NCBI GenBank assembly: GCA_017996625.1
Contig: JAGOGO010000010.1
Location: 1-44,804, forward strand
Source: Deltaproteobacteria bacterium
GTDB taxonomy: Bacteria > Desulfobacterota > WTBG01 > JAGOGO01
Length of the DNA: 44,804 nt
Direction: 5' to 3'
Part shown: positions 1-44,804 of the stretch, in pieces
Numbering within the stretch: position 1 is the first letter of the stretch
Layout: every line of letters begins with the position of its first letter
Program-made: the position numbers and the translations under genes
The notes under the pieces: generated by a model
The model's database searches: none
What the model saw: the letters and a program-made list of their open reading frames with translations, nothing else
What the model was told of the DNA's origin: nothing

Positions 1-81
1 TACGTCGAGGGGTTTTGAACCATATCGACGTGAAGTCGGTTTCTTTGTCAATCTGGCAGTGACTGAGAGGACCGTGCCAGT

Positions 82-96
82 CCCGCCTTCGGCGGG
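82..96. repeat. GC-rich hairpin of a dispersed repeat
   Basis: A CCCGCC stem, TTC loop and GGCGGG stem form a perfect 6-bp hairpin in a stretch reading AGTCCCGC...GCGGGATCA. Similar GC hairpins after GTCCCG occur at about 14063-14081 and 37722-37741. It lies directly before the only open frame of the neighbouring glycosyltransferase. The first 99 bases show no recognisable glycosyltransferase sequence in any frame, so this repeat may mark an insertion that removed the N-terminal half. Confidence 0.5.
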
Positions 97-99
97 ATC

Positions 100-639
100 A
101 TGTCGAGCGCAACGAGACATCTCATTCTGCGGCTGCTGTTTCCCAAAAAGTACCCCAGCAAGAGGAAGCAGTATACCGAGCCGCTGGAAGTCGAATCAGT
201 GATCGGTGCTGCTATGATGGTGCGAAAAGAAGCAATAGATAGTGTCGGCATGCTTGATGAGGATTATTTCTTTTTTATTGAGGAAACTGACTGGTGCTTG
301 CGGATGCGGGACGCCGGCTGGAAGATTTACCACCTGCCTAACGCTCCGATCTACCATCTTCAAGGAAAGAGCAAAGAGAAGGACCCTGGGGCTGCCTGGA
401 TCGAATACTATCGCTCTCTATACTTGTTCTTCCGCAAACACAGGGGATTAACCGCATACTGGATTTTAAGAATAGTGAAGCTAGCCAAGTTAGGGACAAA
501 TTGGCTGCTGACGCTGGCAGGTCTCGGTGCGACTATGGGCAGATCCAGCCGGCTTCGACGCAAGTTCCGAATCTATTCGCGGCTGCTTCTGTGGCATCTT
601 CGGTTCTGCCCTTCCAATGCCGGACTTGAAGGCAAGTAA
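100..639 (+). CDS. Family 2 glycosyltransferase, N-terminally truncated
   Basis: The 179 residues match the C-terminal half of rhamnosyl/galactosyl-type GT2 enzymes. Residues 34-70 carry the block VIGAAMMVRKEAID, then GMLDEDYFFFIEETDWCLR, which contains the acceptor-side ED/W signature. Family members are usually near 300 residues, so the nucleotide-sugar-binding half with its DXD motif is missing. The reading frame is closed by a stop at 64-66, and a GC-rich repeat hairpin precedes the ATG. It may therefore be a decayed gene, or its first part may lie in another frame or outside the window. It heads the LPS-core cluster and is probably inactive as it stands. The family assignment is firm; the status of the gene is not. 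Confidence 0.65.
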   Translation: MSSATRHLILRLLFPKKYPSKRKQYTEPLEVESVIGAAMMVRKEAIDSVGMLDEDYFFFIEETDWCLRMRDAGWKIYHLPNAPIYHLQGKSKEKDPGAAWIEYYRSLYLFFRKHRGLTAYWILRIVKLAKLGTNWLLTLAGLGATMGRSSRLRRKFRIYSRLLLWHLRFCPSNAGLEGK

Positions 640-667
640 GGATTAGCGGAGTATTGCTGGAATTAGG

Positions 668-2173
668 TTGCCCGATACGCTGCCGGAAGCCAGGCGGGTG
701 CTGCTTCGGTTTACAATGATGGAATCAATACCCTTCCCCTTGACGATATACTTGACGGATGCTCCGGTGAGCAGTGAAATATTGATCTGTCAGACGCTCA
801 TGCGGCACGTACCCGGCCGGCGCATGGTGTGTCGTGCTGAATGGGAAGGAGCCCCGGTAGCGGTGAAGCTGTTATTCGACAAGCACAGAAGCAAACGACA
901 CTGGCTGCGGCAAGAGCGGGGCATCTGTGCCTTAATGACACGCAATGTTTTTTTGCCCCTTCCGGTTTATTCCGGCCGCTATCAGAGCGACCGGATGTAC
1001 CCACCCAACGGCTATTGCGTTGTCTTTCGCTTTGTAGCAGAGGCAATAACCCTTGAGGAAGCTTGGAGAGCATCTGAGACGCCGGAAGAGCAGAAGCAGC
1101 TCCTGGAACAGGTCATACCCATGCTGGCATCTCTTCATGAGAAAGGAGTGATTCAGAGCGATCTCCACCTGAAGAACTTTCTCCTCCAGGGTACGAAAAT
1201 GCACCTGCTTGACTACGATTCCATTTCCGTATCCAATGAACCCCTCGGTAAGCAGATATCACTGACTAATCTCGGGCTCTTTTTCGCCCAATTTCCACCG
1301 TGGTTCGATGGCTGGGTGAACGATCTGGTGAAGGTATATGCTTCCTCCCGAGGCTGGCAGAACGTAGAAGCAGGAGCTTCCTTTCTTCTGCGGATAGTAG
1401 ACAAATGCCGAAAGCGGCGAGCCAGAAGAGTACTCAAAAAGATATTCCGCGAGAGCAGCAGTTACTGCTTTCTGAAAGAATGGAATCTGAATGCGGTCTA
1501 CAGTCGGTCACTATGCTTTGGCAACGGTGCAGCTCTGGTCCGAAACCCGGATGCTCTGATATCGGAAGAAGAACGCGGCAATCTGAAAAAAGGCAACACG
1601 TCCACGGTGACTGCAGCGATGGTGAGCGGAGAGCCGCTGGTTATCAAACGGTACAATATCAAGAACCTGTTTCATGGCTTTTCTCGCAGCCTTCGCCCGT
1701 CTCGCGCCGCTCGCTCCTGGGAAAATGCTCACCGCCTGGCTTTGCTGGATATCGCAACGGCACCGCCTCAGGCGTTTATAGAGAAAAGAATAGGGCCGAT
1801 CCGGCGGGAATCCTTCTTCATTACCTCCCTCGTAAAGGGAGAGAACTGCCTCCGGTTCTTTCACAATGATGGGATTTCTCCTGCGGAGCAAGTCCGGGTG
1901 GCGGAAAAGATTGCCGCTCTGTTCCGGCTCCTGGCTCGCTATCGGATCAGTCACGGAGACCTGAAAGCGACGAATATTCTGATCGCCGCTGATTCGGTGA
2001 TTCTGATTGATCTTGACGCCATGCGGGAGCACCGTTTCCTGAGCAGTTTTCAAAAGGCGTTCCAAGCTGATCTGAGAAGATTTTTGAAGAACTGGGATGA
2101 ATTGCCAGATGTGAAAAGACTTTTTGCAAATACACTGGCTGATCTATTGGCTACGTACCACTGCCTGAAATGA
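668..2173 (+). CDS. Tandem LPS-kinase-like protein (two kinase domains)
   Basis: This 501-residue protein carries two protein-kinase-fold halves of the WaaP/Kdo-kinase (InaA-like) type. The first has an ATP lysine in VAVKLLF (K67), catalytic-loop SDLHLKN at 164-170 and metal-binding LLDYD at 180-184. The second has LVIKRYN (K327), HGDLKATN at 429-436 and LIDLD at 446-450. Both retain the catalytic Asp and the metal Asp. It is likely a cytoplasmic kinase or kinase-like protein phosphorylating LPS inner-core heptose. Its place before waaG and waaP resembles the Pseudomonas core cluster, which also has a long kinase-like gene. The open frame begins with TTG; the ATG pair at 716/719 is an alternative start that removes 16-17 residues. 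Fold and context are clear, the substrate is inferred. Confidence 0.75.
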   Translation: MPDTLPEARRVLLRFTMMESIPFPLTIYLTDAPVSSEILICQTLMRHVPGRRMVCRAEWEGAPVAVKLLFDKHRSKRHWLRQERGICALMTRNVFLPLPVYSGRYQSDRMYPPNGYCVVFRFVAEAITLEEAWRASETPEEQKQLLEQVIPMLASLHEKGVIQSDLHLKNFLLQGTKMHLLDYDSISVSNEPLGKQISLTNLGLFFAQFPPWFDGWVNDLVKVYASSRGWQNVEAGASFLLRIVDKCRKRRARRVLKKIFRESSSYCFLKEWNLNAVYSRSLCFGNGAALVRNPDALISEEERGNLKKGNTSTVTAAMVSGEPLVIKRYNIKNLFHGFSRSLRPSRAARSWENAHRLALLDIATAPPQAFIEKRIGPIRRESFFITSLVKGENCLRFFHNDGISPAEQVRVAEKIAALFRLLARYRISHGDLKATNILIAADSVILIDLDAMREHRFLSSFQKAFQADLRRFLKNWDELPDVKRLFANTLADLLATYHCLK

Positions 2174-2222
2174 TGCCTGCTGGAACCCGGAATCATATCC
2201 ACACGCTTGAGCGCGGGTTGAG

Positions 2223-3365
2223 ATGAAAATAGCTTTTTGCCTTTTTAAATATTTCCCCTTCGGCGGTATGCAGCGCGATTTCATTCGTGTTGCAGATCTT
2301 TGCCATCAGCGGGGGCATACCGTTGAGGCATTTGTGCTTCACTGGGAGGGGATTATCCCACCGTGGCTTAAGGTAAGGGTTTTTGCCAATTCCCGGCTAA
2401 CGAATCACCATCGGTGCCGCACGTTTGTCAGACGCATCACCCCTGTGATTCAACAGGGAGGCTACGATCTGGTCATGGGGTTTGACAAGATGCCGGGCTT
2501 GGACGTGTATTTTGCTGCTGATCCGTGTTTCAGGGTTCGGGAAAGGGAACGTCATTCATGGCTGTATCGGCTTACACCCCGGTATCGACACTTCGCTGCA
2601 TTTGAAAAGGCGGTATTTGATCGCCAGGCACGAACGGAGATCCTCCTGCTGGCCGAGCAAGAGCGGGCTCGGTTTATCAGTGTCTATCAGACAGCTCCGG
2701 AACGTTTTCATATCCTGCCCCCAGGCATATCCCGAGAGTTTATGTATACTGAAGAAGCTGAAGGTCTGGGCAAGCCTTTTTTCCTGAGCAACGGAATTGA
2801 TCCGCAGCGAACGTTCCTGCTTTTCGTTGGGTCGCGCTTCGTCACTAAAGGCCTGGATCGAGCACTGACCTCGGTCGCCAGCTTACCCCTTGCTCTAAGA
2901 AAGACTGTGGATCTGCACGTGGTTGGTTCGGATGCTGCCGGTCCGTTTATTCGGATGGCGAAGCAGCTGGGTATTGCCGGCCAGGTGCGTTTCTGGGGAG
3001 GACGTGATGATGTGCGCCGGTTTTATCTGGCTGCTGATCTGTTGATTCATCCCGCATACACTGAAGCCGCCGGCATGGTTTTGCTCGAGGCTTTGGTTTC
3101 CGGTCTGCCGGTGCTTACCACCGATCGATGCGGCTATGCTCATTACATAACCGAGGCTCAGGCAGGCATTGTCCTCTCCTCGCCTTACAGGCAGGAAGCA
3201 ATGAACCAGGCCTTGGACTACATGATCAGCGCTCCCGAGCGAACCCGGTGGATTCATAATGGCCGTGTATATGGAAGACAGCATAACCTCTATGATCTTC
3301 ATAAGGAATGCGTAAATATGATCGAAAGGTTCGGTCAGGAACGATGCGCGAAGGAGATCACGTGA
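2223..3365 (+). CDS. waaG: LPS core heptose(I) alpha-1,3-glucosyltransferase WaaG
   Basis: A 380-residue GT4 glycosyltransferase with strong WaaG character. It starts MKIAFCLFKYFPFGGMQRDF, the acceptor-binding N-terminus, with GFDKMPGLDVYFAADPC near 80-100, LPPGI near 172, and the GT4 donor-site EX7E motif in TEAAGMVLLE near 280-290. It would transfer glucose from UDP-glucose to heptose I of the inner core at the cytoplasmic face of the inner membrane. Length equals that of the family. Its 3' end overlaps waaP by 22 bases, so the two are translationally coupled and act in sequence. Confidence in function is high from motif order and neighbour. Confidence 0.93.
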   Translation: MKIAFCLFKYFPFGGMQRDFIRVADLCHQRGHTVEAFVLHWEGIIPPWLKVRVFANSRLTNHHRCRTFVRRITPVIQQGGYDLVMGFDKMPGLDVYFAADPCFRVRERERHSWLYRLTPRYRHFAAFEKAVFDRQARTEILLLAEQERARFISVYQTAPERFHILPPGISREFMYTEEAEGLGKPFFLSNGIDPQRTFLLFVGSRFVTKGLDRALTSVASLPLALRKTVDLHVVGSDAAGPFIRMAKQLGIAGQVRFWGGRDDVRRFYLAADLLIHPAYTEAAGMVLLEALVSGLPVLTTDRCGYAHYITEAQAGIVLSSPYRQEAMNQALDYMISAPERTRWIHNGRVYGRQHNLYDLHKECVNMIERFGQERCAKEIT

Positions 3366-4192
3366 TCTACGTCCGTGCCGATGTGGCCGATATTCTCTGT
3401 CGTGAGGAGATGCTGCAGCGATTGCTGCACTTGCAGGGCACGGTGTATCGCGCTGTCGCCAATCGCAGAACCATCTGCATAGTACTCGGAAAGAAGTCTT
3501 ACTTCGTCAAGATCCACAGAGGAGCTGGATGGAAAGAGATCTTCAAGAACCTTTTTCAGGGTAAGCGTCCGATTCTCGATGCAAGCAATGAGTGGCGTTG
3601 CCTGCAGAAACTCCAGGAACTAGGGGTTGCCAGTCCAAGGATTGCAGCCTATGGCATGGCGGGGCGAAATCCAGGCCGGAGGCGGTCGTTTGTTATGACC
3701 GATGCCATGGAGGATGTTGAGAATCTTGAAGAGTTCTGTCGGCGACATTTCTCCGCACCGCTGACAAGACAAACTGTCCTGCTCAAATACGCTCTTATCC
3801 GTGCAGTTGCTTCCCGCGCCCGCGCTCTGCATAGCAATGGGATCAACCATCAGGATTTTTACTTGTGCCATCTTCTGCTCAATCCTCAAACAGTTGAGCA
3901 GAAAGGGCTGCCGCCAGAAATCGAGCTCATTGTCTCCGATCTTCATCGCGCCTGCGTGCGCCGGAAGACGCCGGTCCGAGCGGTGATTAAGGATCTGGCA
4001 GCGGTGTATTTTTCGAGCATCGGGATTGTCCCGCTGACACGGCGAGATCTCTTCCGGTTCGTTGCTGCATATCGTCAACAAACACTGAGAACAGTGCTGG
4101 GGGACGAAGCTGCTTTTTGGAAAGCGGTAGAAAAGCGTGCATACAGGGTCTACCGGAAGGTTCACGGTGGAATAGTAAGGAGTAAAAAGTAA
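3344..4192 (+). CDS. waaP: LPS core heptose(I) kinase WaaP
   Basis: A 282-residue LPS heptose kinase that phosphorylates O4 of heptose I with ATP. Counted from this start, the ATP lysine is in KSYFVKIHRG (K56), the catalytic Asp in GINHQDFYLCH (D171) and the metal-binding Asp in VSDLHRA (D199). The GWKEIFKNLF segment and the LAAVYFSSI helix are also WaaP-like. The start at 3344 was chosen because AGGA lies about six bases upstream and the N-terminus then matches the family length. An ATG at 3308 would overlap waaG by 58 bases and has AGGA directly abutting it. The last residues (GIVRSKK) are encoded by the arm of a dispersed repeat that continues downstream, so the native C-terminus may have been altered slightly. 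Confidence 0.92.
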   Translation: MREGDHVIYVRADVADILCREEMLQRLLHLQGTVYRAVANRRTICIVLGKKSYFVKIHRGAGWKEIFKNLFQGKRPILDASNEWRCLQKLQELGVASPRIAAYGMAGRNPGRRRSFVMTDAMEDVENLEEFCRRHFSAPLTRQTVLLKYALIRAVASRARALHSNGINHQDFYLCHLLLNPQTVEQKGLPPEIELIVSDLHRACVRRKTPVRAVIKDLAAVYFSSIGIVPLTRRDLFRFVAAYRQQTLRTVLGDEAAFWKAVEKRAYRVYRKVHGGIVRSKK

Positions 4193-4322
4193 GAAGTGAG
4201 AAGCAAGAAGTAAGAAGATGTTGTGAGTTACGGGTTACAAGTTCATGGTTAAGCAAGAGACCTGTAACCCGCAACGTGCAACTCGTAACCGACCTCTTCA
4301 CCCCTCACTCTTCACTCCTTAC
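4175..4322. repeat. Imperfect palindromic intergenic repeat, copy 1
   Basis: The element has outer arms GTAAGGAGT (4175-4183) and ACTCCTTAC (4314-4322) and inner arms GGGTTACA (4232-4239) and TGTAACCC (4263-4270). Between them run short purine words such as AAGTAAGAAGTGAGAAG. The same outer arms, followed by GGTATTG(A/C)GAACC, recur at 24093-24390. The element starts inside waaP and fills much of the 379-base gap to the next gene. The rest of the gap (4323-4571) shows no gene. Confidence 0.75.
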
Positions 4323-4571
4323 GGTATTGCGAACCTGGAACTTTGAATCCGTATTTCACTGCTCGGCTGCCTGAAATCGATTGGAACAATGTTGAAAACA
4401 AGCTATACTGCTGACGGGACGATTATCCTTAGCGACGGGAGTGGGCACAGGCTTTCCCATTACGGCGGTCCATTCTCCATTTTCGGCCGGAGGGAGTGTC
4501 ATCCGTGCGACAATACCGTATTGCACCTAAAAAAGTACCTGCTGGACTAATACCTGCGCCAATTCCGATGG

Positions 4572-6167
4572 ATGTCAACGCTCATGCACGCTGACGGATT
4601 TCACGACAGTACCGCCAAGAAAAATACCGCACTCATTATCGTGCTGTTGATAGTGCTCGCGCTCGTGCTCAGGGTTATTGCTCTGGAACGTTTGTATGTC
4701 ATCGCCCGCGATGGAATCCGTTTCCTTGATCTTGCTGAACAGTATCGTGCCGGCGCACTGAAGGAAGCTCTCGCCCATCCGTATCATCCTCTGTATCCAA
4801 TGTTGATCGCTTTGGCTGGAAGTGTGATCGGAAATCTGGAAGCAGCAGGAAAGACGGTGGGCCTGGTACTGAGCAGCCTCACAGTCATTCCCCTCTTTTT
4901 CCTGGGAATGAGAACCGTCGGATTCCGTGCAGCCATTGTCACCACTCTTTTCTATGTCTTTCAACCGTACAGTGTGCGGTTTTCAGTGGACGTGATCAGT
5001 GATGCTACGTTTCTTTTCTTCTTCATTTCCAGCCTCGCACTCGGCATGGAACCAACAGGACCGGGGAAATCTCATTTCTGGGGAACCGCTGCTGCAGGTT
5101 TGTGTGCTGCTTGTGCCTACTTAACAAGGCCAGAAGGGATTCTGGCGATTGGTTTCTTGCTCATCTGGTATGGCCTCTTTGTATCAATGCAGTACAGATA
5201 CCTGAGGAAGGCAGTAGTGCAGTCGGTAATTCTTCTGGCAACGTTTGTAATTCTTGCTTTTCCTTACGCAGCCTTTATCAAGGCGCATACGGGCATTTGG
5301 CAACTCTCCATGAAGCCTTCGGTTTCCAAGTCGCTGCACGTGCTATCCGTTTTCGACGACCAGGAGCAGTCGACAGGATTCTACCATGCAACGCAGCCGG
5401 GTTTTGGTGAAGGAGCATTGCTTGCGCCAGTCAAGCCGAATCCGTGGATCGACAATCCGACGATTATGCAAAGCGTTTCGGCACCGGTGCTCAAATTGAT
5501 CGAGACCTATCCCTATGTGCTGTTCCTTTTCTTTATTGTGGGATGCAGAGTCTGCTGGCGCCAGAAGCTTCGGTATCCTGGAAGCGCCTTGGCCATGCTG
5601 ACAGCTATGCACCTGATTGTTTTATGCTATGTTTTTTATTCGATTGGTTATGTGAGCCGTCGACATTTTGTTCCGCTCATCGCCATGAGTCTACCCATTG
5701 CGGGATTGGGATTCTGGGAGCTGCACCGCCTCGTAGCTCAGTGGGCAGCCCGAATGTCATCGAATGGGAGCGAGACTATTATTAAACGAGCGGGTATTAT
5801 CATGGCAGCTCTTACGGTCCTTATTCTGGCGCCAAAGGCACTTAAATCACAAGGAGCAGACAAGATTCCGATTAAAGAAGCAGGAATGTGGATCAAGTCT
5901 CATCACCGTCTAGAATCCTCCAAACCGATCATTATGGCTCATGAACCTTTGATCGCTTATTATGCGGAAGGCACGTTTATCCCGGTACTCCCGTTAGCGT
6001 ATCCGGAGTTCGTTGCGTTTGTCCGACGTGAGGGTATAGATTTTGTGGTTTTCGATAATGATGAGCTTGAAAAGGGAAGAGAATTCACTGGCTCTATGGA
6101 GGCCGACCAGTTCCGGCCTATCCGAGCGAATTTTGAAGGCGTGACCGTGTATGAGGTAGTACACTGA
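4572..6167 (+). CDS. Integral membrane glycosyltransferase, GT39/ArnT-like
   Basis: A 531-residue protein with about ten hydrophobic segments. The first membrane helix (residues 20-40) is followed by a periplasmic loop containing ARDGIRFLDLAEQY, the usual place of the catalytic acidic residue in PMT/ArnT-type glycosyltransferases, and by HPYHPLYPMLIAL. A soluble tail after about residue 430 contains IIMAHEPLIAYYAEG. Such enzymes use polyprenyl-phosphate sugars to modify lipid A, glycans or proteins in the periplasm. The LPS-core genes lie upstream, separated by a 379-base repeat-bearing gap, so a role in LPS decoration is plausible but the substrate cannot be read from the sequence. The alternative start at 4584 (second Met) is possible. 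Confidence 0.7.
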   Translation: MSTLMHADGFHDSTAKKNTALIIVLLIVLALVLRVIALERLYVIARDGIRFLDLAEQYRAGALKEALAHPYHPLYPMLIALAGSVIGNLEAAGKTVGLVLSSLTVIPLFFLGMRTVGFRAAIVTTLFYVFQPYSVRFSVDVISDATFLFFFISSLALGMEPTGPGKSHFWGTAAAGLCAACAYLTRPEGILAIGFLLIWYGLFVSMQYRYLRKAVVQSVILLATFVILAFPYAAFIKAHTGIWQLSMKPSVSKSLHVLSVFDDQEQSTGFYHATQPGFGEGALLAPVKPNPWIDNPTIMQSVSAPVLKLIETYPYVLFLFFIVGCRVCWRQKLRYPGSALAMLTAMHLIVLCYVFYSIGYVSRRHFVPLIAMSLPIAGLGFWELHRLVAQWAARMSSNGSETIIKRAGIIMAALTVLILAPKALKSQGADKIPIKEAGMWIKSHHRLESSKPIIMAHEPLIAYYAEGTFIPVLPLAYPEFVAFVRREGIDFVVFDNDELEKGREFTGSMEADQFRPIRANFEGVTVYEVVH

Positions 6168-6362
6168 CTAGAGGAACACTGTTTCTGGAAAATGAGTGAG
6201 AACCTGAAAACGTAATGAGTGTCTATTGTAGGAGACTTACCTTTAGCACGTCAGGCTAAGAGAGGCATGTAAAGATACTCTTTTTTCCCCGCTCTTGGCC
6301 CGTCATGTGAATCATTTCATCGTCATACTGCTGCAAGTCTCCTGATACATCGGACTTTCTAT

Positions 6363-8084
6363 ATGGGTAACATTATGGGAAAAGAATATTCCCGGAAATT
6401 GCTGGGAGAGATACTTGTAGAACAAGGGAAGATCACGCCGGAGAATCTGGAGCGGGTGCTTGCGGCGCAGAAGGAATCGACGCTTCGCATCGGCCGGCAT
6501 CTTGTCACTATGGGATTTGCATCAGAAGAAGATGTTCTTAGAGCGCTCAGTCTGCAACTCGATCTTCCGTATATTACTGCTAAGGACTACCCGGCCGAGC
6601 CCGTCATGGTGGATAGCATTACTGCTAAGTTTATGAAACAAAACAGGTTTGCTCCTCTTTGGGCATCCAACGGTGATCTCTCCATTGCAATGCATGATCC
6701 TTTAGATGTCTCAACGATTGAAGCCATCATGATGGCTACCGGTTTGCGTGTGCGTGTTGGGATCGGAAAGGAAGAGGACATTCTCAAGAACGTGGAGGAC
6801 CTTTACGGCTCCGGAGCGAGCTCCATGGACCGGATTATCGACGATATCGAAAAAAACGGTGAAGATCTGGTTGCTGAAGATGCGGAAGATATCGAACACC
6901 TGAAGGATATGGCTTCCGAAGCCCCAGTTATTCGTCTCGTGAACCTGATTATTTCTCGAGCGGTGGAATTCGGTGCCAGCGATATTCATTTGGAGCCGTT
7001 TGAGGGTGAGTTTAAGATTCGGTATCGTATCGATGGAATTCTTCACGATGTTGAGTCGCCACCAAGGCGGCTTCAGGCCGCTATCATTTCGCGCATTAAA
7101 ATTATGGCCAAGCTGAACATCGCTGAACGAAGGCTGCCTCAGGACGGTCGTATCAAGCTCCGGGTAATGGGTAAAGAAGTGGATTTCCGGGTTTCCACAA
7201 TCCCCATCATGCTTGGAGAAAGTGTGGTCATGCGAATCCTGGATCGAACCCATGTCATTCTCGATCTTGAAAGGCTCGGCTTTTTTCCCGATACGCTTGC
7301 TACTTTTGAGCAATTGATTGTCAAGCCGTACGGCATGATTCTGGTTACCGGTCCGACGGGAAGTGGAAAGACCACTACACTTTATGCTGCTCTGGAAAAG
7401 ATCAATTCTCCAGAACGAAAAATAATTACTGTGGAAGATCCGGTAGAGTATCAGATCAAAGGGGTAAATCAGATCCAGGTAAAGCCACAGATCGGTCTCA
7501 CTTTCGCCAGCGGACTGCGCTCGATTGTGCGTCAGGATCCTGATATTATTCTGGTGGGAGAGATTCGAGATTATGAAACCGCAGAGATTGCCATTCAGTC
7601 TGCTCTTACCGGTCACCTCGTGTTCAGCACCCTGCACACGAATGATGCTGCTGGCGCTATTTCACGGCTGATGGAGATGGGAGCTGAGGATTACCTTATC
7701 TCATCATGTCTTATTGGCCTATTGGCTCAACGTCTCGTGCGGGTTTTGTGCCCCCACTGTCGGGTTCCTTCTTCTCCAGAACCTCAGGTCCTGGCTGAAA
7801 TGGGGATTGATCCGTCTGAAGGTTCTGACGTGGAACTCTATGAGGCTAAAGGGTGTGAAAAGTGTGCTAACACCGGGTATCGAGGAAGGGCAGGTATTTA
7901 TGAGCTTATTCCGGTGGGCGATGACATCAAGAGTCTTATTCTGAAAAAGTCCGATTCCGGGACGATCAAGCGTAAAGCGGTCGCAAACGGAATGCGCACC
8001 CTGCGGCAAGACGGATGGTTGAAAGTGAAGAAAGGTATGACCTCGGTTTCAGAGGTGCTACGCGTGACGCTGGAGGAGATGTAG
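6363..8084 (+). CDS. pilB: Type IV pilus assembly ATPase PilB (GspE family)
   Basis: A 573-residue hexameric ATPase that powers pilus extension from the cytoplasmic side of the inner membrane. The N-terminal GspE/MshE domain begins LLGEILVEQGKITPENLERVL (residues about 10-60). Walker A is GPTGSGKTTTL near residue 330, the Asp box and Walker B are in DPDIILVGEIRD, and the His box is LVFSTLHTNDA. The zinc-binding tetracysteine set is CPHC and CEKC near residues 463-503. Length is typical. PilB rather than type II secretion GspE is chosen because pilMNOPQ lies 9 kb downstream on the same strand. The start at 6363 or 6375 cannot be decided because neither has a clear ribosome-binding site. No pilT or pilC is adjacent. 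Confidence 0.88.
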   Translation: MGNIMGKEYSRKLLGEILVEQGKITPENLERVLAAQKESTLRIGRHLVTMGFASEEDVLRALSLQLDLPYITAKDYPAEPVMVDSITAKFMKQNRFAPLWASNGDLSIAMHDPLDVSTIEAIMMATGLRVRVGIGKEEDILKNVEDLYGSGASSMDRIIDDIEKNGEDLVAEDAEDIEHLKDMASEAPVIRLVNLIISRAVEFGASDIHLEPFEGEFKIRYRIDGILHDVESPPRRLQAAIISRIKIMAKLNIAERRLPQDGRIKLRVMGKEVDFRVSTIPIMLGESVVMRILDRTHVILDLERLGFFPDTLATFEQLIVKPYGMILVTGPTGSGKTTTLYAALEKINSPERKIITVEDPVEYQIKGVNQIQVKPQIGLTFASGLRSIVRQDPDIILVGEIRDYETAEIAIQSALTGHLVFSTLHTNDAAGAISRLMEMGAEDYLISSCLIGLLAQRLVRVLCPHCRVPSSPEPQVLAEMGIDPSEGSDVELYEAKGCEKCANTGYRGRAGIYELIPVGDDIKSLILKKSDSGTIKRKAVANGMRTLRQDGWLKVKKGMTSVSEVLRVTLEEM

Positions 8085-8128
8085 CAGATTTTTTTCCAGG
8101 CTGGTCATGGGAGAGATGTTGGAATTTG

Positions 8129-9184
8129 ATGAAAAAAAAGACAGTGCGATCACTCCTGGGAATAGCGGTAAGCGCTCTTCTCTTGCTGTATGTTATTCGC
8201 GATGTGAGCATTGATCAGCTGGCTGTTTCTCTGGTTCAGGCAAATTACTACTACATTATTCCCGCCCTGCCTCTCACCTTGGTTTTTTACTGGCTTCGAG
8301 CAGTACGCTGGCACTATCTTCTTAAGCCTATTAAACCAGTCCCGCATTCGCAGCTTTTCAGCATCACCATCATCGGCTTCATGGTGAATAACGTTCTTCC
8401 GGTGCGCATTGGTGAGTTGGTTCGTGCGTACCTCTTGGGCACACGGGAAAACCTGAGCAAGAGTCTTTCCCTGGCTACAATCGTTATCGAGCGGATACTC
8501 GACGGATTGGCCATCCTATCGTTTCTGGTCCCGATCATACTGTTCTTTTCATTTCCTCTCTGGCTCGAACGGGTGGGGATTATTCTTTTAGCTAGCTATG
8601 CTGTCCTCATCGGTTTTCTTGTCTTTCTCAATTCATATCGTACCAGCGTGGTAATGGTACTACAGCGGATTGTCTCACCTCTTTCGCTTACCATGAGCCA
8701 TCGCATCGGCATGATTGTACATTCATTCTGTGAAGGGTTGAAACTCTTCCAGTCCCCCTCACAGCTGTTTTGGGTCTTCTTCTATTCCTACTCTATCTGG
8801 ATAATCGCCGCCGGAGTCATCATGCTTTTTCTCTACTCGTTTCATTTTTCGTTTCCTGTGCACGCCCCTTTTCTTCTTCTCGTCATCATGGCGCTCGGAG
8901 CAGCCATTCCTTCTTCACCGGGGTTTGTCGGGACCCTTCAATTTTTCTGCGTAACCGGGCTAGCGTTTTTCGGAATCCCCAGGAGTGAATCACTTGGATT
9001 TTCAATTGTTTATCACGCATGCCAGTATATTCCCGTGACACTACTGGGATTCTTTTTCCTGAGCAGGAGTCGTCTGCGTCTTAAGGAGATTACGAATGAA
9101 GGGGGCGACTTCGGAGAGAATCCGAACAGGGCAATAAAAAGGCCGGGCATGAGCCCGGCCCTCAAAAGGAGGAGAGAATTTTAA
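8129..9184 (+). CDS. LPG-synthase transmembrane-domain (UPF0104) family protein
   Basis: A 351-residue polytopic membrane protein starting MKKKTVRSLLGIAVSALLLL. It carries the family marks FYWLRAVRWHYLLKP near 60, GFMVNNVLPVRIGELVRAYLLG near 90-110, a second conserved block IVIERILDGL, and IPSSPGFVGTLQFF near 265-280. Proteins of this family resemble the flippase half of MprF and AglD/DUF2029-type lipid transporters, and act in the inner membrane. No catalytic synthase domain follows, so lipid or polyprenyl-carrier transport is more likely than lysyl transfer. The open frame extends upstream into pilB, but ATG 8129 has GGGAGAG about 13 bases upstream and gives the natural N-terminus. The last ~15 codons contain a strong hairpin that functions on the other strand. 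Confidence 0.8.
   Translation: MKKKTVRSLLGIAVSALLLLYVIRDVSIDQLAVSLVQANYYYIIPALPLTLVFYWLRAVRWHYLLKPIKPVPHSQLFSITIIGFMVNNVLPVRIGELVRAYLLGTRENLSKSLSLATIVIERILDGLAILSFLVPIILFFSFPLWLERVGIILLASYAVLIGFLVFLNSYRTSVVMVLQRIVSPLSLTMSHRIGMIVHSFCEGLKLFQSPSQLFWVFFYSYSIWIIAAGVIMLFLYSFHFSFPVHAPFLLLVIMALGAAIPSSPGFVGTLQFFCVTGLAFFGIPRSESLGFSIVYHACQYIPVTLLGFFFLSRSRLRLKEITNEGGDFGENPNRAIKRPGMSPALKRRREF
9134..9160 (-). terminator. Rho-independent terminator for the minus-strand gene
   Basis: An 8-bp perfect stem GGCCGGGC / GCCCGGCC with an ATGA loop occupies 9141-9160. Read on the minus strand it is followed by TTTTTATT, so it should terminate transcription of the GalT-like gene ending at 9297. It lies inside the last codons of the convergent plus-strand membrane-protein gene. 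Confidence 0.8.
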
Positions 9185-9296
9185 ACTATACATATAGACA
9201 GAGCATCAATAATTGAGTTCACGAGAAATAAGACTAGATTATCGGAAAGTAGGAATAATGAAAATTGGCGGGTTTCTTCCCGGAAAGCTCTTCTAT

Positions 9297-10337
9297 TTAC
9301 CAGCTTTCACGTATCTCCCAACAGACATCTTCAGGTCTGAGGGTTGCGAGAGATTCTTCATGAAGGAGGCTGGTAAAACTGACATCGCTGGTGTCTACGG
9401 GAGGAATAGTAAACCGGGGAATAAGACGCACATGGGTCCAGAAATACTCTTTCTCTTTTATTCCTGAATAGAGAGCAAGATTGAAGCTGTAGAGGTTTTT
9501 TTGTTCCAGATAGGAAAAGATTTTCTGAAGGCCTTGAGAAAAATCTCTGACCTGCTGCCGTGTAAGATCCAGAATCGACAGGTTCTTTCTGAAGATCCCC
9601 ATGACATCAAACATCATTCCTTTTGGCGCAAAATAGACAAGCCAACACACGCTTCCGGTTTCGCCAATGTAGCGCACCTTTCTGCGCCTTTCTTCCTCGA
9701 TCAAGTCATCCCAGTAGTTAATGCCAAACTTCTTATAATACCGCTTTCCTCGCTGCATGAGCAGGCGATGATGATCCGATGGTTCCTTGTCAGCCATCAG
9801 GTGCAGGTGAGGATGGATAAGGCTTCCTCCGGAAGGAGGCATGTAATTCCAATTGATGCAGAAGTACTTGCACCTTGAATTTTTCTCCGCTACATGGTTG
9901 AAGAATGCTTGTGCAGCCAAGAACCCGTTGAAAAGCAGGCTCTCGGAAAACTGTGTCAGGCTGACGAAGTGATCCCGAGAAAAGATAGCGAGAGCATTGT
10001 GCTGATCATAGGGCATGGAATTGGGAAAAACCAGTGCGTCCCCGATAGAAATTCTCCCTTCTGGTGCAAACTCCGGGATGAATTTCGGGGTCATGTCATC
10101 GACGTTGCCTCTGCAAAAAGGACACGGCCTTTTTGCCGACTTTTCTATGATGCTCTGCAGGTCAGGCGGGTGAACAAATCGGAATTTCAGATTGGTCACG
10201 CGGCTTCTTTTTCTGGTGAGCGGATCAAATCGAAATTCAAAGCTTGCCTGGGTGTGCTGGAATTCTTTCCGGGGATCGAGAAAATGAATGTTCTTCGTTG
10301 ATTTTGTAAATCGCACTGGCATCTGTGGCTCCCGCAA
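9297..10337 (-). CDS. GalT-like nucleotidylyltransferase (HIT superfamily)
   Basis: A 346-residue protein resembling the galactose-1-phosphate uridylyltransferase family. It has a metal-binding CPFCRGN near residue 72, the N-terminal-lobe block FPNSMPYDQHNALAIFSRDHF, and the active-site segment GGSLIHPHLHLMA near 167-180. The second His-rich strand WTHVRLIPRF lies near 305. In true GalT the catalytic His lies in HPHGQ; here the motif is HPHLH, so nucleotidyl transfer or phosphorylase chemistry on a sugar phosphate is likely but the substrate may differ. It is transcribed alone, convergent with the membrane-protein gene, and ends at a good terminator. ADP- or UDP-sugar phosphorylase activity is the main alternative. 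Confidence 0.7.
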   Translation of the reverse strand: MREPQMPVRFTKSTKNIHFLDPRKEFQHTQASFEFRFDPLTRKRSRVTNLKFRFVHPPDLQSIIEKSAKRPCPFCRGNVDDMTPKFIPEFAPEGRISIGDALVFPNSMPYDQHNALAIFSRDHFVSLTQFSESLLFNGFLAAQAFFNHVAEKNSRCKYFCINWNYMPPSGGSLIHPHLHLMADKEPSDHHRLLMQRGKRYYKKFGINYWDDLIEEERRRKVRYIGETGSVCWLVYFAPKGMMFDVMGIFRKNLSILDLTRQQVRDFSQGLQKIFSYLEQKNLYSFNLALYSGIKEKEYFWTHVRLIPRFTIPPVDTSDVSFTSLLHEESLATLRPEDVCWEIRESW

Positions 10338-10465
10338 AGGATAAGTGGCATGGCTGTATGAGTGCCTCTTATTCTATAGAAAAGAAACCATTCCGGCAAA
10401 GATAAAAACAATCAGGATAGTGTTTCGAGAGCACCGGATGGCTGAGAGTGTTTCTGGAATATCAT

Positions 10466-11191
10466 TCATGATGAGCGCGAGGGAGTGGGCATGGGATGGA
10501 AACTGCCGGGAAATGACCATCGACCAGGTTGCGTATCGCCGGAAAGAGAATTGCGGAGGCGATCAAGGTATTCGTTTCTGCTGATCTCAAGAGCACCAAA
10601 GTGGTGCAGATGGGACGTGTAGACCTGGCAGTCGATGAGGTCAAATTCCCATGCGCGAAGAAGCTGCACAAGGTGCACGAATGCTACCTTGGAGGCATTT
10701 TTGACACGATAAAACATCGACTCACCAAAAAAGATGCGTCCCAGCGCAACTCCATAGAGTCCGCCGGCAAGTGCCCCCTGGTACCAACTTTCCACCGAGT
10801 GGGCAAAACCCTGCTCATGGAGACGGCAATAGGCAGTGATCATGTCCTCTACGATCCAGGTTCCCTGCTGACCTCGTCGTTTCTGCTCAGCACATCCCCG
10901 GATAACGTCTTCAAATGCCGTATCGAGAGTGACTGTGAATGTTCCTTTCTTGATGGCCTTGAGGAGGCTCCTGGAAATTACAAGATCCTCAGGGTACAGG
11001 ACAAGGCGGGGATCAGGCGACCACCACAGAATCGGAGAGTCTTCGGTGTACCAAGGAAAAATTCCACATTGATAGGCAAGCAGAACGCGCTCTATGCTTA
11101 GATCGCCACCGATTGCAAGAAGGCCGTCAGGCTCTGCTGCTTCCGGAGGTGGAAATACCAGTTCATCTGGCAGTCGATAAATGGGCATCAC
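10466..11191 (-). CDS. aat: Leucyl/phenylalanyl-tRNA-protein transferase
   Basis: A 241-residue Aat enzyme that adds Leu or Phe from aminoacyl-tRNA to proteins with N-terminal Arg or Lys, marking them for ClpS/ClpAP. Signature blocks are GLLAIGGDLS (23-32), YQCGIFPWY (40-48), WWSPDPR (56-62), HSVESWYQGALAGGLYGVALGRIFFGESMF (about 131-160) and DCQ near 188. Its GTG start directly follows the clpA stop, with an ATG as second codon (11188), so translation is probably coupled to clpA. The C-terminal tail after about residue 215 is somewhat divergent. Gene order clpS-clpA-aat places the whole N-degron branch in one transcript. Confidence 0.95.
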   Translation of the reverse strand: MMPIYRLPDELVFPPPEAAEPDGLLAIGGDLSIERVLLAYQCGIFPWYTEDSPILWWSPDPRLVLYPEDLVISRSLLKAIKKGTFTVTLDTAFEDVIRGCAEQKRRGQQGTWIVEDMITAYCRLHEQGFAHSVESWYQGALAGGLYGVALGRIFFGESMFYRVKNASKVAFVHLVQLLRAWEFDLIDCQVYTSHLHHFGALEISRNEYLDRLRNSLSGDTQPGRWSFPGSFHPMPTPSRSS

Positions 11192-13447
11192 TCAGGAGTA
11201 ATGAAAGATAGGAGTGTCACCATGCTCGCTCAAATCGATGGTAACCGTCCCTCCCTTGAGGAGCTTTCCGAACAGAATTTCTTCACTAAGAACATTCTTG
11301 ATAGTTGTCTGAATCAGGCGTGACAATGGTCGAGCTCCATAAATAGGGTCATACCCATGCTGTGCCAGCCACGTACGAACTTCGGGCGAGAGAATAACCC
11401 GTACCTTGCGCTCGGCCAGCTGCGCTCCGAGTTCAGCCATGAACTTGTCCACAATTTTTTCCATTATCACCGGTGTTAGCGCATGAAAGGTGATAATCCC
11501 ATCCAGACGATTGCGAAATTCCGGGCTGAACAACTTCTCAACAGCCTTTTTGCCCTCCTGGCTTTTGTCTGTTATCTCACCGCCTGCGAATCCAAGCTGG
11601 GTTGAGCTCATTTCCCGGGCTCCCGCATTAGAAGTCATCATCAGGACAACATGGCGGAAGTCAGCCTTCTTGCCGTTGTTGTCGGTGAGAGTCGCATGGT
11701 CCATGATCTGGAGAAGAATGTTGAATATATCCAGGTGGGCCTTTTCTATTTCATCCAAGAGCAACACACTATAAGGATTTTTTCTGACGGCATCAGTGAG
11801 CAGTCCACCTTGGTCAAAACCGATATAACCAGGAGGTGCGCCGATAAGCCGAGCCACTGCATGCTTCTCCATGTATTCGCTCATATCAAAGCGCAAAAAA
11901 TTGATGCCGAGAACGCTGGCCAGCTGTTTTGCCACTTCCGTCTTGCCGACACCCGTGGGCCCAATAAAGAGAAATGATCCGATTGGCTTGTCCGGAAGTC
12001 CAAGCCCGGCCCGGGATCGCTTGATTGCGGTGACAAGATTCTTAATGGCCTCATCTTGGCCGAAGACCTTTGCGTTAAGTTCGCCTTCGAGGTTTTGCAG
12101 CTGAATCTTGTCGGATGATGAGACGCTTCGCAGGGGGATTTTCGCCATGCGGGCCACTACCTTTTCAATGTCTTTCGGAGTGATAGCGGACCTTCTTTTG
12201 CGTTCCGGACTCACCTTGAATATGGCTCCTGCCTCATCAATCACGTCAATCGCTTTATCCGGAAGAAAGCGATCATTGATATGCTTCGCCGCCAATTCAG
12301 TTGCTGATTCAAGGGCAGCAGAGGTGTAGGTGACACCATGATGTTTTTCGTAATACTGCTTCAGCCCTTTAAGAATGCTGAGCGTTTCAGCGGTTGATGG
12401 TTCAGCGATCTCGATTTTTTGAAAGCGCCGAGAAAGCGCTCGGTCTTTTTCAAAATGATTCTTGTATTCCTCGTACGTTGTCGTGCCAATGCAGCGCATG
12501 GTGCCGGAAGCGAGGACAGGCTTGAGAATATTCGATGCATCCATGGACCCGCCACTCGTAGCGCCGGCCCCAACGACAGTGTGGATCTCATCGATTGCCA
12601 ATATTGCATCTGGCTGTTGTTGGAGTTCAGTGATAACTCCCTTGAGCCGAGCCTCGAAATCACCGCGGTATTTTGTCCCAGCCAGAAGCGCGCCCATATC
12701 AAGGGCATAGATCTGTGTATTCGCTAATGCTTCGGGAACATCTCTAAGAACAGTCTTAAGTGCCAAGCCTTCGATAATTGCGGTTTTCCCCACTCCTGGA
12801 TCACCAACGAGAATAGGGTTGTTCTTGAGGCGGCGGCCCAGTATCTGAATCATGCGCAGCAACTCAGCTTCACGTCCTATCAGCGGGTCGATGCGACCGG
12901 CTCTTGCCTTCTCAACCAGATTAACCGTAAAGCGTTCCAGTGCGCTTGGACATTTTTGACCGAATTCGCCCTCATTTTCTCTTTCATCCGCATCCGGCTG
13001 CCATTGATCGTCAGAGGACTTTGATATTCCATGAGAGATATAATTCAGAATATCCAGCCGGGTGATCCCTTGAGATTTGAGAAAATAGACTGCATAGGTA
13101 TCCTCTTCTTCAAACATAGCTGCAAGCAAGTCGCCAATAGTGACTTCCTTTTTTTCCGAGGATTGGGCCTGCAGAATAGCCCGTTGAAGCATACGCTGAA
13201 ATCCGACGGTTTGAATAATCTCTTTATTGCTTTCTTCAGGAGCGGCATCGAGATGCTCGGTAAAAAATTCTTCCAGATTTTTTTTCAGTTCAGGTATGTC
13301 TGCTCCGCATTGACGCAGGATGCGACTCCCGGCGTCATCCTTAAGGATGGCAAGAAGCACGTGCTCAATAGTGAGGAGTTCATGCCGGCGCAGCCGTACT
13401 TCACGGACTGCGGCAGCAAACGTCATTTCAAGTTCTCTGCTAATCAT
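11192..13447 (-). CDS. clpA: ATP-dependent Clp protease ATPase subunit ClpA
   Basis: A 751-residue HSP100 unfoldase. The Clp-N double repeat spans residues 1-145. AAA module 1 has Walker [11 protein letters not shown] near 218, and the second has [15 protein letters not shown] near 500 and Walker [12 protein letters not shown] near 565. There is no ClpB-type middle coiled coil, which separates ClpA from ClpB and ClpC. The loop STQLGFAGG near 618 corresponds to the hydrophobic tripeptide loop that docks on ClpP. It unfolds proteins for ClpP in the cytoplasm and takes N-degron substrates from ClpS, encoded just upstream. The 117-base gap between clpS and clpA carries the palindrome CCCGTCGACGGG (13529-13540) and is repeat-like. 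No clpP is in the window. Confidence 0.96.
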
Positions 13448-13455
13448 GTGTGATA

Positions 13456-13564
13456 GCCTCGTAAAAAATCAAACCCCTGCAAGGAGGAGCGACCCCAGCC
13501 GACGCGGGTTGCGACTTAGTTCATCATCCCCGTCGACGGGCACGGATTTTGGAAATGCCGTCAT
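13456..13564. repeat. Repeat-like spacer between clpS and clpA
   Basis: The spacer starts with GCCTCGTAAAAA (13456-13467), which is the exact reverse complement of 14168-14179 on the far side of clpS. It also holds a perfect 12-base palindrome CCCGTCGACGGG (13529-13540). No gene is present. The paired 12-base sequences put clpS and its promoter between inverted repeats. Confidence 0.55.
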
Positions 13565-13879
13565 TTACGCTTCTTCCATGCTACACTTCAGAGGAAATCC
13601 CTTTTGTTCTGCCAGCTGATGGACTGCGGCAATCTTGGTTTCAGCTATCTCTGCAGTATAGATGCCACAGGAAGCAATTCCGCTTTTGTGGATTGTGAGC
13701 ATGATGTGCACTGCTTCTGAAGGTGTCTTGGAAAACACGTTTTGCAGAACGTGTACGACAAAGTCCATGGTTGTGAAGTTATCGTTATGCATCAGAACCT
13801 TATAGCGCGACGGCTCACGCACTGCTTCCCGGATCTTTGTGGCAAGCAATTCATCAACAGTGTTCTGCTCTTTGGCCAT
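13565..13879 (-). CDS. clpS: ClpS N-degron adaptor
   Basis: A 104-residue adaptor that binds destabilising N-terminal residues and hands the proteins to ClpA. The flexible N-terminal tail (1-24) is followed by the core YKVLMHNDNFTTMDFVVHVL, where N32, D33 and M38 match the binding pocket and gatekeeper positions. KSGIASCG with H64 completes the pocket. An upstream frame extends to 14152, but the start at 13879 matches family length and lies about 40 bases downstream of a predicted transcription start. The region upstream of that start is promoter and repeat sequence, so the long form is rejected. It is first in the clpS-clpA-aat operon. Confidence 0.93.
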   Translation of the reverse strand: MAKEQNTVDELLATKIREAVREPSRYKVLMHNDNFTTMDFVVHVLQNVFSKTPSEAVHIMLTIHKSGIASCGIYTAEIAETKIAAVHQLAEQKGFPLKCSMEEA

Positions 13880-13925
13880 ACAGCATTCGCTCCAGAAAAG
13901 GACCTTCCAGGGATAACCCTCTCCT

Positions 13926-13954
13926 ATAATAGGGAAGTCGCTTGAGTCAGTCAA
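13926..13954 (-). promoter_or_regulatory. Sigma70-type promoter of clpS-clpA-aat
   Basis: On the minus strand TTGACT (13949-13954) and TATTAT (13926-13931) are separated by exactly 17 bases. The inferred transcription start near 13919 leaves a leader of about 40 bases before clpS. Spacing and hexamers are close to consensus, so this is the best housekeeping-type promoter for the operon. Confidence 0.8.
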
Positions 13955-14055
13955 GGTTTGACAGTTGAGAAAGTGGACAGCGTATCGGGACAGGAAACGG
14001 CTTGATAAGACCGGTAGACCTTCGTTGGTTGAGAGCTGAACGGAGCCTGGGGCAA

Positions 14056-14179
14056 GGAAGTCCCGTCCCGCGCCTCGCGGGATTACTTCGTCGTCTCCAA
14101 GACGACTTCCAACGAAGTGGGCATCACTTCGTTGCTCATAGGTTGCCGCCACGCGGCTTACTGGCGCTTTTTACGAGGC
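14056..14179. repeat. Hairpin array with 70-bp repeat, copy 1
   Basis: Four hairpins follow each other: CCCGCG/CGCGGG (about 14066-14080), GTCGTCT/AGACGAC (about 14089-14106), AACGAAGTG/CACTTCGTT (14111-14119 with 14125-14133) and GCCGC/GCGGC (about 14146-14158). Positions 14105-14174 are identical to 27020-27089. The array ends in TTTTTACGAGGC, the inverted partner of 13456-13467. It lies upstream of the clpS promoter in a region without genes. Confidence 0.8.
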
Positions 14180-14214
14180 CATCAACATTGAATCTCTGAT
14201 CCTGCTGTCCTGAT

Positions 14215-14340
14215 GCATACCCACGGAGCACCGCACGTGAGGATCTGAAAGCATGCCAGCGAAGGCTCTGGCACATGGCATCCCGCGCTTCAGCCGAAGG
14301 AGGAACCCCCGGATACCTGAGCAGAAAATCTCCGTGATGC
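14215..14340 (+). ncRNA. Candidate structured RNA, possibly glycine-riboswitch-like
   Basis: A closing helix is formed by GCAT plus CACGGAG (14215-14228, with a 3-base bulge) and CTCCGTG plus ATGC (14330-14340). Inside are the hairpin TGCCAG/CTGGCA (14254-14259 with 14268-14273) and a small CTTC-AGCC-GAAG hairpin followed by GGAGGAACCCCCGGA. The string GCCGAAGGAG and the following A/G-rich part loosely recall glycine riboswitches, but the downstream gene is not a glycine gene and the match is imperfect. It lies about 106 bases before the exported-protein gene. A chance structure is possible. Confidence 0.25.
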
Positions 14341-14446
14341 TTCGTCCTTGTTTTCCCGCCTGCAGTATGGTAAATTTAAGCTATTAAAAGTGCTGCCGTT
14401 TGTTGGATACTCGTCATTGACGTTACACTGAATTGTGGAGGAACGA

Positions 14447-14869
14447 ATGAACCTTTTCTGGAGGATAATGGTGCTGATGGTGGCAGGATACTTTTCTTTT
14501 CTGCCGGTGTCTTCCTTTTCCGCCGAAGAGGAAGAGGCTATCATGGTAAGTGAAAAAAATCTGTCAATGATGCCTTGCAAATATCTCCATAAACGTATCG
14601 TTACCGAAGGTGCTTTTTTGGATGTTTCTACGTCTCTCCTTGATACGAGATTTTATGACAAGGGAACCGAGTTCGATGCAAGGTCGTATATCAACTTCCG
14701 TACGGTTGACGAACAAATGTTCACGTATTTCATCCATCAGAGCAAAGCGGATATCCTTTCAGCCTTGAAAACAGGAGATCGGATAGTTATTACCGGGACC
14801 ATCACCTCATGCGCGGATAAGCGGCCATGGATAAAGGTTGACTCGGTTATTCGTGCTACCGAGAAATAA
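14447..14869 (+). CDS. Small exported protein with OB-fold-like domain
   Basis: A 140-residue protein with a signal peptide: MNLFWRIMVLMVAGYFSFL, then a likely cleavage after SSFSA (about residue 26). The mature part has alternating strands, with KRIVTEGAFLDVS, ARSYINFRT and a strand pair DRIVITGTITSC...PWIKVDSV that looks like an OB-fold nucleic-acid/ligand-binding barrel seen in small periplasmic proteins. Two cysteines (in MPCKY and TSCAD) could form a disulfide. The ATG at 14447 was chosen because GGAGG lies about six bases upstream; an in-frame GTG/ATG slightly upstream (14435) would overlap it. No function is recognised. A terminator follows about 115 bases later, so it appears to be a single-gene unit. 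Confidence 0.7.
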   Translation: MNLFWRIMVLMVAGYFSFLPVSSFSAEEEEAIMVSEKNLSMMPCKYLHKRIVTEGAFLDVSTSLLDTRFYDKGTEFDARSYINFRTVDEQMFTYFIHQSKADILSALKTGDRIVITGTITSCADKRPWIKVDSVIRATEK

Positions 14870-14984
14870 GTGCATCGGCTGCTTCATATTCTTGAAATGC
14901 TGGATGCACACTCTCCTCCTGGAGACCCTGGAGCAAGGCGCCTAATAAAAGAAAGTCCCTTCGAGAAAATGTTTTTGATTAAGG

Positions 14985-15021
14985 AAGAGATCGAACAGTC
15001 GTTCTGCCGATCTCTTTTTTT
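14985..15021 (+). terminator. Rho-independent terminator after the small exported-protein gene
   Basis: A 9-bp stem AAGAGATCG (14985-14993) pairs with CGATCTCTT (15008-15016) around a 14-base loop and runs into a T tract (15015-15021). It closes the transcript of the exported-protein gene just before lnt. Confidence 0.75.
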
Positions 15022-15034
15022 CACTTTTTAACGG

Positions 15035-16669
15035 TTGACGGCATTATCAGGCTGTCATAAGCGGTCGAACCTTCTTATGCATGGTCTTCAACGTCTACTG
15101 GCCTCTCTCTCGGTGAGAGATCTTCTGCTATCTATAGTGAGCGGAAGTCTTCTGACTCTTTCCTTGCCTGCTCATGACCTTTCCTGGCTCGCCTGGGGCA
15201 GCTTGATACCTCTCTTCTTCGCTCTTGAAGGGAAACCTCCGGCAGCCATGTTTCGGCTCGGACTGCTGGCCGGATTTGTTCACTACCTCTCAATGCTCTA
15301 TTGGACTGTGGTGGCGATGCATTTTTACGGCAAAATCCCCATTATCCTGAGCATCATATTACTCATGATGCTCGCGATGTATTTGAGCCTCTATGTCGGT
15401 ATCGCTAGCTGGGGAATCGGACGCTTGGCTTCGCACATCGGTTTCCAAAAGGCAGTTGCTGCGATGCCTTCATTGTGGGTAGCAACTGAGTATATGCGCA
15501 GTCATCTTCTTACCGGATTTCCCTGGTGCCTTCTAGGCTACTCTCAGTACCACAATCTCGTGGTTGTCCAAATGGCTGATCTAACCGGGGTCCTTGGCAT
15601 TAGTTTTGTGATCGTCCTCGTGAATGCATGTTTGTTCGTCGTTCTGAAATTGACTCTCTCTTGTTTTCGGAAAGGATCTGCGGATGGACTGCTCTTTCCG
15701 CTTTTTTTTATTGCACTCACGATAGCTGTAATTGTAGGCGTAAACACCTATGGTGCCTGGCGCGTGCAGGGGCTGCAAGCATCGATCGCACAATGTCCGA
15801 AGGCTCAGGTTGGACTCGTTCAAGGGAATATCGACCAAAGTCAGAAATGGAACCCTACCAATTTTACGAGGACGCTGGAGACGTATCAGTTACTGACGCG
15901 TAAAGCGGTGCAGACAAAAACTGATGTGATAGTTTGGCCTGAAACAGCTGTTCCTGGCTATTACGTGCCGGAACTCGCAGAATCTCATTTCATGTCAGAC
16001 CTCTCCCGGCAGGTCGAAAGCGCTATTATTTTTGGGAGCCTGTCGTACGAACGCAGGCCGGCTGGTTTTGCACTTTACAACAGCGCGTTTATGGTCTCGT
16101 CGCATCAATCCGAACTCCTACGCTATGACAAGGTCCATCTGGTTCCTTTCGGGGAGTACGTGCCACTTAAGCCATTGCTGCCGTTTGTTGATAAGCTGGT
16201 TGAAGGAATCGGAGAGTTCTCTGTGGGAAACAGGTATCCACTTTTTTCTTTCGGCCGCGGCACAGGTGGCATAGTGATCTGTTACGAAGCGATATTCCCC
16301 CAGTATGCACGCGCCTATGTCAACCGCGGAGCAACTGTTCTCGTGAACATTACTAATGATGCATGGTTTGGCCATACGGATGCACCTTACCAACATTTCG
16401 CCATGGCAATTATGCGAGCAGTTGAAAATCGGGTTCCACTTATCAGGGCTGCCAACACCGGGATATCCGCCATTGTCAGTCCCCTCGGAGAAGTACAGGA
16501 TGCGACCCCCCTTTTTGTTGAAGCCTTCCTCAGCGGCACCATTCCTATTCGCGAAACACACACAGTATATAGTAGGTATGGTGACCTCATTGCGGTCTTA
16601 GTCGCAGGTTTCGCGCTTGCCCCTGTTTTCCTCATTCATGTTTTAAGAAGAACAACCGATACTATATAG
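15035..16669 (+). CDS. lnt: Apolipoprotein N-acyltransferase Lnt
   Basis: Up to 544 residues. Six or so membrane helices (residues 25-240) precede a periplasmic nitrilase-fold domain (about 265-510) and a last membrane helix. The catalytic triad is visible: Glu in VWPETAVPG near 309, Lys in YDKVHLVPFGEYVP near 368 and Cys in VICYEAIFP near 421. It adds the third acyl chain to the N-terminal Cys of lipoproteins in the inner membrane, which fits the lipoprotein PilP encoded nearby. The open frame begins with TTG at 15035 next to the terminator T tract; the ATG at 15077 (MHGLQRLL) gives a more usual length and may be the true start. Confidence 0.93.
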   Translation: MTALSGCHKRSNLLMHGLQRLLASLSVRDLLLSIVSGSLLTLSLPAHDLSWLAWGSLIPLFFALEGKPPAAMFRLGLLAGFVHYLSMLYWTVVAMHFYGKIPIILSIILLMMLAMYLSLYVGIASWGIGRLASHIGFQKAVAAMPSLWVATEYMRSHLLTGFPWCLLGYSQYHNLVVVQMADLTGVLGISFVIVLVNACLFVVLKLTLSCFRKGSADGLLFPLFFIALTIAVIVGVNTYGAWRVQGLQASIAQCPKAQVGLVQGNIDQSQKWNPTNFTRTLETYQLLTRKAVQTKTDVIVWPETAVPGYYVPELAESHFMSDLSRQVESAIIFGSLSYERRPAGFALYNSAFMVSSHQSELLRYDKVHLVPFGEYVPLKPLLPFVDKLVEGIGEFSVGNRYPLFSFGRGTGGIVICYEAIFPQYARAYVNRGATVLVNITNDAWFGHTDAPYQHFAMAIMRAVENRVPLIRAANTGISAIVSPLGEVQDATPLFVEAFLSGTIPIRETHTVYSRYGDLIAVLVAGFALAPVFLIHVLRRTTDTI

Positions 16670-16706
16670 CGTGAACCACACCTCCCTCGACGTCGGGGAT
16701 CCGAAT

Positions 16707-16743
16707 AAGCCACCAGAATATCAGGATAATTTCCTGGCGGCTT
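16707..16743. promoter_or_regulatory. Inverted repeat overlapping the pilM -35 box
   Basis: AAGCCACCAG (16707-16716) and CTGGCGGCTT (16734-16743) are complementary at nine of ten positions. The right arm runs into the TTGACA -35 hexamer of the pil promoter. No T tract follows on either strand, so an operator is a better reading than a terminator, though neither is proven. Confidence 0.4.
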
Positions 16744-16770
16744 GACAGGAAAAAAATATCTTTATATTTT
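16742..16770 (+). promoter_or_regulatory. Sigma70-type promoter of pilMNOPQ
   Basis: TTGACA (16742-16747) and TATTTT (16765-16770) are separated by 17 A/T-rich bases. The leader to the pilM ATG would be about 100 bases. It is the only strong promoter-like pair in the lnt-pilM gap. Confidence 0.7.
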
Positions 16771-16878
16771 CTAAACAAGGCGATGTTTTTACGTCGTTAT
16801 TCTTGCCATTGACTTGGGGAGGTGAGTGATTGCCGTAAGCGTACGACAGAATAATCTTTTGCGGGAGTTTCTCACTCA

Positions 16879-17937
16879 ATGCTATTACTAGGACGATCAA
16901 AGGGTATACTCGGGCTTGATATCGGAACCAGCTCCATAAAGATTGTTGAGCTTGAAGAGACAAAAAAAGGATATCAGCTGAAGAATTTTGGGACGTCTCT
17001 TCTCCCCAAAGAAACAATCGTCAATGGCGTTCTCAAGAATGCTTCCGCCCTTGTGAATGCACTTACCAACTTAACTGCCAATCTCAAGACACGCACCAAA
17101 TATGTCGCTACCGCAGTCTCCGGCCATCCTGTCATTATCAAGAAAATAAGTGTACCAACTGCTACAGAGCAAGAGCTCGCCGACTCCATTCAGTGGGAAG
17201 CAGAGCAGTACATTCCCTTTGATCTGGAAGAGGTGAATATTGATTTTGAAATCATTGGGCCCAATGAAGCAAATCCGGAGCAGATGAACGTACTGCTGGT
17301 GGCTGCAAAAAAATCACTGATTAACGAATACGAAGAAGTCATCAGTGAAGCAGGGCTTGAAACAGCAATCGTCGACATTGACTCTTTTTCCCTCCAGAAT
17401 GCTTATGAGGTCAATTACCCGGACGAGACCGCGCCGGTTGTTGCTCTGGTCGATCTAGGTGCCAGCGTAATAAATATTAATGTAGTTAAAGAGGGAAAGA
17501 GCATTTTTACGCGAGACGTTTTTATGGGGGGCAACAAGCTGAGCGAGGAGATACAAAAGCAGATGGCAGTGAGTGAAGAAGAAGCTGAGCTGCTCAAGGT
17601 GGGCGGTGAAATGGATAATATCGATTATGAACGCCTGGATGGCATTATCCATGAATCAGTTCTCGAATTGGCTGTCGAAGTGCAAAGATCTTTAGACTTG
17701 CAGGCTGCCTCTACCACAGATGAAGAGGTGCGAAAAGTTTATATCTGTGGAGGTACGTCTCGGATACCCGGTATCAGAGAGCTTATCACCGAACGTGTAG
17801 GCGTTCCTGTTGAGACGCTTAACCCTTTTAGAAGAGTTGAGTTCAGTGAATCTCATTTTGATCCAGAGTACATCAAAGATGTTGGTCCTATTGCGGCTGT
17901 GAGTTTGGGATTAGCTTTACGGAAACTGGGGGACTAA
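16879..17937 (+). CDS. pilM: Type IV pilus inner-membrane platform protein PilM
   Basis: A 352-residue actin-like ATPase of the PilM/FtsA fold. Residues 10-22 give LGLDIGTSSIKIVEL (phosphate-1 loop), near 190 is VALVDLGASVINI (phosphate-2) and near 285-295 is VYICGGTSRIPGI (adenosine loop). It binds the cytoplasmic N-terminus of PilN and links the PilNOP alignment complex to the motor. Length is standard. It is the first gene of pilMNOPQ, and pilN begins directly after its stop codon, so the two are co-translated. Confidence 0.95.
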   Translation: MLLLGRSKGILGLDIGTSSIKIVELEETKKGYQLKNFGTSLLPKETIVNGVLKNASALVNALTNLTANLKTRTKYVATAVSGHPVIIKKISVPTATEQELADSIQWEAEQYIPFDLEEVNIDFEIIGPNEANPEQMNVLLVAAKKSLINEYEEVISEAGLETAIVDIDSFSLQNAYEVNYPDETAPVVALVDLGASVININVVKEGKSIFTRDVFMGGNKLSEEIQKQMAVSEEEAELLKVGGEMDNIDYERLDGIIHESVLELAVEVQRSLDLQAASTTDEEVRKVYICGGTSRIPGIRELITERVGVPVETLNPFRRVEFSESHFDPEYIKDVGPIAAVSLGLALRKLGD

Positions 17938-18576
17938 ATGATTAAGATTAACCTGCTACCAAAGAAGGAAATCACCCAGTGGGTAGCTCTTGCCGAACAA
18001 GGCATACTGGCTCTTCTCATCATCGTTATTGTAATCCTTGGGTTAACTGGCTGGACGATCTACGTTCGAAGCCAGGTAAAAGATCTCGAGAGAAGAATCC
18101 AGGTTACAAAAACGGAGCTCGAGAAACTGCAGAAGGATGAAGCGAAGATTGAGGAGATGAAACGGACCGAAGGTACCATTCAGAGAAAAATCGATGTTAT
18201 TAAACAGCTCGAAAAACGAAAAACCGGTCCGGCCATGATGCTTGATGCGGTTTCTTCGAATATTCCGGAAAAACTTTGGCTCACTGAGCTTCGAACTCAG
18301 GGCGCACATCTCACGCTTACTGGTGTTGCTATCGATAATGAGACAATTGCGTCCCTCATGACCAATCTGGAGGACGCTCGTCAGTTTGATGCCATAGAAC
18401 TGATAGTTTCCAAGGAAAAAAAGATCGAAGACTATATGTTTAAAGAGTTTACCCTTACCTGTGATGTAAAGATCATGAAAGAGATGATTGCAGCCAGCAG
18501 CGGAGGAGCCGCCACGGCAGCGAGAAAAGGTAAAGACAAGAGATCAAAGGCGAGCTCGAAAAGGAAACGGAAATAG
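17938..18576 (+). CDS. pilN: Type IV pilus alignment protein PilN
   Basis: A 212-residue bitopic protein. MIKINLLPKKE at the very start is the conserved PilM-binding peptide (INLLP), followed by one membrane helix (residues 22-45), a coiled coil (about 47-90) and a periplasmic ferredoxin-like domain containing LWLTELRTQGAHLTLTGVA. The C-terminus ends in a Lys/Arg-rich tail (about 195-212) that is longer than in standard PilN. It pairs with PilO to form the periplasmic alignment ring. Confidence 0.94.
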   Translation: MIKINLLPKKEITQWVALAEQGILALLIIVIVILGLTGWTIYVRSQVKDLERRIQVTKTELEKLQKDEAKIEEMKRTEGTIQRKIDVIKQLEKRKTGPAMMLDAVSSNIPEKLWLTELRTQGAHLTLTGVAIDNETIASLMTNLEDARQFDAIELIVSKEKKIEDYMFKEFTLTCDVKIMKEMIAASSGGAATAARKGKDKRSKASSKRKRK

Positions 18577-18585
18577 GGAGGGGTC

Positions 18586-19230
18586 GTGGCATTTACACTA
18601 GAAAATGCAATCACGTTGTCGTTGTCGAAAAAACTAGGAATCCTGGGCGTATTGCTCTTGCTTATTTTTGCTGCTTTCTGGTTTGGCATCATTAGCCCCG
18701 AGAGGGAAGAGGTGCAGCGAAAGAACAAGGAATACCACAAGCTCAAAGTGGATTTGGACTCAAAGAAGCAAGTTGCAGAAGACCCGAAAGAATTTGAGGC
18801 TAAGCTGAACCGGCTCAAAAAGCACCTCGACGTCATGAAAGCTCAACTGCCAGACGAAAAAGAAATTCCATCTCTGTTGAGAACAATTTCATCACTCGGT
18901 AAAGAGTCCGGCCTCTCATTTCAGCTTTTTCAACCACGCGCGGAAATTCAAAAAGACTTTTATGCGGAGATACCCGTACAGATTCAGATGGTAGGAGGCT
19001 TTCATGATGTGGCTGATTTTTTCTACAAGGTGGGCAAGCTGGATCGCATCGTCAACATAACTGATTTCAGTATGGCAAAACCAAAGGCATCTGAGGATGG
19101 CCGCATGATGATGACTACTTCTTGTCTCGCTACCACGTTTAGATTTATTGAGGAACCGGACAATCCTCAGACTGGTGCAAAGAATTCACCGAAAAAAACA
19201 AAGAAGAAAGCAGGCAACAAGAAGAAATAG
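18586..19230 (+). CDS. pilO: Type IV pilus alignment protein PilO
   Basis: A 214-residue inner-membrane protein starting with GTG, nine bases after pilN, with AGGGAGGGG just upstream. A membrane helix (about 16-36) is followed by a coiled coil (about 40-85), then the PilO periplasmic core with LPDEKEIPSLLRTISSLGKESGL and FHDVADFFYKVGKLDRIVNI. The C-terminal ~18 residues are almost only Lys, Thr and Asn, an added basic tail like that of PilN here. It dimerises with PilN and binds PilP. Confidence 0.93.
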   Translation: MAFTLENAITLSLSKKLGILGVLLLLIFAAFWFGIISPEREEVQRKNKEYHKLKVDLDSKKQVAEDPKEFEAKLNRLKKHLDVMKAQLPDEKEIPSLLRTISSLGKESGLSFQLFQPRAEIQKDFYAEIPVQIQMVGGFHDVADFFYKVGKLDRIVNITDFSMAKPKASEDGRMMMTTSCLATTFRFIEEPDNPQTGAKNSPKKTKKKAGNKKK

Positions 19231-19257
19231 AGCAAACCTTTACTCGGCGATGTATTC

Positions 19258-20322
19258 ATGAACAACACGTATAGTACTTCCATTCATGCACGTTTATTAG
19301 GTTTATTGGCTTTACTGTTTTGTCTATTCTTCCAGGGCTGTCTTGAGACAGAGTGCGATCTTCTGGTAAATCAGGATGGTTCAGGGAAACTTGATGTCCG
19401 ATACGTCATTAATGAAGAGCTCGTGCAGCGAGCCTCCGTGAAAGCTCAAATGGGTACGGAAGGGCCGGCGGTCTCCTCTCCAGCTGTGCTTATCGCGACG
19501 GAAAGCGAGTTGCGGCAGCAGTTTCGAGGTGATGGAATCGAAGTAGGTCAGCCGCGATTTGAAACAAAGGACAGCCAGTGCTATGTGTCATTTTCTCTGA
19601 GCTTTACCAATCTGAATACCCTGCTCAACACTCCGGCATTACGTGGTGATGCTTTCAAGTTCTTTCGCAACGATAGTGGCAATCTTGCCTTCCAGCTCGA
19701 CCTTCGGAAGGCGCTGGGAGGAACAGAGCAGTTTACCTCGATGAGCAAGAACCTAGCTGATCGTTTTGAGGCTAATCTCCGAATAACCCTGCCCAGCATG
19801 GTCCTGGAGAACAATGCTGATTCGATTGATGATACGATTCTTATGTGGCAATACAGTAAGGCGAAATTGACTCCGGAAATGCTGACGGGTGTTTGTGAAG
19901 GCGCGGGATTACCATTCCTGGCAACGCTGCCCGCGGGGGCCGAAGCCACCAAAGGGAGCTCGTATGCCTACAATTCTGAAGGCCGGCCCGATCCGTTTAA
20001 ACCATTCATTTTGGAAGCCCGTCGCATCCAGGACGAGACTGCGATAACGTCGCTCAATCCCCTGCAGCGCTATGACATAAGCCAATTGAAGCTTGTTGCT
20101 GTTATCTGGCAGCTCGACATCCCTACAGCAATGGTGGAAGATAGTAGCGGCAAAGGATACATCGTTACCAAGGGAACTCAAGTAGGCAAGAACAATGGGG
20201 TCGTAGCTGAAGTTGGCGAAAAAGAAGTGGTTGTTACTGAGGAGTTTGTCAACCTTCTGGGTGAAACAAAGAGCAGAGATGTCAGAATCAAGCTCCATCA
20301 AGAGGAGAGGGAACCCAAATGA
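19258..20322 (+). CDS. pilP: PilP lipoprotein with large extra N-terminal domain
   Basis: A 354-residue lipoprotein with signal peptide and lipobox FQGC (Cys28). Residues from about 235 to the end are the PilP domain: GRPDPFKPF, PLQRYDISQLKLVAVIW, GKGYIVTKGTQVGKNNGVV. This domain bridges PilNO and the PilQ secretin in the periplasm. Ordinary PilP is 170-200 residues, so about 200 residues are additional. The inserted part (CDLLVNQDGSGKLDVRY..., FEANLRITLPSMVLENNADS, TILMWQYS) looks like the LppM-type domain of some bacterial lipoproteins, going by its lipobox-proximal strands and its late W-containing strand. The pilQ start overlaps its stop by four bases (ATGA), so the two are coupled. The PilP assignment is firm; the LppM likeness is from pattern only. 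Confidence 0.88.
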   Translation: MNNTYSTSIHARLLGLLALLFCLFFQGCLETECDLLVNQDGSGKLDVRYVINEELVQRASVKAQMGTEGPAVSSPAVLIATESELRQQFRGDGIEVGQPRFETKDSQCYVSFSLSFTNLNTLLNTPALRGDAFKFFRNDSGNLAFQLDLRKALGGTEQFTSMSKNLADRFEANLRITLPSMVLENNADSIDDTILMWQYSKAKLTPEMLTGVCEGAGLPFLATLPAGAEATKGSSYAYNSEGRPDPFKPFILEARRIQDETAITSLNPLQRYDISQLKLVAVIWQLDIPTAMVEDSSGKGYIVTKGTQVGKNNGVVAEVGEKEVVVTEEFVNLLGETKSRDVRIKLHQEEREPK

Positions 20323-22736
20323 GAAGGGCGGATGATCGAGTAGTAGTTCATAAGACCGTAGTTGTTGTGAATCTGTTCCTGGTATTGATGCTGTGGGTAT
20401 GTGTCGGCTCAACGCCGTGTCCAGCTGTAGATGAACCGGGTGCGATGGGCTTGGAGAATGCCTCTCAGGCTCTTTCCATGGCAACCAGCATTCTTGATAC
20501 CAGAGTGGAAAAAGCGGACTCCTTTGTCCGGCTTGATATTGTTGCTGACGGAAAGATTGAGAAGTATAACCAGTTTACCATATCCGGTCCGACGCGTTTG
20601 GTGCTTGATCTGTCAAGTCTCACATCCAGGCTTGAACGAGATCAGCATGAATGCGACGCTGTGTTGGTAAAAAGAATCCGCGTCGGTGAACACCCTGACC
20701 ATATCCGGGTCGTACTTGAATCACCACAGACAGAGTTCCCGCCTTACAAGATCGTTTCCCATGACCAGGGCTTGACAGTTTTTATCGGAACCGGGTTTAA
20801 TAATGAGCTTGCGGGGCTTGATACGACTGATGCATCTTTCCCAGTGACTTTGGCCCCGCTTGTGGATAAATCGACGGTGGCAGCTGCCGACCCCGGTATC
20901 ACGAATGATGAACCGAGTCCTGTGCTCTCTGAAGAGACCAGCGTAGCGGTTACCAATGGCAGTGATGATTCGCATGCTCCAGCCATAGACACGTTCTCCG
21001 AGCCGCAGGTTGCGTGGGAGGATTCAAAGGACATATCAGACACGGCACAGGTTTCTGCCATGCCATCTGCTGCGGCTGGATACGTTTCCGAAGCAGGAGA
21101 GACTGGCGCTGTGTCCCCGACAACAGGCAACCCGGGGGAGATTACAGAAACGGCCACTGCACCTGTGGCTCGTGTTGAAGAAGCATCCGAACATGCAGGA
21201 ACTGCTGCTGAGAGTGCACAGTATACTGCTCCCTTCCCAACTGCCCCGCAGGAGGCCATATCGGGAGGTGAGCGGATAGCAGCAGCCGAACCGGAACAAG
21301 AGGTCGATGCTGCCGTATCGCAGAATCCAGAGCCTCTTCCGCCAGTATCAGAAACCACGAGAAGCCCGGAGTCCGAAGCTGGTGTGACTTCGACAGCTCA
21401 GGTTGCAGAACCCGAAGTGCAACCTGAAGAGGATCCTCCGCGCTATGTTGGAGAACGCATCTCTCTTGATTTTAAAGATGCTGATATCAATAATATCCTG
21501 CGGCTTATTGCTGAAGTGAGTGATTTGAACGTAGTTGCCGGTGATGATGTTAAAGGCACGGTTACTATCAAGCTCACTGATGTTCCCTGGGATCAGGCGC
21601 TCGAAGTGATCCTGCTCAGTAATGGTCTGGGTATGGATCTCCAGGGTAATATCCTGCGGGTGGCGCCACTTGACAAGCTGAATCGGGAAAAGGAAAAGGT
21701 TCTCGAATCCAAGAAAAAAGCGGAAAAACTGGAGCCACTCAAAAAGGGTCTCGTTCCGGTCAGCTATGCTAACGTTGCTGACCTTAAAAAAGTTGTCACC
21801 AGTTCGAAGCTGCTGTCACCGCGAGGAAGCATTCAGTTCGACAAACGCACGAACACTATGGTCGTCATCGATATTGAGAAAAACATTCGTGAGATAAACA
21901 GGTTGATCAATGAGCTGGATACCCCTACGCCTCAGGTGCTTATCGAGGCCAGAATTATCCAGATCAATCCCACCTACACCAAGGAACTTGGTGTTTCCTG
22001 GGACGCGGCGTATACGACTACTTCAGACAACAGCATTATCGGCGTCGGCGGTAATGAAGGAGTTGAGATCGACGGCGAAACCGGTACGGTGACCGCGAAT
22101 GGAAGTATCGTGGACCTGGCACCGGCGGTAGGACCTGGTGCTGGCGGAGCGATCAGCTTCGGATTCCTTAACAACAATTTTGCGCTTTTTGCTAAAATTG
22201 CCGCATTAGAAAAGGATGAAAAGCTGGAGATAATTTCCAGTCCGCGGATCATGACTCTGGATAATCAGGAGGCGATAATTGAGCAGGGTGTTGACCTGCC
22301 GTATCTCAAGCTTTCTGAAGAGGGGGTAACGTCCACGGAATTCAAGAAAGCGACCCTGGCTTTGACAGTAACTCCCCACATCACATCTGATGAAAGCGTT
22401 CAGATGGAAGTGGAAGTCAAGAAAGATCAGCGTTCAGCGCAAACAGGCGCTGGCGACGAACCAGGCATTGACACCAGAAGAGCTGAGACCAATGTGCTGG
22501 TACGCAGCGGTAACACGGTTGTCATTGGTGGCATCTATGAGGAGACCAAGGCCGACTCTCATAACAGTGTTCCGTTTTTTGGGCGCCTTCCGCTGCTCGG
22601 GTTTCTTTTCAAAGGGACGAGCGAGAAGCGTGCGAAAACCGAACTGGTCGTCTTTATTACCCCCACCATTGTGACTATCGAAAAGACACCACTTGAAGAG
22701 GCCATCTGGATTTCAGAGGCTGAGCAGGTCAAGTAA
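20319..22736 (+). CDS. pilQ: Type IV pilus secretin PilQ
   Basis: An 805-residue outer-membrane secretin. A signal peptide (about 1-38) is followed by one AMIN domain (about 48-145) that may bind peptidoglycan. A long Ala/Glu/Pro/Thr-rich linker runs from about 160 to 375. Then come an STN/N0 domain starting at ISLDFKDADINNILRLIAEV, a secretin N1 domain, and the beta-barrel secretin core from about 530 (VLIEARIIQINPTYTKELGVSWDA) to FFGRLPLLGFLFKG and VVFITPTIV. Members often carry more than one AMIN copy. It forms the outer-membrane pore for the pilus and is last in the operon, closed by a terminator. Confidence 0.95.
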   Translation: MRRADDRVVVHKTVVVVNLFLVLMLWVCVGSTPCPAVDEPGAMGLENASQALSMATSILDTRVEKADSFVRLDIVADGKIEKYNQFTISGPTRLVLDLSSLTSRLERDQHECDAVLVKRIRVGEHPDHIRVVLESPQTEFPPYKIVSHDQGLTVFIGTGFNNELAGLDTTDASFPVTLAPLVDKSTVAAADPGITNDEPSPVLSEETSVAVTNGSDDSHAPAIDTFSEPQVAWEDSKDISDTAQVSAMPSAAAGYVSEAGETGAVSPTTGNPGEITETATAPVARVEEASEHAGTAAESAQYTAPFPTAPQEAISGGERIAAAEPEQEVDAAVSQNPEPLPPVSETTRSPESEAGVTSTAQVAEPEVQPEEDPPRYVGERISLDFKDADINNILRLIAEVSDLNVVAGDDVKGTVTIKLTDVPWDQALEVILLSNGLGMDLQGNILRVAPLDKLNREKEKVLESKKKAEKLEPLKKGLVPVSYANVADLKKVVTSSKLLSPRGSIQFDKRTNTMVVIDIEKNIREINRLINELDTPTPQVLIEARIIQINPTYTKELGVSWDAAYTTTSDNSIIGVGGNEGVEIDGETGTVTANGSIVDLAPAVGPGAGGAISFGFLNNNFALFAKIAALEKDEKLEIISSPRIMTLDNQEAIIEQGVDLPYLKLSEEGVTSTEFKKATLALTVTPHITSDESVQMEVEVKKDQRSAQTGAGDEPGIDTRRAETNVLVRSGNTVVIGGIYEETKADSHNSVPFFGRLPLLGFLFKGTSEKRAKTELVVFITPTIVTIEKTPLEEAIWISEAEQVK

Positions 22737-22770
22737 GAGCTTACACTGAACTTAACCGCAGGCAACTTGA

Positions 22771-22808
22771 AGCACCCTCCGCCGCTCTTGACGGAAGGTG
22801 CTTTTTTT
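22771..22808 (+). terminator. Rho-independent terminator of pilMNOPQ
   Basis: AGCACCCTCCG (22771-22781) pairs, with an unpaired base on each side, with CGGAAGGTGCT (22792-22802) and is followed by TTTTTTT (22802-22808). It ends the pil transcript immediately before aroC. Confidence 0.85.
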
Positions 22809-22861
22809 GTTACACCATGAAGGAACACGAATATCCCGATACCTTTTCAGGAAAGAAGGCA

Positions 22862-24040
22862 ATGATGCGTTTTCTTACCGCCGGAGAGTCCCATGGGCTC
22901 TCTCTTACCGTCATTGTTGAGGGAATGCCGGCAGATATCCTCCTCAGTGCTGATGATATTGATCGCGATTTGCTTCGGCGACAGATCGGTTATGGCCGGG
23001 GTAAACGCATGGAGATCGAACGTGATCAGGTGCAAATCACCGCTGGTGTGCGTTGGGGAAGAACGCTCGGTTCTCCCATCAGTCTCGTTGTAGCTAACAA
23101 GGACTGGGTCAACTGGCAGACCACCATGTCTGCTGCTGAAGCTGATGCAGACGAATCACGGGTCGTGCGTGCTCCTCGGCCAGGACATGCGGACCTGGCG
23201 GGAGCGCTTAAGTATCACCAGTATGACATCCGCACCATCCTTGAGCGGGCCAGTGCGCGCGAAACTGCAGCTCGGGTGGCTGCCGGCGGCGTTTTCAAAG
23301 CACTGCTCAGATCGGTTGGCATTTCCATATTTTCTTATACGACCAAAATCGGAAAGATTGTTGCTGAATACGCCGGTCTTGAGCTATCGGAAGTAGTTGC
23401 CCGCGCTGAAGAGTCTCCCCTGCGTTGTCCGGATGGAGCTGCCGCTACTCGAATGAAAGCTTGTATCGATGAGGCTCGCGAACAGGGCAACACGCTCGGA
23501 GGTGTTGTAGAAATTGTAGCCACCGGGATTCCTCCTGGTCTCGGAAGCCACGTGCACTGGGACCGAAAGCTGGATGGACGAATCGCACAGTCTTTGATGA
23601 GCATTCAGGGAGTCAAAGGAGTGGAGGTGGGAATGGGATTCGGTTGCACCGATTGTTTTGGGTCTCAGGTGCATGATGAAATATTTTATTCTCCTTCTGC
23701 GTCAGGGAAATCTCCCTGGGGATTTTTTCGGAAGACCAATAACGCGGGCGGCATTGAGGGCGGCATGACGAATGGCGAACCTATTGTGGTTCGATGTGCG
23801 ATGAAGCCGATCGCAACGCTGATGAAGCCGCTGCGCTCGGTTGATCTCTCGACCAAGAAGCCGCAAGAAGCGGCGGTGGAACGGTCTGATGTCTGCCGGG
23901 TGCCCTCGCTCGGGGTGATTGCCGAGGCGGCGGTTGCGTATGAAATTGCTCGGGCGTTCATGGAAAAATTCGGTGGTGATTCTCGTGACGAGATTCTCGC
24001 TCGCTATGCACTCTACCGGGAGACCCTAGAAGGTTTCTAG
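22862..24040 (+). CDS. aroC: Chorismate synthase
   Basis: A 392-residue FMN-dependent enzyme converting 5-enolpyruvylshikimate-3-phosphate to chorismate, the last common step of aromatic amino-acid synthesis. Signature blocks are FLTAGESHGLSL at the start, RRQIGYGRGKRMEIERD near 40, RPGHADLAGALKY near 108-120, RASARETAARVAAG near 130-145, GGVVEIVATGIPPGLGSHV near 203-225, and NNAGGIEGGMTNGEPI near 297. The frame extends to ATG 22817, which is only nine bases after a terminator and has no Shine-Dalgarno sequence; ATG 22862 has AGGAAAGAAGG just upstream and gives the family N-terminus (ATG 22865 is a near-equal option). aroQ, another shikimate gene, follows after a repeat. Confidence 0.95.
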   Translation: MMRFLTAGESHGLSLTVIVEGMPADILLSADDIDRDLLRRQIGYGRGKRMEIERDQVQITAGVRWGRTLGSPISLVVANKDWVNWQTTMSAAEADADESRVVRAPRPGHADLAGALKYHQYDIRTILERASARETAARVAAGGVFKALLRSVGISIFSYTTKIGKIVAEYAGLELSEVVARAEESPLRCPDGAAATRMKACIDEAREQGNTLGGVVEIVATGIPPGLGSHVHWDRKLDGRIAQSLMSIQGVKGVEVGMGFGCTDCFGSQVHDEIFYSPSASGKSPWGFFRKTNNAGGIEGGMTNGEPIVVRCAMKPIATLMKPLRSVDLSTKKPQEAAVERSDVCRVPSLGVIAEAAVAYEIARAFMEKFGGDSRDEILARYALYRETLEGF

Positions 24041-24092
24041 CAGGGTGTTGAAAAGGTTGCAGGAATTCAAGGTCAAAGTTCAACGTGGAACA

Positions 24093-24390
24093 GTAAGGAG
24101 TAAGAGCGAACTCCCCCTGACCCCCTCTTTGTTCAAGAGGGGGAACGTCATTGGCGAGAGGCTTCTCTAAGCATCGGTGACGTTCGACTTCCGTTACTCC
24201 CCTCTTTGCCAAAGAGGGGCTGGGGGAGTTCACGAGTTCAAGCAGCGTCTGATCAGACTGCAGGCTGTATTATCACCTTCGTACAACTAAGACATACTGG
24301 TGTTGCGGGCCTTATACAAAAAGTTGGAAAAAAGAGGCATGAATCAACGATCGTCTTACTACTTCTTACATTTCACTCCTCACTCCTTAC
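24093..24390. repeat. Imperfect palindromic intergenic repeat, copy 2
   Basis: Outer arms GTAAGGAGT (24093-24101) and ACTCCTTAC (24382-24390) are the same as at 4175/4314, and GGTATTGAGAACC follows as there. Weaker outer likeness continues to GTTGAAAA (about 24048) and TTTTTCAACA (about 24439). A second element (24108-24231) sits inside the left half. The 430-base gap between aroC and aroQ holds no gene. Confidence 0.75.
24108..24231. mobile_element. 124-bp nested palindrome, MITE-like
   Basis: Terminal inverted repeats GAACTCCCCC (24108-24117) and GGGGGAGTTC (24222-24231) are perfect. Inside each end is its own perfect 9-bp hairpin: CCCCCTCTT/AAGAGGGGG (24121-24143) and CCCCTCTTT/AAAGAGGGG (24199-24219). 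A further pair AACGTCA (24144-24150) / TGACGTT (24178-24184) lies in the middle. No coding capacity, so any mobility would need a transposase encoded elsewhere. It sits inside a larger palindromic repeat. Confidence 0.6.
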
Positions 24391-24477
24391 GGTATTGAGA
24401 ACCTTGAACCATATCTTAGCACCCTGCGAGCAGACCGATTTTTCAACAGGCCCCTAGCTGCGAAAAGGAGGATGATC

Positions 24478-24915
24478 TTGAAGAAAATTCTCGTGCTGCA
24501 TGGTCCTAATCTCAACCTGCTGGGCCAGCGGGAAACCGGCATTTACGGGACGGTCACGCTGGAGCACATCAATATGCGTCTCACCAGCCTTGCTCAAGAA
24601 CTGGGATGTTCCATCGATACCTACCAGTCCAACAGCGAGGGTGATCTGGTGACCAAAATTCAGGAAGCACGGGGCATTTATGATGCCCTCGTCTTCAATC
24701 CCGCTGCTTATACGCATACCAGCGTAGCTCTCAGAGATGCGCTAGCCGCTGCATGCATTCCTTTTATCGAGGTGCATCTTTCCAATGTTTACGCTCGTGA
24801 GGAATTTCGACAGCATTCCTTTACTGCTCCGCTGGCCCAAGGAGTGATAATCGGTCTCGGCGTGAACAGTTATCTGCTCGCACTCCGAGCTGCGTATGAT
24901 TTAATGGTGGCATGA
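24478..24915 (+). CDS. aroQ: Type II 3-dehydroquinate dehydratase
   Basis: A 145-residue type II dehydroquinase, the third step of the shikimate pathway, forming dodecamers in the cytoplasm. Motifs are [16 protein letters not shown] at the start, the catalytic Tyr in GIYG, ESNSEGDL-like [27 protein letters not shown] and [17 protein letters not shown]. Start: AAGGAGG abuts the ATG at 24472, whereas the TTG at 24478 has ideal spacing and gives the standard [12 protein letters not shown]-terminus, so TTG is preferred. Size matches the family. Confidence 0.95.
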
Positions 24916-25090
24916 CATCCTCTCCGGGAGACCGATATCAACTCCAGTGTCTTCCTTTTCTCTTCCTAGCTTTCAGGGTCTTTTTGCCAGGCACTGAATT
25001 CTGATGCCGCTGTTCATTGCGATTCCTTGTGCGGATTGGTATAGGAAGAGGAAACGAACACTTTATCGAAACAACGAGAAAGGACTGCGT

Positions 25091-25750
25091 GTGAAAATTA
25101 CCGAGCACATTTACTATTATCAGGAACGAGGTATGCTGGATTGCAACACTTACATTATTCAGGGTGCGAAGACAGTGGCTGTCGACGTGGGCCTCGATAG
25201 GTATATCGGCGCCCTCCTGAGGGAAATGGAGCAGGACGGTATCGATCCGGCATCTGTTGATTATATCGTTAACACTCACCTTCATCTTGATCATACGGCA
25301 GGAAACACGGAATTCAAGAAGAAGTCTGGAGCTGTTATCCTCATGGCTCCGGTCCAGAAGGAACATTATTCGGTGAGCGTCAAGGATACGTCCCGGTTCT
25401 TTGGTCTCGAACCAGTCGATTTTCAGGAAGACGGAACTCTGGTCACACCTTTACTGCTCGGTTCTCTCACGCTTGAAGTTATCGATACACCTGGTCATTC
25501 GCCAGACAGCGTCTGCTTCTACTGCCCGGAAAAGAAATTTCTTATCTCCGGGGACCTGCTTTTCGATCACAACACCGGCCGATCAGATCTTCCTGGAGGA
25601 AAGGGTGAATTGCTGAAAAAATCGATCGAGCGGATCTCTGATTTAGATGTCGATGTGCTGCTTCCCGGGCACATGGGAATCCTTGCGGAAGCTCGATATG
25701 TACAACAAAATCTTCAGTTTGTGAGGGAAAATGTCTTCCAGTGGCTGTAA
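25091..25750 (+). CDS. Metallo-beta-lactamase-fold hydrolase
   Basis: About 219 residues. The zinc ligands are visible in THLHLDHTAGN (near 60-70), GHSPDS (near 137), GDLLFDHN (near 157) and LLPGHMG (near 197), typical of glyoxalase-II-like MBL enzymes. The fold includes NTYIIQGAKTVAVDVGL at the start. No cofactor domain (rubredoxin, flavodoxin) is fused. GTG 25091 has AAAGGA about eight bases upstream; an ATG at 25004 would add a basic 29-residue segment without family likeness. The radical SAM gene overlaps its end by 20 bases, so the two are probably one transcript. Substrate unknown; a hydroxyacylglutathione-type thioesterase is one option. Confidence 0.85.
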   Translation: MKITEHIYYYQERGMLDCNTYIIQGAKTVAVDVGLDRYIGALLREMEQDGIDPASVDYIVNTHLHLDHTAGNTEFKKKSGAVILMAPVQKEHYSVSVKDTSRFFGLEPVDFQEDGTLVTPLLLGSLTLEVIDTPGHSPDSVCFYCPEKKFLISGDLLFDHNTGRSDLPGGKGELLKKSIERISDLDVDVLLPGHMGILAEARYVQQNLQFVRENVFQWL

Positions 25751-26906
25751 CAGCAATGCTGAGGTCTTTGAACAAGGTCCGATTCGCCCCCCCAGCGAGG
25801 CAAAGAGCCTGCTTGTTCGGGTAACGCGCAATTGTCCATGGAACAAGTGTGCTTTCTGTCGTTCATACCGCGGTACTCAGTTCAGCATTCGTCCTGTCGG
25901 AGAGGTGAAACAGGATATTATCGTCATGAAGCGTGCTGCTGAAAGGATCAAGGCGCTCTCCTGGAAAATGGGATACAGTGGAGAGGTGAATGAGGCAGTC
26001 ATTCAGCAACTCTACTATGGCTCCGATGGCGCGTCATCATGCACTTTGAGTGTTGCCGCGTGGCTTTATTACGGCGAAGGGTCCGTTTTCCTTCAGGATG
26101 GCAACAACCTTGCCATGCTTCCGAAAGACCTGGCAGAGATAATTACTTTTTTAAAAGCAACGTTTCCGGAGATTTCCCGAATTACTACCTATGCCCGCTC
26201 AAAGACAATCGCTAAACGACGAACCGTGGAGGAGTTGATTTTACTTCGGGAAGCCGGCCTCACGCGGGTTCATATTGGAATGGAAAGCGGATCGGATGAA
26301 GTGCTTCGTATGATACGGAAAGGTGTGACTGGGGCTGAGCACATCGATGCGGGATGCAAGGTCAAAGCAGCTGGACTATCGTTGTCCGAATATGTGATTC
26401 CAGGCCTGGGAGGACAACGGTTGTGGCAGGAGCATGCATTAGAAACGAGCCGGGTGCTCAATGCCATTGATCCGCACTACATCCGGCTGCGCACCTTGCG
26501 GGTGGTCGATGGCTCCGGCTTGCAGGATATGGTTTCCTCGGGTGCTTTTGAACCTCTGGGAGATGAAGACGTTGTCCGGGAACTGCGCCTTATGATCGAG
26601 CACCTTGACGGAATCACGAGCTACCTGGTGAGCGACCATATTCTCAACCTCCTTGAGGAAGTGGAAGGAAGATTTCCGGAAGACAAGCCGGCTATACTTG
26701 CCACTATTGATCGTTTTCTCGAAATGCCGGAAGATAAACGGCGCAATTTTCGTTTCGGCCGTCGAGCCGCGGTCTACCGCACCCTGGATGATATGGAGAA
26801 CCCGGTTCTTTATGATAAGGTGGATCGTGCAATCCAGCAGGTTTGTGCTGCCGGCAAGGAGCACCTAGAGGACGTCATCGCGGAATTGAGCAGACAGTTT
26901 GTTTAA
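25731..26906 (+). CDS. Radical SAM protein with CX4CX2C cluster motif
   Basis: A 391-residue radical SAM enzyme. The [4Fe-4S] cysteines are in NCPWNKCAFC (C35, C40, C43), a CX4CX2C spacing rather than the usual CX3CX2C. Then follow FLQDGNNLAM (the family's strand-2 position), an acidic RVHIGMESGSDEVL block near 180-195 and EYVIPGLGG near 222. There is no N-terminal B12 domain and no recognisable SPASM or TRAM extension. It belongs to the Elp3/HemN-like superfamily. It overlaps the MBL gene by 20 bases. The reaction cannot be stated. The stop is followed within three bases by a dispersed repeat. Confidence 0.82.
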   Translation: MSSSGCNSNAEVFEQGPIRPPSEAKSLLVRVTRNCPWNKCAFCRSYRGTQFSIRPVGEVKQDIIVMKRAAERIKALSWKMGYSGEVNEAVIQQLYYGSDGASSCTLSVAAWLYYGEGSVFLQDGNNLAMLPKDLAEIITFLKATFPEISRITTYARSKTIAKRRTVEELILLREAGLTRVHIGMESGSDEVLRMIRKGVTGAEHIDAGCKVKAAGLSLSEYVIPGLGGQRLWQEHALETSRVLNAIDPHYIRLRTLRVVDGSGLQDMVSSGAFEPLGDEDVVRELRLMIEHLDGITSYLVSDHILNLLEEVEGRFPEDKPAILATIDRFLEMPEDKRRNFRFGRRAAVYRTLDDMENPVLYDKVDRAIQQVCAAGKEHLEDVIAELSRQFV

Positions 26907-26908
26907 GC

Positions 26909-27104
26909 AGTAAAAAGTGAAACGTAAGAAGTCTGTTACAGAATGCAGGTTTTCCTTTTAATCAGAACTCGTGACCTGGAACTCGCAACCTGCAACAAAC
27001 GTCTTTTTCCTTACTTTTTACTTCCAACGAAGTGGGCATCACTTCGTTGCTCATAGGTTGCCGCCACGCGGCTTACTGGCGCTTTTTACTTCTCACTTTT
27101 CACT
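26909..27104. repeat. Palindromic intergenic repeat with 70-bp insert, copy 3
   Basis: Arms AGTAAAAAG (26909-26917) and CTTTTTACT (27082-27090) enclose purine/pyrimidine words like those at 4175-4322. Within it, 27020-27089 is base-for-base the same as 14105-14174, including the AACGAAGTG/CACTTCGTT hairpin. CTTTTTACTTC occurs just left (27014-27024) and right (27082-27092) of the insert, as a direct repeat of eleven bases. Confidence 0.8.
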
Positions 27105-27110
27105 CGACAA

Positions 27111-28784
27111 TCAGTTGTTGTACTTGATCTCCAAAGGGTGATCATCGCAACTGACCCCAAGCTCACTCATAGCTATGTCTCGCAGGCGGTTGCGATCAAT
27201 GCACCCCGTTTCCTCCCCGGGGAATGCTTCGATTCTTTTCACCCATCGGGGTATGTAGTGTCGAGGGTAACGCGATCGGAAATAGTCTCGAACAGCTTGA
27301 GCCGTGTACGTTTCACCGGTGGTCTTTACGAAGGCGTACACTTCTTCACCAAGGCGGCGGCTGGGTACTCCCACTACTCGAGTTTCTGTCACTGCTGGGA
27401 ACGATAAGAGGTGTCTTTCTACTTCTAAAGGATAAATATTTTCACCGCCTCTGATAATCATATTACGGTTTCGTCCGGTGATCCGATAATATCCATCCCG
27501 GTCTCGCGTGCCCAAATCGCCGGTGTGAAACCATCCTTCGTTGTCCAACAGCTCCGCCGTCTCCATTGGCATCCTGTAATAACCTTTCATAATCACCGGG
27601 CTGCGAACGCAGATTTCGCCCTGCACGTCTTCAGGCAGATCTTTTCCTGTGGCGGGATCGACAATCTTCAGTTCCATGCCGTCGACCGGTGTCCCAACCG
27701 TATGCAAGACCTTATCCCGGGGAGACGCGCAGTCTGTATGCGTGAGAATCCCTATCTCCGTTATGCCGTAGCAGACAGTCAATTCCGGAATCGGCATCTC
27801 CTCAAATGTCTTCTGGACCAGCGCTGGAGGGCAGTGAGCTCCGGACATGATACCGGTCCTTAGACTGCTCAGATCGAATTCAGCAAATGATTTATTGCCG
27901 AAAAGATCGGCAAACATCGTGGGAACACCGTAGAGAGCAGTACATCGCTTTTCCTGAATCAGACGCAGGATTTCTCCGGCGTTGTAGCGAGGCATAATCA
28001 CCAGGGGTGAGTGCGTGCAAAACGACACCACAATCCCTACCCAGAAGCCAAATATATAATGAAAAGGAACGGTAAGGCAAATAATGTCCTCTGGACCGAG
28101 ATTCTGTTTGTGCGCAACAGGTATGGCATTATTGATTAATCCGAAGTGGGTAAGCATCGTGCCTCGGCCGTATCCGGTTAACCCACAGGTAAATTTAATG
28201 ATGAATGGATCGCTAGCGAGGACCTGTTTGCGGAGAAGCCGATAGTCTGCTTCTCCCAGATGCGGAGTTCCTTCCAGAAGCTCACGAAAGAACGCAAAGC
28301 CCGGAGTAGGCTGTTCCCCGATGGTCATGATGCCTTTCAGGCGAGGCAACTGCTTCGACTGAACACAGCCGGGAGACAGAACCTCTAGGTCGGATATCGC
28401 GTCACGCAAGATCTGCACAAAATCGTCGCCATTGCTACTGTCCACCATAATAAGGTAGTCGGCATCTGCAGTTTTGAGATCGTACTGCAAATCGTGAGTG
28501 CGGATATTGGGGTTGAGAGGGAGCATAACTGCGCCAATTTTCCCCAGACCAAGAAAAAGAAATTCCCATTCGGGGATATTGTGAGCCCACACCGCTACAT
28601 GATCGCCTTTGCGGATTCCCCAGTCGACCAGGCGACGAGCAAGGCGATCAGAAATCTGCTGCAGTTCGCGAAAAGTATAATCGCTGCTGTCTGAGGTGAC
28701 CAGAATCTTATGATCGGGCATCTCGCCTGCTTTTTGATCAAAAAAATCTCCTATGGCAATATTATCAATCCATTCCATCGTCAA
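27111..28784 (-). CDS. Acyl-CoA-synthetase-like protein with altered active site
   Basis: A 557-residue AMP-binding-superfamily protein: ANL domain (about 35-450) and C-terminal domain (about 455-557). Present are VCYGITEIG (A5), GWFHTGDLG (A7) and GRNRNMIIRGGENIYPLEVE (hinge A8). The P-loop that is usually [ST]SGTTGxPKG reads FTCGLTGYGRGTM (198-210), lacking the Lys, and the last motif, usually TGKI with the catalytic Lys, reads EETGCIDRNRLR with Cys528. Family knowledge says this Lys is needed for adenylation, so the protein may not make acyl-adenylates, or uses another chemistry. It lies 32 bases after a MarR-type gene and is likely under its control. Fatty or aromatic acid activation would be the default role. 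Confidence 0.85.
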   Translation of the reverse strand: MTMEWIDNIAIGDFFDQKAGEMPDHKILVTSDSSDYTFRELQQISDRLARRLVDWGIRKGDHVAVWAHNIPEWEFLFLGLGKIGAVMLPLNPNIRTHDLQYDLKTADADYLIMVDSSNGDDFVQILRDAISDLEVLSPGCVQSKQLPRLKGIMTIGEQPTPGFAFFRELLEGTPHLGEADYRLLRKQVLASDPFIIKFTCGLTGYGRGTMLTHFGLINNAIPVAHKQNLGPEDIICLTVPFHYIFGFWVGIVVSFCTHSPLVIMPRYNAGEILRLIQEKRCTALYGVPTMFADLFGNKSFAEFDLSSLRTGIMSGAHCPPALVQKTFEEMPIPELTVCYGITEIGILTHTDCASPRDKVLHTVGTPVDGMELKIVDPATGKDLPEDVQGEICVRSPVIMKGYYRMPMETAELLDNEGWFHTGDLGTRDRDGYYRITGRNRNMIIRGGENIYPLEVERHLLSFPAVTETRVVGVPSRRLGEEVYAFVKTTGETYTAQAVRDYFRSRYPRHYIPRWVKRIEAFPGEETGCIDRNRLRDIAMSELGVSCDDHPLEIKYNN

Positions 28785-28816
28785 AATCTTCTTTGTGTGG
28801 TTACAGGGATTATTGT

Positions 28817-29314
28817 TTATAATGGTTGTTTTTCGCGGGAAATTCCTTCGGTAACTTTCTTCAGGAGATGGGAAAGCTGCTTAAGCTCTTCCTGAGAAAG
28901 ATAGCCCAAGAGAGGAACAAACTCTTCTTCGTAAGCGGAAACAATCTCTCCATACAGTTTTTCACCCTTAGGTGTGAGACGAACCCAGACTTTACGACGA
29001 TCTTTGTGGTCCTGATCTCGAAAGACTAACCCATCCCGCTCAAGGTGATTTACAATCGGAGTGATATTCCCTTTTGTGACCAGCAACTCCTGGCCAAGCT
29101 GGCCCAAAAGCATTTCACCCTGAAGTCCCAAAGTGGTGACCACGTAAAGCTGAGGAAGAGTCAATCCTTTTTGGCTCATTTTTTTCCGGATTTCGGAAGA
29201 AATAGCAGTGTGAACTCGAAGGATTCTCACCCAAACGCCTATGGACACCCCTTTGAGCAGCTTTCGGCGCGAACCTGGTCCAGTGTTTTTTTCAGTATTC
29301 TCCTCAGTATTCAT
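28817..29314 (-). CDS. MarR-family transcriptional regulator
   Basis: A 165-residue winged-helix regulator. The dimerisation helices flank a DNA-binding core: LTLPQLYVVTTLG (helix 2), LGQLGQELLVTKGNITPIVNHLERDGLV (recognition helix at about 84-100) and the wing RDQDHKDRRKVWVRLTPKG. MarR proteins usually bind small acids or acyl-CoA and repress neighbours. The TTCAT/ATGAA palindrome 17 bases upstream is a possible autoregulatory site. It is the first gene of a two-gene unit with the acyl-CoA-ligase-like gene. Confidence 0.92.
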   Translation of the reverse strand: MNTEENTEKNTGPGSRRKLLKGVSIGVWVRILRVHTAISSEIRKKMSQKGLTLPQLYVVTTLGLQGEMLLGQLGQELLVTKGNITPIVNHLERDGLVFRDQDHKDRRKVWVRLTPKGEKLYGEIVSAYEEEFVPLLGYLSQEELKQLSHLLKKVTEGISREKQPL

Positions 29315-29330
29315 AAGGAAAGATTAAAAC

Positions 29331-29344
29331 TTCATTGACATGAA
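29331..29344. promoter_or_regulatory. Candidate MarR operator
   Basis: A perfect inverted repeat TTCAT-TGAC-ATGAA lies between the divergent MarR and hpt genes, 17 bases before the MarR start. A TTGACA overlaps it on the plus strand with a weak -10 (AGCATA after 17 bases), so binding here could affect both directions. The remaining 200 bases of this gap show nothing else. Confidence 0.45.
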
Positions 29345-29545
29345 AAAATAAAAAACTAGCATAGAGATAAAGAACAGTCAAACCATTTTGCTGCGATCGC
29401 TATAATCCTCGAGATGTTCGCTGCAGATCAGGTTTCAGCAGCCGGAAAACACCAGCAGGCCAGCTTTGTGTTGACAGAGAGAGGATCGTTTTGTTAACTA
29501 AACGCTTGAGATGTTCTCTTAACCGACAGCTCAGGATGCAGAAGC

Positions 29546-30073
29546 ATGGAACAAAAAAAACTTACCAGGCTTTTCTCTGAGAAACAGATTAAGGAGCGGG
29601 TGGCGGCTCTGGCTGATCAGATTGATCACGACTACCCGGCCGGAGAGATACTGCTCGTAGGTATTCTCAAAGGAGCCTTCATATTTCTCGCTGACCTGAT
29701 CCGGAACTTGTCAGTTACTGCAGCGGTGGACTTCGTGCAGCTGTCAAGTTACGGTATGTCTACCACCACCTCCGGACGTATCCACATTCTTAAGGATATC
29801 GGCACGTCCATACAAGGCCGAGATGTGATTATTGTCGAGGATATTGTCGACACCGGCTTAACCGTTCGATTTCTGAAGCGGGCACTTGCTCGGCGTCTTC
29901 CGCATTCTGTGAAGGTGTGTGCGCTGCTCGATAAAAAATTCCGCCGCGAGGTGGTCTTGGAAGCTGACTACGTCGGCTTCACAATTGATCAGGACTATTT
30001 TATTGTCGGGTATGGTCTCGACTGCGCTGAGCACTATCGCCAACTGCCTGAGATTTGCCACCTCGAAACGTGA
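29546..30073 (+). CDS. hpt: Hypoxanthine phosphoribosyltransferase
   Basis: A 175-residue purine-salvage enzyme converting hypoxanthine or guanine with PRPP to IMP or GMP. The PRPP-binding loop is VIIVEDIVDTGLT (about 93-105), the flexible loop is SSYGMSTTTSG, the N-terminal part has EILLVGILKGAFIF, and base binding is in DYVGFTIDQDYFIVGYGLD. Length is standard. It is a monocistronic plus-strand gene convergent with panE. Confidence 0.94.
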   Translation: MEQKKLTRLFSEKQIKERVAALADQIDHDYPAGEILLVGILKGAFIFLADLIRNLSVTAAVDFVQLSSYGMSTTTSGRIHILKDIGTSIQGRDVIIVEDIVDTGLTVRFLKRALARRLPHSVKVCALLDKKFRREVVLEADYVGFTIDQDYFIVGYGLDCAEHYRQLPEICHLET

Positions 30074-30112
30074 CACCGCAAACTGGTTCACCCGTTCAAA
30101 ACAATACCTTCC

Positions 30113-31063
30113 TTATGGGCTGCAATGCCCTGCGATCGCTTCACGGATTCTGACCAGGTGAAAAAGACCCGCGTTTACCGGAGTGGGGACCCCCAGTTCG
30201 CTGCCTTTTTGAACGATTGCACCGTTAATGAAATCTATTTCAGTCCGTTTGTGATTGCGGAGATCCTGAAGCATGGAAGAGATGTTTTCCGCTGTCGCTG
30301 CGCAGACAGATGTGGCCTTGGCGAACGCATCCGGATAGATCAGACGGATCCCCTGCCGTACTGCAAGCGCTTGGCCTTCCTGCACGGTGCGGTACATGAT
30401 TTCGCAACACTCAACGTGGGCGAGAAGCGCGCCATTTTGCAATCCGGTTATACCTGTCAAGGGATTAATCGCCGCATTGATCAAAAGCTTGCTCCAGAGC
30501 AGGCCGACAACGTCATCGGTTGTTTCGACAGCGATGCCCGCAGAGTCAAGGAAAAGCCGGATTTGGTTGAGCCGCTCGGTGATTCGACCGTCCAACTCTC
30601 CGACAATTGTCTCGCCGGTGCCGGCATGGCGAATACGGCCGGGGCTGAGCACGGTTGCACCCTGAGCGGTTATGCCGGCCATAATATGCTTCTTGTCTAT
30701 TACCGTGACAATATTCTCGATATTCCCGATGCCGTTCTGCACGGTAAGGATTATGGAACTCTCTCGAAGCAAGGGCTTTGCCGCTGCTGCTGCTTGAGCG
30801 GTGTCATAGGCCTTGACAGAAAGAACGATGAGATCTCCCCATCCAATATCAGCGCTTTGAGTGGTAATCGGCAAGGAACAATGGTGAATGCCGTCCGCCG
30901 CTTCCACCACCAGGCCATGCCTTCGCACCTGCTCGGCGAGCGACTCGTCCTTGTCTAAGAGCCAGACATCCTTGCCAGCGCGATGCAGCAGAAATCCGAA
31001 AAGGCTTCCCATTGCACCTGCTCCGATAATGACAACGCGTGGAGTATTGCTGCTTTGAATCAT
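30113..31063 (-). CDS. panE: 2-dehydropantoate 2-reductase
   Basis: A 316-residue NADPH-dependent enzyme reducing ketopantoate to pantoate in CoA synthesis. The Rossmann motif is VVIIGAGAMGSLFG (residues 10-23). The catalytic Lys and helix lie in LLWSKLLINAAINPLTGI near 188-205, and QNGIGN near 110 binds the substrate. EIDFINGAIV near 280 is also typical. A weaker alternative is a related ketoacid reductase. cooC lies upstream on the same strand (68 bases), without clear functional link. Confidence 0.9.
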   Translation of the reverse strand: MIQSSNTPRVVIIGAGAMGSLFGFLLHRAGKDVWLLDKDESLAEQVRRHGLVVEAADGIHHCSLPITTQSADIGWGDLIVLSVKAYDTAQAAAAAKPLLRESSIILTVQNGIGNIENIVTVIDKKHIMAGITAQGATVLSPGRIRHAGTGETIVGELDGRITERLNQIRLFLDSAGIAVETTDDVVGLLWSKLLINAAINPLTGITGLQNGALLAHVECCEIMYRTVQEGQALAVRQGIRLIYPDAFAKATSVCAATAENISSMLQDLRNHKRTEIDFINGAIVQKGSELGVPTPVNAGLFHLVRIREAIAGHCSP

Positions 31064-31130
31064 GGAAACACGCTGTGCCGGAAATGATGATCTGCACCGC
31101 AGGCCGGAAGCGGAGCAATGCTGGTTGAGG

Positions 31131-31895
31131 TCACTGTTTATCCAATGTATTGAGAATACGCTTTACTTCTTCGAGCAACTGGGGACAGTGTTGCCACAAA
31201 AAAAGGTTCTTTTGGTCCGCCTCGATGACGTTTTCATCATAGGGCAAAAACCCGAGCACGGGGAAATCAGTAAGTTCTCCTCGTATCAGCTGCTGTTCGT
31301 GCTCGTTGCGCACCCGGTTTCCCACGACAGGGACGTACTTAATGCCAATCTCCTGGGCCAGGCTGCGAATGCGACGGGCTGTTTCAAGACTTCTTTTTCC
31401 TGGCTCGACAACCACGATGCACGCCTGAACCGCAGCAGCAGTAGCGCGGCCAAGGTGTTCAACACCGGCTTCCATATCCATGATCACTACCTCGTCACGG
31501 TACAGAATCAGGTGCTGGATGAACGACTTCAGGAAGACGCTCTCGGGACACACGCAGCCACCCCCACCCTTTTTAACTCCACCCATAACCATGAGCCGGA
31601 TGCCGTGCTCTTCAACCCAGAGCTTTTCCGGTAGATCTGCTACAGTCGGATTGATCTTGAAGAGCGCACCATAGGTCCCCGGCCGACTGCCGGTTCGCTC
31701 TTCGATGAGATCATCAAGGCGGGAAAGAGGGGTGATCAGCTCCGCGTTGGTGAAGCGCAGTGTGGAAGCGAGGTTTGCGTCCGGGTCTGCATCAACCGCC
31801 AGGACGCGGCAGCCTGCTTGAGTGTACGCGTAGGCCAGCAATGCTGCAAATGTGGTTTTCCCTACGCCTCCCTTACCGGTAACGGCTATTTTCAC
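31131..31895 (-). CDS. CooC-like nickel-insertion ATPase (AcsF/CooC family)
   Basis: A 254-residue deviant-Walker P-loop ATPase of the MinD/NifH class. The P-loop is GKGGVGKTT (7-15), the switch region is VDADPDANLASTL (near 35-47), and VIMDMEAGVEHLGR lies near 135. GGCVCPE near 113 contains the CXC dimer-interface motif of CooC. Members load nickel into carbon monoxide dehydrogenase. No CODH or ACS gene is in the window, so the substrate enzyme must be elsewhere if present. Its presence, with NfnAB, supports an anaerobic C1 metabolism. Confidence 0.85.
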   Translation of the reverse strand: MKIAVTGKGGVGKTTFAALLAYAYTQAGCRVLAVDADPDANLASTLRFTNAELITPLSRLDDLIEERTGSRPGTYGALFKINPTVADLPEKLWVEEHGIRLMVMGGVKKGGGGCVCPESVFLKSFIQHLILYRDEVVIMDMEAGVEHLGRATAAAVQACIVVVEPGKRSLETARRIRSLAQEIGIKYVPVVGNRVRNEHEQQLIRGELTDFPVLGFLPYDENVIEADQKNLFLWQHCPQLLEEVKRILNTLDKQ

Positions 31896-31919
31896 GGGTG
31901 TCGGTCCTCATTATTCTAG

Positions 31920-32062
31920 AGAATTGGTTAGATGGAAAATTGGAGAAATGGGGAACTGGAATAGTGGATCATCTCGTTAGCTGTCCCTGAACCAAGAACC
32001 ATTTCTCCATTCAACCATTCAACCAGTATTCCATCAGTCCACTATTCCATTCTTCCAATTCT
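31920..32062. repeat. Palindromic intergenic repeat, word type GGAATAGTGGA
   Basis: Arms AGAATTGG (31920-31927) / CCAATTCT (32055-32062) and TGGAATAGTGGA (31957-31968) / TCCACTATTCCA (32038-32049) are perfect. The space is filled with similar words (ATGGAAAATTGGAGAAATGG; CATTTCTCCATTCAACCATT). It resembles the other palindromic intergenic elements in plan but differs in words. It lies between nfnB and cooC. No gene. Confidence 0.7.
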
Positions 32063-32101
32063 CCCTGGCCCCTGACCCCCGGATCTCCGCTCTTTGTCTC
32101 A

Positions 32102-33513
<1,412 letters not shown>

Positions 33514-33529
33514 GCGCTGTCTCCTCTCA

Positions 33530-34351
33530 CTATTTTCCCATGGTCTCTAATGCTTCATGCTCCTCAGCCTTGTACTCAGTGAGCCGGCTCATAAGCAAGT
33601 CAAAATCCACTGCATGACCATCGAACTCGGGTCCGTGGACGCAGGCGAATTTCGTGTCCTTTCCCACGTTGACACGGCACACGCCGCACATGCCTGTTCC
33701 ATCGATCATAATGGGATTAAGACTGACGATTGTTTTGATTCCATAGGGTTCGGTTGTCTTGGCAACAAACTTCATCATGATAGTCGGGCCGATAGCGATG
33801 ACACGATCGATCTTTTCTCCCTCTTCAATCACCTGCTTGAGCACCTCGGTCACCAGTCCTTTGTGCCCTTTGCTGCCGTCGTCGGTGCTTATCAGCAGCC
33901 GATGAGTAACCGATGCCATTTCCTGTTCGAGGATGAGCAAGTCCTTGCTGCGCGCCCCCAGTATTCCGATGACGTGATTTCCCGCCTGATACAGAGCACG
34001 GGTGACGGGATAGATAACTGCAGTTCCCACACCTCCGCCTATGCAGACGACCCGGCCGAAGTTTTCGATCTCCGTCGGTCTTCCGAGAGGCCCGACCAAG
34101 TCGAGGATAGCATCGCCTTCATTCAATCGGCCAAGAAGCAGTGTGCTTTTCCCAACCTCCTGAAATGCAATGGAAATCGTGCCGGCGTCGCGATCGAAGT
34201 CGTTGATGGTGAGTGGAACGCGTTCGCCTTCTTCTCTGATGCGAAAGATGACGAACTGTCCGGGATGAGCCTTTTGGGCAATAGCCGGTGCTTTGATCTT
34301 AAAGAGCTTTATTTCCGGACCCAGTACCCTCTTCTCCAGAATTTCAAACAT
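33530..34351 (-). CDS. NfnA / sulfide dehydrogenase-like FAD/NAD-binding subunit
   Basis: A 273-residue protein of the PyrK/NfnA family: FAD-binding FVIFRIREEGERVPLTI (near 33-50), NAD-binding VVCIGGGVGTAVIYPVTRAL (near 100-118), and a [2Fe-2S] site GMCGVCRV...FACVHGPEFDGH near 215-240. It forms the small subunit of electron-bifurcating NADH-dependent ferredoxin:NADP oxidoreductase. The ATG at 34351 was chosen: AAAGGAGG lies seven bases upstream; the longer frame to 34369 has no ribosome-binding site. It is followed by the frameshifted large-subunit gene. Confidence 0.9.
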   Translation of the reverse strand: MFEILEKRVLGPEIKLFKIKAPAIAQKAHPGQFVIFRIREEGERVPLTINDFDRDAGTISIAFQEVGKSTLLLGRLNEGDAILDLVGPLGRPTEIENFGRVVCIGGGVGTAVIYPVTRALYQAGNHVIGILGARSKDLLILEQEMASVTHRLLISTDDGSKGHKGLVTEVLKQVIEEGEKIDRVIAIGPTIMMKFVAKTTEPYGIKTIVSLNPIMIDGTGMCGVCRVNVGKDTKFACVHGPEFDGHAVDFDLLMSRLTEYKAEEHEALETMGK

Positions 34352-34502
34352 CCCCCAGCCTCCTTTCAAAGAAGTGTAAACAAAAAAGGGTCAAACCGAT
34401 ACACTATAAAATCACTACCGCCGCAAGTCAACGGCAGTGATGCGCTGCCAGGAAAAAAGAACTACCATAGTGACTCATGCGGATTGTCTCCTCTGTCCCC
34501 TG

Positions 34503-35258
34503 TCATAGTGTAGAGGCTTCTGCTGTCGGCGACGATATATCGTGCAGCCGGATAAGTCGTTTTAAATTGCCAGCAAGGATAAGCTCCTGGCTGGCTTCTC
34601 CAATCTTGAGCTCGAGCACTTTTTCCAGCTCGTTCTTCATTGTACCAAAGGGTATATCGGACCCGAAGAGAATCCGTTCGGGGCCGATCGTCTGAACAAA
34701 CTTCTGGATTGTTGCCGTTGACCCCAGAGCAGTATCAAAATGCACATGCGGACAGTTTTTGAACGATGCTAGAAAGTCAAGCGGATTTCCTCCAAGCATT
34801 CCGAGATGCGGAATAATTATCTTCAAGCTTTTAGTTTTCTTGATGAACTGGTCGGTAAAAGCCAAATCTTCTTCAAAGATGATCGGCAGATCGATCTCCT
34901 CTGATCGCTCGATAAAGGCCGGCAGTCGTGGATCTTCAAGGACATCGTAATTGGAGGAGTAGTCCTGAACGCCGCGGGTCCAGTGCCACTTACCGCCGTA
35001 AAAACCGTTGTCTTCAGGAATCGGACGGAGGTCCTCAGGGATGTAGTAGTAGGGGATAAAAAGAGGATTATCACGTGCTTCTTCCAGTACCTGAGTATTG
35101 ATGCTCTCATCAGCAATCGCCGTGGAAGGAAATGGCATAATGACAATTCTGCTGACACTGGATTGCCGTGCCTGCTGCAAAAGTTCTTGAGAGGTTACAG
35201 TGACACCCCACATCGTTACTGATGGACCCCAGTGGGTATGAGAATCAATGACTTCCAT
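34503..35258 (-). CDS. Amidohydrolase-2 family metal-dependent hydrolase
   Basis: A 251-residue TIM-barrel hydrolase. The start MEVIDSHTHWG carries the HXH metal motif, IIPHLGMLGG near 150 carries the next His, and RILFGSDIPFG near 197 the catalytic Asp. GNLKRLIRL is the usual last helix. Related proteins hydrolyse or decarboxylate cyclic or aromatic acids; the substrate here is not known. It is upstream of nfnA with 151 bases between, the middle of which has no gene. Confidence 0.83.
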   Translation of the reverse strand: MEVIDSHTHWGPSVTMWGVTVTSQELLQQARQSSVSRIVIMPFPSTAIADESINTQVLEEARDNPLFIPYYYIPEDLRPIPEDNGFYGGKWHWTRGVQDYSSNYDVLEDPRLPAFIERSEEIDLPIIFEEDLAFTDQFIKKTKSLKIIIPHLGMLGGNPLDFLASFKNCPHVHFDTALGSTATIQKFVQTIGPERILFGSDIPFGTMKNELEKVLELKIGEASQELILAGNLKRLIRLHDISSPTAEASTL

Positions 35259-35369
35259 TCAGTATCCCTATTCCTGAGGAAAGAAATAAAAACACACTAT
35301 CCCTTCTCGCGTGTCGCCGCATAGACGGCTTTCCACAACATTCTGACAGGCTACTGAAGAAGCAACCTG

Positions 35370-35804
35370 CTATCCAAATACGAATCGCTCAAGCACAGCC
35401 CAGCCGGTCACCGCCTGGTACGCCGAAAAAGCTAGTAGTACCACATTGCTCAATCCATGAAACAGTGGCAGCAGGATTCGTTTTTGTTTTCTGATATTCA
35501 AGTATATTCCGGAAAACAGACCAAAAAGAATGAAGAGCGCCATGATTACGCCAACTCTACCGTGTGTCCCGGTAATAAAAAAATCATTCCAGACGATTTG
35601 TACGACTACTATTCCGAGCAGCAGTCCGGCGAGCAGGGCTGAAAGTGACAGGATTCCCAAAGCCACGTGCCGCTTCCACAGGAAAGGGGTTTTTTGATGC
35701 AGGTGGAGAACGCGGAATCGCTGCAATCCGAGAGAGAGCACATATAGAGCGAGCACTGTGGCTGCAATCTGAACGACAGGATGCAGATAGAGCATGAGAG
35801 TCAT
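35370..35804 (-). CDS. Four-helix membrane protein, DUF4079-like
   Basis: A 144-residue protein with four hydrophobic stretches (about 5-25, 47-70, 82-104, 113-133). HPVVQIAATVLALYVLSLGL, KRHVALGILSLSALLAGLLLG, TGTHGRVGVIMALFILFGLFSG and LPLFHGLSNVVLLAFSAYQAVTG contain conserved-looking His in each helix, suggestive of a heme-binding membrane cytochrome-like protein. Family likeness is a pattern judgement. Its ATG overlaps the stop of the 71-residue gene by four bases, and VanZ lies just upstream, so these three form one transcript. Confidence 0.6.
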   Translation of the reverse strand: MTLMLYLHPVVQIAATVLALYVLSLGLQRFRVLHLHQKTPFLWKRHVALGILSLSALLAGLLLGIVVVQIVWNDFFITGTHGRVGVIMALFILFGLFSGIYLNIRKQKRILLPLFHGLSNVVLLAFSAYQAVTGWAVLERFVFG

Positions 35805-36016
35805 TCCTTTCGCTTTCTGATGCGTCCTGATTTTTCAGATAGTATCATGATTAAAAGACCGCGAAAAGCAGTCTGAAGAAGATGAATAATTCTTTTAGTA
35901 AGATGAAGCATCATCTTTTCCGGATCGGTACCCCGGGTTTTGTTTGCGATCAGCAGGTTTCCTGATCTGTATCGCACATTGTCGATTGCTCCTGAAACCT
36001 GGCGTAGCCAATGCAT
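35801..36016 (-). CDS. Small hypothetical basic protein
   Basis: A 71-residue protein beginning MHWLRQVSGAIDNVRYRSGNLL, with a hydrophobic patch IIHLLQTAFRGLLIMIL (44-60) and a strongly basic tail (KSGRIRKRKE). No family is recognised. The case for a real gene is its exact packing: three bases after the VanZ stop and a four-base ATGA overlap with the next gene. It could also be spacer, as no conserved motif is seen. Confidence 0.4.
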   Translation of the reverse strand: MHWLRQVSGAIDNVRYRSGNLLIANKTRGTDPEKMMLHLTKRIIHLLQTAFRGLLIMILSEKSGRIRKRKE

Positions 36017-36019
36017 TCA

Positions 36020-36385
36020 TCATTTTCTCCGATAGTATCCCCCTTTCTTTCTCCACTTGCCGGCCCACCCGATCATGAGACCAAGAAAAATTCCTAGACA
36101 GTTTGCCCCGGCATCCCCCAAAGATGCATCCCGGTAGGGAAGCAGAGACTGCAGCAACTCCATGGCGGCGCCATAGAGTGCTCCGATCAAAAGAGGAACG
36201 ATATAGATAAGACCGTATGACGAAGGCATCCTGGGAAAGCTGAGGAGAAACCCCAAAGGGAGGTAAAGAAGAATGTGGATATACTTATCCTGATGCCTGA
36301 TAACATGATGAGGAATACCCACCGGCATCAAGGAACCTACCGCAATCAGTGTCATGTAAAGAAGAATAAAGAAGTAATACCGCAT
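36020..36385 (-). CDS. VanZ-like membrane protein
   Basis: A 121-residue protein with four helices and the VanZ features: DKYIHILLYLPLGFLLSF near 34-50, the central helix IVPLLIGALYGAAMELLQSLLPYRDASLGDAGANCLGIFLGLMIG with the E.LQ..LP.R..S..D...N motif. VanZ-like proteins are inner-membrane proteins of unclear role, some linked to glycopeptide tolerance or outer-membrane upkeep. It starts a three-gene unit with two small genes downstream. Confidence 0.85.
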   Translation of the reverse strand: MRYYFFILLYMTLIAVGSLMPVGIPHHVIRHQDKYIHILLYLPLGFLLSFPRMPSSYGLIYIVPLLIGALYGAAMELLQSLLPYRDASLGDAGANCLGIFLGLMIGWAGKWRKKGGYYRRK

Positions 36386-36442
36386 AATCCCTGAAACTTA
36401 ATAACGCAGATTATGGTCGTAGCGGAAGTCGATCGGACCATG

Positions 36443-36892
36443 CTACTGTGGTTGATACCGTTCCACTATGATTGTAGATTCCTTGAGTATGCGTTCCGCA
36501 AGAGCGTCCGGATATCCTTCGCCGTAAACAATTTTGGTTATGCCTGCGCTTATGATCATCTTCAGACAGATGCTGCAGGGCATGGTAGTACAGTATAACA
36601 CGGAATCTTTGATGCAGACACCATGATACGCCGCCTGAATAATAATATTTTGTTCGGCATGAAGGCCGCGGCAGAGTTCGTGCCGTTCTCCTGAAGGAAT
36701 CTGACTTTGCTCTCGCAGGCAGCCGATGTCAAGACAATGCGGGAGAGCCGGTGGGGCGCCGTTGTAGCCGGTGGCAAGAATTCGTTTGTCCTTGACGAGA
36801 ATTGCTCCCACGTGACGGCGCCGGCAGGTTGATCGTTTCGCTACCAGGTTGGTAATCTCCATGAAGTACTGGTCCCAGCTTGGTCGTGACAT
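36443..36892 (-). CDS. dCMP deaminase (ComEB-like)
   Basis: A 149-residue zinc deaminase. [21 protein letters not shown] lies near 27-47, the catalytic HAEQN near 78-82 provides the zinc His and proton-shuttle Glu, and [12 protein letters not shown] near 97-108 the zinc cysteines. [22 protein letters not shown] is the nucleotide-binding insert of dCMP deaminases. It converts dCMP to dUMP for thymidylate synthesis. It follows rpiB by 107 bases on the same strand. Confidence 0.92.
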
Positions 36893-36999
36893 AGTAGCAC
36901 CAGAGGGGGTTGGATAAGAAAGAAGCCCAGCTTATCTACAAGCAGCTGACAGCTCTTTCCTACATTGTCTTGGGAGCAGGCCGTTTCAGCATTGTTTTT

Positions 37000-37440
37000 C
37001 TAGTGCCGTTCTATCTCCTGTATTTTCTCAAGCCGCCGCTGATGGCGGCCGCCTTCAAACGGTGTTTCGAGCCAGATCTTCACAATGTCGAGTGCACGCT
37101 GTGCATCGATCCGGTCTGCTCCCAAGCTTAATACATTACTGTCATTGTGCTTGCGACTCATCTCTGCGGCAAGGACATCGTGGCAGAGCGCGGCCCGAAC
37201 CCCGGGAAATTTGTTGGCAACAATGCTCATACCAATTCCCGAACCGCAGATGACAATACCGCGGTCATATTCTCCACTGGAAACCTTCTCCGCTGCGAGG
37301 CGACAAAAATCCGGGTAGTCGACAGAATCAACTGAAAACGTGCCCACGTCAAGTACTTCAACAGGTTGTTGAGCAAGGAACTCCTGAAGCGTTTTCTTAA
37401 GTTGATATCCCCGGTGATCGCTTGCCAGTACAACCTTCAT
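37000..37440 (-). CDS. rpiB: Ribose-5-phosphate isomerase B
   Basis: A 146-residue RpiB/LacAB enzyme. ASDHRGYQLK at the N-terminus, the catalytic Cys in GIVICGSGIGMSIVANK (C65), and RAALCHDVLAAEMSRKHNDSNVLSLG. It interconverts ribose 5-phosphate and ribulose 5-phosphate. It follows fabF on the same strand, separated by a 358-base gap that contains an inverted-repeat element; fabF-rpiB neighbours are common in related bacteria. Confidence 0.94.
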   Translation of the reverse strand: MKVVLASDHRGYQLKKTLQEFLAQQPVEVLDVGTFSVDSVDYPDFCRLAAEKVSSGEYDRGIVICGSGIGMSIVANKFPGVRAALCHDVLAAEMSRKHNDSNVLSLGADRIDAQRALDIVKIWLETPFEGGRHQRRLEKIQEIERH

Positions 37441-37575
37441 GAGCTTTCCTCGGGATTCTGGCCATATGGCCTCATAAAAAGATACAAATGATACGGTGAG
37501 GCAGGAAAAACCTCGTGGCTGCCCAGATTAAGGGCAAACACCAGGTTTGCCCCTGCGTCAGATGCATGGTGCATG

Positions 37576-37745
37576 CTTCGATCCCGGCCGGCGCGGATTG
37601 CGCATCAAACCGTTACCCCCGCGGAGCGGAACTCACCATGACAAAATTTCCTGGTGTGACTTCTTTTCTTGTCACCCTGAGCGAAGTCTTCGTGGCCCCT
37701 AAGAAGTATTCGCCATTCTGAGTCCCGCGCCGGCCGGGATCGAAG
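37576..37745. mobile_element. 170-bp element with 21-bp perfect terminal inverted repeats
   Basis: The right end (37725-37745) is the exact reverse complement of the left end (37576-37596): 21 of 21 bases, starting CTTCGATCCCGGCCGG on the left. No open frame within has coding character. The internal text (GTGTGACTTCTTTTCTTGTCACCCTGAGCGAAGTC) carries words of widespread bacterial palindromic repeats. It lies in the fabF-rpiB gap and no flanking target duplication is obvious. The rest of the gap (37441-37575, 37746-37798) shows no gene; ATGCA/TGCAT at about 37563 is a small palindrome. Confidence 0.7.
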
Positions 37746-37798
37746 GGTCAGGATAAGCTGCGTCGAAGGCAACACAGCGAATAGGCTTTTGACGATGG

Positions 37799-39037
37799 TC
37801 AGTCGAACCGTTTGAAGACCAGGGTTCCATTGGTTCCACCAAAGCCGAACGAATTGGAAAGCGCATAGGTAATCTTCTTTTCCCGGGCCTGATTAGGTAC
37901 ATAATCGAGATCACACTCGGGATCCGGGTCCTCATAGTTGATGGTAGGCGGAAGAACCTGGTTCTGCAGTGTTAACGCCGTAAAGATGGCTTCCACTGCT
38001 CCGGCAGCGCCAAGCAGATGGCCGGTCATGGACTTGGTAGAGCTGATCATGAGCTTTTGGCTGTGGGAATTGAACACCGTTTTGATGGCCTGAGTTTCAC
38101 ATAGGTCATTGAATTGTGTCGAAGTCCCATGAGCATTAATATACTCGATCTGAGCGGGAGTGATCTTTGCGTCCTCCAGAGCCATTATCATGCAATTGGC
38201 TGCGCCTTCGCCTCCTGGCGAGGGGGTCGTAATATGATGAGCATCACCGGTTCGACCGTAGCCGACTATTTCACAGTAAATTGTGGCCCCGCGCTGCTTG
38301 GCCTGTTCGAGTTCTTCCAGGATGAGAATGCCTGCACCTTCAGCTACGACAAATCCATCCCGGTTTTTTTCAAAAGGGCGACTGGCTTTCTGCGGCACCT
38401 CATTTTGTTCTGAGAGGGCTTTCATGTTGCAAAAGCCGCCGAGCATGAGGGGGGTAATCGATCCCTCCGTACCGCCGCAAATCATCGCATCGGCTGCGCC
38501 CTGCTGAATCAGCTTGAATGCGTCGCCGACAGCATGAGTGCCGCTTGCACATGCGGTTACAACACAGGTGTTGGGCCCTTTCGCGCCTGAAGCAATTGCG
38601 ACCTGGCCTGGAGCCATGTTGGCGATCATCATCGGGATGAGAAAGGGAGAAATTTTCCCGGGGCCTTTTTCGAGGAGGAGCTTATGATTTTTTTCCAGGG
38701 TCACCAGGCCTCCGAGGCCGGTTCCGAGAATAACGCCCACTTTGGTGGGTTCGTACTCGTTCCCTATGGTAATGCCAGCATCCGCAAGGGCCAGCTGGGT
38801 AGCTGCCAAAGCAAACTGGACGAAAAGATCAGTTCGCTTGATTTCTTTTGCATCCAGATAGTCTTCCGGCTTGAATCCCTTCACTTCACCGGCAATACGC
38901 GAACGGAACTGGGTTGTATCGAATTTGGTATTATAGTCAATACCGGACTTGCCCGAGGTAAGCGCTTCCCATGTTTGCGGAATGGTGGTGCCTACAGGAT
39001 TGAGCGTGCCTAGACCTGTTACGACAACTCGTCTCAT
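37799..39037 (-). CDS. fabF: Beta-ketoacyl-ACP synthase II FabF
   Basis: A 412-residue condensing enzyme extending acyl-ACP with malonyl-ACP. The catalytic triad is Cys163 in VVTACASGTHA, His in NAHGTSTQFND (near 302) and His in STKSMTGHLLGAAGAVE (near 338). GFGGTNGTLVF ends the protein. The ATG at 39037 gives MRRVVVTGLG, the family start; a TTG 24 bases earlier is less likely. It is last of the fab genes. Confidence 0.97.
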   Translation of the reverse strand: MRRVVVTGLGTLNPVGTTIPQTWEALTSGKSGIDYNTKFDTTQFRSRIAGEVKGFKPEDYLDAKEIKRTDLFVQFALAATQLALADAGITIGNEYEPTKVGVILGTGLGGLVTLEKNHKLLLEKGPGKISPFLIPMMIANMAPGQVAIASGAKGPNTCVVTACASGTHAVGDAFKLIQQGAADAMICGGTEGSITPLMLGGFCNMKALSEQNEVPQKASRPFEKNRDGFVVAEGAGILILEELEQAKQRGATIYCEIVGYGRTGDAHHITTPSPGGEGAANCMIMALEDAKITPAQIEYINAHGTSTQFNDLCETQAIKTVFNSHSQKLMISSTKSMTGHLLGAAGAVEAIFTALTLQNQVLPPTINYEDPDPECDLDYVPNQAREKKITYALSNSFGFGGTNGTLVFKRFD

Positions 39038-39093
39038 GGTATTTTTTAACTCCAACCACAATAGGTGTTATCAGCGAGAAGGTGAATACCTGG

Positions 39094-39333
39094 TTAGAGG
39101 CGCTCCTGGATGTATTCGATGGCATCCTTTACCGTGACGATCTTTTCCGCGTCTTCATCGGGAATTTCCTGCCCGAATTCCTCTTCCAGAGCCATAACCA
39201 GTTCGACCAAGTCGAGGGAATCCGCTCCCAGATCATCCACAAAAGAAGCATTCAGCGTTACTTCGTCTTCACTGACTCCAAGCTGATCGATGATGATAGA
39301 TTTCACTTTTTCTTCAATACTGTTCTCGGCCAT
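39094..39333 (-). CDS. acpP: Acyl carrier protein
   Basis: A 79-residue acidic carrier. The phosphopantetheine serine is Ser39 in [21 protein letters not shown], with [17 protein letters not shown] in helix 4. It carries the growing acyl chain for FabD, FabG and FabF encoded beside it. The neighbour spacing (37 and 56 bases) is usual. Confidence 0.98.
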
Positions 39334-39370
39334 TGAACACCTCCGTCATTAATGGTTTGCAACATTCTGT

Positions 39371-40111
39371 TTACATGTATAGTCCGCCATTCACGTTGAT
39401 CACCTGTCCGGTAATATACCGCGATGCGTCCGATGCCAGAAAGAGAACCGCTTCCGCAACATCGTCCGGCGTACCCATCCGGCCGAGCGGTATGCGATGT
39501 AGAAACTCGGCTTGTACTTTTTCGGGCAGAGATCTGGTCATCTCGGTCTCAATAAAGCCGGGAGCAACCGCATTTATGTTGATGCTACGAGACGAAAACT
39601 CTTGTGCAAGACTTTTCGTAAGTCCGATGATGGCGGCTTTGGAGGCAGCATAGTTAGCCTGCCCGGCATTTCCAGTCTGGCCAACCACCGAAGCGATATT
39701 GACGATTTTCCCGTATCGCTGTTTCATCATGGGGCGAATCACTGCTTTGGAGCAGTTGAATACGCTCCGCAGGTTTACCGTCATGACGGCATCCCATTCC
39801 TCCTCCTTCATTTTGAGGAAAAGGTTGTCCCGGGTAATGCCGGCATTATTCACCAGAATATCCACTTTGCCGAAAGCCTCAAGTGCAGCGGCTCCAATGT
39901 TCTCTGCCTCCTGGAACCGTGAGAGGTCGGCAGTGACTGCCAGACTTTTTCGGCCCAGTGCTTCAATGTCCTGCGCCACTGATTGAGCAAGCGCTCCGTT
40001 AAGATCAGCAATGACAACATTTGCTCCGTTGCGAGCGAGCAGCAGTGCTATTGCCTTCCCGATACCTTGTGCTCCGCCGGTAACTATAGCCGCTTTGTCC
40101 TGCAGCAACAT
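39371..40111 (-). CDS. fabG: 3-oxoacyl-ACP reductase FabG
   Basis: A 246-residue short-chain dehydrogenase. NADPH site AAIVTGGAQGIGKAIALLLA (7-26), NNAGITRDN near 87-95, catalytic Ser in IASVVGQTGNAGQ, and YAASKAAIIGLTK (Tyr151/Lys155 region). GQVINVNGGLYM ends the protein. It reduces beta-ketoacyl-ACP. The start at 40111 is one base past the fabD stop and yields the standard N-terminus; the longer frame to 40168 overlaps fabD. Confidence 0.96.
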   Translation of the reverse strand: MLLQDKAAIVTGGAQGIGKAIALLLARNGANVVIADLNGALAQSVAQDIEALGRKSLAVTADLSRFQEAENIGAAALEAFGKVDILVNNAGITRDNLFLKMKEEEWDAVMTVNLRSVFNCSKAVIRPMMKQRYGKIVNIASVVGQTGNAGQANYAASKAAIIGLTKSLAQEFSSRSININAVAPGFIETEMTRSLPEKVQAEFLHRIPLGRMGTPDDVAEAVLFLASDASRYITGQVINVNGGLYM

Positions 40112-40112
40112 C

Positions 40113-41057
40113 TCAATGCATCTCCTTCCACGTTTTTTCCAGGCTAGCCAGGCTCTTGCTGTCTTCAAGGTTCAGTATTGTTGCCGATTTGCTGATCCGT
40201 TTTACCAACCCACTGAGAACCTTCCCCGGCCCAATCTCGATAAACATTTCTACGCCGCTCGCCACCATCGACCGGATCGAATCTTCCCAGAGGACAGGAG
40301 AACTCAGCTGCCTGACAAGAATCTCCTTTACGCGACCGGCATCGCTGTTTTCCCTGGCTTCGACATTGGTGACGACCGGATACATAAGTGGGTGGATTGT
40401 TACCGTGCTCAAGTGATCGGCCAGGCGGCTACCCGCGGGTCCCATCAGCTGGCAGTGAAAGGGAGCGCTTACAGCAAGCCTTACGGTTTTGAGAGCGCCC
40501 ATGCTCTTGGCCATGCCGATGGCCCGATCCACTGCCCCGATATGTCCGGAAATTACGATCTGACCGGGAGCGTTAAAATTTGCCGGTGTGAGGATTTCTC
40601 CCCCTGCGGCTTTCCGACAGAGTTCTTCTACCTGTTCGCGTTCCATTCCCAGGATGGCAGCCATGCCGCCTTCGCCCGCTGGGACCGCCTCCTGCATAAA
40701 TTGACCGCGCTTTCGAACCGCTTGAACACCGTCACGAAACGTAAGCGCCTGGCTTGCGATCAGAGCAGAGTACTCGCCCAAGCTATGGCCGGCAGCGCAC
40801 TGTGGTGTGATATCGAGTCGTGATTCAAGCACTCGGAGAGCGGCAATGCTCACCGTTACAATCGCCGGCTGAGTGTTCATGGTAAGAATCAAGTCGCTCT
40901 CCGGGCCTTGAAAACACAAAGAGGAAAGCTTAAAACCGAGGGCATCGTCAGCTTCGGCGAATACTTCTTTTGCTTCGGAGAAAGCATCTGACAGGTCTTT
41001 TCCCATGCCTACTGACTGGGCGCCCTGCCCGGGAAACAAGAATGCGAAAGACTTCAT
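40113..41057 (-). CDS. fabD: Malonyl-CoA:ACP transacylase FabD
   Basis: A 314-residue enzyme loading malonyl from CoA to ACP. FLFPGQGAQSVGMGKDL at the start, the nucleophile Ser92 in AAGHSLGEYSALIAS, active-site Arg in VRKRGQFMQEAVPAG and His in SAPFHCQLM near 200, plus EIGPGKVLSGLVKRI. Length is standard. It sits between the acyl-CoA dehydrogenase gene and fabG. Confidence 0.96.
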   Translation of the reverse strand: MKSFAFLFPGQGAQSVGMGKDLSDAFSEAKEVFAEADDALGFKLSSLCFQGPESDLILTMNTQPAIVTVSIAALRVLESRLDITPQCAAGHSLGEYSALIASQALTFRDGVQAVRKRGQFMQEAVPAGEGGMAAILGMEREQVEELCRKAAGGEILTPANFNAPGQIVISGHIGAVDRAIGMAKSMGALKTVRLAVSAPFHCQLMGPAGSRLADHLSTVTIHPLMYPVVTNVEARENSDAGRVKEILVRQLSSPVLWEDSIRSMVASGVEMFIEIGPGKVLSGLVKRISKSATILNLEDSKSLASLEKTWKEMH

Positions 41058-41094
41058 GGTCCACTTTCTCCTGCCAGCAGTCGGGTTAATGCCT

Positions 41095-42252
41095 TTAGCG
41101 CCTTCGGACTTGTTCTTTGTTCAGTTCGAGGCCAATGACATTGCGTTGAATCTGGTTGGTGCCTTCGTAGATTTGTAGTATTTTGGCGTCCCGCATCATT
41201 TTTTCTACTGGATACTCACGTGTGTACCCGTAACCGCCGAATACCTGTACTGCCTGTGTCGAAACGTTCATGGCGACATCAGTGGCAAATACCTTAGCCA
41301 TGGCGGACACTTTCGAAAAATCCCGAGGATTGCTGGCCATATACCGGGCTACGGAATAGATCAGAGCCCTCGCCGCTTCGGTCTGTGTGGCCATGTCGGC
41401 GAGAATATGCTGAATTGCCTGAAAGGAGATAATCGGTTTTCCGAACTGATGACGTTCCCGCGCATACTGAACGGCTGCTTCCAGAGCTCCCTGAGCAAGC
41501 CCTACACCCTGGGCACCGATGCCGGGCCGCGACTGGTCCAGGTTCTTCATGGCGATCATGAATCCCTTGCCCTCGGTGCCAAGAAGGTTCTCTTTCGGCA
41601 CCCGGCAGTCTTCAAAAATAAGGGTGGTGGTAGAAGAGGCGCGGATGCCCATCTTCTTTTCTTTCTTTCCGAACGAGAATCCCTCCATTCCTTTTTCCAG
41701 AATAAAGGCGCTGGCACCCCTCGGGCCGCGGGATTTATCGGTAAGAGCAATGACAACGTAAATATCAGCCTCTCCTCCGTTCGTAATCCACTGCTTGGTG
41801 CCATTAAGGATATAAGCGTTGCCGTCTTTGCGGGCAGAGGTCTGAATACCGCCCGCGTCGCTTCCGGCGTTTGGCTCAGTCAGACCAAAAGCAGCCAGCT
41901 TTTTCTGCGTAGCCACCATGGGGAGATATCTTTCCTTTTGTTCTTCAGTACCGAACAGAATGATCGGGTAGAGTCCTAATCCGTTACATGCGTAACTTAC
42001 CGCTACTGCGGTACAGGCGCGGCTGAGCTGTTCAATGACCAGGCAGAGCTCAAACACTCCACCGCCGAATCCCCCATATTTCTGATCGATAAACACCCCG
42101 GAAAGCCCGGTTTCGCAGAGTGTATCTAATATCTCGCGCGGGAACTGCTCTTTCTCGTCAAGTTCGGCGCGCACCGGCACTACTTTTTCTTCAGCAATCG
42201 TACGGGCTAAAGCCTGAATCTCTTTTTGCTCATCAGTCAGAAAATAGTCCAA
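41095..42252 (-). CDS. Acyl-CoA dehydrogenase
   Basis: A 385-residue flavoenzyme of the short/branched-chain type. FGLTEPNAGSDAGGIQTSA near 124-142 (FAD/substrate), QWITNGGEADIYVV, AVQYARERHQFGKPI near 240-255, VQVFGGYGYTREYPVEKMMRDAKILQIYEGTNQIQRNVIG near 333-372, where the Glu in IYEGTNQ is the usual catalytic base. It makes trans-2-enoyl-CoA and passes electrons to an electron-transfer flavoprotein, not encoded here. It stands in the operon where plsX and fabH would normally lie. Which substrate it uses is not visible. Confidence 0.93.
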   Translation of the reverse strand: MDYFLTDEQKEIQALARTIAEEKVVPVRAELDEKEQFPREILDTLCETGLSGVFIDQKYGGFGGGVFELCLVIEQLSRACTAVAVSYACNGLGLYPIILFGTEEQKERYLPMVATQKKLAAFGLTEPNAGSDAGGIQTSARKDGNAYILNGTKQWITNGGEADIYVVIALTDKSRGPRGASAFILEKGMEGFSFGKKEKKMGIRASSTTTLIFEDCRVPKENLLGTEGKGFMIAMKNLDQSRPGIGAQGVGLAQGALEAAVQYARERHQFGKPIISFQAIQHILADMATQTEAARALIYSVARYMASNPRDFSKVSAMAKVFATDVAMNVSTQAVQVFGGYGYTREYPVEKMMRDAKILQIYEGTNQIQRNVIGLELNKEQVRRR

Positions 42253-42321
42253 TTCCTACTCCTTCGGGTTAACGTGGGCGAGAGTGTTTATCAGAGCTCG
42301 AGTTCTGCGAGCGATTCGACT

Positions 42322-42504
42322 TTAAGATTCTTCTACTTCAATAACTTCTCGATCTTTGTAGTACCCACAACTTGGGCAGGCATGATGAGGAAGCTTTTTT
42401 TCTCCACAATGAGAGCAGGTGATCAATGTAGGAGGTGTCGTTTTATCGTGGGTGCGTCGTTTCCGTCCCCTCGACTTTGAGTGCCTTTTTGGTGGTAATG
42501 CCAT
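42322..42504 (-). CDS. rpmF: Ribosomal protein bL32
   Basis: A 60-residue large-subunit protein: MALPPKRHSKSRGRKRRTHDK, then the zinc ribbon CSHCGEKKLPHHACPSCGYY with four cysteines, and an acidic end. It follows the YceD gene directly, as in most bacteria, and is likely cotranscribed with the fab genes. Confidence 0.97.
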   Translation of the reverse strand: MALPPKRHSKSRGRKRRTHDKTTPPTLITCSHCGEKKLPHHACPSCGYYKDREVIEVEES

Positions 42505-42531
42505 CGGGTTACTCCATTTTTGATGAAATTG

Positions 42532-43065
42532 TTATTTCAAAAGCTTTTTTAAGCCTGCCATCCTCGGGTCAACAGGTTCATCGGTCGAACAGGTGCACGT
42601 TTCCTGGTTTCTGTTTATTCCGCACTTCGGGCAAAGCCCCAAACAGTTCTCGCGGCAGAGGGCTTTGATGGGAAGTGAAAGAATAATCTGTTGAACGAGA
42701 ATTTTTCCAACATCAATAGAGTCGCCCTCATAAAATTCCGTATCCAACTCTTCCGGCAACAGCTCTCGTTCATAATGGCCGCGATCTGCCGGTACGGGCG
42801 TAAGGGTAAAGGCAAACTCAGAATCGATGGGAAGCGTAAACGGTTCCAGACAACGACTGCAGCTGGTACGGATGGTGGTCTTTACGGCTCCGCGCACAGA
42901 GACTGTGGCCTCGCCGCGAACCAAGCCTACGCGATAGACGATGGGAGAAGCAGCGGATAGATCGAGATGCTCTTCTCCCTCTAGGCTCTGGCTAAGCCAA
43001 TCCGGCTCCAGTTCACCCTTAAGCGTGGTCCCTTCAAGGGGTATGTCTTCGATTCGATACTTCAA
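42532..43065 (-). CDS. YceD/DUF177 family protein
   Basis: A 177-residue protein of the DUF177 family that precedes rpmF in very many bacteria. Features are an N-terminal strand-rich half, TSCSRCLEPFTLPIDSEFAFTLTP near 77-92, DSIDVGKILVQQIILSLPIKALC near 125-147, and a C-terminal zinc-type cluster CRENCLGLCPKCGINRNQETCTC with six cysteines. Family members have been linked to 23S rRNA and ribosome assembly. First gene of the operon, behind a good promoter. Confidence 0.93.
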   Translation of the reverse strand: MKYRIEDIPLEGTTLKGELEPDWLSQSLEGEEHLDLSAASPIVYRVGLVRGEATVSVRGAVKTTIRTSCSRCLEPFTLPIDSEFAFTLTPVPADRGHYERELLPEELDTEFYEGDSIDVGKILVQQIILSLPIKALCRENCLGLCPKCGINRNQETCTCSTDEPVDPRMAGLKKLLK

Positions 43066-43087
43066 GTTTAAACCTTTTTTTGATCAT

Positions 43088-43117
43088 TATATAAATCCAA
43101 GGGGCGCAATTTGTCAA
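43088..43117 (-). promoter_or_regulatory. Sigma70-type promoter of yceD-rpmF-fab operon
   Basis: On the minus strand TTGACA (43112-43117) is followed after 18 bases by TATATA (43088-43093), with TATAAT available two bases further. The start would be near 43080, leaving a short leader before the YceD ATG at 43065. Confidence 0.75.
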
Positions 43118-43535
43118 GAGGAAATTTCACTTTCCCTGCAATTTCAATAGGAATTATTTCCCGGCTGCTGATGCTTTCATGACCCTGCAGCCTCCTGAAT
43201 TCGACCGGATTTTCGAGCGAGAATGTGTGAGAATCCTACGCTGGCACATAATTGTCAAGAAATTTTTGGGTGCAGAGGAGTACGGATTTCGACCACCTGT
43301 GTCGCGATTCTTTGCACTTGTACTGGACCACGTATCATGGCCGCTGCATCATGTCGGCGTACGAGTATCATGCGAGACGCTGTTGCTGTGTCTGCTATGG
43401 ATAACTCTGTCTCGAACAATGAGCCTGAACAAAAGAAAGCCCGACAGCACCTCAGGACTGCCAGGCTGGTAATCATGGCAAAGCTAATTTTTACTTAGAA
43501 TTCAAGAATTGATTGCTTGCCTCACGATCGAGTGC
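43118..43535. other. Apparently gene-free stretch
   Basis: Open frames of up to 97 codons exist on both strands but carry no recognisable domain, no convincing ribosome-binding site and mixed composition. Nothing can be supported here. Together with the receptor remnant that follows, it looks like eroded DNA. Confidence 0.5.
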
Positions 43536-43814
43536 TCAGCAAGGCACAGCATGCAAGGTTTCTTCTTGATGCTGGTGTCTTAGAGAAGAGCCACTAAGTG
43601 CTCTTTGATCATTCTTGTGGTCCTGGGGTACTGGTTTCTTCGTTACGGCAGACACCTGAGCAGCATGTCCCAGCAACTCATTGCCCACGATCATTCTGAG
43701 ACTTTCCACGATTTCTTGCAGGCTGCCAACCTGTTCGGAGAGTTCTTCGCTTGCTGCAGCGGTTTGCTCGGCGTTCGCCGCACATGCCTCGATTGCGTGA
43801 TATGTAGCTCTCAC
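43536..43814 (-). pseudogene. Remnant of a methyl-accepting chemotaxis receptor
   Basis: The first third of this 92-codon frame (ACAANAEQTAAASEELSEQVGSLQEIVESLRMIVG, given here in two pieces: EACAANAEQTAAASEEL and SEQVGSLQEIVESL) matches the end of the signalling domain of methyl-accepting chemotaxis proteins. Such proteins are over 500 residues. The ligand-binding domain, HAMP and the signalling hairpin tip are missing and nothing upstream on this strand continues the match. The C-terminal part (KKPVPQDHKND...) is not MCP-like. It is most likely a decayed gene end. Confidence 0.6.
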
Positions 43815-43896
43815 CGGTGATTACATCTAATGCTCCACGAAAATACATAGTTTTTCGTATTCTTTGGTAGTGCCAGCATTTTATTTTGTATTTAGT

Positions 43897-43949
43897 GTCC
43901 TCTCGTAGAGAAGAACAGCACTGGTATGACCGCCGGAGCTTGAGAGGAC
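43897..43949 (+). repeat. Inverted repeat in the leader of the Glu-rich protein gene
   Basis: GTCCTCTC (43897-43904) and GAGAGGAC (43942-43949) are exact inverted partners separated by 37 bases. It lies about 65 bases before the ATG at 44014. It could be a leader structure; there is no T tract, so it is not a terminator. Confidence 0.35.
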
Positions 43950-44013
43950 AGGGGAGGAACCCTCTGAGACCATCACTGTGCGGCTAGCTGCCGAAAAGGC
44001 GGAGGATAAGGAC

Positions 44014-44804
44014 ATGCAAATAGTTTTAAAACTAAGGATTATACTTTTTGGCCTCGGTATTCTCTTCCTCATGCAACTGACTGCTGGCCTTCCCGGATGG
44101 GGAGGAGACCATGAGCGCGATTCTGAAGGGTTCACGCACTACAATGATGACGGCACCTATGTACAGACTTTCGATGAAGAGGATCGCGAAAGCATCGAAG
44201 GAGAAAATCACGAAGGTGAAAGCGTGGAAGGCGAAGCAGGTGAGATCGAAGAACGTGATGATGAAAACCTTGAGGGCGAACAGTTCGAAAGCGAACAGGG
44301 TGAAGACGAACGTCCTGAGGACGAAGGCGTTGAACGTGAAGCAGATGAGGGTGAAAGACTTGAGAACGAGAGAAGTGAGGCTGAAGAGTACGAGGGCGAG
44401 AGAGACATAGAGGAAAGACGCCAAGGTAAAACGATCGAAGGTGACAGACTAAGGGATGAGCGCGAAGAGCTGGAGCGTGAGCGCGAAAGGATCGAACAGG
44501 AGAATCGCGGGAGTGAAGGGGATGAAGATGAAAGCGACGAAGGTGGTCCAGGAGAAGGTAAAGAACTTGAGGAGGAAGGAGACGAAGCCGAGGGGTATGA
44601 CTACAAGGGAGAAGAAAACCAAAGACGTACCGGTGAGACGAGTGCAGGTGAACGAGTGAGACGCCAGCGCGAAAATCTGGAACGTGAACGTGAAAGCCTC
44701 GAACAGGAAACGCGCGGAGAAGAGATGTATGAGGACGAAGGAGACGAAGGCCAAAGAGATGAAGATGAAGTGATCGGGGCTAAAGAACCTAAAGATGAAT
44801 GGAC
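44014..44804 (+). CDS. Exported Glu/Arg/Asp/Gly-rich low-complexity protein, 5' part
   Basis: An open frame from ATG 44014 to the edge of the window (263 full codons, no stop), preceded by GGAGG eight bases upstream. Residues 1-25 are a signal peptide or membrane anchor (KLRIILFGLGILFLMQLTAG). After a short segment GFTHYNDDGTYVQTFDEED (40-57) the rest is almost only Glu, Asp, Arg, Gly, Ser and Gln, strongly acidic. A 17-residue unit occurs twice: REELERERERIEQENRG (150-166) and RENLERERESLEQETRG (219-235). It is predicted disordered or a highly charged helix. Glu-rich exported proteins often bind cations or matrix. No family is recognised, and the DNA is equally low in complexity (purine-rich plus strand). 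Function unknown. Confidence 0.75.
   Translation, partial: MQIVLKLRIILFGLGILFLMQLTAGLPGWGGDHERDSEGFTHYNDDGTYVQTFDEEDRESIEGENHEGESVEGEAGEIEERDDENLEGEQFESEQGEDERPEDEGVEREADEGERLENERSEAEEYEGERDIEERRQGKTIEGDRLRDEREELERERERIEQENRGSEGDEDESDEGGPGEGKELEEEGDEAEGYDYKGEENQRRTGETSAGERVRRQRENLERERESLEQETRGEEMYEDEGDEGQRDEDEVIGAKEPKDEW

Follow-up and report, generated by a model that had tools for sequence, protein, structure and literature searches.

A lineage-specific acidic repeat gene split between two contigs of a Desulfobacterota genome, with a probable export or membrane segment

Does the glutamate-rich end of this stretch of DNA encode a protein, and what could such a highly charged product do? The window, i.e., the whole stretch analyzed (44,804 nucleotides), corresponds to contig C98 in a draft genome made up of 261 contigs, and it ends inside a repeat. 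A preliminary description made from its letters had proposed that this end holds an exported, extremely acidic repeat protein. The features discussed below are collected in Table 1.

Reading frame and continuation across the contig end

The frame contains no stop codon across 263 codons, up to the last base of the window, and a GGAGG Shine-Dalgarno sequence precedes its ATG by 8 nt, in line with the missing stop and the good Shine-Dalgarno sequence noted in the preliminary description. Because the frame runs off the contig end, complete-ORF calling on this contig would miss the gene, as was also foreseen there. In 2,000 dinucleotide-preserving shuffles, this frame was open in none, and any of the six frames was open in 3.2%. 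In the real sequence, one frame is open over 789 bp, and the other five carry 8, 40, 3, 4, and 5 stops. Base usage is strongly biased at codon position 1 (59% G) and position 2 (54% A) and near even at position 3 (A/C/G/T = 35/22/21/22%), a pattern that indicates a coding gene under amino acid constraint, not plain purine-rich DNA. Between the helix parts of successive repeat modules, third-position changes make up 12 of the 20 and 14 of the 24 base changes, an excess over expectation in both comparisons (binomial p about 0.013 and 0.010, respectively). Most changes between modules are thus absorbed at the wobble position, as expected of a coding frame. Judged by these patterns of base usage and base change, the acidic repeat frame is shown to be a real protein-coding gene. 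Its synonymous codon usage is only weakly native in character, scoring −0.008 in the window part and 0.034 in the part on contig C248 (see below), on a scale where reference genes reach 0.02 to 0.08 and random synonymous codons −0.049.

The gene continues on another contig. The opening 150 bases of contig C248, which run in the same orientation, are the sole other match in the genome, with 3 mismatches in 150 bp (98% DNA identity). The two contigs are most simply read as neighbors whose ends meet head to tail within the repeat. The three overlap differences alter three residues (T to K, E to V, and K to E) and may reflect strain variation or two near-identical neighboring modules. The C248 part of the coding sequence (C248:2-376) keeps the frame and remains open until a TGA at C248:374-376; the frameshift or early stop beyond the window, which the preliminary description named as a sign of functionless purine-rich DNA, did not appear. 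Direct joining of the two contigs, the minimal join, gives a protein of 338 residues with a pI of about 4.2; since the overlap possibly represents two neighboring modules, this length holds for the simplest join, and the module number may differ. The C-terminus on C248 ends in ...EEESRDYEKSFTPSF, with no LPxTG motif and no hydrophobic tail as anchor or sorting signal, and no C-terminal domain was matched in Pfam or NCBIfam. Contig-based annotation therefore loses this coding repeat gene, as the repeat breaks the assembly and neither contig holds the whole gene.

Table 1. Locations of the acidic repeat gene, its parts, and the downstream rhodanese gene (window coordinates unless C248 is given)
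Feature	Location	Strand	Basis
Coding sequence of the probably exported acidic protein, 5' part (263 codons)	44014..44804	+	Open frame, continuation on C248, wobble-position changes
Shine-Dalgarno GGAGG, 8 nt 5' of ATG	about 44001..44005	+	Read directly from the sequence
Residues 1-25, MQIVLKLRIILFGLGILFLMQLTAG, putative signal peptide or membrane anchor at the N-terminus	44014..44088	+	Sequence; model helix 2-24
Short, less charged linker, residues 26-53	44089..44172	+	Composition
Pentapeptide array, residues 54-143: about 18 degenerate units of consensus E-x-x-E-G	44173..44442	+	Lag analysis, column counts
Module 1, about residues 125-195, charged helix ELERERERIEQENRG	44386..44598	+	Self-comparison; model helix 107-166
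Module 2, starting near residue 196 and containing TSAGERVRRQRENLERERESLEQE, truncated at the contig end	44599..44804	+	Self-comparison; C248 match
Rhodanese with in-frame UGA (YCS-U-LHEATSA)	C248 (locus L003) 348-752	+	NF041203 match on read-through

N-terminus, composition, and repeat architecture

The first 25 residues are hydrophobic, with K/R close to the start, and by eye they fit a Sec signal peptide, though they could also be an uncleaved anchor. The signal peptide of the preliminary description is therefore one of two readings, and the protein is probably exported or fixed in the inner membrane, as far as this segment indicates. In the mature part within the window (residues 26-263), E accounts for 31.5%, D for 10%, G for 13%, and R for 11% of residues. 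With 99 D+E (42%) and 32 K+R among 238 residues, its net charge is −67, in agreement with the extreme acidity claimed earlier. The claim that it consists almost entirely of E, D, R, G, S, and Q was somewhat overstated, as these six residues sum to 73.5%. The linker of residues 26-53 is the sole non-repetitive portion of the mature protein within the window.

Repeats occur at two levels. The first is a pentapeptide array, in which E occupies position 1 in 16 of the 18 units and position 4 in 14 of the 18, and G occupies position 5 in 7 of the 18. Residue identity peaks at lags 5, 10, 15, 20, 25, 30, and 35 (z reaching 6) and falls at the lags flanking each multiple of five, a period absent from the preliminary description. 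The second level comprises at least three modules of 69-74 residues after the array, the first of which overlaps the last pentapeptides at its start. Each module runs from a junction (Y-x-G-E..RR-x-G-x-[TS]..G-[DE]-R-[LV]-R-x-[EQ]-R-E; in module 1, Y-x-G-E..RR-x-G..G-D-R-L-R-x-E-R-E) through a charged helix to an acidic, Gly-rich linker. The stretch of module 2 opens C248 (98% identical over 150 bp), and one further module follows there. Within the window, the best ungapped self-match lies at offset 69 and scores 217 over 99 residues, 47 of them identical, whereas 300 composition shuffles reached at most 149; in the joined protein, the best self-matches lie at offsets 69 and 74 (scores 245 and 243). 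The 17-residue unit noticed earlier at a spacing of 69 residues is thus real and belongs to a longer repeat, being the helix part of the modules, and the suggested charged helix units and repeat expansion are supported. The gene may have arisen in this lineage in two steps of tandem expansion, the first involving a 15-bp unit and the later one a larger unit of roughly 210-225 bp.

A single-sequence AlphaFold2 model of the protein is of low confidence (mean pLDDT 62.9, pTM 0.23). It places helices at residues 2-24, 107-166, and 210-239, the latter two with block-wise pLDDT (blocks of 10) as high as 92, and otherwise predicts coil and no strands.

Distribution and genomic surroundings

No homologue of the acidic gene was found in 57 other relatives, in 394 other genomes of the phylum searched with the N-terminal and with the C-terminal part as query, or in a public genome collection and collections of viral contigs, phages, and plasmids. 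A profile of the pentapeptide matched this gene alone in 297 genomes (296 others). The protein matched no known family or structure in Pfam, NCBIfam, or PDB sequences, and a literature search on acidic, glutamate-rich pentapeptide exported proteins returned nothing relevant. Two candidate matches were rejected: one (genome G128; E 5.7e-4) is due to chance, lying on the strand opposite an RND-type transporter gene and containing an internal stop, and the other (G050; E 1.3e-4) reflects the charged residues of part of a small protein that is unrelated and, by look, a Dps/bacterioferritin-like frame. A phage, plasmid, or viral origin was likewise considered and dropped, those collections having given no match. 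Neither of the other two genera sampled in the family has the gene; in one of them (G002), a gene resembling an MltD-type lytic transglycosylase, named from sequence features and not by profile search, adjoins the yceD/DUF177-like homologue, and there is no acidic gene. On these searches, the acidic gene is a lineage-specific orphan, with no homologue to reveal conserved residues or conserved neighbors. The preliminary description had held that absence of the frame from close relatives would mark it as purine-rich DNA without function; no searched relative has the gene, but non-coding DNA does not follow, because the module changes are wobble biased and one frame of six is open.

Upstream of the acidic gene, about 950 bp (window 43066-44013) without a clear gene separate it from a yceD/rpmF/fab cluster, and a consensus search of this interval gave no convincing promoter. 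On the minus strand, a short frame at 43536-43814 containing NAEQTAAASEELSEQVGSLQEIVESLRMIVG looks like a methyl-accepting chemotaxis protein tail (C-terminal) and is possibly a gene remnant severed from the rest of that protein; neither Pfam nor NCBIfam gave a match for it at E ≤ 0.01. A neighboring acyl-CoA dehydrogenase has its closest named relatives, about 65-72% identical, in uncultured Nitrospirota, Thermodesulfovibrionia, and Deltaproteobacteria bins, which places the host among the uncultured bacteria of this wide grouping.

Downstream on C248 lies a rhodanese gene that starts either at an ATG at C248:348, inside the acidic gene, or at a GTG at 389, 12 bp past its stop. Its product has a hydrophobic N-terminus and a UGA codon at the CxU position (the Sec position). 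Read through this UGA, it matches NCBIfam NF041203 at 156 bits (cut-off 115), a known selenoprotein family (rhodanese_LYCAU, CxU motif; rhodanese-related (seleno)protein; PMC13188914). Relatives occur in 46 of the 198 phylum genomes, most of them with a UGA inside the match, and the same genome holds a tRNA-Sec above the Rfam cut-off and a SelB above the NCBIfam cut-off. Together, the family match, the UGA in relatives, tRNA-Sec, and SelB make the reading of this codon as selenocysteine well supported by sequence comparison. As to a SECIS-like hairpin, the sequence just after the UGA shows no unusual folding (z = 0.37), a result that is not decisive, and no Rfam match exceeded its cut-off. Two more rhodanese-like matches lie elsewhere in the genome (C260:28273-28584 and C202:8941-9264 of G000, the genome analyzed here), one with and one without an internal UGA. 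Beside the rhodanese, C248 also carries a minus-strand cluster (878-4289) of glycosyltransferase and 6-pyruvoyl-tetrahydropterin synthase genes (Pfam), with alcohol-dehydrogenase-like and RibD-like reductase frames recognized by look only. Farther on (11930-17854, plus strand), it encodes a probably exported protein of at least 1,975 residues that runs off the contig; by look, this protein has many Ig-like repeats and a terminal part resembling a beta-helix.

Possible roles and likeness to known proteins

We tentatively favor, at somewhat less than even confidence, a reading of the acidic protein as a disordered polyanion that binds cations and water outside the cytoplasm, based on its charge, predicted disorder, and N-terminal segment. 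The N-terminus would take the protein across the inner membrane or fix it there, and outside the cytoplasm most of the chain would remain disordered apart from short charged helices. The dense carboxylates would act as a flexible polyanionic brush that binds and buffers both water and cations (Ca2+, Fe2+, and other metals), the composition being what suggests the cation-binding role, and the protein would be made together with the rhodanese. If the charge-brush idea is true, it would represent an additional sequence type among acidic, exported, disordered bacterial proteins.

The strongest rival, unlikely in our estimate, is a young, fast-expanding repeat gene of minisatellite origin with bulk properties only, translated and exported, of little function beyond bulk charge and with quick turnover between lineages. 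Its absence from the two other sampled genera and from all other genomes searched, a gene order that differs at the corresponding position in G002, and the repeats at two scales fit this account, whereas the wobble-biased module changes imply selection on the amino acid sequence, and the expansion introduced no stop into the frame over the two contigs. We regard as quite improbable that the acidic protein is a partner or scaffold for the selenocysteine rhodanese, e.g., holding the enzyme or its substrate outside the cytoplasm. The two genes share a strand, with the rhodanese starting within the acidic gene or 12 bp beyond its stop, and both sequences begin with hydrophobic, export-like segments. 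However, none of 24 rhodanese loci fetched from other genomes, with about 1.5 kb on each side, contains an acidic gene, indicating that a functional link to the rhodanese, if there is one, does not hold generally. Known biomineral proteins have acidic repeat composition, and this resemblance is what would speak for a mineral-nucleating or surface-matrix protein, the matrix, mineral-binding, or surface polymer of the preliminary description. Without a C-terminal anchor or sorting domain or a match to a known family, and with no mineral-related genes noticed in passing in the vicinity, that composition-based suggestion earns little credence. Very doubtful is a new type of extracytoplasmic polyanion, built of E-x-x-E-G pentapeptides and charged helix modules of strain-variable number, that would cooperate with a selenocysteine rhodanese co-translated with it, for instance by scaffolding the enzyme or by serving as a sink of metals or of selenium/sulfur species. 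That the stretch is purine-rich non-gene DNA or an assembly artifact, as the partly open antisense frames, the contig break within the repeat, and the 3 differing bases in the 150-bp overlap might suggest, is hardly credible when one of six frames is open over 789 bp, places most changes at the wobble position, follows a good Shine-Dalgarno sequence, and stays open to its stop on C248.

Whichever reading applies, the acidic gene is a defined orphan in which repeats have expanded at two levels, and its neighbor is a selenoprotein gene. In kind, the finding is ordinary, being one of many lineage-specific, low-complexity exported proteins, and three known protein types invite comparison with it. 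According to one account, single-alpha-helix (SAH) domains have a high content of Arg, Glu, and Lys and owe their stability to many salt bridges (PMC5347031). The acidic protein resembles them in its charged, E/R-rich helices with few hydrophobic residues, 60 and 30 residues long in the model, but its helices are broken by Gly-rich acidic linkers, and its i to i+4 salt-bridge pairs do not significantly exceed those of shuffles (13 vs 11.5 expected, p = 0.36; 7 vs 4.3, p = 0.10). From the model, a true SAH domain is possible. Pentapeptide repeats of PF00805 follow an A(D/N)LxX motif and form a right-handed quadrilateral beta-helix with a small residue at the inward i-2 position. The acidic protein shares the five-residue period and a few similar pentads (ENLEG); in contrast, it has Glu at the inward i-2 position, its low-confidence model has no strands, and the PF00805 profile did not match it (no Pfam family at E ≤ 1). 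MamJ of magnetotactic bacteria lacks an export signal and organizes magnetosome chains inside the cell. Likened by description and not by sequence comparison, the acidic protein is, as MamJ is, Glu-rich, repetitive, and probably disordered, but it differs from MamJ in having an export-type N-terminus.
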